The position numbers and the translations under genes were made by a program. This document shows, piece after piece, positions 1-64,000 of a stretch of DNA of 64,000 nt. Below the pieces are notes generated by a model that was given only the letters and a program-made list of their open reading frames with translations, searched no databases and had not been told where the DNA came from. The stretch spans positions 3,844,001 through 3,908,000 of the forward strand of contig NZ_CP037953.1 of the NCBI RefSeq assembly GCF_009756665.1. The letters are read 5' to 3'. Numbering within the stretch: the first letter of the stretch is position 1; each line of letters starts with the position of its first letter. This DNA is from Permianibacter aggregans. GTDB lineage: Bacteria; Pseudomonadota; Gammaproteobacteria; Enterobacterales; Permianibacteraceae.

Positions 1-657
1 GAAGTCTACGGTTCGCTTGAAGCCAATGACCCCGCTTTCAAAGAAACCAATCAATACCAGCCAAATAGTCCTTATTCCGCATCGAAAGCCGCATCAGATC
101 ATTTGGTTCGTGCTTATCATCATACTTATGGCATCCCGGTACTCACCACCAACTGCTCCAATAACTATGGTCCCTACCATTTTCCGGAGAAGTTGATTCC
201 ATTGTGTATCCACAATGCCTTGGCGGGAAAACCATTGCCGATTTATGGTGACGGCAAACAAGTTCGCGACTGGCTCTACGTTAAAGACCATTGCTCAGCC
301 ATTCGTCGCGTGCTCGAGGCGGGCAAACTCGGTGAGACCTACAACGTCGGTGGTTGGAATGAAAAAGCCAATATCGAGGTAGTGAACACACTTTGTCATT
401 TGCTTGATGAATTACAACCAAGAATAGATGGCGAGAGCTATAAAACCCAGATCACCTTTGTCAAAGATCGGCCCGGGCACGACCGTCGTTACGCCATCGA
501 TGTCACAAAGCTCGAAAAAGAGCTGGGCTGGAAGCCGGCGGAGACGTTCGAAACCGGAATTCGCAAAACGGTTCAGTGGTATCTGGATAACCAGGGATGG
601 GTGAAAAACGTGACCAGTGGCGCGTATCGCAACTGGCTTGAGAAACAGTACCAATGA
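1..657 (+). CDS. rfbB: dTDP-glucose 4,6-dehydratase (5' truncated)
   Basis: This is the C-terminal 218 residues of RfbB/RmlB, an NAD-dependent SDR enzyme that converts dTDP-glucose to dTDP-4-keto-6-deoxyglucose, step two of dTDP-L-rhamnose synthesis. The reading frame is open from base 1, so the start and the Rossmann glycine motif lie outside the window. Visible family marks are [12 protein letters not shown] with the catalytic Yxxx[18 protein letters not shown], and the [15 protein letters not shown] segment. The stop overlaps the rfbD start (ATGA), so the genes are translationally coupled. Identity is secure from these motifs and from the rfbDAC genes that follow. Confidence 0.95.
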
Positions 658-1556
658 GAATTTTGCTGCTCGGTAAAAATGGCCAGGTAGGCTGGGAACT
701 GCAACGAACGTTGAGCCCACTTGGTGAAGTCATCGCCATGGGCCGTGAACAGGCTAATTTTTTAGCTCCTGAATCACTGCACGAGCTGGTTAGTCACTGC
801 AAGCCCAACTGGATCGTTAACGCCGCTGCCTATACCGCAGTCGACAAAGCCGAATCCGATCAGGAAGCGGCGTTTAAGGTAAACGCGGAGTCGGTAGAAG
901 TGTTGGCGCAGCAAGCCAAACGCATTGGCGCCAAGCTAGTGCACTATTCGACGGATTACGTATACGACGGCACCAAGCCTGGCACCTACCTTGAAACTGA
1001 TGCTGTCAATCCTGTTTCGGTGTACGGCAAAAGCAAGCTCGCAGGTGAAGAAGCAATTCGTGCCGCTGGCTGTGAACACTTTATCTTTCGAACCAGCTGG
1101 GTGTTCGCTGCCAGGGGCGGAAACTTTATCAAGACCATGCTTAGACTGGCTGCAGAGCGGGAGCAGTTAAAGGTGGTTGCAGACCAGTTTGGTGCACCAA
1201 CCAGTGCAGAACTGATCGCAGACGTTACCGCGCATTGTATTCAGTCCGCCGAAAATGGTTTGACCGATGCTTGGGGCACATATCACCTGGTCGCAGGAGG
1301 CGAGACTTCATGGCATGGCTACGCCTGTCATGTCATTGAAGGCGCACTGGCGCGTGGTGTCGCGCTGGCGATAAAACCTGAATCCGTTATGCCCATTACT
1401 ACAGAAGAACTTTCGGCGTTCGCTATCCGCCCAAAAAACTCAAGGTTGCTCACAAAAAAAATGGAGACCATATTCAAATTGCAGATGCCGAATTGGCAAT
1501 TTAATGTTGACAGAGTACTCGATGAGATCATTGTCAACGGCGTGGAGAGACTATGA
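654..1556 (+). CDS. rfbD: dTDP-4-dehydrorhamnose reductase
   Basis: RfbD/RmlD (300 aa, usual length) reduces dTDP-4-keto-L-rhamnose to dTDP-L-rhamnose with NAD(P)H, the last step of the pathway. An N-terminal Rossmann motif ([10 protein letters not shown], residues 7-16) and the SDR catalytic Tyr124/Lys128 in [10 protein letters not shown] are visible, along with the family segment [13 protein letters not shown]. The start ATG overlaps the rfbB stop by 4 bp and the stop overlaps the rfbA start by 4 bp, so the four rfb genes are a tightly packed operon. Soluble cytoplasmic enzyme. Confidence 0.96.
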
Positions 1557-2437
1557 AAAGGAAAGGAATCATCCTTGCGGGTGGGGCCGCTACACGCTTG
1601 CATCCATCCACCTTATTCATTAGCAAACAATTGCTACCGGTTTACGACAAACCAATGGTGTATTACCCGCTCAGCACATTGATGCTTGCAGGTATACGCG
1701 ACATTCTGATTATTTCCACACATCAGGACATTCCGCGTTTTCAGCAGTTATTGGGTGATGGTCGAAGCTGGGGGATTAATCTATCCTACGCCGTGCAGCA
1801 TTCCCCTGACGGGCTGGCACAAGCATTCCTGATTGGTGAGCAATTTATTGGAAATTCGCCGTCGGCGCTGGTACTGGGCGACAATATTTTTCACGGTCAT
1901 AACTTTCAAGAGCAATTAACTACAGCAAATGACCAGAAAGAGGGGGCTTTGATTTTCGCATACCATGTTCATGACCCGGAGCGTTATGGCGTTGTAGAGT
2001 TTGATAAAAATGATCGGGCTATAAGCATTGAGGAAAAGCCTCGTAAACCTAAGTCAAATTACGCGGTAACAGGTCTTTATTTTTATGATCAGCAAGTCAT
2101 TGATATAGCAAAAAGTTTGCACCCATCTGCTCGGGGGGAGCTGGAAATAACAGATCTGAATCGAACTTACCTTGAGCGTGGAAAACTGCGCGTAGAGTTA
2201 TTGGGCAGAGGTTGCGCGTGGTTGGACACAGGAACTCATGATTCTTTACTTGATGCGGGTCAGTTTATAGCAACGATAGAACGGCGGCAGGGCTTAAAAG
2301 TCTCGTGCCCGGAGGAAATTGCGTACCGAAATGGCTGGATAAGCGCTGAAGAGTTAGAACAACTCGCGCAACCTTTGATGAATAATCAATATGGACGCTA
2401 TTTGCAAAGGATTTTGACCGAGAAAGTCTTTTTATGA
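1553..2437 (+). CDS. rfbA: Glucose-1-phosphate thymidylyltransferase
   Basis: RfbA/RmlA (294 aa) condenses glucose-1-phosphate and dTTP to dTDP-glucose, the committed step of dTDP-rhamnose synthesis and usually its feedback-inhibited one. The nucleotidyltransferase start motif is [11 protein letters not shown] (about residues 10-20), slightly unlike the common GGSGTRLYPxT. It is followed by [20 protein letters not shown] and the metal-binding VLGDNIFHG. The later [19 protein letters not shown] segment is also family-typical. ATGA overlaps couple it to rfbD before and rfbC after. Confidence 0.96.
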
Positions 2438-3006
2438 ACATTGTTAAACTGGATATTCCTGAAATTATCGTTTATGAGCCGAAGGTTTTTGACGATGAAA
2501 GAGGCTGTTTCTTTGAGAGTTTCAACCAAAAAACACTCGAGGGGGTAATCGGTCGAAAGCTTGAGTTTGTTCAGGATAACTACTCAGTTTCCAAGCGTGG
2601 GGTAGTTCGGGGATTTCATTTTCAGCTACCTCCCATGGCGCAAGGAAAGTTAGTGCACGTTGTTCGAGGTGAGGTTTTGGATGTGGTGGTTGACGTTAGA
2701 CAAAGCTCACCAAGCTTTGGACGGTGGACAAGTCAGCTTTTGACTTCTGACAACAGAAAGCGTATGTGGATTCCAGAGGGGTTTGCTCATGGCTTTTTGG
2801 TGATTTCGGAGGTCGCTGAGTTTAACTATAAGGTCACCAATTTCTATTGTCCCGAGAAAGAGGTCACGCTTTCCTATTCTTGTATCGACTTGGATTGGAG
2901 GCGGTACTTACCAATAGGTGTTGAGCTGTTGGTAAGCGATAAAGACAAGATGGGTGAACAGCTTGATGTGCTTGTTTCAAGCGAAAGAGTGTTTGCACAA
3001 AATTAG
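2434..3006 (+). CDS. rfbC: dTDP-4-dehydrorhamnose 3,5-epimerase
   Basis: RfbC/RmlC (190 aa) is a cupin-fold epimerase that inverts C3 and C5 of dTDP-4-keto-6-deoxyglucose to give the L-rhamno configuration. Family motifs are [11 protein letters not shown], the [12 protein letters not shown] block with the catalytic His, [18 protein letters not shown], and [10 protein letters not shown]. It is the last gene of the rfbBDAC operon. The ABC permease start lies 3 bp beyond its stop. From about here the sequence becomes clearly richer in AT than rfbBDA. Confidence 0.95.
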
Positions 3007-3008
3007 CC

Positions 3009-3806
3009 GTGATTCGGAAGTTTAAAGTGAGCAAATTGAGTAAAGATATTTCTCTGGCTATTAGGTCATATCATTTGTGGGGCTATTTGTCTTGGCAAGA
3101 CATTCGGCTGCGATATAGGCGGTCAAAGATCGGCCCACTTTGGATTACTTTAAGTATGGCACTTTTCTGTTTGGCGCTCGGATTTGTTTATAGCAAACTA
3201 TTCAATGCCGATCTAAAGGAGTATTTGCCATTTTTGTCGTTTGGTTACATCGCTTGGTCTTTTGTTTCAGGCCTAACTACAGAGATGCCGAATATTTTTG
3301 TAGATAGTTCAGCCTACTTTAAAGATATAAGGCTTAACCCTCTTGTTGTGATAGCTAGAGCATTTTCCAGGGCAACGATAATCTTTGCTCATAATCTTAT
3401 AATTGTTGTTGGAATTTGGTTTTACTTCGACATGTTCCCCGGCTGGAACCTTTTACAGATTTTTCCGAGTCTAGCATTGGTTGTTTGCAATTTGTTTTTC
3501 ATTGGCGTGTGTTTGGCAATTGTCGGTGCAAGGTTTAGAGATATTGCCCCAATAGTTCAGAGTTTAGTTCAGATTGTGTTCTTTATTACGCCTATTTTTT
3601 GGTTTCCACGATTGCTGCCAGAAGGAAGTCTAATTATTCACCTGAACCCGTATGGCTACTTTGTTGATTTAATTCGATCACCACTATTGGGGCAGAGTGT
3701 AGCTTTCGATACGTGGGTTGCTTCGGTTCTGGTTTTGTTTTTGAGTGCGTTCGCCGCTTCGTGGCTATATAGAGCGAAATCCGCAAGAATTCCTTTCTGG
3801 GTGTGA
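3009..3806 (+). CDS. wzm: Polysaccharide ABC exporter, permease (Wzm-like)
   Basis: A 265-residue inner-membrane protein of the ABC-2 polysaccharide/polyol export family. It would form the channel that flips a completed undecaprenyl-linked glycan to the periplasm, with the ATPase encoded 3 bp downstream. The cytoplasmic N-terminus carries the typical RLRYRRSKIGPLWITLS motif, followed by about six hydrophobic segments and a short basic tail. The start given is a GTG without a clear ribosome binding site. A second GTG at 3027, six bases after GGAAG, would shorten the protein by six residues and may be the real start. Confidence 0.9.
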   Translation: MIRKFKVSKLSKDISLAIRSYHLWGYLSWQDIRLRYRRSKIGPLWITLSMALFCLALGFVYSKLFNADLKEYLPFLSFGYIAWSFVSGLTTEMPNIFVDSSAYFKDIRLNPLVVIARAFSRATIIFAHNLIIVVGIWFYFDMFPGWNLLQIFPSLALVVCNLFFIGVCLAIVGARFRDIAPIVQSLVQIVFFITPIFWFPRLLPEGSLIIHLNPYGYFVDLIRSPLLGQSVAFDTWVASVLVLFLSAFAASWLYRAKSARIPFWV

Positions 3807-3809
3807 ATC

Positions 3810-4559
3810 ATGGCGAAGATAATTGTAAAAAACTTAACGCTTGACTACCCCATCGTAGGAGTATCCAGTCGCTCACTAAAGAACAGAATTATTGGTGCGG
3901 CTACAGGAGGGATGGTTTCCGGCGGAGAGTCAGTCCGGGTTGTTAGAGCATTGAATAATGTTAACTTCGAATTGAACGACGGCGATCGGCTTGCGTTAAT
4001 TGGTCACAACGGTGCGGGTAAGTCAACGTTGTTAAGAGTTTTGGCAGGAATATTTGAGCCTTCCTTCGGATCGGTTTCAGTTTCGGGAAGAGTGGTTTCG
4101 ACGTTGAATTTGAATTTGGGGATGGAAAGCGAAGCTACTGGTATTGAGAATATTGTCAGTAGAGGATTGTTGTTAGGAATGCCTAGAGCTGAGATCAATT
4201 CGCATCTCGAAGAGATTGCCTGTTTCACCGAACTTGGCGAGTTTCTTGATATGCCAGTTCGAATTTATTCATCAGGAATGTTGACTCGATTAGCGTTTGG
4301 CACGGTGACTGCCATGCAAGCCGATGTACTCTTGATGGATGAGGTAATTGGTACGGGTGACGCATCATTCATGGATAAGGCAGAGAGAAGGTTAAACGCC
4401 TTTATGCAGAACTCAAAAATTTTGGTGCTTGCTTCGCATTCTGAGAGTGTGCTGAAAAAGTTCTGCAACAAGGGTTTGTTGTTAGACCATGGAAATCAGG
4501 TACGCTTTGGTGAAATAGGCGAAGTAATCGCGGAATACGAGAAGGTAAGATCAAGATGA
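3810..4559 (+). CDS. wzt: Polysaccharide ABC exporter, ATPase (Wzt-like, no C-terminal glycan-binding domain)
   Basis: ATP-binding subunit (249 aa) of the polysaccharide exporter. Walker A is GHNGAGKST (residues 65-73). The signature is the degenerate YSSGM seen in this family in place of LSGGQ. Walker B is VLLMDEVIGTGD, followed by the switch His in LASHSES. The protein ends about 20 residues after the nucleotide-binding domain, so it lacks the C-terminal O-antigen-binding domain of the long Wzt proteins (about 400 aa or more). By family analogy, export would not depend on recognising a terminal cap. The stop overlaps the next start (ATGA). Confidence 0.9.
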   Translation: MAKIIVKNLTLDYPIVGVSSRSLKNRIIGAATGGMVSGGESVRVVRALNNVNFELNDGDRLALIGHNGAGKSTLLRVLAGIFEPSFGSVSVSGRVVSTLNLNLGMESEATGIENIVSRGLLLGMPRAEINSHLEEIACFTELGEFLDMPVRIYSSGMLTRLAFGTVTAMQADVLLMDEVIGTGDASFMDKAERRLNAFMQNSKILVLASHSESVLKKFCNKGLLLDHGNQVRFGEIGEVIAEYEKVRSR

Positions 4560-5272
4560 TACATTCCGACGTGAAATCGTTGATTATACTGGCAGGAGGC
4601 CTAGGTACTCGTCTGCGATCCGCCGTAGCGGACAAGCCTAAACCATTAGCTCCAGTTGCCGGTAAACCGTTTATCGACTATTTGATCGAGAGATGGGCCA
4701 AGCTAGGTTTTAGTAGTATTACTTTGTCAGTGGGTTACTTGGGCGATATGATTGAGCAATACGCGCAGTGTAGCCCTCACAGTTCAATTTTGCGAATCGT
4801 TCATGAGGCCACTCCATTGGGGACTGGAGGAGCTATTCGCCATACCTTAGTTGAATTGTCTGATGATGAAGAGTGGGTTTTGGTAGCGAATGGCGATACA
4901 TGGTTTCCTTGTGAGCCAGATAAGCTTGCATCGGTTTCAAATAGGCATGGTTATCCAATCGTTGTCGCGGCCACCACGGTTACGACCAACGATCGCTACG
5001 GTAGTATCCGTGTGGGCGAAAACCAGTCAATAAGCAGATTTTCAGAACCTACTAACGGTGATGACATAATAAATGCAGGCATATATTTGCTTAAGCGTAG
5101 CTATTATCTGGAAGCCACGGCCGAATTTAACGGGCCGTTCTCGTTTGAGCGAGACGTACTAGTGTCTCAAGCACAAATGGGAAAGGTCGGCGTATCCATA
5201 CAAAACGGCCTTTTTATTGATATCGGTATTCCGAGCGACTTTAAAAGGGCTCAATCTCTGTTTTTGAAATGA
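4556..5272 (+). CDS. hddC: Nucleotidyltransferase, probable heptose-1-phosphate guanylyltransferase (HddC-like)
   Basis: A 238-aa nucleotidyltransferase with LAGGLGTRLRSAVADKPKPLAPV at the N-terminus, the GTGGAIR block and the metal-binding VANGDTWF motif. Together with GmhA immediately downstream and the HddA and GmhB proteins encoded at about 14.4-16.2 kb, it fits D-glycero-alpha-D-manno-heptose-1-phosphate guanylyltransferase, the step that makes GDP-heptose. That assignment rests mainly on context, because related enzymes use other sugar phosphates or nucleotides. It overlaps wzt by 4 bp. Confidence 0.8.
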   Translation: MIHSDVKSLIILAGGLGTRLRSAVADKPKPLAPVAGKPFIDYLIERWAKLGFSSITLSVGYLGDMIEQYAQCSPHSSILRIVHEATPLGTGGAIRHTLVELSDDEEWVLVANGDTWFPCEPDKLASVSNRHGYPIVVAATTVTTNDRYGSIRVGENQSISRFSEPTNGDDIINAGIYLLKRSYYLEATAEFNGPFSFERDVLVSQAQMGKVGVSIQNGLFIDIGIPSDFKRAQSLFLK

Positions 5273-5295
5273 ATTAATAAAGGTAGGAGAATGTT

Positions 5296-5889
5296 ATGTT
5301 GAACTACAAGTCGTTGCTAAGTCAGAACGTGCAAGATTCAATACACGCCAAGAAATCAATTTTGGAAGACAGCACGTTGCTGGATAACTTTAACGCGGCG
5401 ACAGAGTGTCTTGTCGAATGTTATAAGCGAGGAGGTCGGCTGTATATCGCTGGAAATGGAGGGTCGGCTGCGGACTCTCAACATCTTGCTGCCGAGTTTG
5501 TGAGTAAGCTTGCTCGAGACCGAAACCCGTTACCGTCCGAGGCTTTAACGACAGATAGCTCAATTTTAACCGCTATTGGTAATGATTACGGATATCAGTA
5601 TGTGTTTTCTCGGCAGTTACAAGCGAAGCTGCAACCAAACGACGTTTTTTTGGCAATTACCACCTCTGGTATGTCTCAGAACATTGTAGAAGCACTGAAC
5701 GTGTGCAAAGAAAAAAATGTCAAGTCCATTTTGTTAACTGGTCGTGATGGCGGTCGGTGCGCAGAAATTGCAGACTTTAACTTGATTGTGCCTGGTACAA
5801 AAACTAGTACCATCCAGGAGCTGCATATCGTTCTCGCTCACACCATGTGTGAGGCGGTTGAAACAAAGATGTTCTTTGAAAATACCTAA
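5296..5889 (+). CDS. gmhA: Phosphoheptose isomerase (SIS domain)
   Basis: GmhA (197 aa) converts sedoheptulose-7-phosphate to D-glycero-D-manno-heptose-7-phosphate, the first step of nucleotide-heptose synthesis. SIS-domain marks are YIAGNGGSAADSQHLAAEFV, the TDSSILTAIGNDYGY block, and FLAITTSGMSQNI. The C-terminal QELHIVLAHTMCE helix carries the catalytic Glu/His expected of GmhA. The start is the ATG at 5296, after AGGTAGGAG. An ATG five bases earlier is in another frame and stops at once. It is a second, locus-specific gmhA candidate if the genome also has a core-LPS copy. Confidence 0.92.
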   Translation: MLNYKSLLSQNVQDSIHAKKSILEDSTLLDNFNAATECLVECYKRGGRLYIAGNGGSAADSQHLAAEFVSKLARDRNPLPSEALTTDSSILTAIGNDYGYQYVFSRQLQAKLQPNDVFLAITTSGMSQNIVEALNVCKEKNVKSILLTGRDGGRCAEIADFNLIVPGTKTSTIQELHIVLAHTMCEAVETKMFFENT

Positions 5890-5906
5890 TTTAGGGGAGT
5901 AAGTAA

Positions 5907-6845
5907 ATGAGTCTTCAAATTCTTGTGACGGGTGGTGCGGGCTATCTCGGTTCGATTATGGTTCCGGACCTGCTTTCTCTAGGGCACAAAGTAACGGTCA
6001 TCGACAACTTCATGTATGAGCAGAATAGTCTTGCTCATGTATGTGCCAATGAGCATTTTGACATCATTCGCGGTGATATTCGTGATGAGTCGTTGATGAA
6101 GCAAAAGCTTTCAAAAGCTGATGTAGTCATTCCATTGGCGGCATTGGTTGGCGCGCCTATCTGCAAAAAAGATCCCGTTGGTGCAACCACAATTAACCAC
6201 GACGCAGTTTTGATGATGTTAAAGCATGTTGGTCGTCAACAGATGATTTTGATGCCAACGACAAACAGTGCATATGGTTCTGGCGATAAAAATAATTTTT
6301 GTACTGAGGAGTCTCCATTAAATCCCGTATCAAAATATGCCAAAGACAAAGTCGAGATTGAGAAAGCATTAATGGAACATCCGAATGCGATCAGCTTTCG
6401 CTTAGCAACAGTTTTTGGTATGTCGCCTAGGATGCGTCTGGACTTGCTTGTCAACGACTTTACATACCGAGCCGTAAACGATCGTTTTGTTGTGCTCTTT
6501 GAAAGTAGTTTCAAGCGCAATTATATTCATGTAAGAGACGTCAGTCGCGCCTTTCAGCATGGCATCAAGAATTTTGAGACAATGAAAGGACAAATCTACA
6601 ATGTAGGATTGTCCGAGGCAAACGTATCTAAGCGTGAGCTATGCGAAACAATTAATAAATATGTTCCGGACTTCGTTTTCCTGGATGCTCCGGTAGGAAA
6701 GGACCCGGACCAAAGAAATTATATTGTCTCCAATGAAAAAATTGAAAGAACCGGATACAAACCAGCACACTCACTAGATTCTGGTATAAAGGAGCTCATT
6801 AAGGGATATAGCATGATCAGAAATACTCGGTATGGGAACGTGTGA
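5907..6845 (+). CDS. NAD-dependent sugar epimerase/dehydratase (SDR), substrate unknown
   Basis: A 312-aa extended SDR enzyme. VTGGAGYLGS (residues 7-16) is the NAD(P)-binding glycine motif and SKYAKDK carries the catalytic YxxxK. NSAYG and KRNYIHVRDVSRAF are typical of nucleotide-sugar epimerases. It follows gmhA by 17 bp with a good ribosome binding site (AGGGGAG), so it is likely to act on the GDP-heptose made by this locus or on a derivative. The exact reaction (epimerase, dehydratase or reductase) cannot be read from the sequence. Its stop overlaps the next GTG start. Confidence 0.8.
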   Translation: MSLQILVTGGAGYLGSIMVPDLLSLGHKVTVIDNFMYEQNSLAHVCANEHFDIIRGDIRDESLMKQKLSKADVVIPLAALVGAPICKKDPVGATTINHDAVLMMLKHVGRQQMILMPTTNSAYGSGDKNNFCTEESPLNPVSKYAKDKVEIEKALMEHPNAISFRLATVFGMSPRMRLDLLVNDFTYRAVNDRFVVLFESSFKRNYIHVRDVSRAFQHGIKNFETMKGQIYNVGLSEANVSKRELCETINKYVPDFVFLDAPVGKDPDQRNYIVSNEKIERTGYKPAHSLDSGIKELIKGYSMIRNTRYGNV

Positions 6846-8050
6846 TCATCTCAATGAATTCCACATTTGATTATATCATCGTTGGGGCCGGCATAGTCGG
6901 CCTCAGCGTTGCCAGAGAACTTAGATTCCGGCAGCCAACCGCGCGCATTCTTATTATTGAGAAAGAATCTGGCCTGGGTTTTCATGCGAGTGGCAGAAAC
7001 AGTGGCGTGATGCACTGCGGTATTTATTACGGAACCGATACCCTGAAAGCAAAGGTTTGCGCAGAAGGCGCCAAACGGATGATTGCTTATGCTCAGCAAA
7101 ATAGTATTGCGGTTGAGCAAGCAGGAAAGGTTATTCTTGCCAGCAGTGATGAGCAGTTACCCATCGTTGAACGCTTAATGACCAATGCAAGGGAAAATGG
7201 CATTCACGCTGAACGGATTGGATTAGACCGGTTGAAACAATTGGAGCCCGCCGCTGCTGAGGGGGCTGCGATATTCTGCAAAGACACGGCTGTAATTGAT
7301 AGTAAGGCAGTGCTTAAGCATTTATGTAATGAACTGATGACGCAAGGCGTAGTGTTTGAATTTGATTGCGAGTTTCAGCGAAAGATTACGAACGGTGTTA
7401 TTCGAACCAGCAAAGGAAAGTTTAGTTACGGTAGATTGATCAACTGTGCTGGTGCTTATGCTGACCAGGTCGCCAAGTCATTTGGGCTGGCAGAAGATTA
7501 TGCATTGGTGCCTTTTAAGGGCATCTATTGGAAGCTGAGTGACAAGGCTAATCATTTAGTGAGGTCAAATATTTATCCTGTGCCAGATATTTCACTACCG
7601 TTTCTCGGTGTTCACCTAACCAGAGTGGTGAGTGGTGACGTATATGTTGGTCCGACGGCTATCCCTGCACTCGGAAGGGAAAATTATGGCATTCTTCGCG
7701 GGAGCAAGTTCTTTGAGGCTTCAACGATTGGCTTCAGGCTTGCGAGAATGTATTTGGAAGACAAGAATAACTTCAGAAAGTTGGCGCATCTGGAGATGGG
7801 GAAATACTTCAAACGGAACTTCCTTTCCGCTGCTCAAAAATTGGTGCCGTCTTTGACTCTTGAGGATTTTGTTCCAACCGAAAAGTGCGGGATCCGTCCT
7901 CAACTCATTAATAAAAGAACTGGGAAGCTTGAGATGGATTTTATGCTTGAAAGTACTCAAGACTCAGTGCATGTTTTGAATGCAATATCTCCGGCGTTTA
8001 CGAGCGCATTTAGTTTCTCCGAGTTCGTGGTTGAAAGAGCCAAAGGTTAA
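6842..8050 (+). CDS. FAD-dependent oxidoreductase, L-2-hydroxyglutarate oxidase (LhgO)-like
   Basis: A 402-aa DAO-family flavoprotein. The FAD-binding YIIVGAGIVGLSVARELR is near the N-terminus, followed by the LhgO-type FHASGRNSGVMHCGIYY. Further family segments are FKGIYWKL, NIYPVPDISLPFLGVHLTR and GPTAIPALGRENYG. The C-terminal CGIRPQL is the usual substrate/flavin-site motif. LhgO oxidises L-2-hydroxyglutarate, but this copy sits inside a nucleotide-sugar operon between an SDR and a glycosyltransferase. A sugar acid or heptose derivative is therefore a plausible alternative substrate (inference). The start is the GTG overlapping the previous stop. The ATG at 6854 is an alternative. Confidence 0.82.
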   Translation: MIISMNSTFDYIIVGAGIVGLSVARELRFRQPTARILIIEKESGLGFHASGRNSGVMHCGIYYGTDTLKAKVCAEGAKRMIAYAQQNSIAVEQAGKVILASSDEQLPIVERLMTNARENGIHAERIGLDRLKQLEPAAAEGAAIFCKDTAVIDSKAVLKHLCNELMTQGVVFEFDCEFQRKITNGVIRTSKGKFSYGRLINCAGAYADQVAKSFGLAEDYALVPFKGIYWKLSDKANHLVRSNIYPVPDISLPFLGVHLTRVVSGDVYVGPTAIPALGRENYGILRGSKFFEASTIGFRLARMYLEDKNNFRKLAHLEMGKYFKRNFLSAAQKLVPSLTLEDFVPTEKCGIRPQLINKRTGKLEMDFMLESTQDSVHVLNAISPAFTSAFSFSEFVVERAKG

Positions 8051-8070
8051 AGTTGTTTCGGAAGAGTATA

Positions 8071-10053
8071 ATGAAAAAGTTTATCTTGATTGACCATTCT
8101 ATTAAAGACTCAGGAGGTCACCATCTAGAGTATGCTGCCAGAGTCTTGAGGGCGGCAAAGGCGGAAGGGTTTGAGACCGTACTTGCAACCAATAAGGTGG
8201 CGGATATTGGTGTGATTGAAGATGTCGATTCTATTAAGCCTGTATTCACGTACACGTTCTGGGAGAATTTTAGAAGTGAGTCGATACGGTCCGTTGTAAA
8301 AGGTGGGTTTATACTAGAACATCTTCGCAATTTTGCTTCGCGTTTAAAATACTCATTCTTGTTCACTGATATCGGTTTTTCAGTAATTGCTTTGAAGGAA
8401 GGCTTTGGGTTAAGAGAGATATTGGAGCGTTACTCATCGGGTTTTTCCGGAAGGAGTATTTCGGTTGTTTCTATTTTAATTGCATGGGTTTTGACGCGCC
8501 TAGAATTTGTTGTTCTAAAAGTCGAGAAAAAGCTTTCATTCTTTGGGCGCTTATACGAAAGAACTAAAAGGGTTTTAAAATTATTTACGTTGCTTTTTGC
8601 TGCACTAGTTCTATCACCTATTCTTATTTTCGTGGTTCTAGTGGGGCTGCGGCGCGTGTCAAAGCGTAGACAACATTATGTGGATACGTTTTTAGCGGAT
8701 CTTAGGAATATGGAGGCCGTAACATGCGTGAATGACGGCGATGTTATTTTTATTCCAACGCTAGGAAACCCGGAATTACTCGGATGTGCCGAATTTATTC
8801 GGGCAACAAATAAAAAATTTTCATGGCATTTTTTGTTTAGAAGAAACATTTTCGAGAAACGAGAGCCCTCCTATTCTGAGGAGATGCAGAGGAATTTCAC
8901 GTTGGCTCATGTATTGAGTCACACAAGAAAAGATCTGAGAGAGGCAAACGCTTTCTTTTACACAGATACTGATGCATTAACAGAGCAGTACAATAGGTTT
9001 GGCGTCTTTGATTTCAAAACGCTTCCAATCCCTCATGATGAGAGCTTAATAAGAACAAAGAGTCTTGATGGAGCTGATGGGGTTATTAGGGTTACCTATC
9101 TCGGTGATGCAAGAGATGAAAAAGGATTTCAGCTTTTGCCAAAGCTCGTCGATGACATGTTTTCTCTTGACTCATTTTCAAGGCGTATTTCGTTTGTTTT
9201 CCAGAGTAACTTTAATACCAAATTAGGTGAACCTGAAACAAGGGTTGCGAAATCAGAGCTTTCTCATTGGGATTGTGCGAGAGTCAACTTAATTGAAGGG
9301 CCGTTTGGTAGCGATGTTTATAATAAACTTATTTGTGATTCAGATATATTGCTGATTCCATATAACGCAAGAAATTATTACGCAAGAAGCTCGGGGGTAT
9401 ACGCCGAAGCTAGAGTAGCTGGAGTGCCATTTGTAACGGCAGATAAATCATGGATGTCGCAAGAGTTGCTCCAGGAGCGTAACTCGCATTTCTCGGATTG
9501 CGTGAGTAAATTTCACGTTCGTACTTTGTATCGTTTTGATGGAACTGAAAAGCGTGCAAAGTTAACGCTTAATGGTTTAAGGACCGATTCATCTCCCATT
9601 ATCATTAAGGTCGTGCAAAAGTTTCCTAAGCCGGGAGTGTTTCTTGATATTTCGAGGCAGTCAACAGGAGAGCCTTGTGAACTGGCAAAACGTTTTTTAC
9701 AAACTTCGACAGTCGATTTGAGAGCGCTGGAGTCGTACTGTTTAATTCGGGCGAATGCTACCCATGGTTGCGAGTTAAGTTTGCACGTAGACTTTGGCGA
9801 TGGAAAACCTGTTGAGTATGATAAGTCAGAGTTTAGCGACATTGAGCTCTTTGTCATCGAGCTCCAAAATAACGACGAAATTACAGACTCGTTTTGTGGG
9901 GCAACCTACGTGAATGATGATGATTTCACGCTTGCAACACTTGAGGTTTTGAATAAGTACTCGCTCTATGAGAAACAGGCAAAAACTTCCTCGATTCGAT
10001 GGGCTTCGTTACATTCGGCTAGAACTCTAGTTCGTGTACTTGGGGAAGCTTGA
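8071..10053 (+). CDS. Large GT-B-like glycosyltransferase with internal membrane segments
   Basis: About 660 aa, no close family recognised. The N-terminus (KKFILIDHSIKDSGGHHLEY) resembles the acceptor-side half of GT4-type enzymes. Two hydrophobic stretches follow at about residues 130-150 and 165-190. The nucleotide-sugar half is recognisable in TYLGDARDEKGFQLLPKLVD and in YNARNYYARSSGVYAEARVAG, where the conserved Glu would contact the donor. About 170 residues of unknown fold follow. The start ATG at 8071 is preceded by GGAAGAG. The frame is open from a TTG at 8053. AT-rich, like its neighbours. Probably a membrane-associated transferase building the locus glycan. Confidence 0.7.
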   Translation: MKKFILIDHSIKDSGGHHLEYAARVLRAAKAEGFETVLATNKVADIGVIEDVDSIKPVFTYTFWENFRSESIRSVVKGGFILEHLRNFASRLKYSFLFTDIGFSVIALKEGFGLREILERYSSGFSGRSISVVSILIAWVLTRLEFVVLKVEKKLSFFGRLYERTKRVLKLFTLLFAALVLSPILIFVVLVGLRRVSKRRQHYVDTFLADLRNMEAVTCVNDGDVIFIPTLGNPELLGCAEFIRATNKKFSWHFLFRRNIFEKREPSYSEEMQRNFTLAHVLSHTRKDLREANAFFYTDTDALTEQYNRFGVFDFKTLPIPHDESLIRTKSLDGADGVIRVTYLGDARDEKGFQLLPKLVDDMFSLDSFSRRISFVFQSNFNTKLGEPETRVAKSELSHWDCARVNLIEGPFGSDVYNKLICDSDILLIPYNARNYYARSSGVYAEARVAGVPFVTADKSWMSQELLQERNSHFSDCVSKFHVRTLYRFDGTEKRAKLTLNGLRTDSSPIIIKVVQKFPKPGVFLDISRQSTGEPCELAKRFLQTSTVDLRALESYCLIRANATHGCELSLHVDFGDGKPVEYDKSEFSDIELFVIELQNNDEITDSFCGATYVNDDDFTLATLEVLNKYSLYEKQAKTSSIRWASLHSARTLVRVLGEA

Positions 10054-11186
10054 TGTCAAAAAATGTAGTCACCATTTCTGATACTGTTGTTGGGTACGGA
10101 TCCCCACAAATACTTGATTTTACGCGATCCATGTCCGAGACCACGGGAGGGCGTTCTATATTGGTTCAGCCGCTCGTTCCACAAAGGCCAGTGTTGAAGA
10201 CCGATGAACGATACACTGTTATTGAGACGGTGCCAACCGCGTGTCACCCATATTCTTTTCTGGGAAGGCAGGAGTATCTTTCTGAATGTGCCAAGATTGT
10301 GAATGCAGAAAAGCCACGAGTCTTAATCATAACAAACTATATTTTGTTTGACATTTTCGAACAACTTAAACATAAGCCACGCATAGTGATCCATCTTGCT
10401 CTTGAAGATTTAGAGCCTATTCTGGCTGGTGAGTTTCCAGAGCAGCGGTTGCGGCGTCTCAAGCATCAAGCAAAGAATGTCGGAATTTGGTTATTTCCAG
10501 AGCGTAATCGCGCAGTACATGATTGTCAGATTCTTGGTATTCCATACGATAAGATTCACATCTTTTATAACGTTGCCAACAGTGATTTTGATGAGCACTC
10601 AAAAAAGAGAAATGGTCGTCTAATCTATTCTGGGACATTGGATATTGAATTGTCAGTGGGGCGATATATTTTTGAACAGGAGCTTGCTCCTTACCCAATA
10701 GATGTTTACGGAGACTTGCAAGGCTCGGCTTCCTCTAAGTCCGCACTGAAATCCAACTTGAAATCCTTGGCAGCGCTTGGGAGCTCTAATAGTATACGTT
10801 GGTTCGGTCAAATTCCCGGTAAAAGATTGGACTCTATTTTACCCGAGTATACTTTCTCCATCGTGTTTTGGATGCCTGTAAGGCACGCGTTATTAAATGC
10901 TGCGCCTAACAAGTTTTTTCAAGCAATTGCAAACGGCGTTCCAGTAGTATCTGCTCCACATCCTCAGTGCAAGATGTTGATCGAGCGATATAATTGCGGA
11001 ATTGTTTTGGATGGGTGGGAGAAGTCGAACTTTCTGAAAGGTGTGGAGGCGGCTACGTCGTTGGCTTCCAAGCCAGGGTATCAACAGCTAGTAGATGGTT
11101 GTCGCAAAGCAGTAGCGTGCGAACTTTCCTGGACAGTGCAGTTCGGAAGGTTCATTGCTAAGTTCAAGTTAGATGGTGATTTATGA
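10053..11186 (+). CDS. Glycosyltransferase, GT-B fold (GT4-like)
   Basis: A 377-aa protein. The first half is poorly conserved. The second half shows RLIYSGTLDIELSVGRYIFE, a GQIPGKRLDSILPEY segment, and NKFFQAIANGVPVVSAPHPQ, the donor-binding region of GT4-type transferases. No signal peptide or membrane segment is seen, so it is likely a peripheral cytoplasmic enzyme adding one sugar of the repeat unit. Its ATG shares one base with the preceding stop (TGATG) and its stop overlaps the next start (ATGA), which places it firmly inside the operon. Confidence 0.75.
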   Translation: MSKNVVTISDTVVGYGSPQILDFTRSMSETTGGRSILVQPLVPQRPVLKTDERYTVIETVPTACHPYSFLGRQEYLSECAKIVNAEKPRVLIITNYILFDIFEQLKHKPRIVIHLALEDLEPILAGEFPEQRLRRLKHQAKNVGIWLFPERNRAVHDCQILGIPYDKIHIFYNVANSDFDEHSKKRNGRLIYSGTLDIELSVGRYIFEQELAPYPIDVYGDLQGSASSKSALKSNLKSLAALGSSNSIRWFGQIPGKRLDSILPEYTFSIVFWMPVRHALLNAAPNKFFQAIANGVPVVSAPHPQCKMLIERYNCGIVLDGWEKSNFLKGVEAATSLASKPGYQQLVDGCRKAVACELSWTVQFGRFIAKFKLDGDL

Positions 11187-12136
11187 AAGATCAGAAAGTT
11201 CTATGTACAGGTGCTACTGGGTTCTTAGGAAGGCACGTTGTAAGTGCGCTACAAGAGCGTTATGGTGAATCTAATGTCGTCTCGGTGTCGTCGAAAGACT
11301 ATAATCTGCTCAACTTTTCAGATTGCCAGAAAATGTTGGTCGATACTAACCCTGGTATAGTTGTTCACTTGGCCGCTTACTCTGGAGGTATAGGCGCTAA
11401 CAGAAAATACCCAGCGGATTTTTTCTTCAAAAACTCTTTGTTCGTGACCAATATGTTTGAGGCTGCGGCGAGGTTCGGCCTGAAAAAGCTGGTGTACACG
11501 ATGGGGGGGTGCAGTTATCCTGCGAAAGCGACGTCGCCTATCGATGAGTCGCAAATGTGGAATGGTTATCCACAACAGGAGAGTGCAGGGTATTCAGTTG
11601 CAAAAAAAATGGGAATCGTTGCTTCGGAAAGCTATAGACAACAGTATGGTCTGAATTCTGTCGTTTTGATACCAGGAAATCTTTATGGCGAGTACGATAA
11701 TTTTCGTACTGAAGAGTCGCATGTGGTGCCTGCGATGGTGCGTCGTTATTTCGAGACGAAACAACGTGGCGAAAAGTCAATTACGATGTGGGGGGATGGT
11801 AGCCCTGTCCGCGATTTCGCATACGCCGGCGATGTCGCAAAACTGATTCCGTGGTTTCTCGAGAACTACGATAGTAGCGAACCGGTTAACATTTCTTCAG
11901 GAACTGAAACTTCTATACGTTATCTCGCGGAAACCATCAAAGAGAAGATGGGCTGGGATGGAACGATTGAATGGGATACATCAAAACCCAATGGTCAGAT
12001 GGTAAAGATCTTTGACGTAAAACGGTTAAACGCTCTAGGGCTTTCTTGTGACACCCCATTGAGTGAGGGGCTGGATAGAACCATCAAATGGTTTGAAAAA
12101 AATTACGCAGCTGCATCGGATGGCTTGCGTTTGTGA
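11183..12136 (+). CDS. GDP-L-fucose synthase-like SDR epimerase/reductase
   Basis: A 317-aa SDR with the Rossmann motif CTGATGFLGRH. The catalytic set is that of GDP-fucose synthase (Fcl/WcaG): MGGCSYP with the conserved Cys, SAGYSVAKK with YxxxK, and NLYGEYDNF followed by ESHVVPAMVRR with the catalytic His. Fcl epimerises C3/C5 and reduces C4 of GDP-4-keto-6-deoxymannose. In a heptose locus the homologues act on GDP-4-keto-6-deoxy-heptose. No Gmd-type 4,6-dehydratase is visible in the window, so the substrate is unresolved. A 21-base hairpin lies just after the stop. Confidence 0.83.
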   Translation: MKDQKVLCTGATGFLGRHVVSALQERYGESNVVSVSSKDYNLLNFSDCQKMLVDTNPGIVVHLAAYSGGIGANRKYPADFFFKNSLFVTNMFEAAARFGLKKLVYTMGGCSYPAKATSPIDESQMWNGYPQQESAGYSVAKKMGIVASESYRQQYGLNSVVLIPGNLYGEYDNFRTEESHVVPAMVRRYFETKQRGEKSITMWGDGSPVRDFAYAGDVAKLIPWFLENYDSSEPVNISSGTETSIRYLAETIKEKMGWDGTIEWDTSKPNGQMVKIFDVKRLNALGLSCDTPLSEGLDRTIKWFEKNYAAASDGLRL

Positions 12137-12159
12137 GTCATTGAGCGTTCAAGTTCGTT

Positions 12160-12180
12160 GCTGCCGGCATTGTCGGCAGC
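12160..12180 (+). repeat. Intergenic hairpin (7-bp stem)
   Basis: A perfect inverted repeat GCTGCCG / CGGCAGC separated by 7 bases, in the 97-bp gap between the Fcl-like gene and the next SDR gene. There is no T-tract after it, so it is not a normal Rho-independent terminator. It may act as an mRNA stability or partial attenuation element. Confidence 0.5.
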
Positions 12181-12233
12181 AGATTCTTGAATCAGATCCT
12201 GAACAGTAAATGCCTATTTTTGAGAGGAGCAAC

Positions 12234-12995
12234 ATGTACTATATTCTGGGTGGAAATGGCTTTGTCGGGTCTGCATATGCGAAACTTTTGGCTGAACTGA
12301 ACTTGCCATTTCAGGTTATCTCTCGAGGTAACTATCAAAAATTTGTTGGCACGTCTTGTGATGTATTAATCAATGCCAATGGAAACTCGAAAAAGTTTCT
12401 TGGTAATACAGATCCTGAAAAAGAGTTTATAGAAAGCGTTCTCAGCGTAAGAAAGAGTTTAATTGATTTCAAGTTCAACAAGTATGTGTATCTTTCTACG
12501 AGTGATATCTATCCGGACTGCTCGAATGTCGAGCTGACACATGAAGATACGATTCCCGATGTGACTAAGCAAAGCACCTATGGATTTCATAAGTATCTCG
12601 CTGAGCAATGTGTTCGCCATTCCTCTAAGCGCTGGCTAATTGTGCGACAGGGCGGTTTTGTGGGTGAAGGGCTTAAAAAGAATGCCATTTATGACGTACT
12701 ACATGGCGAGAAACTTTGGGTTAATCCAGAAAGTACGTTTCAGTTCATCAATACGCTTGACTCGGCGAGATGTGTATTGGAACTCATTAAGAGTGACATT
12801 AATAATGAGGTGGTCAACCTTACAGCAAAAGGCGTTATTTCCATTGCTCATGTCATGAAGCTTGCGAACCGTGAGATTCCAGGTGGTGAGGATGCAAAAC
12901 CAGTGCACTACGAAATCTCAACAAAAAAAGTAGAGCAACTTGTTGAGCTGCCCACAACGATTGAAACGATTACTCGCTTTTTAGATGTGCATTAA
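12234..12995 (+). CDS. Small NAD-dependent epimerase/dehydratase (SDR), substrate unknown
   Basis: About 253 aa, short for an extended SDR. YYILGGNGFVGSAYAK at the very N-terminus is the nucleotide-binding motif, YVYLSTSDIYPD precedes the active site, and STYGFHKYLAE gives the YxxxK pair. The start ATG at 12234 was chosen because GAGAGGAG lies directly upstream and because it places the glycine motif at residue 5. An in-frame ATG at 12210 lacks both. Probably another nucleotide-sugar modifying enzyme of the glycan locus. The reaction is unknown. Confidence 0.75.
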   Translation: MYYILGGNGFVGSAYAKLLAELNLPFQVISRGNYQKFVGTSCDVLINANGNSKKFLGNTDPEKEFIESVLSVRKSLIDFKFNKYVYLSTSDIYPDCSNVELTHEDTIPDVTKQSTYGFHKYLAEQCVRHSSKRWLIVRQGGFVGEGLKKNAIYDVLHGEKLWVNPESTFQFINTLDSARCVLELIKSDINNEVVNLTAKGVISIAHVMKLANREIPGGEDAKPVHYEISTKKVEQLVELPTTIETITRFLDVH

Positions 12996-13001
12996 TATCT
13001 G

Positions 13002-14417
13002 ATGAACGCACTGTTTAAATGGGTAGGATTGCTGGCTCCTCCGATAAGAAGAATTCACGCTCAACGCGATGAGTATGCACGCCGCCTTGAGGCGAATGCG
13101 CATCAAAATGAGCAGTTACGGACTAAGTTCGAGCAAGAGAACTCGATACTGTCAAATATTGCTCTTGGCTTGCGTGCAAAAATTGAGCAGATGGAACAAG
13201 CGGCTCGCGAACAAATAGAACGCGAAAGATGTCTTTTACAAGAGCGGAATCAGGCCAATGAAAAGATGGTTTCCATTGCAGAAGAGCGAGCGAAGTGTCA
13301 GAAAGAGCTTGACCTCCAGAAAACAGAAATCAATCAGCTGCGTCGCTTAGTAAAAAGCAAGCGTAGAACCATTTTAAAGTTTCGTAAAAGACTGACAAGC
13401 GAGCGTGAGCAGCATAAAGAGGCGCGCGCGATAGCATCCATTTACCAAAAAAAGTTGAGAGTTGCTGAAGCTCAAGTTCAAGGAATGATCCGGCTTTTAC
13501 GAGAGGAGCGAGTTCATAATGCCGTGACATCAACTGGACAGTCTCGTGTGGCGTCGTTGTCCACGAGCTCAAATTTCGAGAGAAATCAGAGCTTACGAAA
13601 GCTTCATATTATAGGTTTCGCTCGATCTGGCACAACTATAACGATGGATATACTCAACTCCAGTCCCGATGTTTTTATTTTTAATGAATTGAATTTGCAC
13701 GCGCTCAGACACGATATAACGGTATTTAGAGATTACGGCGGGGATAATTTTTTAGAACAGTTTCTGGCTAGAAAAATGGCTGAACTCCCGCAGCTGTATA
13801 AAGGAGCGATCGTACCTGATGTCATTGAAAGCTTTAGTACTCCAGATGAGCTGATAACGGCGTTAATGGGGCAGTTTCAGTATGTAGGGGATAAGATTGC
13901 CCTCGCAGCGAGGGATTTCTCTGGGCGTTCTGATATTGAGCTTATAGATGAGTTTGTTCGGAGAGAGCGCAACGCTACGCTGATCTTTTGCTTAAGGAAG
14001 CCAAGTGAAATTCTCTACTCTGTTTCAAAGATGTTTCCAGGGGCTAATATAGCAGAGTGGTTTGATTGTATTTGCCGATATATGAACTTGGCTTTAAGGG
14101 CGTTTTTACATTCAAATTCTGCAATGCTGGTTTTTCATGCGGGTATTAATTGCAAATTGATATCAGATCTTGAGACCGTGCTTGGCATCAATTGTCAAAT
14201 AAGCATTAACGCTGTTGGTCGGAAATTTCAGCATAAATCCATTGATTACCCCTCAGAAATTAGTGAACGGTGTTGCGAGATCGATGTGAAGTTTATAGAA
14301 CTTGAGAATCATCTTACTGCGGGAGAAATCGCGTTAGTTTTCTCTAGAACGGATTTTCTTGTAAAGAAAATAGCTGAATTTATACGTTTTTTGGAACAAA
14401 TGGCGGACCTCAAATAA
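13002..14417 (+). CDS. Coiled-coil protein with C-terminal sulfotransferase-like domain
   Basis: A 471-aa two-part protein. Residues about 18-175 are rich in Glu, Lys, Arg and Gln with heptad spacing and no proline, giving a long coiled coil. From about residue 200, LHIIGFARSGTTITMDIL is a 5'-phosphosulfate-binding-loop-like motif, and ATLIFCLRKPSEILYSV fits the 3'-phosphate site of PAPS-dependent sulfotransferases. It may sulfate the glycan. The long coiled coil next to an ABC-exporter glycan locus recalls chain-length rulers such as WbdD, although the domain order is reversed. Function is inferred, not proven. Confidence 0.65.
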   Translation: MNALFKWVGLLAPPIRRIHAQRDEYARRLEANAHQNEQLRTKFEQENSILSNIALGLRAKIEQMEQAAREQIERERCLLQERNQANEKMVSIAEERAKCQKELDLQKTEINQLRRLVKSKRRTILKFRKRLTSEREQHKEARAIASIYQKKLRVAEAQVQGMIRLLREERVHNAVTSTGQSRVASLSTSSNFERNQSLRKLHIIGFARSGTTITMDILNSSPDVFIFNELNLHALRHDITVFRDYGGDNFLEQFLARKMAELPQLYKGAIVPDVIESFSTPDELITALMGQFQYVGDKIALAARDFSGRSDIELIDEFVRRERNATLIFCLRKPSEILYSVSKMFPGANIAEWFDCICRYMNLALRAFLHSNSAMLVFHAGINCKLISDLETVLGINCQISINAVGRKFQHKSIDYPSEISERCCEIDVKFIELENHLTAGEIALVFSRTDFLVKKIAEFIRFLEQMADLK

Positions 14418-14453
14418 GTCCTCCGAGGACTGCTTAATTATTAGGATGAATCT

Positions 14454-15437
14454 ATGATTATCTCTAGAACCCCATTTAGAATCTCTTTTTTTGGCGGTGG
14501 TACAGACTATCCCGGTTGGTACCTTAAAAATGGTGGAGCAGTGCTTAGTACGTCATTCGACAAGTACTGTTATATTACTTGCAGGGAACTGCCACCATTT
14601 TTTGATCATAAATATCGAATTGCCTATTCTCGTGTAGAAAATGCACTGACTGCGGATTCTATTGAGCATCCTGCAGTTCGCGCAGTTATTTCTCAAATGG
14701 AAATAAATGAAGGATTGGAAATTCACTGTGACGCAGATCTCCCGGCGCGCTCTGGCTTGGGATCGAGTTCCTCGTTTGTTGTGGGGCTATTAAATGCGTT
14801 AAAAGCTTACAAAGGTATCAGAGTTTCAAAACAGTGGCTGGCTAAAGAGGCAATACGCATTGAACAAGAGGTTCTTGCTGAAAGTGTTGGGTCACAGGAC
14901 CAGACTGCGGCGGCCTTTGGGGGAATGAATGTTATTCATTTCGATCGAGATGGTGGAATACGAGTTGAACCAGTCATCTGCTCGAGAGATAGGGTAGAGC
15001 TTCTTAACGATCATCTTATGTTGTTTTTCACAGGATTTTCAAGAATCGCATCAGAAGTCGCAAAAGCGCAAGTTCAGAATATCTCAAAAAAAGAAGCCGA
15101 TTTGCATCGGATGCGCACGATGGTTGATGAGGGCTTGGAAATACTGTGTGAGAATCGTGATATTAGAGAGTTCGGTGAGCTACTACATTTGGGCTGGACA
15201 CTTAAGCGCGGCCTGTCTGAAAAGGTAAGTAATGATCAGATTGATGCTCTTTATGAACGCGCCCGAATTGCTGGTGCGGTTGGTGGCAAGTTGTTGGGGG
15301 CTGGCGCGGGGGGATTTATGCTGCTTTTTGTCGAGCCTTCGCGTAGAAACGAAGTTAAGGCTGCTTTGAGTGAGTTGATTCACGTTCCTTTTAGGTTCGA
15401 GAATTCAGGGGCTCAAGTAGTTTACTATCAGCCATAA
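14454..15437 (+). CDS. hddA: D-glycero-D-manno-heptose 7-phosphate kinase (GHMP family)
   Basis: HddA-type GHMP kinase (327 aa) that phosphorylates C1 of D-glycero-D-manno-heptose-7-phosphate to the alpha-1,7-bisphosphate used for GDP-heptose. The N-terminal SRTPFRISFFGGGTDYPGW is characteristic. ARSGLGSSSSFVVGLLNAL is the GHMP ATP-binding motif 2 and GGKLLGAGAGGFMLLF is motif 3. The length matches the family. With HddC and GmhA (4.5-5.9 kb) and GmhB just downstream, the pathway is complete within the window. Its stop lies at the edge of a long terminator-like hairpin. Confidence 0.92.
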   Translation: MIISRTPFRISFFGGGTDYPGWYLKNGGAVLSTSFDKYCYITCRELPPFFDHKYRIAYSRVENALTADSIEHPAVRAVISQMEINEGLEIHCDADLPARSGLGSSSSFVVGLLNALKAYKGIRVSKQWLAKEAIRIEQEVLAESVGSQDQTAAAFGGMNVIHFDRDGGIRVEPVICSRDRVELLNDHLMLFFTGFSRIASEVAKAQVQNISKKEADLHRMRTMVDEGLEILCENRDIREFGELLHLGWTLKRGLSEKVSNDQIDALYERARIAGAVGGKLLGAGAGGFMLLFVEPSRRNEVKAALSELIHVPFRFENSGAQVVYYQP

Positions 15438-15492
15438 AAGCCCAATTCATTAATCATAAAGCGATTTTGATTAATTAGTTCAATTGGCTTTT
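15436..15492 (+). terminator. Long imperfect hairpin with T-tract after hddA
   Basis: AAAAGCC near the stop codon pairs with GGCTTTT at the far end, and the inner ATTAATCA pairs with TGATTAAT. The structure ends in CTTTT, so it can act as a Rho-independent terminator. About 165 bp of AT-rich sequence without a gene follows, where a promoter for the next gene may lie. Confidence 0.5.
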
Positions 15493-15659
15493 GGGTCTTG
15501 GAGAGCGAACCAAAGTCAAATGAGCAAGGATAGGCTTCACCTTTAATCATTACATTTGGTGTTGTGAATATGGACTATTTTGGACCAGCACGCAAAATGC
15601 AAATGAATGCCTAGTATTGCTTTTCATTATTCTTACATGATGTCAAATTTTCAGGTTGT

Positions 15660-16229
15660 ATGATGCGATACAAATGCGTGATTCTCGACAGAGACGGGGT
15701 GATAAATCACGACTCAGACTCTTACATTAAGTCACTTGAGGAATGGTCCCCCATTTGTGGCTCTATTTCGGCAATCGCAGAACTCTGTAAGCTTGGATTG
15801 ACGGTTTGTGTCGCAACCAATCAATCCGCTGTAGCGCGAGGCTTAATGACGGAAGAATCATTACTTCGAATTCATGAGCACTTGAAAACCCTTGTTAAGG
15901 ATGCAGGGGGATGCATCAAAGAAATTCACTATTGTCCTCATCACCCTCAGGACAACTGTACATGCCGTAAACCAAACTCGGGGATGCTGGAAAATATTTG
16001 TACCAACCTACACTTCCACCCGAGTGAGGTTTTGTTTGTAGGCGATAATCATAGTGATTACGAATGCGCGAAACGTTTTGGCTGTGATTTTGCTTTGGTG
16101 CTAACGGGAAAAGGCGCGCGAGTAGAAAAACTGATCGATAAAAATGTCAGTCGCTTTCTGAATTTGCAGGCGCTTGTAACATCATTGAGAGACCAAGGAA
16201 TTAAGGACCCCGCGCTAGATTCCCGATAA
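15660..16229 (+). CDS. gmhB: D-glycero-D-manno-heptose 1,7-bisphosphate 7-phosphatase
   Basis: GmhB (189 aa, usual length), an HAD-superfamily phosphatase that removes the C7 phosphate of heptose-1,7-bisphosphate. ILDRDGVIN holds the nucleophile Asp and the acid/base Asp. VATNQSAVARG is HAD motif II. The zinc-binding loop is CPHHPQDNCTCRKP with three Cys and one His, and FVGDNHSDYECAK is motif IV. It acts between HddA and HddC. An adjacent second ATG at 15663 is also possible. It is preceded by 222 bp without a gene. Confidence 0.93.
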   Translation: MMRYKCVILDRDGVINHDSDSYIKSLEEWSPICGSISAIAELCKLGLTVCVATNQSAVARGLMTEESLLRIHEHLKTLVKDAGGCIKEIHYCPHHPQDNCTCRKPNSGMLENICTNLHFHPSEVLFVGDNHSDYECAKRFGCDFALVLTGKGARVEKLIDKNVSRFLNLQALVTSLRDQGIKDPALDSR

Positions 16230-16230
16230 A

Positions 16231-17382
16231 ATGAACTGCGTAAGCGGCGATCAGCCCCCCAATGCAGAGGTCTTCTTGAAGAATCTCATATACTTTTCTC
16301 CTGTTTCTTGGAATAGTTTCGCTCAACGACCACATAAGTTTGTGGAATGGTATCAGCAGCGTACCGGTTGCGATGTTCTATGGGTTGAGCCCTATCCGAC
16401 GAGACTTCCTCAATTTGACGATTTTTTTTCGCTATTCAATAGGAAATCATTCACTGACACTCGCAATGCATTGCCGGAATGGTTGAAGAGGATCATGCCC
16501 AACGTTTTACCTCTTGAGCCAGTTCCCTTACTTAGTAGGGTGAATACGCTGTTCTGGCGGGAAACAATTTCAGAGCTTAAAAAGTTTGCGGATAAATCCG
16601 ATACAGTTGTTGTAATTGGTAAACCATCTGAGTTGGCGTTGAGGTTTCTTTCACTTGGATTACATAGCTTCTCACTATATGACTGTATGGATAACTTTCC
16701 AGCGTTCTATACCGGAATATCAAAAGTATCGATGGCAAAACGCGAAAGCTCATTGCTCTCCTTCGTCGATGCAGTTGTCTCATCTAGTACATATCTTAAC
16801 CAGCGGTTCGAGGCATTTGGAATTTCATCCAGCCTAGTAAAAAATGCTTTCGATGCAAGGTATTTAGTTGAGAGGGTGGGAGACTCGGATCTGGAGAGAC
16901 CCATCTTCGGATACATTGGTACGATTGGAAAATGGTTTGACTGGGAGTGGTTGTTTAAGTTAACTCGTTTGTTTGATTTTGCCCGGTTTCAGCTTATTGG
17001 GCCAGTTTTTGGAGGGGCGCCAAACCTGCCGAATAATGTTGATTTACTTCCGGCTGTAGCGCACGAGGAGGCAATGAGACTCGTTTCTAAATTTGATGTG
17101 GGTTTGATTCCCTTCCTCGATACCGACTTAACAAAGGCCGTTGATCCAATTAAATATTATGAATATAAGGCTCTAGGGATTCCGATTGTGAGCAGCCGTT
17201 TTGGTGAAATGAAGTATCGTGAAGCAGAGAGCGGAACCTTTATTTTTGACGGAAAAAATTTTTTAGGCGGAAAGAGTGCCAATGAAATTTTAGTCTACAG
17301 AGTGGAACAGTGCGAATTACAGGTGTTTCGTGAGCGGAATAACTGGAATGCACGCTTTGACGCCTCAGGTATCATTTGTTAA
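16231..17382 (+). CDS. Glycosyltransferase, GT-B fold (GT4-like)
   Basis: A 383-aa protein beginning one base after the gmhB stop. The N-terminal SPVSWNSFAQRPHKFVEWYQ motif is typical of TuaH-like transferases. The C-terminal half has FGYIGTIGKWFDWEWLFKL, the FDVGLIPFLDTDLTKAVDP segment and KYYEYKALGIPIVSS, where the Glu is the donor-phosphate contact. No transmembrane segment is obvious. It would add one sugar of the locus glycan. Donor and linkage cannot be read. Confidence 0.78.
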   Translation: MNCVSGDQPPNAEVFLKNLIYFSPVSWNSFAQRPHKFVEWYQQRTGCDVLWVEPYPTRLPQFDDFFSLFNRKSFTDTRNALPEWLKRIMPNVLPLEPVPLLSRVNTLFWRETISELKKFADKSDTVVVIGKPSELALRFLSLGLHSFSLYDCMDNFPAFYTGISKVSMAKRESSLLSFVDAVVSSSTYLNQRFEAFGISSSLVKNAFDARYLVERVGDSDLERPIFGYIGTIGKWFDWEWLFKLTRLFDFARFQLIGPVFGGAPNLPNNVDLLPAVAHEEAMRLVSKFDVGLIPFLDTDLTKAVDPIKYYEYKALGIPIVSSRFGEMKYREAESGTFIFDGKNFLGGKSANEILVYRVEQCELQVFRERNNWNARFDASGIIC

Positions 17383-17467
17383 TGAATGAGGGTTAATATC
17401 ACGTGCTCGGCATCGTTTGGTGGATTTTCGCCATTATGTTTTATTGCGCGTAACGTGTGAGGTGACT

Positions 17468-18208
17468 ATGTCCGATGGTGTTACGGTTTCGATTGTCAGC
17501 CATTTGCACGGTGACATGGTTTTGAGACTCGTCAATTCGTTGCTAGAGTTGCCTTCTGTCAGAAAAATCGTTTTAACAAAGAATGTTCCAGAAAAGATTG
17601 AGTTGCCAGACTCCGAACGTTTGATGGTGATTTGTAATGAGTCGGCAAAAGGCTTTTCTGAGAATCATAACTTCGCTTTCGCTTTTGCGGAAGGTGAGTT
17701 TTTTTGCGTGATGAATCCTGATGTTTCATTTGATAAAGATCCTTTTCCTGAGTTGTTCGCTGTTTGCTCGTCGGATGGCGTTGGAATTGTGGCGCCAAGA
17801 GTAGTTTCTAGGTTGGGTGTTGATGAGGATAGTGCTCGTAATTTCCCGACTTTTGGTTCGTTAATTCGAAAATTGATTTTCGGTGACAAAGGTAATGTTT
17901 CTCTTGCCGAAAAGCACGATGCTGTAATAGTTGATTGGGTTGCAGGAATGTTTATGTTGTTTACGCGAGATTCGTTTTCTAGACTCGGTGGATTTGACAA
18001 AAGCTTTTTCCTGTATTACGAGGATGTCGATATTTGTGTTCGCGCCTGGCAGTTTGGGCTTATGGTTAAAGTTTGCCCTCTCGTAAGTGTTGTTCATGAT
18101 GCCCGGCGTGCAAGTCGGAAAAATTTTCGATATGCACTTTGGCATTTGAAAAGCATGGCTCGCTATATGGCTAAGCACTTCGGGCGACTACCTTCTATTT
18201 CGGAGTGA
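17468..18208 (+). CDS. Glycosyltransferase family 2, rhamnosyltransferase-like
   Basis: A 246-aa GT-A enzyme. VTVSIVSHLHGD starts the fold, FSENHNFAF is the loop typical of WbbL-like rhamnosyltransferases, and FFCVMNPDVSF contains the Asp-x-Asp-like metal/nucleotide site. SFFLYYEDVDICVRAWQFG holds the ED motif with the catalytic base. Since dTDP-rhamnose is made by this locus, transfer of L-rhamnose is the natural guess. The start ATG at 17468 has GAGGTGA upstream. The frame is open from a GTG at 17417, giving an extra 17 residues that look non-native. Confidence 0.82.
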   Translation: MSDGVTVSIVSHLHGDMVLRLVNSLLELPSVRKIVLTKNVPEKIELPDSERLMVICNESAKGFSENHNFAFAFAEGEFFCVMNPDVSFDKDPFPELFAVCSSDGVGIVAPRVVSRLGVDEDSARNFPTFGSLIRKLIFGDKGNVSLAEKHDAVIVDWVAGMFMLFTRDSFSRLGGFDKSFFLYYEDVDICVRAWQFGLMVKVCPLVSVVHDARRASRKNFRYALWHLKSMARYMAKHFGRLPSISE

Positions 18209-18209
18209 T

Positions 18210-19148
18210 ATGGTAAAAAGTGTATTGGTGACGGGGGCAACTGGCTTTATCGGTGCCAAGGTTGTCCTCGCGCTTCGGTCGAAAGGGTATTCTGTTTACA
18301 TCAGACAACCTGACATAGAGCCAATATCGCCTAGCCAAAAGCTCGATAGAGCTCTTTCCGATACAGCCAGTATTTTAGGTGAAAATAAAATTGATGCTGT
18401 TGTTCACTTGGCGGCTATTAACTCTAGCTCAGTGAATGGCATTGACGCTGCGCTGCTAAGAAGGGTGAATGTTGATTTTACTAAGCATCTCGCAGAAACC
18501 TGCGTTGTGTCTGGAGTACGTCGTTTTGTTCAACTGAGCACAGCCAAGGTGCTAGGAGAAGGGGGGAGCGGCGTCTATTCCGAGTCTTCACGAATCTCCC
18601 CTCAGGATGATTATGCGCAATCAAAGGCTGATGCTGAAATTGAGTTGTTTAATCTTGCTAGGCACAGCTCAATGGACGTCGTAATATTGCGTCCTCCTAT
18701 TGTGTACGGACCATCGGGTGGTCCGAATTTCCTAAAATTATTTGGCTTGGTTGAACGGGGCATTCCTTTACCTCTTGGAAAAGTAGGCAATAGGCGAAGC
18801 TTCATATTTATAGATAATCTGGTTGATGCCATCATGCTCTCTATTCAGCATTCGGCTGGCGTTAATCAAACGTATATGTTGTCAGATGGTTGTGTCGTAT
18901 CCACTCCTGAACTCATAATGTCCATTGCGCATGAGTTGCGCTTACGGGCTAGGCTGTTTGATTTCCCTGTTTCTGTATTGACCTTTTTAGCAAAATTGCT
19001 CCGAAGAGAAAAACTAGCTCAAAGCCTACTTAATTCATTTGAAATCGATGATTCTAAGATCCGGCGAGAGCTCGGTTGGATACCACCCTATTCTTTTGAA
19101 GATGGGCTTCGGGCTACGGCGACCTGGTATCGGAATCCATTGCCTTAG
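18210..19148 (+). CDS. UDP-sugar 4-epimerase/reductase, WbpV-like SDR
   Basis: A 312-aa extended SDR starting one base after the previous stop. VLVTGATGFIGAKVV is the NAD(P) motif, DDYAQSKADAE carries YxxxK, and ILRPPIVYGPSGGPNFLKL is characteristic of WbpV/WreV-type enzymes. Members reduce or epimerise UDP-4-keto-6-deoxy-GlcNAc to give UDP-QuiNAc or UDP-FucNAc. That fits the downstream initiating transferase and the WbpM-like 4,6-dehydratase that together would prime the glycan with a 6-deoxy-HexNAc. Assignment is by motif and context. Confidence 0.8.
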   Translation: MVKSVLVTGATGFIGAKVVLALRSKGYSVYIRQPDIEPISPSQKLDRALSDTASILGENKIDAVVHLAAINSSSVNGIDAALLRRVNVDFTKHLAETCVVSGVRRFVQLSTAKVLGEGGSGVYSESSRISPQDDYAQSKADAEIELFNLARHSSMDVVILRPPIVYGPSGGPNFLKLFGLVERGIPLPLGKVGNRRSFIFIDNLVDAIMLSIQHSAGVNQTYMLSDGCVVSTPELIMSIAHELRLRARLFDFPVSVLTFLAKLLRREKLAQSLLNSFEIDDSKIRRELGWIPPYSFEDGLRATATWYRNPLP

Positions 19149-19222
19149 CGATTTGCTTCGGCTCACAAATCAATCATTACACGTTAGAATGCTACGATTG
19201 AGATTGTTCTGAGAAAGCTTCA

Positions 19223-19777
19223 ATGCTTCGCGTACTCGATTTTTTGATCGCTGTTGTTGCTCTTATTTTTTCAATGCCGCTATTGATTTTGGTGTGGTTT
19301 GCAGGTCTTTGGGATACGGGTGCTCCGCTTTTTTTTCAACGCCGGGTAGGGCGGCATCAGAAACCTTTCACACTCGTTAAGTTCCGCACGATGCGTCGTG
19401 ATACGCCGGACATGGCCTCACACTTGGCAAGTGCGGGTATGGTGACGAGGTGGGGAGCCTTTCTGCGTCGAACCAAGCTCGATGAGTTGCCTCAGTTATT
19501 CAACGTTGTTGTTGGAGATATGTCTCTGGTTGGTCCGCGGCCCTGTTTATTCAGTCAAACCGAGTTGGTGTGTGAGCGGGAACGGCGAGGCGTATTCAAG
19601 GTAAGACCGGGTATCACCGGCCTAGCTCAAATTCAAGGCGTGGATATGTCGGATCCGGTTCGTCTTGCCAAAATTGACGCGGAAATGACTCAGCATTTCA
19701 GTTTGAAAATGTATTTTAAATTATTGTTCTGGACAGCTTTGGGTAAGGGGCGAGGCGATCGGGTGAAGTCGTCTTAG
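19223..19777 (+). CDS. Initiating phosphoglycosyltransferase (bacterial sugar transferase, PglC/WbaP catalytic core)
   Basis: A 184-aa monotopic phosphoglycosyltransferase that would transfer a sugar-1-phosphate from a UDP-sugar to undecaprenyl phosphate. An N-terminal hydrophobic hairpin (residues about 5-28) is followed by FFQRRVGRHQKPFTLVKFRT, the catalytic Asp-Glu pair in LDELPQLFNV, and SLVGPRP with VRPGITGLAQI. The length is that of the small PglC-type enzymes, without the extra membrane domain of WbaP. It overlaps the 3' end of the convergent wbpM-like gene by 4 bp. Confidence 0.92.
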   Translation: MLRVLDFLIAVVALIFSMPLLILVWFAGLWDTGAPLFFQRRVGRHQKPFTLVKFRTMRRDTPDMASHLASAGMVTRWGAFLRRTKLDELPQLFNVVVGDMSLVGPRPCLFSQTELVCERERRGVFKVRPGITGLAQIQGVDMSDPVRLAKIDAEMTQHFSLKMYFKLLFWTALGKGRGDRVKSS

Positions 19778-21705
19778 CCGCTTTGCATTGCCGATGTTTG
19801 AGCTTCTTGCCGGTTCTGCGTGACACTTTCCTGCCCGGAATAGCCAAGAGGAAGATCTCGCATTAGCTTGGTAATGCCCGGCTCATCAATCAGGGCACAA
19901 AATGACTTCAGATTATCCAATGCTTTTTGCAGCTCGGCGAATGGTAGTGAAATTTCTCTGGCTTTCATGATGCGTGGATGCACGGTGCCGACGACGTTGT
20001 TACCAATCAGCAACTCTTCATACAGTTTTTCGCCAGGGCGCAATCCGGTGTAGACAATGGCGATATCGCCACTTGGATTGTTATCGTCTTTCTCTTTGAA
20101 GCCGTACAGGTGAATCATTTGTTTGGCAAGATCGGCAATTTTCACTGGCTCGCCCATATCCAGCACAAATACTTCACCTCCGGAGCCAAGTGCGCCGGCT
20201 TGAATGACTAGCTGTGCCGCTTCCGGAATGGTCATGAAGTAACGGACCACTTCCGGATGGGTGACGGTGACGGGACCACCACGGGAAATTTGTTCTTTGA
20301 ACAATGGAACAACAGATCCCGAGGACCCAAGTACGTTGCCAAAGCGGACATTGATAAAGCGGGTGACTTGCTGCTCTTGGGCCAAGGCTTGCAGGCAAAG
20401 CTCCGCAAGACGTTTGGAAGCTCCCATCAGGTTGGTCGGGCGCACTGCTTTATCGGAAGAAATCAGCACAAAGTTTTCGACTTTCGCCTCGATAGCCGCT
20501 TGCGCCAAGTGCCAGGTGCCGAATACGTTGTTCTGCACGCCTTCGCAGATATTGTCTTCAAGAATCGGCACATGCTTGTATGCTGCAGCGTGATAGATCG
20601 TGCAGACCTTGTTTTTTTTCAACACATTCAGCGCGTGGCGGCGGTTCTGGGCGTTACCTAACACGCCGACGATTTCGATATCGAGATGCTCTTTAATGAG
20701 CGTGTGGCTCAGTTCGCGATGGATGTTGTACAGCGCGTATTCGCTTTGTTCAAATAATACGAGTTTGGCAGGACCATATTGAATTAACTGCCGACAAAGC
20801 TCCGATCCGATGGTACCGCCAGCACCGCTGACCAACACCACGCGGCCCTCGATGTTTTTGCTCATCAATTCGGTTGATGGCGCAATGGGATCGCGACCGA
20901 GTAAATCTTCGACATCGATGTCACGAAGCTCTGCAACAGTGGCTTTGCCGCTAACCAAATCAGAAATGCCTGCAACGGTTTGCACCTTGACCGGAAATGG
21001 TTCGAGTTGCTGCAGGATTTTGCGGCGTTTTTCGTGGCTGGCCGAGGGCATGGCCAACAGAATTTTTGACGGTGCGTAACGCAGAATCAGGGTGTGTAAA
21101 AGGTTTGGGTTATAAACGGTCAAACCCTGCACGGTGTTGCCATGCAATTTCGGGTTGTCATCGATAAATGCCACCGCTTCGTATTCCTGACCGAAATGCA
21201 GTGCGCTGGCCAATTGCGAACCGGCATTGCCAGCGCCATAAATAATGACCTTTTGCTTTTGCCATCGCTGCATGCCAATGATGACGTTTCGCACCATGTA
21301 GCGGGTACCGCCGATAGCGATCAGGGCAATGGCGGCGTAGATGACCGGCACTGTGCGAGGAATATCAGCACGCAGGAAGAAACTCAACGCGACAAGCGTG
21401 ACGGTTGAACTCATGACGCCCAGTAATACTGTGGTCATTGCTTGTGGAGCAAGATGGCGCAGAATGGCTCGATAAAGTCCCGTGCGGGCAAAGATAAAAA
21501 TGCTGACGGCGATGGTGGTAGAAATGACGCTCCATTCTTCCAGCGTCGAAGGGAATTCCAATGTCCCCATTCGCAGTGCTTTGGCGCCGAGATAGGCACC
21601 AAACAGCAAAAACGCATCCAAAGTGACGCAAATCCCTCGTTTTACCGGACGGGGCGTTTCAAGCAGTCGGTCTAACAGTTGGATTAGGTTTTTGCGTTTT
21701 CCCAT
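19774..21705 (-). CDS. wbpM: UDP-GlcNAc 4,6-dehydratase, membrane-bound (WbpM/PglF type)
   Basis: A 643-aa nucleotide-sugar dehydratase of the large WbpM/PglF/CapD class. It converts UDP-GlcNAc to UDP-4-keto-6-deoxy-GlcNAc. Residues about 25-135 contain four hydrophobic helices. A first Rossmann-like domain (VIIYGAGNAGSQLASAL) follows, then the catalytic SDR domain with SGAGGTIGSELCRQL. In SSDKAVRPTNLMGASKRLAE a Met replaces the usual SDR Tyr, as is typical of this class. It supplies the WbpV-like reductase and the PglC-like transferase encoded convergently. Often a conserved boundary gene of O-antigen loci. Confidence 0.93.
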   Translation of the reverse strand: MGKRKNLIQLLDRLLETPRPVKRGICVTLDAFLLFGAYLGAKALRMGTLEFPSTLEEWSVISTTIAVSIFIFARTGLYRAILRHLAPQAMTTVLLGVMSSTVTLVALSFFLRADIPRTVPVIYAAIALIAIGGTRYMVRNVIIGMQRWQKQKVIIYGAGNAGSQLASALHFGQEYEAVAFIDDNPKLHGNTVQGLTVYNPNLLHTLILRYAPSKILLAMPSASHEKRRKILQQLEPFPVKVQTVAGISDLVSGKATVAELRDIDVEDLLGRDPIAPSTELMSKNIEGRVVLVSGAGGTIGSELCRQLIQYGPAKLVLFEQSEYALYNIHRELSHTLIKEHLDIEIVGVLGNAQNRRHALNVLKKNKVCTIYHAAAYKHVPILEDNICEGVQNNVFGTWHLAQAAIEAKVENFVLISSDKAVRPTNLMGASKRLAELCLQALAQEQQVTRFINVRFGNVLGSSGSVVPLFKEQISRGGPVTVTHPEVVRYFMTIPEAAQLVIQAGALGSGGEVFVLDMGEPVKIADLAKQMIHLYGFKEKDDNNPSGDIAIVYTGLRPGEKLYEELLIGNNVVGTVHPRIMKAREISLPFAELQKALDNLKSFCALIDEPGITKLMRDLPLGYSGQESVTQNRQEAQTSAMQSG

Positions 21706-21965
21706 TTTCTGGCTTCTATCGTTCTATCCGTTTTTACGACGCCAATGCAGCGAACTTCCCTGGCCAAACACCACAATTGCCTCAGCTCATCTGAGCGGTC
21801 CTGCATTCCGGATCAGTGACGGGTAAGTGTAGTACAGAGTTTGAACCTGCAGCGGCGCTGCATGATATCGTATTTGATCGTGATTGGCATCACAGTTTAG
21901 GGCTCGAATGCTGCCTGTCATTCGATGAATAAACGCTGAATGGGAAGATTGGTTGACAGGAAAAA

Positions 21966-22042
21966 TGGCGCCCGCTGAAAGACTTGAACTTTCGACCCTG
22001 CGATTAACAGTCGCATGCTCTAACCAACTGAGCTAAGCGGGC
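21966..22042 (-). tRNA. tRNA-Asn (anticodon GTT)
   Basis: The minus strand folds as a complete cloverleaf. The acceptor GCCCGCT pairs with AGCGGGC, followed by discriminator G and an encoded CCA. The D arm is GCTC/GAGC. The anticodon stem TGCGA/TCGCA encloses CTGTTAA, giving anticodon GTT (Asn). The T arm is GAAAG/CTTTC around TTCAAGT. Length is 77 nt with CCA. Confidence 0.97.
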
Positions 22043-22095
22043 GTATCAGAACTACTTTGAAGGTCTTGGGAAGCAAGCTCCACAAGAGGACGCGC

Positions 22096-22124
22096 ATGAT
22101 AATGGCTTTGTGGCGCGGAATCAA
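22096..22124 (-). promoter_or_regulatory. Sigma-70 promoter for tRNA-Asn
   Basis: On the minus strand TTGATT and TATCAT are separated by exactly 17 bases. They are followed by a GC-rich discriminator (GCGCGTCC), as in stringently controlled stable-RNA promoters. The predicted start is near 22089, about 47 bases before the mature tRNA. Confidence 0.65.
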
Positions 22125-22249
22125 CGGTTGTCTGCAACTTTGTCGAGAAGGCTAAAAATCGTTCAGATTTAAGGGCTTAGCAGCGCCTATCGGTGGCGTC
22201 GTAAACCCTTTGTTTTTCGCACTTCAAAGAGGCTTATCGGCAAACCCAA

Positions 22250-23437
22250 TCAGCTCTCTGCGGCTGCTCGCAGGCGCCGAGCTGCTTCTTCAAGAACCTT
22301 CATCGATGTCGCGTAGGACAGACGCATATGACCTTCGGCGCCAAAGGCAGAGCCTGGTACCAGCGCCAGGTCATGCTCGTTGATCAGGTATTCAGCAAGT
22401 TCCAAATCGGAGCTGATACCTTTGACCTTCTTGATCAGGCCTTCGACATTGGGGAAGGCGTAGAACGTGCCATCGGATTGCAGGCAGCTGACGCCGGGGA
22501 TGTCGTTCAGGGCATTGACCAGAAAATCGTGGCGTTCTTTGAAGGCTTTGACCATCGGCTCCATGCAGCTCTGGTCGCCACGGAGGGCGGCTATCGCAGC
22601 GGCTTGGGAGATGGAGCAGGGATTAGAGGTGCTTTGGCTTTGCACGGTGTCCATTGAGGCAATCAGGTCTTCCGGACCTGCGCAGTAGCCGATGCGCCAG
22701 CCGGTCATGGCATAGGCTTTCGACACACCGTTCAGCACAATGGTCCGGTCGTAGAGGTCCGGGCAAACGTTCAGGATGTTCTTGAAGCCTTCGCTGATCC
22801 AGATGATGTGCTCATACATGTCATCGGTTGCAACCAACACGTGCGGGTTACGCAACAGCACCTCGGCCAACGCCCGCAGTTCTTCCGTGTTGTAGGCAAT
22901 GCCGGAAGGGTTCGACGGGCTATTCAGAACCAATAATCGGGTTCTCGGGGTAATGGCTTTTTCCAGCTGGGCCGGCGAAACCTTCAGATTCTGTTTGATC
23001 GTAGTATTCAGGATGACGGGTACGCCCTCGGCCAGAATGACCATATCCGGATAGCTGACCCAGTACGGCGCCGGGATGATGACTTCATCACCAGGATTCA
23101 ATAGTGCTTGGCAAAGATTGTAAAAGCTTTGCTTACCGCCATTGGAAACCAGAATCTGACGACGACCGTACTTCAAGCCATTGTCACGCTCAAATTTGTT
23201 TATGATGGCGTCTTTCAGTGCCGGCGTTCCACCCACAGCGGTGTACTTGGTTTCACCGCGATTAATGGCGTCGATCGCGGCTTGTTTGATATGGGCCGGG
23301 GTATCGAAATCCGGCTCGCCAGTGCCGAGCCCAACAATATTGCGGCCTTGCGCTTTCAGTTCTGCGGCGCGCGCGGCGACTGCAAGTGTTGGGGAAGGTT
23401 TGACGTTCTGAATTCGGTTCGAAAGTTTGATCGACAC
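22250..23437 (-). CDS. aspC: Aspartate/aromatic-type aminotransferase (class I, PLP)
   Basis: A class-I aminotransferase of about 395 aa that moves the amino group of aspartate (or a related amino acid) to 2-oxoglutarate. Family marks are LGTGEPDFDTP, SNGGKQSFYNLCQALLNPGD, LNSPSNPSG, and LNGVSKAYAMTGWRIGY with the PLP lysine. The frame continues to an ATG at 23503 that overlaps the uvrB start. The GTG at 23437 gives the usual family length and starts just before SIKLSNRIQ. AGGAG lies some 28 bases upstream of that GTG, so the true start is uncertain. Confidence 0.85.
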   Translation of the reverse strand: MSIKLSNRIQNVKPSPTLAVAARAAELKAQGRNIVGLGTGEPDFDTPAHIKQAAIDAINRGETKYTAVGGTPALKDAIINKFERDNGLKYGRRQILVSNGGKQSFYNLCQALLNPGDEVIIPAPYWVSYPDMVILAEGVPVILNTTIKQNLKVSPAQLEKAITPRTRLLVLNSPSNPSGIAYNTEELRALAEVLLRNPHVLVATDDMYEHIIWISEGFKNILNVCPDLYDRTIVLNGVSKAYAMTGWRIGYCAGPEDLIASMDTVQSQSTSNPCSISQAAAIAALRGDQSCMEPMVKAFKERHDFLVNALNDIPGVSCLQSDGTFYAFPNVEGLIKKVKGISSDLELAEYLINEHDLALVPGSAFGAEGHMRLSYATSMKVLEEAARRLRAAAES

Positions 23438-23501
23438 AATCAAGCGCTCAGTGATGAGATTTGCTCCTGATTTTACGTGAAGAGTTGAAGAGTCCAAAGG
23501 C

Positions 23502-25502
23502 ATGACAGCAGATTTTCATATATCAACGCGTTTTAAACCGGCTGGCGATCAGCCAAAAGCCATTGAGTCGCTGGTTTCCGGTATCGAGGCGGGGCTGGCT
23601 CATCAAGTATTGCTCGGGGTAACCGGCTCCGGCAAAACCTTCACGATGGCCAATGTGATCGAAAAGTTACAGCGCCCAGCGCTGGTGCTGGCACCGAACA
23701 AAACTTTGGCCGCGCAGCTCTATGGCGAGTTCAAGGACTTTTTTCCGAATAATGCCGTGGAATACTTCGTTTCCTATTACGACTATTACCAGCCGGAAGC
23801 GTACGTCCCGACCACCGATACTTATATCGAGAAAGACGCCAGCATCAACGATCACATCGAGCAAATGCGTTTGTCGGCAACGCGGGCGATTCTGGAGCGA
23901 CGCGACGCCATTATCGTTGCCTCGGTTTCGGCGATTTACGGCTTGGGTGACCCGGAGAATTATCACTCGATGGTGTTGCATATCAAACGAGGCGACATCA
24001 TGAATTTGCGTGATGTGTTGTCGCGTCTGGCCGAGATGCAATACACCCGTAACGATCTGGATCTGCAGCGCGGTACCTTTCGTTTGCGCGGCGATGTGTT
24101 GGACGTGTTTCCGGCCGAAAGCGACAGAGAAGCCGTGCGTGTGGAATTCTTCGATGAAGAAATTGAATCCATTACGGAATTCGACCCTTTGACTGGCGAA
24201 GTCATTCGCAAACTTGCGCGTTTCACGTTCTACCCGAAATCACACTACGTCACGGCTCGTTCGACGGTGCTGGAAGCCGTTGATCACATCAAGGCCGAGC
24301 TGCAAGTGCGTTTGAAAGAGCTACGCGACAGCAACAAGCTGCTGGAAGCGCAGCGCCTGGAGCAACGGACCAATTTCGACTTGGAAATGATGGTCGAGCT
24401 GGGATATTGCTCCGGTATTGAGAATTACAGCCGCTATTTGTCTGGCCGAAAACCCGGTGAGCCGCCACCGACGTTGATCGAATATTTACCGAAGGATGCG
24501 CTGATCATCATTGATGAATCCCACGTGACCGTGCCGCAAATCGGTGCGATGTATAAAGGCGACCGTTCCCGCAAGGAAACACTGGTTGAATATGGATTTC
24601 GCCTGCCGTCGGCGCTCGACAACCGGCCACTGAAATTTCAGGAGTTTGAACGGCTTTGCGGGCAAACTGTTTACGTTTCGGCTACGCCCGGCCCCTATGA
24701 AAAAGAGCATGCCGGTGCCGTCGTCGAACAGTTGGTGCGGCCAACGGGGTTGATTGACCCGGAAATCATGGTGCGGCCGGTCGCGACCCAGGTCGATGAT
24801 TTGTTGTCGGAAGCGCGCAAGCGCGTTGAGATCGGTGAGCGCGTGTTGGTGACGACGTTGACCAAACGTATGGCCGAGGATTTGACTGATTATCTGAATG
24901 AGCACGGTGTGCGTGTGCGTTATCTGCATTCTGATGTCGACACCGTTGAACGTATGGAGATTATTCGTGATTTACGTCTCGGCACTTTCGATGTGTTGGT
25001 TGGTATCAACCTGTTGCGAGAAGGGCTGGATATTCCGGAGGTGTCATTGGTCGCTATTCTCGATGCCGATAAAGAAGGCTTCCTACGTTCCGAGCGCAGT
25101 TTGATTCAGACCATCGGCCGTGCTGCTCGTAACCTGAACGGCAAGTGTATTCTCTATGCTGATCGCATTACCGATTCGATGAAAAAAGCGATGGATGAAA
25201 CCAATCGCCGGCGTACCATCCAACACGAGTTCAATCTGAAACATGGCATCACGCCGCAGGGTATCAAGAAGCGAGTGGCGGATGTCATGGATACCGGCGA
25301 TGGTGGTCGGGTGCGGATGAAGAAAGTGGCCGACAAGCGAGGAGCTTACGATAATCTGCATGGCACTGAGCTCGTCAAAGCGATCAATCAGCTGGAAAAG
25401 AAAATGCACGACCATGCACGCAATTTGGAATTTGAAGAGGCGGCGAAATTGCGTGACCAGATTTCTCGGTTGCGAGACCGGGTGTTGGTGGCGGAGGCGT
25501 AG
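23502..25502 (+). CDS. uvrB: Excinuclease ABC subunit B
   Basis: UvrB (666 aa, full length), the damage-verifying helicase-like subunit of UvrABC nucleotide excision repair. [16 protein letters not shown] is Walker A, and [12 protein letters not shown] is the beta-hairpin that inserts between DNA strands. [10 protein letters not shown] is the DEAD-box-like motif II, and QTIGRAARN is motif VI. The C-terminal UVR domain (about residues 625-660) binds UvrC. Its promoter must lie inside the divergent aspC region. No CTGT-N8-ACAG LexA box was found there. Confidence 0.97.
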
Positions 25503-25563
25503 GTCGGGAAGTTTTTCTGAAAGTCTCTACAGGGCACGCCCTGACAGGATTCGTGGCGTATTT

Positions 25564-25594
25564 GTGCGAATAAATTCGCACCTACATTTGTAGG
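25564..25594. repeat. REP-like double hairpin after uvrB
   Basis: GTGCGAAT / ATTCGCAC (8 bp, 2-base gap) is directly followed by CCTAC / GTAGG around ATTT. The combination of a GCGAAT-AATTCGC core with adjacent CCTAC/GTAGG resembles the palindromic REP units common in Pseudomonas and relatives. No T-tract follows. Confidence 0.5.
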
Positions 25595-25633
25595 TCAGGA
25601 TTTATCCGGACAATATGAATGGCCTAAAACGTA

Positions 25634-25651
25634 GATGAATTTGAATTCATC
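25634..25651. repeat. Short palindrome upstream of the DUF4870 gene
   Basis: GATGAATT / AATTCATC with a 2-base centre, 35 bp before the DUF4870 start codon. It could be an operator or part of the same REP-like cluster as the hairpins at 25564-25594. Confidence 0.4.
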
Positions 25652-25685
25652 CGAACATCAATGAGGCGTTAATCAGGAGATTTGC

Positions 25686-26027
25686 ATGCTGGATAGCGAA
25701 GCAAAACAATGGGGTATGTTCATCCACTTCAGTATTCTGGCCGGGTATGCGGTGCCGCTGGCCGGGCTGATTGTGCCGATCGTCATGTGGCTGATGAAAA
25801 AGGATGAACATTATCTGGTGGACCAACATGGCAAGAATGTTGTCAACTGGCTGATCAGTCTGTTTATTTACGGCGTCATTTCACTGATTCTGGTTTTCGT
25901 TGGTATTGGCGTGATCCTGCTATGGCTACTGGCGATTTTGAATATTCTTTTTGCCATCGTTGGAGGATTGAAGGCTTCCAACGGTGAAGTCTGGGCTTAT
26001 CCGTTTACGATTCGCGTGTTGAGGTAA
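25686..26027 (+). CDS. DUF4870 family membrane protein
   Basis: A 113-aa inner-membrane protein matching the DUF4870 pattern: an N-terminal WGMFIHFSILAGYAVPLAGLI helix, a polar turn MKKDEHYLVDQHGKNVVNW, and two further hydrophobic helices. The HGKNVVNW motif is diagnostic for the family. Function is unknown. It stands alone between uvrB and a bidirectional terminator shared with bamD. The ribosome binding site is AGGAG, 7 bases upstream of the ATG. Confidence 0.85.
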   Translation: MLDSEAKQWGMFIHFSILAGYAVPLAGLIVPIVMWLMKKDEHYLVDQHGKNVVNWLISLFIYGVISLILVFVGIGVILLWLLAILNILFAIVGGLKASNGEVWAYPFTIRVLR

Positions 26028-26047
26028 CTCGGTTAATAACGCCGCAA

Positions 26048-26078
26048 TAAAAAAGCCCCGCAATGCGGGGCTTTTTTA
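26048..26078. terminator. Bidirectional Rho-independent terminator
   Basis: The stem GCCCCGC / GCGGGGC has a 3-base loop and is flanked by A6 on the left and T6 on the right. It serves the DUF4870 gene on the plus strand and bamD on the minus strand. Confidence 0.9.
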
Positions 26079-26088
26079 TTATCGGTGA

Positions 26089-26853
26089 TTAGTCGATGTC
26101 GGCAACACGATTTGGATAATTGTGCGCCAACACCTTGCGGGATTCGTTGGCCAACTCCGTCATGCCGAGCTTTTCATAGCTTTCTACCATGATAATCAGT
26201 GCTTCCGGCGTATTGGCCGCACCTGGGAAATGTTCGATGACATTGCGGGCGCGGTTGGCGGCGGCCAACCACGCTTCGCGCTTGATGTAGTAATCGGCAA
26301 CATGCAGTTCGTGCGCAGCCAGGCGATCGCGAAGGTAAACCATGCGTTGCCGGGCATCGGCTGCGTAGGGACTGTCTGGGTAACGCTTGATCAACTCGGC
26401 AAAGTCGCCAAACGCTTTTGAGGCGGTGCTGGCATCACGCTGCGAGAGTTCTGCCGCGAAGGCTTCGCGCAGAAAACCCAGTTCCGAATAGAAGTGCACC
26501 AAGCCTTTCATGAAATAGACATAGTCCAAGTGTGAATGGCGCGGATTTTGGCGAATGAAACGGTCGGCGGCGCTGACGGCCGATTCAGTGTCGTTGTTCT
26601 GATAGTAAGCGTAAATCAGGTCAAGTTGGGCTTGTTGTGAGAAGGCTCCGAACGGATACAGCGAGTCGAGGCGCTCCAGTTTTTCCACGGCAGTGCGCCA
26701 ATTGCCGACTTTCATCGAGCTTTGCGCTTCGGTGTAAAGCTGCTGGGCGGATTGCTCTTTGCGGCGCTGTTCGTGCGCTTCGCGGCTGGTGGCACAGCCG
26801 GACAGGATCAGGACGGCGAGGACAACAACAACGGAAAACTTCTTTATCAACAT
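26089..26853 (-). CDS. bamD: Outer membrane protein assembly factor BamD (lipoprotein)
   Basis: BamD/ComL (254 aa), an outer-membrane lipoprotein of the BAM complex that inserts beta-barrel proteins. MLIKKFSVVVVLAVLILSGC is a signal peptide ending in a lipobox, with the acylated Cys at about residue 20. Tetratricopeptide-like repeats follow, with SLYPFGAFSQQAQLDLIYAY and IRQNPRHSHLDYVYFMKGL typical of BamD. The start at 26853 was chosen because it places the basic signal-peptide residues first. An upstream in-frame ATG at 26892 adds 13 non-signal residues. It is divergent from rluD, as in E. coli. Confidence 0.94.
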   Translation of the reverse strand: MLIKKFSVVVVLAVLILSGCATSREAHEQRRKEQSAQQLYTEAQSSMKVGNWRTAVEKLERLDSLYPFGAFSQQAQLDLIYAYYQNNDTESAVSAADRFIRQNPRHSHLDYVYFMKGLVHFYSELGFLREAFAAELSQRDASTASKAFGDFAELIKRYPDSPYAADARQRMVYLRDRLAAHELHVADYYIKREAWLAAANRARNVIEHFPGAANTPEALIIMVESYEKLGMTELANESRKVLAHNYPNRVADID

Positions 26854-26920
26854 GCGACCAATCTTCGCTGGGTTGCTAGAATAGCGGCCCATTCTATAGA
26901 AGCCGGTCCGTTAGCGCACC

Positions 26921-27916
26921 ATGTCAGAGCCCTCGGCAAAAAAATACACAGAAGAACGCATTTCTCGGGAACTTTTCGCCGAGGCGGATGCGTTTGGTCA
27001 GCGAATAGACGTATTTCTGGCCGCCCAATTGCCGGATTTTTCCCGCTCGCGCCTGCAGGAGTGGATTAAGGAAGGTTGCGTTCGCATCAATGGCCAGGTG
27101 GTCGACAAACCGCGTGAAAAGCTGATGGGCGGCGAACAAATCCAAATCGACGCCCAGCTGGAAGTGCAGAGTGGTGATGTCGGCCAGGACCTCGACCTTG
27201 ATGTCGTTTATGAAGACGAAGCGATGCTGATCGTCAATAAACCAGTCGGTCTGGTGGTCCATCCGGCGCCCGGTCATCGTGACGGCACGCTGGTCAATGC
27301 TTTGCTGCATCACGCGCCGGAACTGCAGTTGTTACCGCGTGCCGGCTTGGTTCATCGTATCGACAAGGACACCTCCGGCCTGCTGGTCGTGGCCCGTACC
27401 CCGGAAACCCATACGCTGTTGGTTCGGGCCTTATCGAAGCGCGCCTTTTTGCGTGAATACGATGCCATCGTGCACGGCTTGGTTATTGCCGGCGGCACCG
27501 TCGATGCTGCCATTGGTCGCGACCCCGGCAATCGTCAACAAATGGCCGTTGTCGAGGAAATGGGACGCGAGGCGGTCACCCATTACCGGGTCGTCGAGCG
27601 TTTCCGTGCTCACACCCATATCAAGTGCCGTCTGGAAACCGGCCGCACCCATCAAATCCGCGTGCATATGAATCACGCCGGTTTTCCGCTGTTAGGCGAC
27701 CCAACTTATGGCGGCCGCCAGAAGCTGTTGGCCAAGGCTGATCCGGCCGTGGTCGATGCCTTGAAACAATTCCGCCGACAGGCTCTGCACGCGGCCCGCC
27801 TGGGTCTGGAACATCCATTGACCGGCGAATTCATGGAATGGGAAGCGCCATTACCGTCAGACATGGTCAATCTGATGGCGTTGCTACGCAAAGATCGCGA
27901 AGACAAAGATTACTGA
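26921..27916 (+). CDS. rluD: 23S rRNA pseudouridine synthase RluD
   Basis: RluD (331 aa) makes pseudouridines 1911, 1915 and 1917 in helix 69 of 23S rRNA. The N-terminal S4 RNA-binding domain (about residues 25-90, with RLQEWIKEGCVRINGQVV) is followed by the RluA-family catalytic motif HRIDKDTSGLLVVART with the essential Asp. GRTHQIRVHMNHAGFPLLGD is the second family signature. It is divergent from bamD and overlaps the next start by one base (TGATG), in the conserved bamD-rluD-pgeF-clpB order. Confidence 0.96.
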   Translation: MSEPSAKKYTEERISRELFAEADAFGQRIDVFLAAQLPDFSRSRLQEWIKEGCVRINGQVVDKPREKLMGGEQIQIDAQLEVQSGDVGQDLDLDVVYEDEAMLIVNKPVGLVVHPAPGHRDGTLVNALLHHAPELQLLPRAGLVHRIDKDTSGLLVVARTPETHTLLVRALSKRAFLREYDAIVHGLVIAGGTVDAAIGRDPGNRQQMAVVEEMGREAVTHYRVVERFRAHTHIKCRLETGRTHQIRVHMNHAGFPLLGDPTYGGRQKLLAKADPAVVDALKQFRRQALHAARLGLEHPLTGEFMEWEAPLPSDMVNLMALLRKDREDKDY

Positions 27917-28665
27917 TGAACGAGCGTTCTGCCTCGCTGATTGCCGCTGACTGGCCGGCGCCGCCAAATGTTCATGCTTTTGCCACGACCCGTTTGGGTG
28001 GATTCAGTGCCGGCGCCTTTGCCGGCCTGAATTTGGCCGAGCATGTTGGCGACGAGTCGACGCACGTGGCGCAGAATCGGCGGTGGTTGCGTGATGCGCT
28101 GAATCTGCCGGCCGAACCACATTGGTTGCAGCAGGTGCATGGGGGCGATTGTGCTCGTCTACCGGGCGAGGCTCGAAAGGCTGACGCCGCCTTCACGGAA
28201 ACAACCGGGCAGGTCTGCGCCGTCATGACCGCTGATTGTTTACCGGTGCTGTTCTGCGATCAAAAAGGTTCCTGGGTGGCGGCCGCGCATGCCGGCTGGC
28301 GCGGCTTGGCAACTGGCGTGCTGGAGAACACCATCGCCAGTTACCCCGGCAGTCCGGAACATCTGATGGCCTGGTTCGGTCCGGCCATTGGCCCAAAGGC
28401 CTTTGAGGTGGGGCCGGAAGTTCGCCAGGCATTTATCGGCCAAGATGTGGCTTCCGAAGCGGCGTTTGAAAAAGGGGCAGGTGATCGGTATTTTGCCGAC
28501 CTTTTCCAACTGGCTCGGCTGCGGCTTCAGGCTGCTGGCGTTATGGCGGTTTATGGTGGCGGTCTCTGCACCTATAGCGATCCTGAGCGGTTTTTTTCCT
28601 ACCGGCGTGATGCCGTCACCGGCCGACAAGCCAGTTTGATTTGGATGGGAGCACCTGAACGTTGA
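27916..28665 (+). CDS. pgeF: Multicopper-oxidase-like purine nucleosidase / peptidoglycan editing factor PgeF (YfiH)
   Basis: A YfiH/PgeF-type laccase-domain protein (249 aa). The metal-site residues are visible in LQQVHGGDCARL (His), MTADCLPVLFCD (Cys) and AAAHAGWRGLATGV (His). GPAIGPKAFEVGPEVRQAF is another family block. In E. coli it keeps peptidoglycan precursors correct by hydrolysing UDP-MurNAc-L-Ser, and homologues act on purine nucleosides. The start ATG shares a base with the rluD stop. A longer open frame from 27838 lies inside rluD and is unlikely to be used. Confidence 0.93.
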   Translation: MNERSASLIAADWPAPPNVHAFATTRLGGFSAGAFAGLNLAEHVGDESTHVAQNRRWLRDALNLPAEPHWLQQVHGGDCARLPGEARKADAAFTETTGQVCAVMTADCLPVLFCDQKGSWVAAAHAGWRGLATGVLENTIASYPGSPEHLMAWFGPAIGPKAFEVGPEVRQAFIGQDVASEAAFEKGAGDRYFADLFQLARLRLQAAGVMAVYGGGLCTYSDPERFFSYRRDAVTGRQASLIWMGAPER

Positions 28666-29342
28666 TGGCGTTGTTGTTAGCGGCAGCTTTGTTTACTGCT
28701 TGGCTGGCGTTTGGCCTGCATCGCAACGAAGTGAACTGGGGCTCGTGGTGGACCAATGCCATCGATGGCTGGGTACGCTGGTTTGCCCGCTGGTATCACC
28801 GGCTCGACGGCGACCGTATCGAGCTGCCGGAGCAGGGTGGGATTTTGCTGGCTGCCAACCATCTGTCCGGGCTTGACCCGTTCCTGTTGATATCGATGTG
28901 CAACCGGCCGCTGCGCTTTCTGATCGCCGAAGAAGAATACAACCGCTTCGGGCTGCGTTGGCTGTTTCGCGCCGCCGGTTGCATTCCGGTCGATCGCGGT
29001 GGCCGCACTGACGCCGCGTTTCGCTCGGCAGTGCGGGCGTTGCGCAATGGCGAAGTGATTGCGCTGTTTCCGCATGGCCGCATTTATCTGGATGACCAGC
29101 CGGAATCGCGGGTCAAACCAGGCGTGCTGCGCCTGGCGCAGCTATCGCGTTGCCCTATCGTGCCGGTGCGCCTGCAGGGCGTGAAAGGCGTCGGTACCGT
29201 TGTCAGTTCGGTGTTTCTGCGTAGCCACGCCAACGTCAAAGTGATGCCGACGATCGATGCCGAAATCACCGAGCACCATGATATGCGTCAACAATTGGGC
29301 GAGCTTTTGCTGGGCCGCCGCCTTGAAATATCGCTGGAATAA
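28665..29342 (+). CDS. PlsC-like lysophospholipid acyltransferase
   Basis: A 225-aa acyltransferase. An N-terminal hydrophobic helix is followed by [13 protein letters not shown], the H-x4-D catalytic motif of glycerolipid acyltransferases. [15 protein letters not shown] comes next, and then [10 protein letters not shown] in the place of the usual FPEGTR block, so the normal Glu is a His here. [19 protein letters not shown] completes the fold. It probably acylates a lysophospholipid at the inner membrane. The acceptor is unknown. TGATG overlap with pgeF. Its last codons contain the -35 element of the clpB heat-shock promoter. Confidence 0.85.
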
Positions 29343-29350
29343 CCACATCT
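29322..29350 (+). promoter_or_regulatory. Sigma-32 (heat-shock) promoter for clpB
   Basis: CTTGAAA, 14 bases, then CCACATCT, against the sigma-32 consensus CTTGAAA-N13-15-CCCCATNT: a perfect -35 and 7 of 8 at -10. The predicted transcription start is near 29357. The -35 lies inside the end of the acyltransferase gene. Confidence 0.8.
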
Positions 29351-29352
29351 TT

Positions 29353-29378
29353 CCTCGTAGATAAACTTCCCTACGAGG
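29353..29378 (+). promoter_or_regulatory. Hairpin covering the clpB ribosome binding site
   Basis: CCTCGTAG (29353-29360) pairs perfectly with CTACGAGG (29371-29378) across a 10-base loop. The right arm contains the Shine-Dalgarno sequence GAGG of clpB, 8 bases before its ATG. In a transcript carrying the whole hairpin the site would be masked, as in an RNA thermometer. Confidence 0.55.
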
Positions 29379-29386
29379 ATATCCTC

Positions 29387-31963
29387 ATGCGTATGGATCG
29401 ACTGACCAGCAACCTGCAATTGGCGCTGGCGGATGCGCAATCGATTGCGCTCGGACGCGATCACCAGATGATCGAGCCCGTCCATATTTTTCAGGCACTG
29501 CTGAATCAGGACACCGGCACCGTTCGGTTATTGCTGGAGCGGGTTGGCGTCAATATCAATTCGCTGCGTTCACAGCTGGCGGAATTGCTCGACCGCTTGC
29601 CAAAAGTGTCCGGCAGTGAAGGCGATGTGCATCTGTCGAATGATGCCGGCCGTTTGCTGAATATCTGCGACAAGCTGGCTCAGCAGCGCAAAGACGCCTA
29701 CATCTCTTCCGATGTTTTTCTGATCGCGGCGGCCGACGACAAAGGTGCGCTCGGCGATTTACTGCGCAAGCTGGGTTTGCGTAAAGAGGCGCTGGAAAAG
29801 GCTATTGATGAAGTGCGTGGTGGCCAGAAAGTCGAAGATCCGAACGCCGAAGAAAATCGCCAGGCTTTGGAAAAATACACGATTGATTTAACGGCGAGAG
29901 CCGAGCGGGGCAAGCTCGATCCGGTCATTGGTCGCGACGATGAAATTCGCCGGACCATTCAGGTATTGCAGCGTCGCACCAAGAACAACCCGGTGCTGAT
30001 CGGCGAACCCGGCGTCGGTAAAACCGCGATTGTCGAAGGCTTGGCCCAGCGCATCGTCAACGGCGAAGTGCCGGAAGGGCTGAAGCGCAAACGAGTGCTG
30101 TCGCTCGATATGGGCGCGCTGATTGCCGGTGCGAAATTCCGTGGTGAGTTCGAAGAGCGCCTGAAAGCGGTGCTCAATGATCTGGCGAAACAGGAAGGCC
30201 AGATCATTCTGTTTATTGATGAACTGCATACGATGGTCGGTGCCGGCAAAGCCGAAGGCTCGATGGATGCCGGCAATATGCTCAAGCCGGCGCTGGCGCG
30301 CGGTGAGTTGCATTGTGTTGGCGCCACAACGCTCGATGAATACCGCAAATACGTCGAGAAAGATGCCGCACTCGAACGTCGCTTTCAGAAAGTATTGGTT
30401 GATGAACCGACGGTGCAGGACACCATCGCTATTTTGCGCGGCTTGAAAGAACGTTACGAAGTGCACCATGGCGTGGAAATTACCGATGACGCCATTGTCG
30501 CCGCCGCGACGTTGTCGCATCGCTATATTTCCGATCGGCAACTGCCTGATAAGGCCATTGATCTGATGGACGAAGCCGCCAGCCAAATCCGCATGGAAAT
30601 CGACTCGAAACCGGAATCAATGGACCGGCTCGAACGCAAACTGATTCAGCTGAAAATCGAACGCGAAGCGCTGAAAAAAGAAACGGACGCCAATGCTCGT
30701 AAACGCCTGGAAGCGTTGGAAGATGACATCAAGAAGTTGGAGCGCGAATTTGCCGAGTTGAATGAAGTCTGGGTCGCCGAGAAAGCCGCCGTACAAGGTT
30801 CGAAATCGATCAAAGCCGATCTGGAGCGTGCCCGCCAGGATCTGGAAACGGCGCGTCGCGCCGGTGATTTGACCCGGATGTCAGAGTTGCAGTACGGCCG
30901 CATTCCGGAGCTGGAGCGCAAACTTGATATGGCCGCGCAAGCGGAAATGCAGCACATGAAACTGCTGCGCAATAAAGTCTCCGATACCGAAATTGCCACC
31001 GTTGTTTCACGCTGGACTGGTATTCCGGTCTCGAAAATGCTCGAAGGTGAGCGCGACAAATTGCTGCGCATGGAAGAAGCGCTGCATCAGCGTGTCATTG
31101 GCCAGGATGAAGCCGTCAATGCGGTGGCCAATGCCGTGCGACGTTCGCGCGCCGGTCTTGCTGATCCGAACAGACCTAACGGTTCGTTTTTGTTCCTCGG
31201 TCCAACCGGCGTCGGTAAAACCGAATTGTGCAAATCGCTGGCCTCGTTTCTGTTCGATACCGAGGAAGCGATTGTCCGTATCGACATGTCTGAATTCATG
31301 GAAAAGCATGCGGTCGCCCGTTTGATTGGCGCGCCTCCGGGATATGTGGGTTACGACGAAGGTGGTTATCTGACTGAGGCCGTACGTCGCCGTCCGTACT
31401 CGGTCGTGCTGTTCGATGAAGTCGAAAAAGCCCATCCGGATGTGTTCAACGTATTGTTGCAGGTGTTGGAGGACGGTCGCTTGACTGACGGCCAGGGCCG
31501 CACCGTCGATTTTCGTAATACGGTTGTGGTCATGACCTCGAACCTCGGTTCGGATTTGATCATGGAATATGCCGGCAAGTCGCACGAAGAATTGAAGTCG
31601 ATGTTGATGGATGTCATCGGTAAATTTTTCCGTCCGGAATTCATCAATCGCATTGATGACGTCGTCGTGTTCCACGCCCTGCAGCAGGAGCACATCATCC
31701 ATATCGCCGAACTGCAGATTGAACGCCTGAAGCGTCGTTTGGCAGATCACGATATGTCGATGAACCTGACTGACGAAGCGCTGAAACACTTGGCTGAGGC
31801 CGGTTCTGACACGGTATTCGGTGCGCGGCCATTGCGTCGAGCGATTCAGCAACTGGTCGAAAATCCGCTGGCGCAGCTGATGTTGTCAGGCCGCTTTGTC
31901 AAAGGCGATTCAATCGTTGTTGATGTTGCGCCGGATGGACTGACGTTTAACAAACCATCATGA
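29387..31963 (+). CDS. clpB: ATP-dependent disaggregase ClpB
   Basis: ClpB (858 aa, full length), a hexameric AAA+ chaperone that pulls proteins from aggregates together with DnaK. The N-terminal Clp repeat domain covers residues 1-145. The first ATPase has [18 protein letters not shown] and [14 protein letters not shown]. The coiled-coil middle domain (about residues 405-525) distinguishes ClpB from ClpA. The second ATPase has [14 protein letters not shown]. The start ATG follows GAGGATATCCTC. Heat-shock control is supported by the sigma-32 promoter upstream. Confidence 0.97.
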
Positions 31964-32063
31964 CTTTGATCGAGTGCGATTCGTCCAACCGTAGTTGTCG
32001 AATATGGACGCTTGCCGCGGTCAGATAAGCTGAACGGTGTTGAGCTCAAATAGTCGGTCGACC

Positions 32064-32097
32064 GCAACGCCTGTGAGACTTTTCTCACAGGCGTTGC
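32064..32097. repeat. Perfect 15-bp inverted repeat after clpB
   Basis: GCAACGCCTGTGAGA and its exact complement TCTCACAGGCGTTGC are separated by CTTT. No T-run follows, so it is not a textbook terminator, though a stem this strong could end or stabilise the clpB mRNA. It sits 100 bp after the clpB stop and before the sRNA region. Confidence 0.75.
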
Positions 32098-32166
32098 CGA
32101 GAATATCGCAAACTTGTGAGGGACACTCGCCTGCTATTGGAGCGGGTTCATGACTAAATGATTGAA

Positions 32167-32182
32167 TGTAAAGAGATTTCCA
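32167..32182 (+). promoter_or_regulatory. Possible GacA-type upstream activating site
   Basis: TGTAAA-GAGA-TTTCCA is an imperfect palindrome (5 of 6 arm pairs) that matches the layout TGTAAG-N4-CTTACA of the GacA/UvrY box found upstream of rsmX/Y/Z. It lies about 85-100 bp before the first GGA hairpin. Recognised by eye only. Confidence 0.35.
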
Positions 32183-32249
32183 AACTTGGTTCGATTTGGT
32201 AAGTCGCCGTGCGCAAAACACGGATGGTGAAGATTCGGCGTCTAGTCGA

Positions 32250-32408
32250 TTAGCATGCACACGTTGCCTAGGACGGCACAGGGAGTGACAACAGGAGGTT
32301 GTCAGTCAACGGAGTGACGGCAGGGAGCCTGCGCTTGACCAGGAAGGGAACCTGAAATCTCAGGGCATGAGCGATATAGAAGGGGCGATCAGAAGATCGC
32401 CCCTTTTT
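32250..32408 (+). ncRNA. CsrB/RsmZ-like CsrA-sequestering small RNA
   Basis: A non-coding stretch with repeated GGA motifs in hairpin loops. The stems are TGCC/GGCA around TAGGAC (32265-32278), CAC/GTG around AGGGA (32277-32287), TGACAAC/GTTGTCA around AGGAG (32286-32304), GTCA/TGAC around ACGGAG (32305-32318), GCAGG/CCTGC around GAG (32320-32332), and CAGG/CCTG around AAGGGAA (32340-32354). A strong terminator follows. This is the architecture of RsmX/Y/Z and CsrB/C, which titrate the translational regulator CsrA/RsmA. The 5' end is approximate because no clear -10/-35 was found. Confidence 0.8.
32382..32408 (+). terminator. Rho-independent terminator of the sRNA
   Basis: The perfect 9-bp stem GGGGCGATC / GATCGCCCC has loop AGAA and is followed by TTTTT. 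It ends the sRNA about 47 bp before the DUF502 gene. Confidence 0.92.
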
Positions 32409-32454
32409 CGTTTGCTATAGTGTGCGCCCTTGCTGCCACAACAATAGTTGGTCC

Positions 32455-33114
32455 ATGAACGAAAACAAGCCGTTACCGGAGCTAGAGCAACCCAAACCGA
32501 TTCGCGACAACATCATTATCGGATTGGTGGCATTGTTGCCGATTACCATACTCGTGTTCTTTTTCCGTTGGCTTTATTTGACCACCACGGAACTGATTAG
32601 CCCGTTGACACAGCTTGTTGTTGGCTGGCTCAGTGTCGGCGCGTGGTTTGCCGATATTTTTGTGCTGGCTGTTCTGATTGCTTTTTTGTTTTGTGTTGGC
32701 CTTTTGGTACGCACTCGCCTTGGTGCATTTTTCGGTGAGTTGATTGGTCGTTATCTGCTGGCCAAACTGCCAGGCTATCGGCTGGTCAAGGAAACCATTG
32801 CCCAGTTCATTCGTACGGACAAAGCCAGTCCGTTTTCCAAGGTCGCCGTTGTCAAATTTTACGGCGAAGATGTAGGCGCGACCGCATTCGTCACAGCCGA
32901 GCATGAAAATGGTTATGTCACGGTGTTTGTGCCGACCGGTCCGAACCCGACCAGCGGCCTGATGTTCCATGTGCCGGCGCACCGTGTGGTTGTGTTGAGC
33001 GATATCCCGGTTGATATGGCGATGAGAACGGTGATTGGCTGCGGGGTCGGGGCTCAGCCCATCGTCAATGCGGCATTCGCGCCGATAATCACGGGCCAAT
33101 CTGGAAAAGTGTAA
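32455..33114 (+). CDS. DUF502 family inner-membrane protein
   Basis: A 219-aa protein with two transmembrane helices (about residues 22-45 and 62-85), a LAKLPGYRLVKETIAQF segment and a C-terminal soluble part with FVPTGPNPTSGLMFHVP, all characteristic of DUF502. Function is unknown. The start ATG at 32455 gives the normal family N-terminus. A longer open frame from 32422 starts in the sRNA terminator tail. It probably needs its own promoter, since the sRNA terminator lies directly upstream. Confidence 0.88.
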   Translation: MNENKPLPELEQPKPIRDNIIIGLVALLPITILVFFFRWLYLTTTELISPLTQLVVGWLSVGAWFADIFVLAVLIAFLFCVGLLVRTRLGAFFGELIGRYLLAKLPGYRLVKETIAQFIRTDKASPFSKVAVVKFYGEDVGATAFVTAEHENGYVTVFVPTGPNPTSGLMFHVPAHRVVVLSDIPVDMAMRTVIGCGVGAQPIVNAAFAPIITGQSGKV

Positions 33115-33288
33115 AAAAATGTTGATTCGGTCGTTGTAATGCGGTGGTCCAGCCTTTACCATTTTGGCGCTGCATTGAGAAGCCATCATCAAAGATGACC
33201 GGAGTTCGTTAAGCCGTCCGATCATTTTTGAGATGGCTTCTAGTTCCCTATTTTGTGGCATTTTTTTCTTACTCGAGGCAGAAAAACC

Positions 33289-33576
33289 ATGAAGACCCTG
33301 AATATTCTCGCTATTGCCGCTGCAATCGCCGCTCTGGCTGCTTGCAACCAACAAGAACAAGCTCCGGCTGAACAAGCTGCTCCAGCCGCTGAACAAGCTG
33401 CTCCAGCCGCTGAACAAGCTGCCGAGCAAGCTGCTCCGGCTGCCGAAGAAGCTGCTCCAGTAGTTGAAGAAGCCGCTCCGGCCGCTGAAGAAGCTGCTCC
33501 GGTAGCTGAAGAAGCTGCTCCGGCCGCTGAAGAAGCCCCAGCCGAAGAAAAGCCGGCTGAAGGCGAAGGCCAGTAA
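33289..33576 (+). CDS. Small Ala/Pro/Glu-repeat lipoprotein
   Basis: A 95-aa predicted lipoprotein. MKTLNILAIAAAIAALAAC is a signal peptide with lipobox LAAC. After the Cys nearly the whole chain is a repeated EQAAPAAE / EEAAPVAE unit, very acidic and without Lys until the last residues, so it is likely an extended, unfolded tether or spacer. The DNA repeats too (units of about 24-27 bases), so copy number may vary between strains. Function unknown. An in-frame ATG at 33253 would spoil the signal peptide. It is followed by a terminator. Confidence 0.8.
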   Translation: MKTLNILAIAAAIAALAACNQQEQAPAEQAAPAAEQAAPAAEQAAEQAAPAAEEAAPVVEEAAPAAEEAAPVAEEAAPAAEEAPAEEKPAEGEGQ

Positions 33577-33620
33577 TGGTCTGGGCGCAGAGCTCAAGGC
33601 TCTGCGCTTCGCTGAATTGA

Positions 33621-33647
33621 AAAAGGCTACCGATAGGTAGCCTTTTT
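33621..33647. terminator. Bidirectional Rho-independent terminator
   Basis: GGCTACC / GGTAGCC around GATA, with A4-5 before and T5 after. It ends the small lipoprotein gene on the plus strand and the mmsA operon on the minus strand. Confidence 0.88.
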
Positions 33648-33673
33648 ATTGCTGATGCGTTCAACGCTTCCGC

Positions 33674-35161
33674 TCATTTCATCGTCGGCATTGAAAATTC
33701 GCTATGCAGATGCAGATTGCCGGGCCAGCGACCGGTGATCGTTTTCAGCTGGGTGTAAAAACGCACGCCTTCCATGCCGTGCATGGCCTGACTACCAAAC
33801 AATGAATGTTTCCAGCCGCCAAAGCTGTGAAAGGCCATCGGCACCGGTATCGGCACATTGATGCCGACCATGCCAACCTGGATGTGCTGGGCGAACTCGC
33901 GCGCCGCCTCTCCATCGCGGGTGAAAATCGCGGTGCCATTGCCGTAAGGATGGTCGTTGATCAGCGCGACGGCCTGCTCAAGATTCTCGACCCGAACGAC
34001 GACCAGCACCGGTCCGAAAATTTCCTCTCGGTAAATCTTCATGTTGGGCCTGACGTGATCGAACAGCGTGGCGCCGAGGAAAAAGCCGGGTTTTTGGCTG
34101 ATTTCCTGTTCGCGGCCATCAACCCGCAATGTCGCGCCTTCAGCAACGCCGGAGTCGATATAGCTCAGTACCTTGTCTTTGTGTGCCGAGGTGATCAGCG
34201 GCCCCATATCGACTTGTTGATCGCCAGCCCCGACACGCAGCGCCTGCGCTTTCTGCGCCAGTTTCTCGACCAGTTCATCAGCACAATCACCGATGGCCAC
34301 CGCGACCGAGATCGCCATGCAGCGCTCGCCGGCCGAGCCGTAAGCGGCGCCAATCAGGGCGTTCGCGGCCTGTTCCAAATCAGCATCCGGCATTACGACC
34401 AAATGATTCTTGGCACCACCGAGTGCTTGCACACGCTTGCCGTTGGCTGAGCCGCGTGTGTAGATATATTCCGCTATTGGCGTCGAGCCAACGAAACTCA
34501 ACGCCCGCACGTCCGGATGGTCGAGCAGGGCATCGACGGCTTCCTTGTCGCCATTGACGACGTTGAATACTCCGGCTGGTAAACCCGCTTCGCGCAATAA
34601 TTCAGCCAAAAACAAGGCAGGGCTTGGGTCACGTTCGGAGGGTTTCAGAATGAAGGTATTGCCACAGGCAATGGCGATCGGAAACATCCACATCGGCACC
34701 ATGACCGGGAAATTGAACGGTGTGATGCCGGCGACGACACCAACCGGCTGACGCAGCGACCAGCTATCGATACTACGGCCGACATTGTCGCTGTGCTCGC
34801 CTTTCAACAAATGCGGAATGCCGCAGGCGAATTCGACCACTTCCAGGCCGCGGGTCAGTTCGCCATGGGCATCGGACAACACTTTACCGTGCTCAGCGGT
34901 GATCATCGCGGCCAAGGTATCGGCATGTTGCAGCAGCAATTCGCGAAAACGAAACAGGATGCGGGCTCGGGAAACGGCCGGCATCGCGGCCCAGTCGGGC
35001 AGTGCATTGCGAGCGGCGTTTACGGCTACTGCGACGTCCTCGCGGCAAGCCAGCAGCACTTTATTACTGACTTGTCCGGTTGCCGGGTTGAATACCTCGG
35101 CGGAACGCTGGGCGCTCAAGGCCGTGCGTTCGCCATTAACAAAATGACCTAACACATTCAT
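33674..35161 (-). CDS. mmsA: Methylmalonate/malonate-semialdehyde dehydrogenase (CoA-acylating)
   Basis: MmsA (495 aa), an ALDH-family enzyme that turns malonate semialdehyde into acetyl-CoA and CO2, and methylmalonate semialdehyde into propionyl-CoA. [20 protein letters not shown] is diagnostic for Mms[15 protein letters not shown] has the catalytic Cys, and [18 protein letters not shown] ends the family signature. With the adjacent omega-aminotransferase it would degrade beta-alanine. The ATG at 35161 follows AGGTG at a good distance. A GTG at 35170, directly after the upstream stop, is the alternative. Confidence 0.93.
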
Positions 35162-35170
35162 CGAATACAC

Positions 35171-36490
35171 CTACGGTGTGGCGGCCAGCACCTCGGCCAG
35201 CCGACCAATCAACTCATCAATTTGCGCGCGCTCGATAATCAGCGGCGGCGACATCGCAATAGTGTCGCCAGTGACCCGCACCATGGCGCCGCGCCGGAAC
35301 ATCTCGGTGAACACCTGATAAGCGCGCTGGCCCGGTTTGCCGTCGCGTGGCGCCAGTTGCACGGCGCCAATCAAACCGAAATCGCGGATATCGACGACAT
35401 GTGGCTGCTCGCGTAACGAATGCAGACGTTGCTGCCAGTAACTTTCCAACTCGCGTGCCCGGGTAAACAGATTTTCCCGTTCGTAGATATCGAGCGCTGC
35501 GATGCCTGCCGCGCAGGCAACCGGGTGACCGGAATAGGTGTAGCCATGGAACAGCTCAATGCCAGCTTCGCCGCCTTGCATAAAGGCGTCGTGGATAGGT
35601 GGCCGGACAAATACCGCGCCCATTGGAATGGCGCCATTGGTCAGGCCCTTGGCGGCGGTGATGATATCCGGCAATACATCGAAACGCTGCGCCGCGAACG
35701 GCTCGCCGATGCGGCCGAAACCAGTAATGACTTCATCGAAAATCAGCAGGATGCCGTGCGCATCGCAAATTTCGCGCAGGCGTTTCAGATAACCTTCCGG
35801 TGGCAGGATGACACCGGCCGAGCCGGAAATCGGTTCGACGATAACGGCCGCAATCGTCGACGCATCATGCAACGTGATCAGCCGTTCCAAATCGTCGGCG
35901 AGTTCAGTGCCATTTTTCGGTAAGCCTTGACTGAACGCGTTTTCCGGTAACAGCGTATGGCGCAGGTGATCAACGCCAGTCAAAAGGCTGCCGAAATACT
36001 TGCGGTTATGAACAATGCCACCGACCGAAATACCGCCAAAGCCAACACCGTGGTAACCCTTTTCCCGGCCGATCAGACGTTGACGGGCCCCATCGCCACG
36101 CAGGCGGTGATAAGCCAGCGCCATTTTCAAAGCCGTGTCGACCGATTCCGAACCGGAGTTGGTGAAAAACACATGACGCATATCACCCGGTAGATGCTTG
36201 GCCAGCCGGTTGGCAAACTCGAACGGCAGCGGGTGTCCCATCTGGAAGCTTGGGGCATAATCCATTTCGCCAATCTGTTTCGCCACGGCATGGCTGATTT
36301 CCTCGCGGCCATGGCCGAGGTTGCAGCACCAGAGTCCGGCGGTGCCGTCCAGTACCTGGCGACCGTCGACATCGGTGTAATACATGCCTTTGGCAGATTG
36401 CAGCAGGCGAGGGGCGGACTTGAACTGGCGATTGGCCGTAAACGGCATCCAGTAAGCCTCCAGGGAGGAGGTATCGGGCAATGTGGACAT
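35171..36490 (-). CDS. Beta-alanine (omega-amino acid):pyruvate aminotransferase
   Basis: A class-III PLP aminotransferase (439 aa) of the beta-alanine:pyruvate type, which yields malonate semialdehyde and alanine. AYWMPFTANRQFKSAPRLL at the N-terminus, DGTAGLWCCNLGHGR, and ITAAKGLTNGAIPMGAVFV with the PLP Lys are typical. LLIFDEVITGFGRIGEPFAA is the cofactor Asp block. It precedes mmsA by less than 10 bp, so the two form a beta-alanine degradation operon. It is divergent from puuR and shares a 140-bp control region with it. Confidence 0.9.
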   Translation of the reverse strand: MSTLPDTSSLEAYWMPFTANRQFKSAPRLLQSAKGMYYTDVDGRQVLDGTAGLWCCNLGHGREEISHAVAKQIGEMDYAPSFQMGHPLPFEFANRLAKHLPGDMRHVFFTNSGSESVDTALKMALAYHRLRGDGARQRLIGREKGYHGVGFGGISVGGIVHNRKYFGSLLTGVDHLRHTLLPENAFSQGLPKNGTELADDLERLITLHDASTIAAVIVEPISGSAGVILPPEGYLKRLREICDAHGILLIFDEVITGFGRIGEPFAAQRFDVLPDIITAAKGLTNGAIPMGAVFVRPPIHDAFMQGGEAGIELFHGYTYSGHPVACAAGIAALDIYERENLFTRARELESYWQQRLHSLREQPHVVDIRDFGLIGAVQLAPRDGKPGQRAYQVFTEMFRRGAMVRVTGDTIAMSPPLIIERAQIDELIGRLAEVLAATP

Positions 36491-36550
36491 CGGTAATGAT
36501 CACCGGTGGAACAGACTCGCCGGCATCATAGCTGATTAAAAAATTAAACA

Positions 36551-36566
36551 GCAATATGCTTATTGC
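36551..36566. promoter_or_regulatory. Palindromic operator candidate in the aminotransferase/puuR control region
   Basis: GCAATA-TGCT-TATTGC, a perfect 6-bp inverted repeat. It lies between a TTAAAC and a TAGAAT that could be -35 and -10 of puuR (19-base spacing). It is the natural place for PuuR to repress both divergent units. The assignment to PuuR is inference. Confidence 0.45.
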
Positions 36567-36630
36567 ACTAGAATCAAGCGCTGTTCGCGTGTCGCTGTGG
36601 CAATAAAATAAACAGGAGAGCAGGAAACCG

Positions 36631-37179
36631 ATGTCCGATGATATTGGTGAACGTCTGAAACGGGTACGTCAGCGCCATGGCATGTCGCAACGGGCGCTGG
36701 CCAAGCGCGCCGGCGTCACCAACGGCTTGATTTCATTGATTGAGCAGAACCGGGTCAGCCCGTCGATCGCCTCATTGAAGAAAGTGCTGGATGGCGTACC
36801 GATTTCACTGGCCGAGTTTTTCACGGCCGATATCGCTGATCAGCACAAGGTGTTTTATCAGGGCAGCGAGCTGCCGGATTTGGGTAAAGAGGGCATCAGC
36901 TATCGGCTGGTCGGTTACGACCGGCATCAACGCCAGATGTCCATCCTGCGCGAAACCTATTTGCCGGGCTCCGATACCGGCGCCGACATGCTGACCCATG
37001 ACGGCGAAGAGGGCGGCGTCGTGTTGCGCGGCACGCTGGAAGTGACGGTTGGCAGCGAAGTGAAACTGCTCGGCCCTGGCGACAGCTATTATTTTGAATC
37101 CCGCATTCCGCATCGTTTTCGCAATGTCTCCGATGAGCCCTGTGAACTGGTGACGGCCAATTCACCCCCGACCTTCTGA
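36631..37179 (+). CDS. puuR: PuuR-like transcriptional repressor (XRE HTH plus cupin)
   Basis: A 182-aa regulator. The N-terminal Cro/CI-type helix-turn-helix covers residues 7-62, including MSQRALAKRAGVTNGLISLI. The C-terminal cupin domain (about residues 105-180) contains GGVVLRGTLEVTVG and SYYFESRIPHRF. This arrangement and length match PuuR, which represses putrescine utilisation genes and is released by putrescine. It is directly upstream of the PuuC-like dehydrogenase and divergent from the beta-alanine operon. The ribosome binding site AGGAGAG is about 10 bases from the ATG. Confidence 0.92.
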   Translation: MSDDIGERLKRVRQRHGMSQRALAKRAGVTNGLISLIEQNRVSPSIASLKKVLDGVPISLAEFFTADIADQHKVFYQGSELPDLGKEGISYRLVGYDRHQRQMSILRETYLPGSDTGADMLTHDGEEGGVVLRGTLEVTVGSEVKLLGPGDSYYFESRIPHRFRNVSDEPCELVTANSPPTF

Positions 37180-37200
37180 TTCTTGAGGATGGTGAGCGAC

Positions 37201-38709
37201 ATGAGTCAACGCAACGAAAGAAAACCGCTAAGCAAAACCGAATGGCAGCAGCGTGCGCAAAGCATCAGTTTTCCGCAGCTGGCGGTGATTGACGGCAAGA
37301 GTGTGCCATCGGTCAGTGGTAAACGTTTCGACACGATTAGTCCGCTGAACGGCAAAGTGCTGACCTCGATTGCCGAATGCGATGCGGCCGATGCCGAAAT
37401 TGCCGTGCATGTCGCTCGCCGTCGTTTTGACGAAGGCGTTTGGAGCCGGCAATCGCCTGCACAGCGCAAGAAAGTGTTGGTGCGTCTGGCGGAGTTGATG
37501 CTCGCCCATCGTGAAGAACTGGCGCTGCTGGAAACGCTGGATATGGGCAAACCCATTTCCGATTCGCTCAATGTCGATGTGCGCAGCTCAGCCAATTGCG
37601 TGCGCTGGTTCGGTGAGTTAGTCGACAAGGTTTACGATCAGGTGTCGCCCACCGGTGAAGATGCAATTGGTTTGACAACACGTGAACCGGTTGGTGTGGT
37701 CGCTTGTATCGTACCGTGGAATTTTCCGCTATTGATGACCTCGTGGAAAATCGCGCCAGCACTGGCCGCCGGCAATTCGGTGATTCTGAAACCCTCGGAA
37801 AAATCGCCAATGACGGCCTTGAAACTCACCAGTTTGGCGCTCGAAGCCGGCATTCCTCCCGGCGTGTTCAACGTATTGCCCGGATACGGTCACACCGTTG
37901 GTAAAGCATTGGCTTTACATATGGATGTTGATTGCATTGCCTTTACCGGTTCAACGGCGATTGGCAAACAAATTTTGCAAATGGCTGGGCAGTCGAACAT
38001 GAAACGCGCCTGGCTGGAATGCGGTGGCAAGAGTCCGCATCTGGTGTTCGCCGATGCGCCGGATTTGGATGCCGCCGCCGAGGCGGCTGCCTACGCGATT
38101 TTTTACAACCAGGGCGAAATGTGTTCGGCGGGTTCGCGCTTGCTGGTCGAGAAAAAAATTGCCAAGGAATTTCAGCAAGAAGTACTACGGAAAGCCAAGC
38201 ACTGGCAGCCGGGCGATCCGCTGGATCCGGAAACCAAAGTCGGCGCCATCGTCGATGACAAGCAAATGAAAACGGTGCTGGACTATATTGAGCAGGGCAA
38301 GCAGGAATGCGAGCTGGTGTTCGGCGGTAATCAGATTTTTCAGGAAACCGGCGGCTATTTTATCGAGCCTACCGTGTTCAGCAATGTTCGCTCTGATCAC
38401 GTCATTGCCCGCGAAGAGATTTTCGGGCCGGTATTGGCCGTGCAAACTTTTGAAACCGATGAGCAGGCGATTCGCATTGCCAACGATACGCCTTATGGTT
38501 TGGCGGCGGCGCTATGGACTCGCGATATCACCCGTGCCCATCGCACCGCACGTGCCTTGCGTGCCGGCTCGGTCTGGATCAATTGCTACGATGGTGGCGA
38601 TATCACGACACCGTTTGGCGGTTACAAGCAATCGGGTAACGGTCGTGACAAATCGATTCATGCGCTGGATAAATACACGGAACTGAAAGCAACCTGGATT
38701 CAGCTATAA
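37201..38709 (+). CDS. puuC: Gamma-glutamyl-gamma-aminobutyraldehyde dehydrogenase (PuuC-like)
   Basis: An NAD(P)-dependent aldehyde dehydrogenase (about 502 aa). In the Puu route it oxidises gamma-glutamyl-gamma-aminobutyraldehyde to gamma-glutamyl-GABA. IVPWNFPLLMTSWKIAPALA is the cofactor region, LECGGKSPHLVF holds the general-base Glu, and YNQGEMCSAGSRLLVE holds the nucleophile Cys. The end, FGGYKQSGNGRDKS, matches PuuC/AldB-type enzymes. Specificity is inferred from puuR next door and from the PuuA, PuuB and PuuD genes nearby. The ATG at 37201 follows GGTGAG. Upstream ATGs at 37183 and 37189 are alternatives. Confidence 0.88.
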   Translation: MSQRNERKPLSKTEWQQRAQSISFPQLAVIDGKSVPSVSGKRFDTISPLNGKVLTSIAECDAADAEIAVHVARRRFDEGVWSRQSPAQRKKVLVRLAELMLAHREELALLETLDMGKPISDSLNVDVRSSANCVRWFGELVDKVYDQVSPTGEDAIGLTTREPVGVVACIVPWNFPLLMTSWKIAPALAAGNSVILKPSEKSPMTALKLTSLALEAGIPPGVFNVLPGYGHTVGKALALHMDVDCIAFTGSTAIGKQILQMAGQSNMKRAWLECGGKSPHLVFADAPDLDAAAEAAAYAIFYNQGEMCSAGSRLLVEKKIAKEFQQEVLRKAKHWQPGDPLDPETKVGAIVDDKQMKTVLDYIEQGKQECELVFGGNQIFQETGGYFIEPTVFSNVRSDHVIAREEIFGPVLAVQTFETDEQAIRIANDTPYGLAAALWTRDITRAHRTARALRAGSVWINCYDGGDITTPFGGYKQSGNGRDKSIHALDKYTELKATWIQL

Positions 38710-38718
38710 ACCAATCGA

Positions 38719-39777
38719 TCAGTTCGTTACCCGAATAAACTCCGGCGAATGGGGGGCGCCATGCTCATCGAGTTCGGCGCGATTACGACCGAGGCTTTTG
38801 GCTTTGTATAGAGCCGCATCGGCGCGCGCCAGCCAGCAAGGCCAGTCTTCGCCGTTTTTCAAGACCGCTGCACCGATCGAAATGGTGACGCGACCGCCCG
38901 GGCTTTTCAAATCCTGTTCCATTTGCTGACGTAGTTTCTCGGCGAAATGTTCAGCACCATGCCAGTCGGTATTCGGTAGCAACAATAGAAATTCTTCGCC
39001 ACCAAAACGGAAAAACCGATCGACCTGACGGATATGCTCGCTGGCCAGGTGGGCAAAGCGCACCAGCACTTGATCGCCGGCATCGTGGCCATGACGGTCG
39101 TTGATTTGTTTGAAGTGATCCAGATCGATCAGAATCAGCGACACCGGATTTACATCACGCTTGAAGGTGTCGACGGCACGCTGCAACTCGACGGTCATGA
39201 TGCGCCGATTCAAGGCTCCAGTCAGCGGATCACGTGTTGCCAGTTGTTCCAGTTTGCGGTGTTGCAAATCGTAGCGGAAGGAAATGATGTAGCTGAGTGT
39301 GCCCAGTAACAGCGCCGTTGCCGTGAATGACACCATCTGTGGCACCGAGGAAAAAGCGCGACCATCGACGACCAGAAAAATAATCGCGGCCAGCGTGATG
39401 GTGGCGGCATAGAGGCGATGTCGGGTCAGGAAAAAATTGGTGACGATTGCCGTCGACATCCAGAATAACCCGGCAACGCCAAGTAACTCTGAACTCGCGC
39501 AGGCACCAACGCTGCTGACCAACACCAGCACGCGTCCGGCGCGTTCATTATTGCCGCTGCGCCAGGCGTAGACGACGACACCGCCGATCAACAACACCAG
39601 CAGCGTGTCGAGTACACCGACCCAGAAATTCCCACTGAGAAAACGATAAGCCGCGAACGGGCTGATGACAGCAACCGTGCAGGCGCCAAACACCGAAATG
39701 ATGGCTAACTGAAAATCCGTCTGCAGGCGGTTAAGTAATGGAGATGCTCGGGTATTCATTTCTGCACCGTACCTCAT
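38719..39777 (-). CDS. Membrane-bound diguanylate cyclase (GGDEF)
   Basis: A 352-aa protein with five or six hydrophobic helices (about residues 20-180, no recognised sensor family) and a C-terminal GGDEF domain that makes cyclic di-GMP. The active site is FRFGGEEFLLLLP (GGEEF variant, catalytically competent in other proteins), preceded by LILIDLDHFKQINDRHGHDAGD. No clear RxxD inhibitory site is seen a few residues before GGEEF. The ATG at 39777 follows AAGGATGA. An ATG at 39759 is an alternative. Convergent with puuC with only 9 bp between them. Confidence 0.9.
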   Translation of the reverse strand: MRYGAEMNTRASPLLNRLQTDFQLAIISVFGACTVAVISPFAAYRFLSGNFWVGVLDTLLVLLIGGVVVYAWRSGNNERAGRVLVLVSSVGACASSELLGVAGLFWMSTAIVTNFFLTRHRLYAATITLAAIIFLVVDGRAFSSVPQMVSFTATALLLGTLSYIISFRYDLQHRKLEQLATRDPLTGALNRRIMTVELQRAVDTFKRDVNPVSLILIDLDHFKQINDRHGHDAGDQVLVRFAHLASEHIRQVDRFFRFGGEEFLLLLPNTDWHGAEHFAEKLRQQMEQDLKSPGGRVTISIGAAVLKNGEDWPCWLARADAALYKAKSLGRNRAELDEHGAPHSPEFIRVTN

Positions 39778-39877
39778 TCATCCTTGAATTTGCGGTGTGC
39801 ACAGCGATGCCGAAGCATAGCACCGATGCGTCGCCGGCGCTATGCACAATGGGCACGCTCGAATCAGATAGGCGCGA

Positions 39878-40267
39878 TCAGAGGTAGCGAATCAGCCAGC
39901 TCCACGGCGTATGCAGATGTGCAGCGCCGATGATGTAGATGAACGTCGCGACGGCCAGCAGAAAATAGAACAGCTTTTCAACGAAGCCCTTGGCTCTTTT
40001 CACGGCCATGTAGCCAAACACGATGTAGACAATCAGACCGATGACTTTTGCGGTCAGCCAGGCATGCACGAACGGATACTGCTGCATCAGATAGGACAGA
40101 TAGATCGCGGATACCAGCAACGCGGTATCGATGATATGCGGCAGCACCCGGTAGGCAAACGCGTTGTTGTTGTAGCTCATCAGCGCGCGCAAGCCGCGCC
40201 ACAAAAACAACAATCCGCTGAGCACAACGGCAGTGATATGGATGTGTTTGACGATGGTATAGAGCAT
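39878..40267 (-). CDS. SirB2 family membrane protein
   Basis: A 129-aa inner-membrane protein of the SirB family with four hydrophobic helices. The N-terminal KHIHITAVVLSGLLFLWRG, the central PHIIDTALLVSAIYL and HAWLTAKVIGLIVYIVFGY are family-typical. SirB was named for affecting invasion-gene expression in Salmonella. Its biochemical role is unknown. It is separated from the upstream agmatinase gene by a terminator, so it is probably expressed independently. Confidence 0.88.
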   Translation of the reverse strand: MLYTIVKHIHITAVVLSGLLFLWRGLRALMSYNNNAFAYRVLPHIIDTALLVSAIYLSYLMQQYPFVHAWLTAKVIGLIVYIVFGYMAVKRAKGFVEKLFYFLLAVATFIYIIGAAHLHTPWSWLIRYL

Positions 40268-40290
40268 GGCGACGTCTTTATTGTTTGGTT

Positions 40291-40316
40291 AAGAAAACAG
40301 CCCGCCGAAGCGGGCC
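40291..40316 (-). terminator. Rho-independent terminator after the agmatinase gene
   Basis: On the minus strand the stem GCCCGC / GCGGGC with loop TTCG is followed by TGTTTTCTT. It lies about 13 bp after the agmatinase stop. Confidence 0.75.
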
Positions 40317-40328
40317 GTGTATCGGCAA

Positions 40329-41294
40329 TTAGAATTTACCGGCCAGTTTCTTGTTGCGCATGATGCACAGGAAATCGCAGGCGATATGGGCCGCAGCCAG
40401 CGCCGTGATTTCGCTCTGATCATAAGACGGCGCTACTTCAACGACATCGGCGCCAATCAGGTTCACATCACCAAGCGCCCGCACGATGTTAAGGGCTTGC
40501 GCGGTCGACAGACCGCCGGCGACCGGCGTGCCGGTGCCCGGGGCATAACTCGGATCCAGACAGTCGATATCGAAGGTCAGGTAAACCGGGTTATTGCCGA
40601 TGGCGTTCTTGATTTCGGCAATCGTTGCCGCGACACCGTTTTCGTGCACCCAGGGCGCGAACAGCATGTTCATGCCCATGTAGTCGTCATTCCAGGTGCG
40701 GATGCCGACCTGCACCGAGCGCTTCGGATCGATCAGGCCTTCGTTGATGGCCTTGTAGAACATCGTGCCGTGATTCAGCGAGTCCGGCGAATCATCCGGC
40801 CAGGTATCGCAATGGGCATCGAAATGGATGATCGATAGCGGCGCGCCGTATTTTTCCGCATGTGCCTTCAGCAGCGGATAAGTGACGTAATGATCGCCAC
40901 CGAAGGTCAGCATCTTGGCGCCGCTGGCCAGAATGGTGCGGGCATGGTCGATGATGCTGTCTTTAATGGTCATTGGATTATGAGCATCGAAATAGCAATC
41001 GCCGTAATCGACGACGGCCAGATCATCGAACGGATCGAAACCCCAAGGGTAAGGCTTCAGTTCCGCCAGTTGTACCGAGGCAGCGCGAATCGCCTGCGGG
41101 CCCATGCGGGCGCCGGAGCGGAAGGTGCAGGCCAAATCGAGCGGAATGCCGCTGATGGCGACATCAACTCCAGTCAAATCCCGGGTGTAGCGGCGGCGCA
41201 TGAACGACAGCGCGCCGGCATAGGTATTTTCAATCGAGGAGCCGTAAAGGGAAGGACGGCGAAAGGCGCCATCGCCTTTGATGATTTCACTCAT
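40329..41294 (-). CDS. speB: Agmatinase (ureohydrolase family)
   Basis: A ureohydrolase of about 321 aa that hydrolyses agmatine to putrescine and urea. The binuclear manganese site is visible in TFGGDHYVTYPLL (His), IIHFDAHCDTWPD (Asp, His, Asp) and LTFDIDCLDPSYAPGTGTP (Asp, Asp). Context with PuuA and PuuB favours agmatinase over guanidinobutyrase or arginase, but the paralogue families are close. The start MSEIIKGDG at 41294 gives the family length. The open frame back to 41378 adds residues unlike the family. Confidence 0.88.
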   Translation of the reverse strand: MSEIIKGDGAFRRPSLYGSSIENTYAGALSFMRRRYTRDLTGVDVAISGIPLDLACTFRSGARMGPQAIRAASVQLAELKPYPWGFDPFDDLAVVDYGDCYFDAHNPMTIKDSIIDHARTILASGAKMLTFGGDHYVTYPLLKAHAEKYGAPLSIIHFDAHCDTWPDDSPDSLNHGTMFYKAINEGLIDPKRSVQVGIRTWNDDYMGMNMLFAPWVHENGVAATIAEIKNAIGNNPVYLTFDIDCLDPSYAPGTGTPVAGGLSTAQALNIVRALGDVNLIGADVVEVAPSYDQSEITALAAAHIACDFLCIMRNKKLAGKF

Positions 41295-41502
41295 GGTGCA
41301 TGACTTCGAATAGCGTCCACCTGCGTCGGTGAACTCCCGGTCGTTTGAGTGGCCGACGGGTAAAGGCCTGGCTGGCAAGTGTAGCGGGTTGGCGGGGTGA
41401 ACTCAAAAATCCGCGGACTTTCAGGACCGGCGATATGACCATAAATTGCCGAATAGATTCATTGTGCGTGGAGTTTCCTGGCCGTTTAGAAGTCGACGCT
41501 GC

Positions 41503-42774
41503 CTACAACAAATCGCGCAGCCGGTACCAGGCCATCGCCAGCACCAGCGCCGGGGTTCGAAACATCGTGCCGCCGGGAAAATTGTGGTGCGGAATCCTGG
41601 CGAACATATCGAAGCGTTCAGCCTGGCCACTGATCGCATCAGCAATCAGCCGCCCGGCCATGCCGGTCAGCGCGACACCATGGCCGGAAAAACCCTGGGC
41701 GAAAAACACATTCGGCTGCAGTCGGCCAAAATGCGGTGCCCGGTTCATCGTGATATCGACATAGCCGCCCCAGGTGTAGGCCGGCTGGATGTCGTGCAAT
41801 TGAGGAAACACGCGCAGCATGTGGCGGCACAGGCGCTCGGTCAGATTGCGTGGTTCCAGTTTTGAATACGATACCCGGCCGCCGAACAGCAAACGATGAT
41901 CGGCCGAGCGGCGAAAATAATCGAGCACAAAATTAGTGTCGCAAACGCAGATGTCGTTGCGGATCAGCGATTCGGCTCGCTCTGGGCCTAGCGGTTCGGT
42001 GGCCATGATGTAGGTGCCGACCGGCATGATTTTGCGATCGAGCTGTGGCGCCAGTTTGCCGAGATAGGCGTTGGCGGCGAGCACGACAAAATCGGCCGTC
42101 ACGGTACCGCGATCAGTTCTGATTTGCACTTTGCTGCCGTGTTGTAGTGACAGGGCCCGCGTTTGTTCGACAATGTCGGCGCCAGCCTTGCGCGCGGCGC
42201 TGGCAAGACCCAAGGTGTAGTTCAGCGGATGCAAATGTCCCGAGCGGGCATCAAACAAGCCGGCGATATAGCGTGGGCTGTTCACCTGTTCGCGCAATCT
42301 TTCGCCGGTCCACAATTCAGTTGGATAATCGTAGGTTTGCTGCAGGAATTCCTGTTCCTGTTCCAAGGCGCGCTGTTGCCGTGGTTTGATCGCGGCGGCA
42401 CAAAAGCCGTCGCGTAAATCGCAATCGATGCCATGATCCGCGACGCGTTTTCGCAACAGAACCAGTGCTTCAATCGAAAGCTGCCAGTGCTGGCGCGCTT
42501 GCGTTTTGCCGACCAGGCGTTGCAGCGTTTGGTTACCACACGCGTAATCGTGAATGAATTGACCGCCGCTGCGACCGCTGGCACCCCAGCCGACGCGTTC
42601 GGCCTCTAGCACAAGCACTTTATAGCCGCGCTCAGCCAAATCGAGCGCGGCAGCGCAACCGGTCATACCGGCGCCGATAATGCAGACGTCGACGTTACGG
42701 TCGCCATCAAGCGATGGCAAACTCGGGAACGAATTGGCGCTGGCGGCATACCAGGAAGGAGCGTGTGCGGACAT
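41503..42774 (-). CDS. puuB: Gamma-glutamylputrescine oxidase (PuuB-like FAD oxidoreductase)
   Basis: A 423-aa DAO-family flavoenzyme. In the Puu pathway it oxidises gamma-glutamylputrescine to gamma-glutamyl-gamma-aminobutyraldehyde with release of ammonia and H2O2. SWYAASANSFPSLPSLDGD at the N-terminus is typical of PuuB. VCIIGAGMTGCAAALDLAERG is the FAD-binding motif, GWGASGRSGGQF the covering loop, and AQGFSGHGVALTGMAGRLIA the C-terminal FAD contact. It lies 24 bp after puuA, same strand, so they are likely co-transcribed. Confidence 0.92.
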   Translation of the reverse strand: MSAHAPSWYAASANSFPSLPSLDGDRNVDVCIIGAGMTGCAAALDLAERGYKVLVLEAERVGWGASGRSGGQFIHDYACGNQTLQRLVGKTQARQHWQLSIEALVLLRKRVADHGIDCDLRDGFCAAAIKPRQQRALEQEQEFLQQTYDYPTELWTGERLREQVNSPRYIAGLFDARSGHLHPLNYTLGLASAARKAGADIVEQTRALSLQHGSKVQIRTDRGTVTADFVVLAANAYLGKLAPQLDRKIMPVGTYIMATEPLGPERAESLIRNDICVCDTNFVLDYFRRSADHRLLFGGRVSYSKLEPRNLTERLCRHMLRVFPQLHDIQPAYTWGGYVDITMNRAPHFGRLQPNVFFAQGFSGHGVALTGMAGRLIADAISGQAERFDMFARIPHHNFPGGTMFRTPALVLAMAWYRLRDLL

Positions 42775-42798
42775 CGAAAATCGTGTAGTGAATGGACC

Positions 42799-44169
42799 TT
42801 ATACGGTGCGCAAATACCACTGATATTCCAGCGGCGAGACATGGTAGTTGAATTCGTTATTCTCAGCTCGTTTGCAGGCCAAGTACACTCGGCAAAAATC
42901 CTTGCCGAGGTATTCGGAAATCACTTCACTTTGCTCGAAAATATCCAGTGAATGAGACCAGATATTCGGCAGCGTCCGCTTGTGCTGGGTGTAAGCATTG
43001 CCGATCGTTTCCGGGCCGCAATCGAGCTGCTTGGTGATGCCGTGATGGATACCGGCGAGCACACTGGCAACCGCCAGATACGGATTGGCGTCGGCACCGG
43101 CAACGCGGTGTTCAACGCGCATTGCATCCGCTGAGCCGGCCGGAATACGCAGGGACACCGAACGATTGTTGACGCCCCAGGCCGGGCAATTCGGTACAAA
43201 CGAATTGGTCCGGAAGCGGCGATAGGAATTGGCGTTTGGTGCGAAAATCGCCATCGCTTCGCGCATCGTCGCCATCAAGCCGCCTAGCGCATGTTTCAAC
43301 GTGTCGCTCAAATCGCCTTCGGCGGTAGCGAAAACATTGCGGCCATTTTCATCAATCAAACTGACATGGATATGCATACCGGAACCGGCCCGATCATCAT
43401 AGGGTTTGGCCATGAACGTCGCTTCGACATTGTGGTTCAGCGTCACGCCTTTGATGAGGCGCTTCAACAAAAACGCGTCATCACAGGCACGCAACGCATC
43501 GGCGCGATGTTCCAGATTGATTTCGTACTGGCCCGGTGCGTATTCTGCGACAGCCGTGTCGGCCGGCAGATCCTGAATTTCGATGGCATCGGCCAAATCC
43601 TCGAGCAGTTCATCGAAATCATCAAGATCCTGAATCGCGTAAACCTGGGTCGACTCTTCACGCAGCCCGGTAAACGGCGAAATCGGCGGCTGCGGTGTGT
43701 AGGTGTTGATGCGCTGACGATCGATGACATAAAACTCCAGCTCGACGGCAACAACTGGCGTCAGCTTCAATTCCTTGAAGCGATTGAGCACGCGGGAAAG
43801 AACCTGGCGCGGATCGGCAAAAAATGGCGCGCCTTTGCCATCGGTCATCGTCAGTTGCACCTGCGCCATCGGCCGTTTTTGCCAGGGCGAAACTTTCAAG
43901 GTGCCGGGAATCGGCCAGCAGATTTGATCGGCATCGCCAATATCAAAACCCAAACCGGCTTCTTCGATATTGTCGCCGGTGATATCCAGCGAAAAAATCG
44001 AGCCGGGCAGGGCAACGCCGGATTTGTAGGCTTTCAGCAGGCTGTCCTTATCCACCCGTTTGCCGCGTGGTACGCCGTTGGTGTCGCAGACAAACATGTC
44101 GACGCCGGTCACCTCCGGGTGCTGTTGCAGAAAGGTTTCGGCTTCCTTGATGGCTTTTTCATCAAACAT
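42799..44169 (-). CDS. puuA: Gamma-glutamylputrescine synthetase (PuuA, glutamine synthetase family)
   Basis: A 456-aa glutamine-synthetase-like ligase that joins glutamate to putrescine (or another polyamine) with ATP. Active-site blocks are VVAVELEFYVIDRQ, ATFMAKPYDDRAGSGMHIHVSL, and NSYRRFRTNSFVPNCPAWGVNNRSV split around the nucleotide site. PuuA-type enzymes have Asn/Val-rich replacements of the ammonia-site residues of true GlnA. It heads a minus-strand operon puuA-puuB and is divergent from puuD across a 276-bp control region. A second paralogue is encoded at 45210-46565. Confidence 0.91.
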   Translation of the reverse strand: MFDEKAIKEAETFLQQHPEVTGVDMFVCDTNGVPRGKRVDKDSLLKAYKSGVALPGSIFSLDITGDNIEEAGLGFDIGDADQICWPIPGTLKVSPWQKRPMAQVQLTMTDGKGAPFFADPRQVLSRVLNRFKELKLTPVVAVELEFYVIDRQRINTYTPQPPISPFTGLREESTQVYAIQDLDDFDELLEDLADAIEIQDLPADTAVAEYAPGQYEINLEHRADALRACDDAFLLKRLIKGVTLNHNVEATFMAKPYDDRAGSGMHIHVSLIDENGRNVFATAEGDLSDTLKHALGGLMATMREAMAIFAPNANSYRRFRTNSFVPNCPAWGVNNRSVSLRIPAGSADAMRVEHRVAGADANPYLAVASVLAGIHHGITKQLDCGPETIGNAYTQHKRTLPNIWSHSLDIFEQSEVISEYLGKDFCRVYLACKRAENNEFNYHVSPLEYQWYLRTV

Positions 44170-44319
44170 GATTGCCCTCGCGTGTGCAAACCCGGTCGCC
44201 AGGTTGGCAGAACCGTTTGGGTGTTTAATATCTTTAAATGCTGGCTGGCCGGTTGATGGCCTGTCAAGGGGGCTCGGTATTGCGGTGCAAAAAGAGTGGT
44301 AAACGCGAACCTTGGCCCG

Positions 44320-44349
44320 TTGACGATTTCACGGTGGCGCAGATATAAA
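44320..44349 (+). promoter_or_regulatory. Sigma-70 promoter for the puuD operon
   Basis: TTGACG and TATAAA are separated by 18 bases. The predicted start is near 44356, leaving a leader of about 90 nt before puuD. No equally good promoter was found for the divergent puuA. Confidence 0.6.
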
Positions 44350-44445
44350 GGTAGCTGGTAGCTTGCTGGCGTCCATCGTCAGCACCTGATGCCATCTTTC
44401 CGGGTCATCACCCCCATCATTTGCCCTACTGGCCTGTTTAATAAA

Positions 44446-45213
44446 ATGAACGCAAAGACAATGAAACCTCTGGTCGCGATCATCTCGGATTGCCGCGAAA
44501 TCGGCCTGCACTACTATCATATGGTCGGCGACAAGTACGTGCGTGCGGTGGAGCGCTGCAGCGGTGTGCTGCCGGTGCTGCTGCCGGCCTTCGCCGGTTC
44601 CATCGCTATCGACGATCTGGTCGAGCGTTTTGATGGCGTGCTGCTGACCGGTAGCTACTCCAATGTTGAGCCGCATCGCTACGGTCGGCCGCAGCGCAAG
44701 GAAAAAGACTTGAACGACCCGCATCGCGACGAAACCGTGTTGCCGCTGGTACCGGCACTGGTGTCGGCTGGCGTGCCGGTATTCGGCATTTGCCGCGGTT
44801 TTCAGGAAATGAACGTCGCCTACGGCGGCACGCTGCATCAGGAAGTGCACAAGGTCGACGGCAAACATGACCATCGTGAGAATCAGCAGGACCCGCTCGA
44901 TATTCAATACGGGCCGATTCATGACCTGAAACTGGCGCCAGATGGCATCATGAAAAAACTGTTGAACACCGACACCATTCGGGTCAATTCGCTGCACAGT
45001 CAGGGCATTGATGATTTGGCGCCATCACTGGCCGTCGAAGCAATAGCGCCCGATGGATTGGTTGAAGCCTACCGGGTCCAGAACGCCAAACAATTTGCCC
45101 TGGCGGTGCAATGGCATCCGGAATGGAAGGCCTGGGAAAATCCGGTTTCGATGGCTTTGTTTAATGCTTTTGGTGAGGCCTGCAAAGCACGTATGCAACA
45201 GAGGAAGGTATGA
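44446..45213 (+). CDS. puuD: Gamma-glutamyl-GABA hydrolase (PuuD)
   Basis: A class-I glutamine-amidotransferase-like hydrolase (about 255 aa) that splits gamma-glutamyl-GABA into glutamate and GABA, the last Puu step. PVFGICRGFQEMNVAYGGTL contains the nucleophile Cys, and VQWHPEWKAW supplies the His and Glu of the triad. The start is ambiguous: ATGs at 44446 and 44461 both lack a good ribosome binding site, and the frame is open back to 44389. The stop overlaps the next start (ATGA). Confidence 0.9.
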   Translation: MNAKTMKPLVAIISDCREIGLHYYHMVGDKYVRAVERCSGVLPVLLPAFAGSIAIDDLVERFDGVLLTGSYSNVEPHRYGRPQRKEKDLNDPHRDETVLPLVPALVSAGVPVFGICRGFQEMNVAYGGTLHQEVHKVDGKHDHRENQQDPLDIQYGPIHDLKLAPDGIMKKLLNTDTIRVNSLHSQGIDDLAPSLAVEAIAPDGLVEAYRVQNAKQFALAVQWHPEWKAWENPVSMALFNAFGEACKARMQQRKV

Positions 45214-46565
45214 GTCAGACTGACGAAGAATTTTTAAAACAGTGGATGGAAGCACGCGGCATTACCGAAGTGGAATGCATGGTGCCGGATTTGACCGGCG
45301 TTGCCCGTGGCAAAATTGTGCCGGCGAAAAAGTTCTTCCGCGAGAACATGCGGCTGCCGGAAGGCATTTTCATTCAGACCGTCACCGGTGATTGGCCCGA
45401 CGACGAAGATTACGACAAGCTGGTCAATCCGACCGATATCGACATGGAACTGGTGCCGGACCCAAAAACGGTTTGTCTGGTGCCCTGGGCTGTTGAGCCA
45501 ACAGCGCAAGTAATCCACGATTGCTTGTATCGCGATGGCACGCCGGTTGACCTGGCGCCACGCTCGGTATTGCGCCGGGTATTGAAGCAATTTGAACTGC
45601 AGGGCTGGGAGCCGATCATGGCTCCGGAAGTCGAGTTTTATCTGGTCAAGCAAAACACCGATGCCGATTATCCGCTGGAGCCGCCGATTGGTCGTAGCGG
45701 CCGAAAGGAAACGGCACGTCGCAGTTATGGCATCGATGCCGTCAACGAATTCGATCCGGTGTTCGAGGAAATGTATGACTACTGCGAACAGATGGAACTC
45801 GATATCGACACGCTGATTCATGAGGAAGGCGCTGGCCAGATGGAAGTGAACTTCCTGCACGGCTCGCCGATGGATTTGGCCGATCAAGTGTTTCTGTTCA
45901 AACGTACGATGCGGGAAGTGGCCTTGCGCCATAATATTTATGCCACGTTCATGGCCAAGCCAATGGAAAACGAAGCCGGCTCGGCGATGCATGTGCATCA
46001 ATCCATTGTTGACAAGAACACCAAAGAAAATGTGTTCTCGACACCGGATGGCGAACCGAGCGAATTGTTCTTCCATTACATCGGCGGTTTGCAGCGTTAC
46101 TTGCCAGCGGCGATGAGCCTGATGGCGCCAAACGTCAATTCCTATCGCCGCATTGCGCGTTTCAATTCTGCGCCGATTAACGTGCAATGGGGCTACGACA
46201 ATCGCACCGTCGGCTTGCGAATTCCGCATTCATCACCAGCCAATCGCCGGGTGGAAAATCGCATTATCGGCGCTGATTGCAATCCGTATCTGGCTTTTGC
46301 TGCCTCGCTGGCGGCCGGTTATCTCGGCATGGTGCAGAAAATCAAGCCGAGCGATCCGGTGTCGGCCTCGGCACACAATTTGCCGTATCAATTGCCGCGC
46401 AATTTGCTCGATGCATTGGCTTTGCTGCGCACCAATGATGAGTTGAAACATGTGCTAGGCGAACGCTTTGTTCGCGCCTACACCGCCGTCAAAGAGAAAG
46501 AGTACGAAACGTTTTTTGCGGTAATCAGTTCCTGGGAGCGCGATTTCCTGCTATTGAACGTATGA
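45210..46565 (+). CDS. Second PuuA-type glutamylpolyamine synthetase
   Basis: A 451-aa glutamine-synthetase-family ligase, clearly a diverged paralogue of the puuA product. Conserved blocks are MAPEVEFYLVKQNTD, ATFMAKPMENEAGSAMHVHQ, and NSYRRIARFNSAPINVQWGY followed by NRTVGLRIPHSSPANRRVEN. Pseudomonads carry several such enzymes (PauA/SpuI) with different polyamine preferences. This one may take spermidine, cadaverine or diaminopropane while the other takes putrescine (inference). Translationally coupled to puuD and followed by a terminator. Confidence 0.9.
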   Translation: MSQTDEEFLKQWMEARGITEVECMVPDLTGVARGKIVPAKKFFRENMRLPEGIFIQTVTGDWPDDEDYDKLVNPTDIDMELVPDPKTVCLVPWAVEPTAQVIHDCLYRDGTPVDLAPRSVLRRVLKQFELQGWEPIMAPEVEFYLVKQNTDADYPLEPPIGRSGRKETARRSYGIDAVNEFDPVFEEMYDYCEQMELDIDTLIHEEGAGQMEVNFLHGSPMDLADQVFLFKRTMREVALRHNIYATFMAKPMENEAGSAMHVHQSIVDKNTKENVFSTPDGEPSELFFHYIGGLQRYLPAAMSLMAPNVNSYRRIARFNSAPINVQWGYDNRTVGLRIPHSSPANRRVENRIIGADCNPYLAFAASLAAGYLGMVQKIKPSDPVSASAHNLPYQLPRNLLDALALLRTNDELKHVLGERFVRAYTAVKEKEYETFFAVISSWERDFLLLNV

Positions 46566-46568
46566 ACG

Positions 46569-46595
46569 CTGCCGCCTTCGGGCGGCATTTTTTTT
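46569..46595 (+). terminator. Rho-independent terminator after the second glutamylpolyamine synthetase
   Basis: TGCCGCC / GGCGGCA around a TTCG tetraloop, followed by T8. Only 36 bp separate it from the aminotransferase start, so that gene needs read-through or a promoter in the small gap. Confidence 0.92.
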
Positions 46596-46631
46596 GCGCC
46601 TGGTCAAACCGATTCAAAAGGGGAGCACGAC

Positions 46632-47999
46632 GTGAAAAAAACATCCGGCGATATCGATTGGCGGCATCTGGATGCCAGCCATCATTTGCACCCATTCACC
46701 GACAACAAGGCTCTGCGCCTTACCGGTGTGCGGGTGATTGAGAAAGCGGAAGGCGTTTATCTCTGGGACGGTGATGGCAATCGGTATCTGGATGGTTTCG
46801 CTGGACTGTGGTGCGTCAATGTCGGCTACGGGCGAAAAGAGCTGATTGAAGCAGCGGCTGCGCAGATGCAGCAACTGCCGTATTACAACTTGTTTTTTAA
46901 AACGACGACGATGCCAGCGATTGAGCTGGCACAGGCGATTTGCGAGCTGACGCCGCCCGGTTTGAACCAGGTGTTTTTCACCGGCTCCGGCTCGGAGGCC
47001 AATGACACCGTTTTTCGGATGGTGCGCCGCTACTGGGATTTACGTGGTCAAAAAAAGAAAAAAGTTTTCATTGCCCGAAAAAATGCCTATCACGGTTCGA
47101 CCGTTGCCGGCGCCTCACTCGGCGGCATGCGCTATATGCATGAGCAAGGCGACTTACCGATTCCCGGCATCGAACATATCGAACAGCCTTATGCGTTTGA
47201 GCTCGCCGGTGATTTGTCGTCGGAAGCATTCGGTCGGTTGGCCGCTGGGTGGCTCGAACAGAAAATTCTTGAACTTGGTCCGGAACATGTCGCGGCATTT
47301 ATTGGCGAACCGATTCAGGGCGCCGGTGGGGTAATCATTCCACCGCTGAACTATTGGAGTGAAGTCGAAAAGATTTGCCGCAAATATGACGTGCTGATTT
47401 GCGCCGACGAAGTGATCTGTGGTTTTGGTCGCCTGGGCCATTGGTTCGGTTGTCAGCATTTCGGTTTTACGCCGGATTTCATGTCAATAGCCAAAGGGCT
47501 TTCGTCCGGTTACCTGCCGATTGGTGGCGTGGTCGTGCGCGATGAAGTTGCCGAGCTGTTGGTCGAGCAGGGCGGTGAGTTCAATCATGGTTTTACCTAT
47601 TCCGGGCATCCGGTTTGCGCCGCCGTTGCTTTGGCCAATTTGCGCATTCTGCGTGAAGAAAGAATCGTCGAGACGGTGCGTAAGCAGTCCGGACCCTATT
47701 TGAGTCGCAAGCTGGCCGAACTGGTTGATCATCCTTTGGTTGGCGAGGTACGTAATATTGGCTTGATCGGGGCTATCGAACTGGTGGCCGATAAACACAC
47801 CCGAAAGCGCTGTGGCAAGCTCGGCGATACCGGCTCGCTTTGTCGCGACATGGCGTTGAGGGAAGGCCTGATCTTGCGGGCGACCGGCGACACGATGCTG
47901 CTGTCGCCGCCGCTGATCATTTCTGGTGCGGAAATTGATGAATTAGTCGCCAAAACCAGGCTCGCACTGGACGCGACGGCTGCGCAATTAGGACTGTAA
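46632..47999 (+). CDS. spuC: Putrescine:pyruvate aminotransferase (SpuC-like)
   Basis: A class-III PLP aminotransferase (455 aa) of the SpuC/YgjG-like subgroup. It would transfer the amino group of putrescine (or another diamine) to pyruvate, giving 4-aminobutanal. HLHPFTDNKALRLTGVRV starts the chain, FFTGSGSEANDTVFRMVRRY is the PLP phosphate region, and MSIAKGLSSGYLPIGGVVV carries the PLP lysine. It starts with GTG after AGGGGAG. This offers a route parallel to the gamma-glutamyl pathway. The following gene starts 113 bp on. Confidence 0.9.
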   Translation: MKKTSGDIDWRHLDASHHLHPFTDNKALRLTGVRVIEKAEGVYLWDGDGNRYLDGFAGLWCVNVGYGRKELIEAAAAQMQQLPYYNLFFKTTTMPAIELAQAICELTPPGLNQVFFTGSGSEANDTVFRMVRRYWDLRGQKKKKVFIARKNAYHGSTVAGASLGGMRYMHEQGDLPIPGIEHIEQPYAFELAGDLSSEAFGRLAAGWLEQKILELGPEHVAAFIGEPIQGAGGVIIPPLNYWSEVEKICRKYDVLICADEVICGFGRLGHWFGCQHFGFTPDFMSIAKGLSSGYLPIGGVVVRDEVAELLVEQGGEFNHGFTYSGHPVCAAVALANLRILREERIVETVRKQSGPYLSRKLAELVDHPLVGEVRNIGLIGAIELVADKHTRKRCGKLGDTGSLCRDMALREGLILRATGDTMLLSPPLIISGAEIDELVAKTRLALDATAAQLGL

Positions 48000-48005
48000 A
48001 ATCCG

Positions 48006-48030
48006 CGCGTCAACTGCTATGGTTGACGCG
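48006..48030 (+). repeat. Hairpin after the aminotransferase gene
   Basis: CGCGTCAAC / GTTGACGCG (9 bp) with a 7-base loop, directly after the spuC-like stop. Only GCCTT follows, so termination would be weak. It may mark a processing or attenuation point before potF. Confidence 0.5.
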
Positions 48031-48112
48031 GCCTTGAATAGCCCAAAAAGGCGGGCGGGGGCGCGTCCCTGGTGACGCGATGGCCATCACTTGGAGATAA
48101 GGGGAATAACGA

Positions 48113-49258
48113 ATGGCAAAGCAGAAATTTGCACTCGCCGCAGCCGTAGCCGCGGCTTTGAGCTTGGCGGCGTGCAGTGACAAACCAGCACCGGAAGAAC
48201 AAGCCGCTGCTCCAGCAGAAGAAAAAGCCGCGAAAGTCGTGCATGTTTATAACTGGAGCGATTATATCGACGACAGCGTGCTGGCCGATTTCGAAAAGGA
48301 AACCGGCATCAAAGTGGTTTACGACGTATTTGATAGCAACGAAGTGTTGGAGGCCAAACTGCTGGCCGGCAGCACCGGTTTTGATGTCGTAGTGCCTTCC
48401 GCTTCTTTCCTTGGCCGTCAGATTCAGGCCGGCGTGTTCCAGCCGCTCGACCGCACCAAGCTCTCGAACTGGGGTAACCTCGACAAGAGCATCATGCAGC
48501 GTCTGGAAAACTACGATCCGGGCAACCAGTACGCCGTGCCTTACCTGTGGGGCACTACCGGCATCGGTTACAACGTCCAGAAAGTCAAAGAAATTCTCGG
48601 TGAAGATGCACCGGTCGATTCCTGGGATCTGGTGTTCAAGCCGGAAAACATCAGCAAGCTGAACAAGTGCGGTGTCGCCATGCTCGACGCCCAGTCGGAA
48701 ATTCTGCCGGCGGCGCTGAACTATCTCGGTAAAGATCCGAACTCGCTGGTCGAAGCTGATTACACTGATGTTGCCCAGCCGTTGCTGGAAAGCATTCGTC
48801 CGCACGTGACCTATTTCCATAGCTCGCAATACATCAACGACCTGGCCAACGGTGACATCTGCGTTGCCATTGGTTGGTCCGGTGATATTTTCCAGGCTCG
48901 TGATCGCGCCGCCGAAGCTGGCAAGGAATTTGAAATCGCTTACAGCATCCCGAAAGAAGGCGCGCTGATGTTCTTTGACATGATGGCCGTGCCGAAAGAC
49001 GCCAAGAATGTTGATGAAGCCCATCAGCTGGTCAACTACCTGATGCGTCCGGAAGTGATCGCCAAGGTCACCAACTTTGTCACCTACGCCAATGCCAACC
49101 CGGCATCGCTGCCGATGGTCGACGAAGAAATCAAGAGCAACAAAGCCATTTACCCACCAGAAGAAGTCATGGCCAAGTTGTATACCCAGCGGGTCATGCC
49201 GCTGGAGATTGAACGGGTGATGACCCGGGTCTGGACGAAAGTCTCCAAAGGCCAATAA
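48113..49258 (+). CDS. potF: Putrescine ABC transporter, substrate-binding protein
   Basis: PotF/SpuD-type binding protein (381 aa). [20 protein letters not shown] is the diagnostic start of the mature polyamine-binding fold. [27 protein letters not shown] and [15 protein letters not shown] line the ligand cleft. The signal peptide ends in SLAACSD, a lipobox, followed by an Ala/Pro/Glu linker, so this copy is probably a lipoprotein tethered to the membrane rather than free in the periplasm. A terminator separates it from potG and should make its mRNA more abundant. Confidence 0.93.
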
Positions 49259-49272
49259 AATAGTGCCCCTGA

Positions 49273-49301
49273 GCCTCGCCACTATCATGGCGAGGCTTTT
49301 T
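49273..49301 (+). terminator. Attenuating terminator between potF and potG
   Basis: GCCTCGCC / GGCGAGGC (8 bp) with an 8-base loop and T5. It lies inside the transporter operon, so it likely lets only part of the transcripts continue into the ATPase and permease genes. Confidence 0.82.
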
Positions 49302-49379
49302 GTTTGTCTGTTGTCCGTTTTTTGTTGAAACACCGGTGCCGAATGGCAACGGTGCCTTGAAGGAAGCTTGACACGCACC

Positions 49380-50513
49380 ATGAACAACGCCGCCGAACCG
49401 CACGCTGCTGCGCCAGCGAAATCCGATGAAAATTACGTGGTTATCGAAGGGATAACCAAACGGTTTGGCGACTTCATCGCCGTCGACAATGTCGATTTGA
49501 AAATACGCAAAGGCGAGATTTTCGCGTTGCTCGGCAGCTCCGGCTGTGGCAAATCCACCTTGCTGCGAATGCTGGCCGGCTTTGAAAAGCCGAGCGAAGG
49601 ACGCGTGCTGATTGATGGCCAGGACATGGCCAAAGTGCCGGCCTACAAGCGGCCGACCAATATGATGTTCCAGAGCTACGCGCTGTTCCCGCATATGAGC
49701 GTCGAAGACAACGTCGCGTTTGGTCTGAAGCAGGATGGCATGCCATCGGCGGAAATCAAACAACGGGTCAGCGACATGCTGGCGCTGGTCGACATGAGCC
49801 AGTTCGCCAAGCGCAAGCCGCATCAGTTGTCCGGTGGTCAGAAGCAGCGTGTCGCGCTCGCCCGTTCGCTGGCGAAACGGCCGAAATTACTGTTGCTCGA
49901 CGAGCCGATGGGGGCGCTCGACAAGAAACTGCGCGAACGCATGCAGTTGGAACTGGTCGATATCATTGAGCGGGTTGGCGTCACTTGCGTCATGGTTACC
50001 CACGATCAGGAAGAGGCGATGACGATGGCCTCGCGCCTCGGCATCATGAGCAAAGGCCGCATCCTGCAAGTCGGTGCGCCATCCGTCGTTTATGAAACGC
50101 CGAATTGCCGTTTCTCGGCCGAATTCATTGGCTCGGTCAATATGTTTGAAGGCACGTTGGTTGTTGATAAACAGGACCGTGCCGAAGTCGCCGTACCGGA
50201 ATTGCCGGCGCATATCTACGTCAATCATGGTGTCGTTGGCGAAGAAGGCGAGAAGGTTTGGGTCGCGGTGCGCCCGGAAAAAATCGAAGTGGGTTTTTCC
50301 AAGCCGGACCGCAACGTCAATTTTGCCAAAGGCAAAGTCGTCAACATTTCCTATTTCGGCAGCCACTCGGTTTACCACATCAAACTCGATAGCGGTAAAC
50401 GGGTCATTGCCAACGCGTCGAATTTCATTCGCGACACCACCGATCGCCCAACCTGGGAAGACGAAGTCTATCTGTCTTGGGAGCCGGAATCTGCCGTGGT
50501 GCTGAACATATGA
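49380..50513 (+). CDS. potG: Putrescine ABC transporter, ATP-binding protein
   Basis: PotG-type ATPase (377 aa). GSSGCGKSTLLRMLAGFEKP is Walker A. The signature is LSGGQKQRVALARSLAKRP, and LLLLDEPMGALDKKLRERMQ contains Walker B and the D-loop. A C-terminal TOBE domain (about residues 285-370) ends the chain. The ATG at 49380 was taken as start. An in-frame TTG four codons earlier lies too close to the AGGAAG. The stop overlaps the potH start (ATGA). Confidence 0.94.
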   Translation: MNNAAEPHAAAPAKSDENYVVIEGITKRFGDFIAVDNVDLKIRKGEIFALLGSSGCGKSTLLRMLAGFEKPSEGRVLIDGQDMAKVPAYKRPTNMMFQSYALFPHMSVEDNVAFGLKQDGMPSAEIKQRVSDMLALVDMSQFAKRKPHQLSGGQKQRVALARSLAKRPKLLLLDEPMGALDKKLRERMQLELVDIIERVGVTCVMVTHDQEEAMTMASRLGIMSKGRILQVGAPSVVYETPNCRFSAEFIGSVNMFEGTLVVDKQDRAEVAVPELPAHIYVNHGVVGEEGEKVWVAVRPEKIEVGFSKPDRNVNFAKGKVVNISYFGSHSVYHIKLDSGKRVIANASNFIRDTTDRPTWEDEVYLSWEPESAVVLNI

Positions 50514-51418
50514 GCCTGGCCGCTACCCTGAAAAAGTGGTCGCCGAATCCGCGCGCCGGCATCGTGCTGGTGCCGGCACTGTGGATGACGTTTTTCTTCC
50601 TGGCGCCGTTCGCGATCGTGCTGGTCATTTCGTTCATGAAATCGGCGATTGCGATGCCGCCGGTCGCGTTCGAATACACTGCTGATGGCAGTATTTCGCT
50701 GTTGACCACCAGTTACGCGCGGCTGTTTGATTTTGACGATCTGCTGTACATCAATGCCTATCTCGGTTCATTGAAAATGGCCGGTGTCGCGACCCTGTGC
50801 GCGCTGCTGATCGGCTACCCGATGGCCTATGCGATTGCACGTGCGCCGGGTGCCTGGCGTCATGTGCTGTTGATGATGGTGATCCTGCCATCCTGGACCA
50901 GTTTTCTGATTCGCATTTATGCCTGGATTGGTTTGCTGAAGAACAACGGCTTTATCAACAATTTTCTGATTTGGCTTGGCGTTATCGATACGCCCATTCA
51001 GATGATGCAAACCGATTTTGCGATTTATGTCGGCATTGTCTACGCCTATCTACCGTTCATGATTCTGCCGCTGTACACCAACCTCGTTAAGCATGATCAC
51101 ACGCTGCTTGAAGCAGCCAATGATCTCGGCGCCAATCGCTGGACCGCGTTCTGGCGAATCACTGTGCCGCTGTCGTTCAACGGCATTGTCGCCGGCTCAA
51201 TGCTGGTGTTCATTCCTGCCGTTGGCGAGTTTGTCATTCCGGAAATTTTGGGTGGCCCGGATCAGTTGATGATCGGCAAAGTGTTGTGGCAGGAGTTCTT
51301 CAACAATCGTGACTGGCCGAGTGCCTCGGCTGTGGCGATTGTCATGTTGGCCGTACTGATGATACCGATTGCGATTCTGCAGAAGTATCAGAACAAAGCC
51401 AGCGAGGAGAACGCCTGA
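50510..51418 (+). CDS. potH: Putrescine ABC transporter, permease PotH
   Basis: Inner-membrane permease of about 302 aa with six hydrophobic helices. The EAA loop that docks on the ATPase is visible as LEAANDLGANRWTAFWRITVPL. FIPAVGEFVIPEILGGPDQL and WPSASAVAIVMLAVLMIP are typical of PotH. The start ATG at 50510 overlaps the potG stop. A longer frame from 50477 lies within potG. The stop overlaps the potI start by one base (TGATG). Confidence 0.94.
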   Translation: MSLAATLKKWSPNPRAGIVLVPALWMTFFFLAPFAIVLVISFMKSAIAMPPVAFEYTADGSISLLTTSYARLFDFDDLLYINAYLGSLKMAGVATLCALLIGYPMAYAIARAPGAWRHVLLMMVILPSWTSFLIRIYAWIGLLKNNGFINNFLIWLGVIDTPIQMMQTDFAIYVGIVYAYLPFMILPLYTNLVKHDHTLLEAANDLGANRWTAFWRITVPLSFNGIVAGSMLVFIPAVGEFVIPEILGGPDQLMIGKVLWQEFFNNRDWPSASAVAIVMLAVLMIPIAILQKYQNKASEENA

Positions 51419-52275
51419 TGCAAAACCGTAACAGCGCCTTCTCCTGGACCTGGCTCGGCCTCGGCTTTGCGTTTCTGTATATGCCGATGGTGTTGATGGT
51501 GGTCTATTCGTTCAACGAAAGCCGGCTGGTCACCGTCTGGTCGCAATTCAGCACCAAATGGTATGTCGAGTTATTCAATGATACCCGGATGTTGGAAGCG
51601 GCCTTCACCAGTTTGAAAATCGGTGTCGCGACCGCAACGTTCGCAGTTCTACTCGGTACGCTGGCGGCTATCGTCATTACCCGGATGGGCCGCTTTCATG
51701 GCAAAACGTTTTTCCAGATGCTGATGACGGCACCCCTGGTAATGCCGGAAGTAATCACCGGTTTGTCGTTGCTGTTGTTGTTTGTCGCGATGAAGCAGTT
51801 CTTTGGCTGGCCGGAAGGGCTGGGCATGACGACCGTTTGGATTGCGCACGTGACCTTTACCAGCGCATTCACGACCGTTGTGGTTTCCTCGCGCCTGCGA
51901 GAAGTCGATAACTCAATTGAAGAAGCTGCCCGTGACTTGGGTGCACCGCCGTTGAAAGTGTTCTTTGTCATCACGCTGCCGATTATCGCTCCAGCACTGG
52001 TGTCGGCGTGGCTGCTTGCTTTCACGTTGTCGATTGACGATCTGGTCATTTCCAGCTTCGTTGCCGGGCCGGGCTCGACGACACTGCCGATGGTCGTATT
52101 CTCATCGGTACGTCTCGGGGTCAGCCCGAAAATCAACGCCCTGGCGACCATCGTCATTGGCATCGTCTCGGTCGGTATCATTATCGCCGGCTGGTTCATT
52201 TACCGTGCCGAGAAGAAGCTCGAGCGGGAAATGGAACAGGCTTCAGCCGAAATGGCGATGAACCGCACCGAGTAG
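51418..52275 (+). CDS. potI: Putrescine ABC transporter, permease PotI
   Basis: The partner permease (285 aa), with six transmembrane helices and the EAA loop IEEAARDLGAPPLKVFFVITLP. The mid-chain LLAFTLSIDDLVISSFVAGP and PMVVFSSVRLGVSPKINAL are diagnostic of PotI/PotC. It forms the channel with PotH and completes the importer with the PotF and PotG components. A charged C-terminal tail rich in Glu follows the last helix. It is the last gene of the operon. A long imperfect hairpin without T-tract lies 23 bp on. Confidence 0.94.
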   Translation: MQNRNSAFSWTWLGLGFAFLYMPMVLMVVYSFNESRLVTVWSQFSTKWYVELFNDTRMLEAAFTSLKIGVATATFAVLLGTLAAIVITRMGRFHGKTFFQMLMTAPLVMPEVITGLSLLLLFVAMKQFFGWPEGLGMTTVWIAHVTFTSAFTTVVVSSRLREVDNSIEEAARDLGAPPLKVFFVITLPIIAPALVSAWLLAFTLSIDDLVISSFVAGPGSTTLPMVVFSSVRLGVSPKINALATIVIGIVSVGIIIAGWFIYRAEKKLEREMEQASAEMAMNRTE

Positions 52276-52297
52276 GGGGCTTGGCCTGCCAATCAAA

Positions 52298-52341
52298 TCT
52301 CTGTGCCGGCCGTTAACAGGCTTCGCCAGCCGGCACTGAGA
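52298..52341. repeat. Imperfect inverted repeat after potI
   Basis: TCTC-T-GTGCCGGC pairs with GCCGGCAC-T-GAGA (12 bp, one T-T mismatch) around 18 bases. There is no T-run. It probably acts as a 3' mRNA stability or termination element of the transporter operon. Confidence 0.5.
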
Positions 52342-52404
52342 CAGTATTCACAAAATTGAAATGCGCCAGCAGATGGTGTAGGCTCCGGGTGTTGCCGTTC
52401 ATGG

Positions 52405-53661
52405 ATGATGTTGGCTATGCCGTTACCCGAGCCAGAAGTATTCAGTCATTTTCTCCCCTTCCGCCGTTTGAGCCCGGTCGAGCACTGTCTGCTCAGCCGT
52501 CGTGTTCGCATTGAACAATACCGCCGCGGTGCCGAACTCGCCGCCATTGGTGATACCGATGGTGATGAAATTTTCCTGTTGTCTGGCGCCCTGACACTGG
52601 TGGCTCAGGATGGCGGCCGCCGACGGGTCGATACCGGCACCGCCAGTGCGCTTGGCGCCATTTCCCAATTACGTCCGCGCCAGTTCCGCGTCGTAGCCGA
52701 CAGTCTGGTTGAGGTGCTGTTGGTTCCGCTGGACGTCATGCATTGGCTCAATCAACAAGCCACAAACCAATTTTCCGTCGCCGAACTGGAGCTCGACGAA
52801 AACGATGACGATGATCGCCTGTTCGCCGCGATGCTGACCGATTTGCCGCAGTTTCGCGTCAACCTGCCGGTAACTCGCGCCGGAGCGGCGGCGATTCGCG
52901 GCATCGTTAATCAGACCAATCAGGGTTTGGCGCAATTGGCGCAGGCCGCGATGATCGAGCCATCGGTTGCGGTAAGGCTGATTGGCGCTGCCAATCATCC
53001 ATTGAGTGCTCCGGGGCGTAATAAACAAAGCTGTTTTGAGGCCGCTGCGCATCTTGGCGTTGAAACGACACGGCGTTTACTGACGGTGTTTACCTCCAGC
53101 GAATTCGTGCCGGACCGTTATTCGACCATTCACGCCCGCTTTGCCGAGGCGGTGCGACGCAGCCGTGAATGTGCTTATCTGTGCGCGCAGTTGGCTGAGT
53201 TGACGGGTACGTTGGTCGCGGCCAACGCCTATCTGGCGGGCTTGCTGCACGCCGTTGGCGAAATCGCGGCGCTGGCTTATGCCGAGCCATGGCATGAACT
53301 CTGTTTGGATAAACAGCGCTTGGAGGCTTGCCTTAACCGCTTGCGACCCACAATGGGCGCTACCATTCTGCGCGAATATGGTTTCAACAGTGATGCCGTG
53401 CTGGCGGCCAGCAGCGCTACCGATTGGGCACGGGAAATTGAAGACGGGCTTGATTACGCGGATTTGGTGATTTTGAGTTTACTGCACAGCGCGATCGGAA
53501 CCGAACATGCGCGCAAGGTGCCGCCGATGCACACGATTCCGGCGTTTGCCCGGGTAACCCACGGCGAACTCAGTCCATCGAAAAGCCTGGCGATGATTCG
53601 CACCGCGCGAGCGCTGGCCGATAAAGCCCGGCCCCCGGATTGGCAGTTCTCTGTAGCATAA
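52405..53661 (+). CDS. Cyclic-nucleotide-binding-like and HDOD domain protein
   Basis: A 418-aa soluble protein of two parts. Residues about 18-125 look like a cNMP-binding beta-roll (LSPVEHCLLSRRVRIEQYRRG, then GDTDGDEIFLLSGALTLV). Residues about 150-345 form an HDOD domain (LPQFRVNLPVTRAGAAAIRG, AQAAMIEPSVAVRLIGAANH, AYLAGLLHAVGEIAALAYA), a non-catalytic relative of HD domains found in signalling proteins. No output domain follows. Its role is probably regulatory, unknown here. The start could be ATG 52405, 52408 or 52417. None has a clear ribosome binding site. Confidence 0.82.
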   Translation: MMLAMPLPEPEVFSHFLPFRRLSPVEHCLLSRRVRIEQYRRGAELAAIGDTDGDEIFLLSGALTLVAQDGGRRRVDTGTASALGAISQLRPRQFRVVADSLVEVLLVPLDVMHWLNQQATNQFSVAELELDENDDDDRLFAAMLTDLPQFRVNLPVTRAGAAAIRGIVNQTNQGLAQLAQAAMIEPSVAVRLIGAANHPLSAPGRNKQSCFEAAAHLGVETTRRLLTVFTSSEFVPDRYSTIHARFAEAVRRSRECAYLCAQLAELTGTLVAANAYLAGLLHAVGEIAALAYAEPWHELCLDKQRLEACLNRLRPTMGATILREYGFNSDAVLAASSATDWAREIEDGLDYADLVILSLLHSAIGTEHARKVPPMHTIPAFARVTHGELSPSKSLAMIRTARALADKARPPDWQFSVA

Positions 53662-53690
53662 AAAACGGCGCCTCTATGGCGCCGTTTTCT
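53662..53690. terminator. Bidirectional Rho-independent terminator
   Basis: AACGGCGCC / GGCGCCGTT with a 5-base loop, A-run on the left and TTTTC on the right. It is shared by the HDOD gene (plus) and the convergent PstS-like gene (minus). Confidence 0.88.
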
Positions 53691-53710
53691 TATGCCCGTT
53701 TGCAATGGAT

Positions 53711-55048
53711 TTACAGTGTCCAGATTTCGATCTGCGCCGATTGCTGCAAGAATTCCTCGGGGCCGTTGGTGACCAGCACCTTGTCGTAAACCGGAATATT
53801 CTGCGTCTGTAGCAACGACTCCAGGCGTTGGATTGCCGGTGAAAATTCATTGCTGTTGCTGCCAGGGCGAACATCCACGAGCACCAGGTTTTTTGCCTTG
53901 CCATCCTGAATGAACTGCTGCACGCGCAACAGATCGCGTTCGAACTTGCCGTCCTCAACCAGCTGGGCGTTATCCATCATCGCAAACGTCACCGACAATC
54001 GATCACCCAGCGATGCCAATGAACGATAACGGGCCGAGTATTTCTGATTGGCAATGCGTGGTTTGTCGCGGGTTGGGTAGAACGGAATCAAACCGCTTTC
54101 GCCGGCATAGCGCTGGCCTTCGTTACTGCGAACGAACTCGATAAATCGGGTAACAACATCAGTACCACCGGTGGGTTTCGGCTGGTACAAATACAAGCGA
54201 CGCGACAGCACATAGTTCTCGGTGCCGATCGTGTGTCGGCTCGGTAAGGCAAACGGTGAGTTGTTGTCTTTCGCGACGGCCAAAGGTTTGCTGCGGTAAA
54301 CGTGCGCAATACCGACGAAACCGATGGCATTGCGATCATTGCTGACTTGCGTCGCCAGTTCTTCGCTGGATTCAAAACGCTTGGCGCCGTCAACCAGTTT
54401 CACTTTCGCTGGTTTCAGCACCAGCGAATCAAAGGTGTCCCAGGTACCGGATTTATCGTCGCGAGCCAATACGGTAATCGCGCCTGCCGGTGCCCCCACA
54501 CTTGACCAATCGCTGATTTGCCCGGAGAAAATCTGCGCGATTTGTTCCAGCGTCATCTGCTTCAACGGGTTTTCCGGATGGACGATGACAGCCAGCGCAT
54601 CGAGCGCGATGATGTGTTCTTGACCATCGGCGGTCATGTCGCCAAGTGCCGATAGTTTTTCCACTTCTTCGCTCTTGATGCGACGCGACGACATGCCGAG
54701 ATCGGCTGCACCTTCGGCCAGACTGACGAATGAGGTGCTGGAGCCGTGCGCTTTGATTTCGATGTTGACGTTTGGTCGCGATGGATGCTGGCGCGCAACG
54801 ATCAGATTTTCCACTGGCGCCAGGTTTTGCAGACGAACATTGGCGTAACCTTCTTTTTGCAGGTAGGCCGTAGCGAGCTGCGGCATCAGGTGTTCACCAA
54901 TGGTATTGGAGCCATGAATCCTTAGCAGCGGTTTGTCCATTGCCGGTGTTGCGGCGGTGGTGGCAGGCGTTGATGAGTTCATGACCCAGACGCCATAGCC
55001 ACCACCGAGAACGGCCACGATCACAAGAATGATAAGGATGTTGCGCAT
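53711..55048 (-). CDS. PstS-like phosphate-binding protein fused to an OmpA-like C-terminus
   Basis: About 445 aa. An N-terminal hydrophobic anchor (NILIILVIVAVLGGGYGVWV) is followed by a PstS-type binding domain: LRIHGSNTIGEHLMPQLA, AHGSSTSFVSLAEGAADLGM and LARDDKSGTWDTFDSLVL match the phosphate-contact loops. From about residue 345 a degenerate OmpA-like region (LSVTFAMMDNAQLVEDGKFE to LVTNGPEEFLQQ) could touch peptidoglycan. No PstC, PstA or PstB is nearby. The start at 55048 has a weak ribosome binding site. The frame is open to 55201. A CTGTCAT at about 55107-55113 resembles half a Pho box. Confidence 0.82.
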   Translation of the reverse strand: MRNILIILVIVAVLGGGYGVWVMNSSTPATTAATPAMDKPLLRIHGSNTIGEHLMPQLATAYLQKEGYANVRLQNLAPVENLIVARQHPSRPNVNIEIKAHGSSTSFVSLAEGAADLGMSSRRIKSEEVEKLSALGDMTADGQEHIIALDALAVIVHPENPLKQMTLEQIAQIFSGQISDWSSVGAPAGAITVLARDDKSGTWDTFDSLVLKPAKVKLVDGAKRFESSEELATQVSNDRNAIGFVGIAHVYRSKPLAVAKDNNSPFALPSRHTIGTENYVLSRRLYLYQPKPTGGTDVVTRFIEFVRSNEGQRYAGESGLIPFYPTRDKPRIANQKYSARYRSLASLGDRLSVTFAMMDNAQLVEDGKFERDLLRVQQFIQDGKAKNLVLVDVRPGSNSNEFSPAIQRLESLLQTQNIPVYDKVLVTNGPEEFLQQSAQIEIWTL

Positions 55049-55265
55049 GTTTGATACAGCCGATGCAAAAGAGGGCGGCATGATACCGACCGGTTTTGAA
55101 TGACGGATGACAGTTTTCTTACATCGACAGGCCCTGGCCAGGTACTGGGTTTGAAATTCCATGCTAAAGCCGGCTGATGACCGGCACATGACTTCTGGCA
55201 CTGTTGGCCGCTTCGTGCATTTCGCATCATGGCTTCATCGTGAAGCGAAGGGTAAGGAAATCGCC

Positions 55266-56057
55266 ATGACTGAAGTACTGCGTTGGACTCATATCATCAC
55301 CGGCATGTTGGGCCTGGTGTTGTTCTGGATACCGGTGTTCGCCCGCAAAGGCTCGCCGTTGCATCGTATCGCCGGCAGAGGGTTTCTCTGGTGCACTTAT
55401 ATCGTTTCGGTGTCGGCGGTAACTGTTCTGGCTTTGCGTTTGTCGGAGCCGATCAGCCGCGGCGTTGATATCACGACGCTAAAGTTGTTCCCGTTTTTCG
55501 TCATGCTGGTTTATCTGGCGGTCATGTTGGTCATTGGTGCTTGGTACAGTCGCCATGTGTTGCAGTACAAGGCCGATTTGACCGGTTTGCGCAAACCGCT
55601 CGGCTGGGCGCTGGCCATCGTGTCGATACTCGCATCCGTCGTACTGGTGATCATTGCGCTGAATGGCAACCCGGCGCTGCGTGTGCTGTTGCTGGCGTTG
55701 TCACCACTCGGCATTCTCGGTGGCGTTGGCATGATCCGTCACTTCCTGGTACCGACACGTGAGCCAAAAGCCTGGATGATTCAGCACCTGAATAACGCAC
55801 TCGGGCTTGGTATCGGTTACCACACGGCGTTCTTCGTGTTCGGCATGCGCAGTTTCACCGAACAATGGCTGACCGGTTTCTGGGGCATTCTGCCTTGGGT
55901 GCTGCCGGCGCTGATTGGTATTCCGATGATCTCCTGGGTAACGCGCCGCTACCGGAACCGCTTCAAGGTTGCCAATGCCCCATCGCTGTCTACACTTTCG
56001 ATACGAGAGCCTGCGATGGAAACAGCCGGTGAATACCCTTACACCGAGAACCGCTGA
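55266..56057 (+). CDS. Multipass membrane protein (DUF2306-like)
   Basis: A 263-aa integral membrane protein with about seven hydrophobic helices. The first, WTHIITGMLGLVLFWIPVFARKG, and the HRIAGRGFLWCTYIV segment with conserved His and Arg resemble DUF2306-type proteins. A second His-containing stretch is NNALGLGIGYHTAFFVFG. No catalytic function is known. The start ATG at 55266 has AAGGA 8 bases upstream. An open frame from 55161 lies in the divergent promoter region and was rejected. Its 3' end overlaps the next gene by 29 bp. Confidence 0.75.
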   Translation: MTEVLRWTHIITGMLGLVLFWIPVFARKGSPLHRIAGRGFLWCTYIVSVSAVTVLALRLSEPISRGVDITTLKLFPFFVMLVYLAVMLVIGAWYSRHVLQYKADLTGLRKPLGWALAIVSILASVVLVIIALNGNPALRVLLLALSPLGILGGVGMIRHFLVPTREPKAWMIQHLNNALGLGIGYHTAFFVFGMRSFTEQWLTGFWGILPWVLPALIGIPMISWVTRRYRNRFKVANAPSLSTLSIREPAMETAGEYPYTENR

Positions 56058-56889
56058 ACAAGAACGACAATTCTGGCGTCAGCAACTGCATGAAGAAGTA
56101 CGTCTGCAACGCCTGCAACTACCCACGCTGCCGGAGCTGACGCAAAAGCTCCGGCAGATTGTTTCTGACAATAATGCGCCGGTACGCACGCTGGCCCAGG
56201 TCATTCAAACCGACCCGAGTTTATCGACCCGCATAACTCAAGCCGCCAATGCCGCCTGGATGGGGCTGGAGTCGGCTAACTCACTGGAAACTGCCATTAC
56301 CCGGCTGGGCTACAACGCGGTGCGCGGCATGGTCTACAACCATTGCCTCTCGCGCTTGTTCCGCGAACGGCAAACCGGGCCGCTGCGCGACGAACTGCGC
56401 AAAATCTGGCTGCGGGCAACACTGACTGGCGCCTACGGCCAGCGGCTGGCGCTGCACCTCAATATCGAAAACTCGCATGCGCTACTGGCCGGCTTGCTGC
56501 ATAACATCGGGGCTCTACCGGTGTTGTCGCTGTTTGCCCAGCACAAGAAACAACTGGCCGGCAAACTCGACCTGATGCACTGGTTGATTGCCGAGGAGCA
56601 GGGGGCATTGGGTGAAATGATTCTGCGCCAGTGGCAGGTACCGGAAGATCTGATTCCGGTACCGAAAGGTATCCTGACCGATCATCCTGAGCGACCGACA
56701 CAGGTGATTGATCTGGCCCGCATTTCGCTGTTGCTGGCGATTTGGTACGAGACGCCGGACTCAACCGTGCCGCGCATCGATCAAGTGCCGGCCATGCAAC
56801 GGCTGCGGATGACGCTGCCGCAACTGGAGAAATTTTTGCAGGAATCCCGGCGCGACATCGGCGAATTTATTCAGCTGCTGCAAGCCTGA
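56029..56889 (+). CDS. HDOD domain protein
   Basis: About 286 aa, largely one HDOD domain. LQLPTLPELTQKLRQIVSDN starts it, LAQVIQTDPSLSTRITQAAN and ITRLGYNAVRGMVYNHCLSR are typical, and ALLAGLLHNIGALPVLSLFA takes the place of the HD-site helix. Such proteins are found near signalling genes and usually lack phosphodiesterase activity. The GTG at 56029 is the likely start. The frame is open from 55969, which would increase the overlap with the upstream gene. It overlaps the next gene by one base. Confidence 0.8.
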   Translation: MNTLTPRTAEQERQFWRQQLHEEVRLQRLQLPTLPELTQKLRQIVSDNNAPVRTLAQVIQTDPSLSTRITQAANAAWMGLESANSLETAITRLGYNAVRGMVYNHCLSRLFRERQTGPLRDELRKIWLRATLTGAYGQRLALHLNIENSHALLAGLLHNIGALPVLSLFAQHKKQLAGKLDLMHWLIAEEQGALGEMILRQWQVPEDLIPVPKGILTDHPERPTQVIDLARISLLLAIWYETPDSTVPRIDQVPAMQRLRMTLPQLEKFLQESRRDIGEFIQLLQA

Positions 56890-57698
56890 TGCTGCGCGAA
56901 TTCTGGCAATGGTGCCGGGCCGAAGCCAGTCCGGTGGCCCGACGGATGGGGCACTTGAGCGAGGCCATTGCGCTGGAGGCGCGAGCCCGGCGTCAGCAGA
57001 ACCAATGGGCTGAGCACCTGAATTTGACCCGACAGGCCATTTTGCAGCAGGCCAATGCCATTCACGCCGAAGGCAATGCGCTGATTTTCGGTTCCGGTGG
57101 TTTGCTCGATATTCCGCTAGCGGAGCTGTGTGCGCACTTCCGACGGGTTTATCTGGTCGACATCGTTCATTTGCCGGCTACCCGCAAACAAGTAAGGCAA
57201 TTTGCCAATGCCGAACTGATTGAGCAGGACGTTACTGGCTTGCTGGAAGCGTTGATGCAGTGTGATCCGGATATGGATGAAGCAAGTTTCGAACGCTGGT
57301 TTCGTTGCCAACCGCTGCCGGTCGAGTTTCCGCCCGGCGTCGTCTTTGCTGCCTCGGTCAACCTGTTGTCGCAACTGCCGGTGAAACCGGTGCAATGGCT
57401 GCAGAATTTGCATCCGGGTTTTTCCGAAGCGGTGCTCAATCGCTTCGCTTGGCATCTGATGGAGCAGCACCTGAAACTGCTCCGTAGCCTGCAAGTGCCG
57501 GTTTGCCTGATTTGTGATGATGAGCTGGCGACGTTCAGCGAATCCGGGCAATGCCTGGAACGCATTCATTTGCTCGATTATCTCGGGCTCAACCAGCAGG
57601 TTTGTCAACGCTGGTCCTGGAACCTGGCGCCGGCCGGCGAACTGCCTGACCGGCAACAGGCCATTCATCAAGTGGCGGCCATCCGTTTGAGTCACTGA
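56889..57698 (+). CDS. Methyltransferase-like protein of unknown function
   Basis: A 269-aa protein not assigned to a named family. After a helical N-terminus rich in Arg, Ala and Gln, NALIFGSGGLLDIPLAELCAHF followed by RVYLVDIVHLPATRKQ looks like motif I and the acidic loop of a class-I SAM-dependent methyltransferase (glycine-rich turn, then Asp after strand 2). GVVFAASVNLLSQLPVKPVQ would fit motif IV. The start is TGATG-coupled to the HDOD gene. The substrate is unknown, and lack of cofactor binding is possible. Confidence 0.6.
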   Translation: MLREFWQWCRAEASPVARRMGHLSEAIALEARARRQQNQWAEHLNLTRQAILQQANAIHAEGNALIFGSGGLLDIPLAELCAHFRRVYLVDIVHLPATRKQVRQFANAELIEQDVTGLLEALMQCDPDMDEASFERWFRCQPLPVEFPPGVVFAASVNLLSQLPVKPVQWLQNLHPGFSEAVLNRFAWHLMEQHLKLLRSLQVPVCLICDDELATFSESGQCLERIHLLDYLGLNQQVCQRWSWNLAPAGELPDRQQAIHQVAAIRLSH

Positions 57699-57818
57699 CA
57701 ATCCGGTACAATGCCCCCAGTTCGTTGATCCGGCGTACATCCCGTTAACGCCGCGTTGCCGTCATCCCGAGCGGTGCGATCAATTGACTTTCTGCACAAC
57801 AACACAAGCGAGTACAGA

Positions 57819-59492
<1,674 letters not shown>

Positions 59493-59594
59493 GCTTGATG
59501 CACAACGACTGAACCACAACGCACCGCCGCCTTAACGGCTCGGTGCGTTGTGGTTATTGGCTTTACCGATTTCCCGCCGCGAAAGGTTTTTCTG

Positions 59595-61379
59595 ATGCAT
59601 CCTCTGCGCAAACTCTACGACTACGCTTCGCAATACCGCCGTGACTTCGTCATGGGCAGCATCTACTCGGTGTTGAACAAGTTTTTCGACATCATGCCGG
59701 AGGTGTTGATTGGCGTCGCCGTCGATATTGTTGTCAATCAGGAAAAAAGTTTTCTGGCCAGAGAAATTCTGTCCGATTACGGCATCACCAGCACCTGGCA
59801 TCAGTTACTGTTTTTGGCAGCATTGAATGTGCTGATCTGGGGCGGTGAATCCCTGACCGAATACCTGCACCATCTGCGTTGGCGCAATCTCGCCCAACGC
59901 TTGCAACATGACATGCGGCTCGATGCTTACGACCATGTCCAGCGTTTGACCCTGTCGTATTTTGAGAATCGCAAAACCGGCAATCTGATGTCGATTCTGA
60001 ACGATGACATCAACCAGATGGAGCGCTTCCTGAACACCGGCGCCAATGAAATCATTCAGGTGTTTTGTTCATCGATTATGGTCAGCGCGGTGTTTTTTGT
60101 GCTGCAACCCACGATAGCGCTGGTTGCTTTGCTGCCGATTCCACTGATCCTGTTTGGCGCATTCTGGTTCCAGAAAAAACTGGCGCCGCGCTATGCCGCT
60201 GTGCGTGAAGCCGCCGGCAACGTCAACGCCAAGCTCAATAACAATCTGCTGGGGTTAGCAACAATAAAAAGTTTTGCGGCGGAAAAATTTGAATTGGAGC
60301 GGGTGCGCGAGGCCAGTGAACATTATCGCGCAACCAATGCCGAGGCGATTAAAGTTAACTCGGCGATTACGCCAGTAATACGTATGGCGATTCTGGCTGG
60401 CTTTACCGCGACCTTGGTTTACGGTGGTTATCTGACGATCCATGGCGAGCTCGCCATTGGTGCGTTTTCGGTCTTGGTGTACCTGACCCAGCGATTGCTG
60501 TGGCCGTTGACGCGCCTTGCCGATGTCGCCGATATGTATCAGCGCTCGATGGCCTCGATTGATCGGGCGATGAATCTGCTGCGCACACCGATTTCGATTC
60601 CGTATGAGGGCCGGCATTTTTCGCCGGACAGCGTCAAAGGCGATATCGAGTTTTCCGATGTGCGCTTTGGTTACGATCCTGAGCTGCCCATTATCGACAA
60701 GCTGAACCTGTCGATTCCGGCCGGCCAAACCGTTGGCTTCGTCGGTGCCACCGGCGCCGGCAAGAGCAGCGTGGTCAAACTGCTGCTGCGTTTCTATCAA
60801 CCGCAGCAGGGCGAGCTCAAACTCGATGGTGAAAATATTCAGAATCTGAATTTACAAGACCTGCGTCGCTGTATTGGTTACGTCAGTCAGGATACCTTTC
60901 TGACTGACGGCACCGTGGCCGAGAACATCGCTTATGGTATCAATGCCGAGCGCAAAGCCATTGAGCTGGCGGCGGAACTGGCCAATGCCACCGATTTCAT
61001 TCGCGAATTACCGCAGGGCTTTGATACCCGCATCGGTGAGCGCGGACAGAAGTTGTCGGGCGGTCAGCGCCAGCGGCTGGCATTGGCCAGAGCCTTGCTG
61101 AAACAACCGCCGATATTGCTGCTTGATGAAGCTACCTCGGCGGTCGACAATGAAACCGAAGCGGCCATTCAGAAATCGCTGGCGATTGTTGCCAAAGGCC
61201 GGACAACGATTGTCATTGCCCATCGTTTGTCGACGGTGCGTCATGCCGACTGCATCCATGTGCTGGAAAAAGGGCGTATCGTCGAGTCCGGCAGTCATGA
61301 CGAGCTGCTGGCCAAAGACGGCAGTTATGCGGCGCTGTGGCGACTGCAGACCGGCGAAGTAGCCATTACGGAGGAGTAG
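59595..61379 (+). CDS. ABC exporter, fused permease and ATPase
   Basis: A 594-aa half-transporter of the MsbA/lipid-multidrug type. Six transmembrane helices (about residues 20-320) precede the nucleotide-binding domain with GATGAGKSSVVKLLLRFY (Walker A), KLSGGQRQRLALARALLKQP (signature) and ILLLDEATSAVDNETE (Walker B). It would act as a homodimer. The substrate is unknown. The ATG at 59595 has GAAAGG upstream, and the frame is open from 59550. The next gene starts 2 bp after its stop, so they are co-transcribed. Confidence 0.92.
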   Translation: MHPLRKLYDYASQYRRDFVMGSIYSVLNKFFDIMPEVLIGVAVDIVVNQEKSFLAREILSDYGITSTWHQLLFLAALNVLIWGGESLTEYLHHLRWRNLAQRLQHDMRLDAYDHVQRLTLSYFENRKTGNLMSILNDDINQMERFLNTGANEIIQVFCSSIMVSAVFFVLQPTIALVALLPIPLILFGAFWFQKKLAPRYAAVREAAGNVNAKLNNNLLGLATIKSFAAEKFELERVREASEHYRATNAEAIKVNSAITPVIRMAILAGFTATLVYGGYLTIHGELAIGAFSVLVYLTQRLLWPLTRLADVADMYQRSMASIDRAMNLLRTPISIPYEGRHFSPDSVKGDIEFSDVRFGYDPELPIIDKLNLSIPAGQTVGFVGATGAGKSSVVKLLLRFYQPQQGELKLDGENIQNLNLQDLRRCIGYVSQDTFLTDGTVAENIAYGINAERKAIELAAELANATDFIRELPQGFDTRIGERGQKLSGGQRQRLALARALLKQPPILLLDEATSAVDNETEAAIQKSLAIVAKGRTTIVIAHRLSTVRHADCIHVLEKGRIVESGSHDELLAKDGSYAALWRLQTGEVAITEE

Positions 61380-61381
61380 GC

Positions 61382-61885
61382 ATGTTACGTGGTTATGTGC
61401 GGCTGTTTTTCTTTGCTGCCGGTTTGTTGTTCGGCATTCAACTGCCGGCATTTGTCATCCAATATGCCCAGCGCATCGACGCTCACTATCTGGAAGTCAA
61501 ACAGAATTTTGCCGGTTTTCAACGCACCGCCGATCGCCATTTTGGTGGTGATGTCGCGGCGATGATTCGTCATCATGAACAAAGCGGTGATGTCGTGTTT
61601 ATTGAAGGCGGCGAAAATATTCGCGAGATCTGGCAACGCTTGCAGCATTTCACTGCCGAGCGCGCCGCGATGGAAGCGCCGCTGCACTGGCAGCTTTGGC
61701 ATGTCGTCAGCGAAGGGGATAAGGACATCATTCAGGAAACCCGGAACGCTTACAATTACACGGTACCGCTCGATCTGGATGCGATCATTTACGGTTTGAT
61801 TGCCGGATTGTTGCTGGCATTGATTTACGATTTATTGGTGACGCTATTTCGCTTCGCCTTCTTCCCGCACAGCAAACGCGTTTAA
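61382..61885 (+). CDS. DUF2937 family membrane protein
   Basis: A 167-aa protein with an N-terminal helix (LRGYVRLFFFAAGLLFGIQL) and a second one near the C-terminus (IIYGLIAGLLLALIYDLL). Between them lies a periplasmic stretch with IQYAQRIDAHYLEVKQNFAG and TRNAYNYTVPLDLDAI. These segments match DUF2937, a small gammaproteobacterial family of unknown function. The ATG at 61382 follows GGAGGAG closely. An earlier ATG at 61337 lies inside the exporter gene. It may assist the exporter encoded just upstream (inference from spacing). Confidence 0.82.
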   Translation: MLRGYVRLFFFAAGLLFGIQLPAFVIQYAQRIDAHYLEVKQNFAGFQRTADRHFGGDVAAMIRHHEQSGDVVFIEGGENIREIWQRLQHFTAERAAMEAPLHWQLWHVVSEGDKDIIQETRNAYNYTVPLDLDAIIYGLIAGLLLALIYDLLVTLFRFAFFPHSKRV

Positions 61886-62427
61886 AGCGCCGGTGCACGC
61901 TTGCGGTACAACACATGTGGCCGCAGGCGATCGCCGACGGCAACCAGCGGATGTTCGAAATCATCGGCGTCGCTGGTTTGCATACCGATACGCTGCATGA
62001 CCGCCTGTGAGCGTTTATTCACGCGTGCCGTGAACGACACTATCTCGTCGGCGCCAAGCCGGTCAAAACCAAATTGAAGGCAGGCGTTTGCCGCTTCAGT
62101 AGCAAATCCCTGACCCCAGGCATCCGGCAGCAATCGCCAACCAATTTCCAAACAAGGCACGAAATGGGCGTCAAACCGCGGTGCGTTCAAACCGACAAAA
62201 CCGATAAACTCACCGCAGTCTTTACGTTCGACGGCCCAAAAACCAAATCCGCGTTCACCGATCGCTGCCTGATGGCGTTGATAAAACGCCAGGATTTCCC
62301 GTTCTTGTAATGGCGCCGGAAAAAACTCCATGACTTTTGCATCCGTGCAAAGCGCTCTCAAGCCCGACAAATCCGTGACTTGCCATTGACGCAGTCGCAA
62401 GCGATGGGTTTCCAGATAGCTGCTCAT
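61882..62427 (-). CDS. GNAT acetyltransferase (RimJ/RimL type)
   Basis: A 181-aa GNAT-fold N-acetyltransferase. LETHRLRLRQWQVTDLSGL begins the fold. CLEIGWRLLPDAWGQGFATE is the acetyl-CoA motif A of the RimJ/RimL subgroup, and DEIVSFTARVNKRSQAVMQR is motif B. The substrate, a protein N-terminus or a small molecule, cannot be told. Convergent with the DUF2937 gene and overlapping it by 4 bp. Confidence 0.9.
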   Translation of the reverse strand: MSSYLETHRLRLRQWQVTDLSGLRALCTDAKVMEFFPAPLQEREILAFYQRHQAAIGERGFGFWAVERKDCGEFIGFVGLNAPRFDAHFVPCLEIGWRLLPDAWGQGFATEAANACLQFGFDRLGADEIVSFTARVNKRSQAVMQRIGMQTSDADDFEHPLVAVGDRLRPHVLYRKRAPAL

Positions 62428-62530
62428 GTTTTCAATACGGGCCGATTTAAGCTTGAGGCGGTATTGTCGCTGATCCGTCGATTATCAGTGTCGATAAATA
62501 TGAGAACTTGAAATTCCCCCAGTCAGATTA

Positions 62531-62557
62531 CTTTACGAAAGTAGAAACAACGTAAAG
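62531..62557. repeat. Inverted repeat upstream of the TonB-dependent receptor
   Basis: CTTTACG and CGTAAAG, 13 bases apart, in the 294-bp gap between the GNAT gene and the receptor. A possible operator for the receptor. No consensus (such as a Fur box) was recognised, and nothing else in the gap could be assigned. Confidence 0.3.
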
Positions 62558-62721
62558 CGCGACCTGAAATCGAACGATCAACTAATCCGACTTCTTGGCC
62601 AAAGCGAGCCGAAGCTCAATCATTTATTGCATCAACGTCTGTCTCAGATTAGTTTTGTTACGGGCGAACAACATAAGAAGTGTTCGACCTATACAACCAT
62701 TATTAAGAGGGAGTAAATAAA

Positions 62722-64000
62722 GTGAAAAAAACGAGTCAACTGTGGCGACAGTCACGCGTTGGAGCGGCTGTTGCCGTGGCATTGATGTTCACTGCGCCGA
62801 GCTTTGCCGATAACGCCATGGGGTCCATTTATGGCCAGGCCAAAGCCGGAAGCAGCGTCAGCATTGTCAGTGTGGATACCGGATTGAAGCGGGATTTGAC
62901 CGTTGCTGCCGATGGTCGCTTTAATTTCTCGCAGCTTCCTACCGGTCGCTACAAGGTCTCCAGTGGTGCAGAGTCCTATGAGATTCTGGTTACGATCGGT
63001 ACCGGCTCGCCGGTGTATTTCGGTCGAGAAGGAGCGGAATCCATCACCGTTACGGGAGGTCGTATTTCACCTATCGATACCTCGTCGGCAGAGTCAACAA
63101 CCGTTTTCACGCAGGAACAGATTCAGCGCTTACCGGTTTCGCGTGATATTACCAGCGTAGCGCTATTGGCTCCCGGCACGGTCAAGGGGGACACCGGTTT
63201 TGGCAACCTGGCGTCAATTGGTGGCTCTTCCGTGGCAGAGAACGGTTATTACATCAATGGTTTTGATGTCACCAATATTCGGGACTTTTTGTCGTACGCT
63301 GAACTGCCGTTTGATGCCATTGCCCAGCAGCAAATTAAAACCGGTGGTTATGGTGCGGAATATGGTCGCTCACTAGGCGGGGTGATCAACCTGGTGACAA
63401 AGCGCGGAACCAATGAATGGCAAGGCGGTGTCGCGGCGTATTGGTTGCCTGAAGCGTTGCGTGAACCAGGCAAGAATGTGTTGAGTCGTGATTCGACTCG
63501 TCCGGACGACCAACGATTCTACGTTTATCGTGCAGACAACACTTCCGAAACGATGAGTTATAACGTTCACGCGGGTGGTCCACTGATAGAAGACCGCTTG
63601 TTTGTATTTGCGCTAGTTGAGGGACGCAATAATGAATCGGATATCTATAATCGCATTGACAGTTACAGTACCAACAATACCAGTCCACAAGTGCTGTTGA
63701 AACTCGACTGGAACATCACCGACGATCACATCGTGGAGTTCACCGGTATCCACAACGAAGAAGAAGTGGATTACGTCACCTATGACAATCCGGATGGGAG
63801 TGGCGGCTCGCCATTGGCTTATACCGGCAATCATGGGTTGGAAAATTCCCGGTATACCATCGAAAGCGGAGGTCATGTGATGATCGGTCGTTATACCGGC
63901 CATCTCAGCGACAACTTCACGCTCTCTGCACTGTGGGGCAACCTTGAGCATACCAATAGCTATCGTACGCCGGAGTCGTTGCCAGGTGCAGAATGTCCGC
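62722..64000 (+). CDS. TonB-dependent outer-membrane receptor (3' truncated by the window)
   Basis: The frame is open from a GTG at 62722 (GAGGGAG upstream) to the window end, 426 codons. A signal peptide (MKKTSQLWRQSRVGAAVAVA to SFA) is followed by a short beta-sandwich of the carboxypeptidase-regulatory type (residues about 30-90, with ADGRFNFSQLPTGRYKVSSG). The plug domain follows (about residues 115-240, with YYINGFDVTNIRD and GGYGAEYGRSLGGVINLVTK). Barrel strands begin with QGGVAAYWLPEAL. Such Oar-like receptors import large or sugar- and peptide-linked ligands. The substrate is unknown. Confidence 0.9.
   Translation, partial: MKKTSQLWRQSRVGAAVAVALMFTAPSFADNAMGSIYGQAKAGSSVSIVSVDTGLKRDLTVAADGRFNFSQLPTGRYKVSSGAESYEILVTIGTGSPVYFGREGAESITVTGGRISPIDTSSAESTTVFTQEQIQRLPVSRDITSVALLAPGTVKGDTGFGNLASIGGSSVAENGYYINGFDVTNIRDFLSYAELPFDAIAQQQIKTGGYGAEYGRSLGGVINLVTKRGTNEWQGGVAAYWLPEALREPGKNVLSRDSTRPDDQRFYVYRADNTSETMSYNVHAGGPLIEDRLFVFALVEGRNNESDIYNRIDSYSTNNTSPQVLLKLDWNITDDHIVEFTGIHNEEEVDYVTYDNPDGSGGSPLAYTGNHGLENSRYTIESGGHVMIGRYTGHLSDNFTLSALWGNLEHTNSYRTPESLPGAECP

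Follow-up and report, generated by a model that had tools for sequence, protein, structure and literature searches.

A candidate Csr/Rsm-type small RNA between clpB and a DUF502 gene in Permianibacter aggregans

The gap between clpB and a DUF502 gene in Permianibacter aggregans carries a cluster of GGA motifs closed by a terminator, which raises the question of whether it encodes a regulatory RNA that sequesters CsrA. The initial annotation of the window (the whole stretch of DNA analysed, 64,000 nucleotides long) had read positions 32250-32408 as an RNA of the RsmZ/CsrB type. This reading is supported by the A(N)GGA cluster in hairpin loops and by the terminator, and it gains further support from an exact UvrY box, from genes for CsrA, UvrY and BarA, from sibling candidates in the genome and from stretches before DUF502 in some relatives. 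Judging from these sequence features, we put at about 93% the probability that the gap contains the gene for a Csr/Rsm-type small RNA about 155 nt long, a CsrA sponge controlled by UvrY/GacA. CsrA-titrating RNAs are a well-known kind of system, to which the window RNA is a newly added candidate.

Motifs, hairpins and ends of the predicted RNA

The upstream neighbour, clpB (29387-31963, + strand), encodes an ATP-dependent chaperone that scores 1491.8 and 1431.1 bits with the NCBIfam ClpB equivalogs, over cut-off. Downstream is the DUF502 gene (32455-33114, + strand; PF04367, 50.4 bits with a cut-off of 23.8), for which the ATG at 32455 was chosen as the start, a GTG at 32422 being a possible alternative start of the open frame. 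The predicted CsrB/RsmZ-type RNA (32253-32408, + strand, about 155 nt), supported by the A(N)GGA cluster, folds and a hairpin test, begins about 290 nt after the clpB stop. The claim that no open reading frame explains the pattern stands for the + strand, where there is no frame of at least 40 aa between clpB and the DUF502 frame and the frames starting after 32180 reach a maximum of 30 aa, but on the - strand a 79-aa frame (32021-32260) overlaps the first bases of the interval.

At least seven GGA triplets had been claimed within about 160 nt, and seven were counted in 32250-32408 (at 32271, 32282, 32294, 32311, 32324, 32342 and 32347), all of them in the A(N)GGA form. The plain GGA count is unremarkable: it is tied by other places in the 64 kb window and equalled in 97 of 300 dinucleotide shuffles. 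The density of A(N)GGA, eight in 130 nt, is the maximum for both strands of the window, the runner-up having six. The eighth motif of this densest cluster, at 32220, precedes the predicted RNA start. When 32253-32408 was given 300 dinucleotide shuffles, 11 of them attained the seven found within the RNA itself.

These triplets had also been said to lie mostly in or near the loops of short perfect stems. A stem loop was counted where four or more Watson-Crick pairs closed a loop no longer than 9 nt. Five of the seven GGAs fell in such loops, against 0.90 expected from 2000 shuffles that left the motifs in place (P = 0.0015), which bears the claim out; with the identical measure, E. coli CsrB places 7 of 21 GGAs in stem loops (P = 0.015). 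The minimum-energy fold puts four of the seven GG pairs in hairpin loops, compared with 0.76 in shuffles, 2 of 300 of which had as many.

Five mutually non-overlapping candidate hairpins can be drawn on the + strand, including both of those singled out in the initial annotation. Hairpin 1, TGCC-TAGGAC-GGCA (32265-32278), and hairpin 2, TGACAAC-AGGAG-GTTGTCA (32286-32304), are each found by the stem search and in the minimum-energy fold, and between them lies an AGGGA (32280-32284) whose last two bases are paired in a 2-bp helix in the fold. Hairpin 4 (32319-32332) is drawn as GGC-AGGGA-GCC by the fold or as GCAG-GGAGC-CTGC by the stem search. Hairpin 3 (GTCA-ACGGAG-TGAC, 32305-32318) and hairpin 5 (CAGG-AAGGGAA-CCTG, 32340-32354) are possible structures from the stem search that the minimum-energy fold pairs otherwise; hairpin 5 bears two GGAs, one of them partly within the stem. 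The folding energy of the whole interval has a z of -4.86, and that of the interval without its terminator a z of -1.90, matched by 11 of 200 shuffles. The terminator thus accounts for most of the low folding energy, and energy was therefore not used as evidence.

The 3' end is marked by an intrinsic terminator (32382-32408, + strand) with a 9-bp core (GGGGCGATC/GATCGCCCC), an AGAA loop and T5, just as the 9-bp GC-rich terminator with T5 had been described. The fold extends it by four pairs with the T run, giving 13 pairs in total from 32378. Although drawn by the fold, the terminator at 32382 is absent from the output of the terminator scan, probably owing to G-T pairs that were allowed to run into the T run. 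The 5' end is probably near 32253. Weak candidate -10 elements are found at 32241-32253 on the + strand (TCTAGT, 32241-32246, or GATTAG, 32248-32253); there is no recognisable -35 for the predicted RNA, and a sigma-70 scan found no + strand promoter. Beyond the terminator, TGCTATAGTGTGCGCCC (32413-32429, + strand) contains a TATAGT that is the likely -10 of DUF502. A close copy of this element, TGCTATAGTGGCGCGCCC, recurs at the matching place in the genome of a member of the same genus (G001), suggesting that DUF502 probably has a promoter of its own.

An upstream UvrY/GacA box and the Csr circuit of the genome

A search with the pattern TGTRAGN6CTYACA revealed an exact UvrY/GacA box, TGTGAGACTTTTCTCACA (TGTGAG-N6-CTCACA), at 32072-32089. 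Measured from its centre, the box precedes the predicted start at 32253 by about 172 nt and the first A(N)GGA of the predicted RNA by about 190 nt. This is the one exact match in the window, where 0.01 is expected from shuffles; with up to two mismatches there are seven matches against 4.96 expected, which is near chance, and the other six all have two mismatches. For comparison, the available part of one report gives the UvrY site of E. coli csrB as TGTGAGAGATCTCTTACA, centred at -183/-182, with the consensus TGTAAGN6CTTACA (PMC4682653). The half-sites TGTGAG (32115) and TGTAAA (32167), considered as the upstream site, were dropped once the exact palindrome at 32072 was seen. The box is enclosed by a perfect 15-bp inverted repeat with a 4-nt centre (32064-32097), which exceeds the length that the box requires and is followed by no T run. 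As RNA, this repeat could double as a 3' hairpin of clpB.

There are three exact boxes in the 4.27 Mb genome, and an A(N)GGA cluster follows each of the three, beginning 148-219 nt on; for the window box the offset is 148 nt, or 198 nt if the motif that precedes the predicted start is left out. Five genomes together hold 12 exact boxes, of which six have a cluster in one orientation, three of these being in the P. aggregans genome. In the opposite orientation a cluster accompanies 1 of the 12, at one of the same six sites. These counts rest on a definition chosen post hoc, which requires at least six A(N)GGA within 150 nt and a cluster start 130-230 nt from the box. A seventh exact box (G002:C19, L084) has clusters beginning at +31 and +291, beyond the 130-230 range. 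When up to one mismatch was allowed, the box exceeded its reversed control in P. aggregans itself (17 vs 8) and G001 (11 vs 7) and slightly in G058 (13 vs 10), but not in G002 (3 vs 4) or G015 (10 vs 10).

In two of these genomes we also noted further Csr-type RNA candidates. Contig C3 of the same-genus genome has one with an exact box (L067, 1517-1712) and one with a box matching at 11 of 12 positions (L072, about 1571-1700), and contig C66 of G058 has one with an exact UvrY box (L069, 1495-1700).

The protein partners of a Csr system are all present in the genome. CsrA is encoded by a single copy, next to an amino-acid-kinase/ACT frame of the aspartokinase type; it is over the cut-off of the CsrA equivalog model and identical to E. 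coli CsrA at 55 of 60 residues (92%). The UvrY/SirA/GacA equivalog is matched at 331.9 bits (cut-off 280) by a gene with uvrC directly downstream, and the BarA equivalog at 932.1 bits (cut-off 890) by a protein with HAMP, HisKA, HATPase, receiver and Hpt domains. Proteins closely matching UvrY and BarA are also encoded in G001 and in G002, a genome of the same family.

The other two exact boxes of the genome, which read TGTGAGAGATCGCTTACA and TGTGAGATATCTCTTACA, precede two tandem GGA-rich RNA candidates at 3.038 Mb (C1:3038428-3039083), and the window RNA is for this reason probably the third Csr-type RNA of the genome. On the extracted locus (L068) the two candidates lie at about 1086-1222 and 1548-1741, with boxes at 873 and 1371 and terminators recognised by eye, downstream of a 273-aa frame that by eye is dapB-like. 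Their GGAs fall in stem loops in 4 of 6 (P = 0.0030) and 7 of 15 (P = 0.0025) cases. Over the whole genome the CsrB model finds 3038346-3038566 at 24.1 bits and 3038843-3039085 at 39.3 bits, with a cut-off of 71, and the tandem locus has no match to any Rfam family at gathering. The window RNA is probably partly redundant with this pair.

By analogy with the family, as described in the available portion of PMC7652899, we infer that the window RNA is transcribed, controlled by UvrY, bound by CsrA and active in titration. BarA would phosphorylate UvrY (GacA), and phospho-UvrY would bind the palindrome at 32072-32089 and activate the weak promoter near 32241-32253; RNA synthesis would stop at the terminator, 32382-32408. 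The GGA loops, up to five of them, and the further GGAs would then bind CsrA dimers, and CsrA would thereby be drawn from its mRNA targets. If confirmed, the RNA would give another example of a cell with several CsrA sponges, the separate roles of which could be tested.

The DUF502 neighbourhood in relatives and competing explanations

A DNA search of 59 genomes with the interval returned matches from the P. aggregans genome itself and none even from the same-genus genome, the sequence having diverged too fast for covariation in the stems to be counted. A search with the DUF502 protein picks out the same-genus genome G001, the same-family genome G002, G015 and G058 (another family), and directly upstream of DUF502 there is a GGA-rich stretch with a terminator in G001, G002 and G058. 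The place of the RNA before DUF502 is common to the three genomes of the family that were searched; its sequence is not. The annotation had proposed that GGA motifs should be conserved in relatives that keep the synteny. Checked on the DUF502 side, the motifs are kept in G001 and G002, but the clpB partner was not found there, nor did we find any relative with the clpB-DUF502 order.

Counted by stem loops, the enrichment seen in the window RNA is significant in some of these relatives only. The G001 stretch has eight A(N)GGA, including one at the terminator tip. Its GGAs are in stem loops in 2 of 7 cases (P = 0.22), with a P of 0.0015 for mean stem length, and the fold places 2 of 8 in hairpin loops, as do 28 of 300 shuffles. 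G002 has two GGA-rich stretches in tandem before DUF502. For the short RNA, 1 of 7 GGAs is in a stem loop (P = 0.60; mean stem, P = 0.12), and by fold 4 of 7 are in hairpin loops, a number found in 0 of 300 shuffles. The farther candidate (L007, about 500-766, G002:C10) is long, with 18 GGAs in 242 nt and an exact box; 6 of the 18 are in stem loops (P = 0.014), and part of it matches PrrB_RsmZ at 24.8 bits. The G058 stretch, with nine A(N)GGA, is the weakest of the relatives: it spans 312 nt, 4 of 10 GGAs are in stem loops (P = 0.056), and a 103-codon open frame overlaps it. No exact box precedes the DUF502-linked RNA nearest the gene in G001, G002 or G058. The best match there is 10 of 12 positions, for the short G002 RNA; those in G001 (7 of 12) and G058 (8 of 12) are both at chance level.

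How far does the association with DUF502 extend? Among 394 genomes of the order, 17 have this DUF502 at an E of 1e-20 or better, and a GGA-rich gap precedes it in four of these, namely P. aggregans (G000), G001, G002 and G058. It was not found in G015 or in 12 genomes of one family (f8); G015, G302 and G339 have clusters with 6-8 motifs 650-800 nt upstream, located within other open frames, and these were not counted. At 20 DUF502 loci of a named collection, two of which (L040 and L041) contain just 210 and 28 nt of upstream sequence, more than four A(N)GGA in 150 nt were found at most 600 nt upstream only at L027, in G002. A general link with DUF502 was accordingly rejected, as the DUF502 genes of many other genomes have no such neighbour. 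In the literature library searched, no paper contained both "DUF502" and "small RNA".

Several observations were made in passing around these genes. A CsrB-like stretch in an uncultured Oleiphilus MAG (L036, 5907-6150) has 18 A(N)GGA in 130 nt, an 11 of 12 box at 5907, about 80 nt ahead, and a terminator-like hairpin by eye; it lies 2.4 kb downstream of a DUF502 match and has no Rfam match at gathering. The P. aggregans genome contains a second, distant DUF502-like match outside the window (C1:2076434-2076847, L008; 28% identity). In the window, a frame at 33253-33576 (+ strand), between DUF502 and an aldehyde dehydrogenase gene, encodes a small repetitive protein rich in Ala and Glu whose start resembles a lipobox (LAACNQQ); a similar frame occupies the matching place in G001, and the protein has no Pfam match.

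DUF502 follows the interval directly, and GGA-rich stretches occupy the same place in G001, G002 and G058, as would be expected if the interval were a 5' leader of DUF502 that CsrA binds in an attenuator-like manner, regulating in cis and not as a free RNA. Yet a strong terminator closes the interval, the promoter-like element TGCTATAGTG that follows the terminator and precedes DUF502 is found again in the same-genus genome, and G002 has two tandem stretches before DUF502; a UvrY box combined with seven candidate CsrA sites is moreover the make-up of a free sponge. We regard such a leader as quite improbable. Less probable still is that the RNA is derived from the clpB 3'-UTR, as the end of that transcript freed by processing. 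Its distance from the clpB stop and the UvrY box, which implies a promoter of its own, argue against this origin, as does the gene found upstream in relatives: clpB was considered as a conserved neighbour and rejected, since its place is taken by a gene for an Ntox15-domain protein in G001 and for an amidohydrolase in G058, which indicates that the RNA goes with DUF502. (The nearest long upstream frame in G002 is a different gene on the opposite strand.) To the credit of a clpB origin, no T-run terminator is seen by eye between clpB and the RNA, where the scan that also missed the 32382 terminator found none, and the 15-bp inverted repeat (32064-32097) might form a hairpin used in processing or at the transcript end.

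It is hardly credible that the interval is a functionless GGA-rich intergenic stretch beside a terminator, with cluster, loops and box brought together by coincidence. Plain GGA counts are indeed matched elsewhere in the window, and the folding energy without the terminator is just z -1.90, but the hairpin placement (P = 0.0015) and the exact box (0.01 expected in the window) are mutually independent, and the arrangement recurs at two further places in the genome. A free, CsrA-titrating RNA thus remains our preferred reading. To this one might add that the UvrY box, lying within an inverted repeat that would double as the clpB 3' hairpin, makes chaperone transcription and Csr RNA synthesis couple or interfere, and that the DUF502 neighbourhood is a functional link to Csr. 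We consider this extension unlikely; were the coupling real, heat stress would feed into the Csr circuit.

Rfam models and known Csr RNAs

One proposed check went against a formal assignment of the RNA: in the covariance-model search with the Rfam models CsrB, CsrC, RsmX, RsmY and RsmZ, no gathering score was reached. No Rfam family of the Csr kind is over its cut-off in the window, or beside DUF502 in the relatives, including 10 of the 20 loci of the named collection. RF00166 (PrrB_RsmZ) scores 16.3 bits on the interval with a gathering score of 44; RF00018 (CsrB, gathering 71) has no match there, and the CsrC, RsmX and RsmY models have none at E up to 10 in 32000-32700. Over five whole genomes, none of the 55 RF00166 matches listed is over the cut-off, and at E up to 10 this model finds matches in 12 of 14 control genomes, so that weak scores with it mean little. 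The best match to the interval at permissive settings, STnc250 (24.2 bits, gathering 42), was rejected, its alignment being largely to the terminator.

The window therefore adds a Csr RNA candidate that is invisible to Rfam, which misses all three candidates of the genome. All three exact boxes of the genome lead to a Csr-type RNA candidate, and A(N)GGA density combined with an exact UvrY palindrome can, in this one genome, find such RNAs where covariance models fail.

Among known RNAs, Pseudomonas PrrB/RsmZ is similar in length (133 model positions) and provides the sole Csr-type Rfam model with a match to the interval at E up to 10, extending over the full model; the score is nevertheless far under gathering. 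A parallel is found in Pseudoalteromonas fuliginea, where the available text of one study describes three Csr RNAs in one genome, Pf1, Pf2 and Pf3, the fewest motifs being 9 GGA (PMC11882849). By the same text, a search for GGA motifs, promoter and terminator yielded Pf2 and Pf3, and significant matches to Pf1 and Pf2 were lacking outside the genus (PMC11882849). The P. fuliginea RNAs were studied experimentally, whereas the window RNA is known by prediction alone.

With E. coli CsrB and CsrC the window RNA shares multiple A(N)GGA motifs in hairpin loops, an intrinsic terminator and a UvrY palindrome that precedes the start (here the predicted one) by some 170-185 nt, in a genome with BarA, UvrY and a CsrA that is 92% identical. 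It differs in its neighbours and in size, about 155 nt with 7 GGAs as against the 369 nt and 22 GGAs of CsrB, and the cut-off of the CsrB model is reached nowhere in the genome. A precedent in method comes from Shewanella oneidensis, whose CsrB1 and CsrB2 were, according to the accessible part of the report, predicted from AGGA/ARGGA motifs, mainly single-stranded, together with an upstream TGTAAGN6CTTACA box (PMC3171408). As there described, these RNAs are two nearby copies (PMC3171408), like the pair at 3.038 Mb in P. aggregans; the window RNA, unlike them, would be an additional copy, lying about 0.84 Mb away from that tandem pair.
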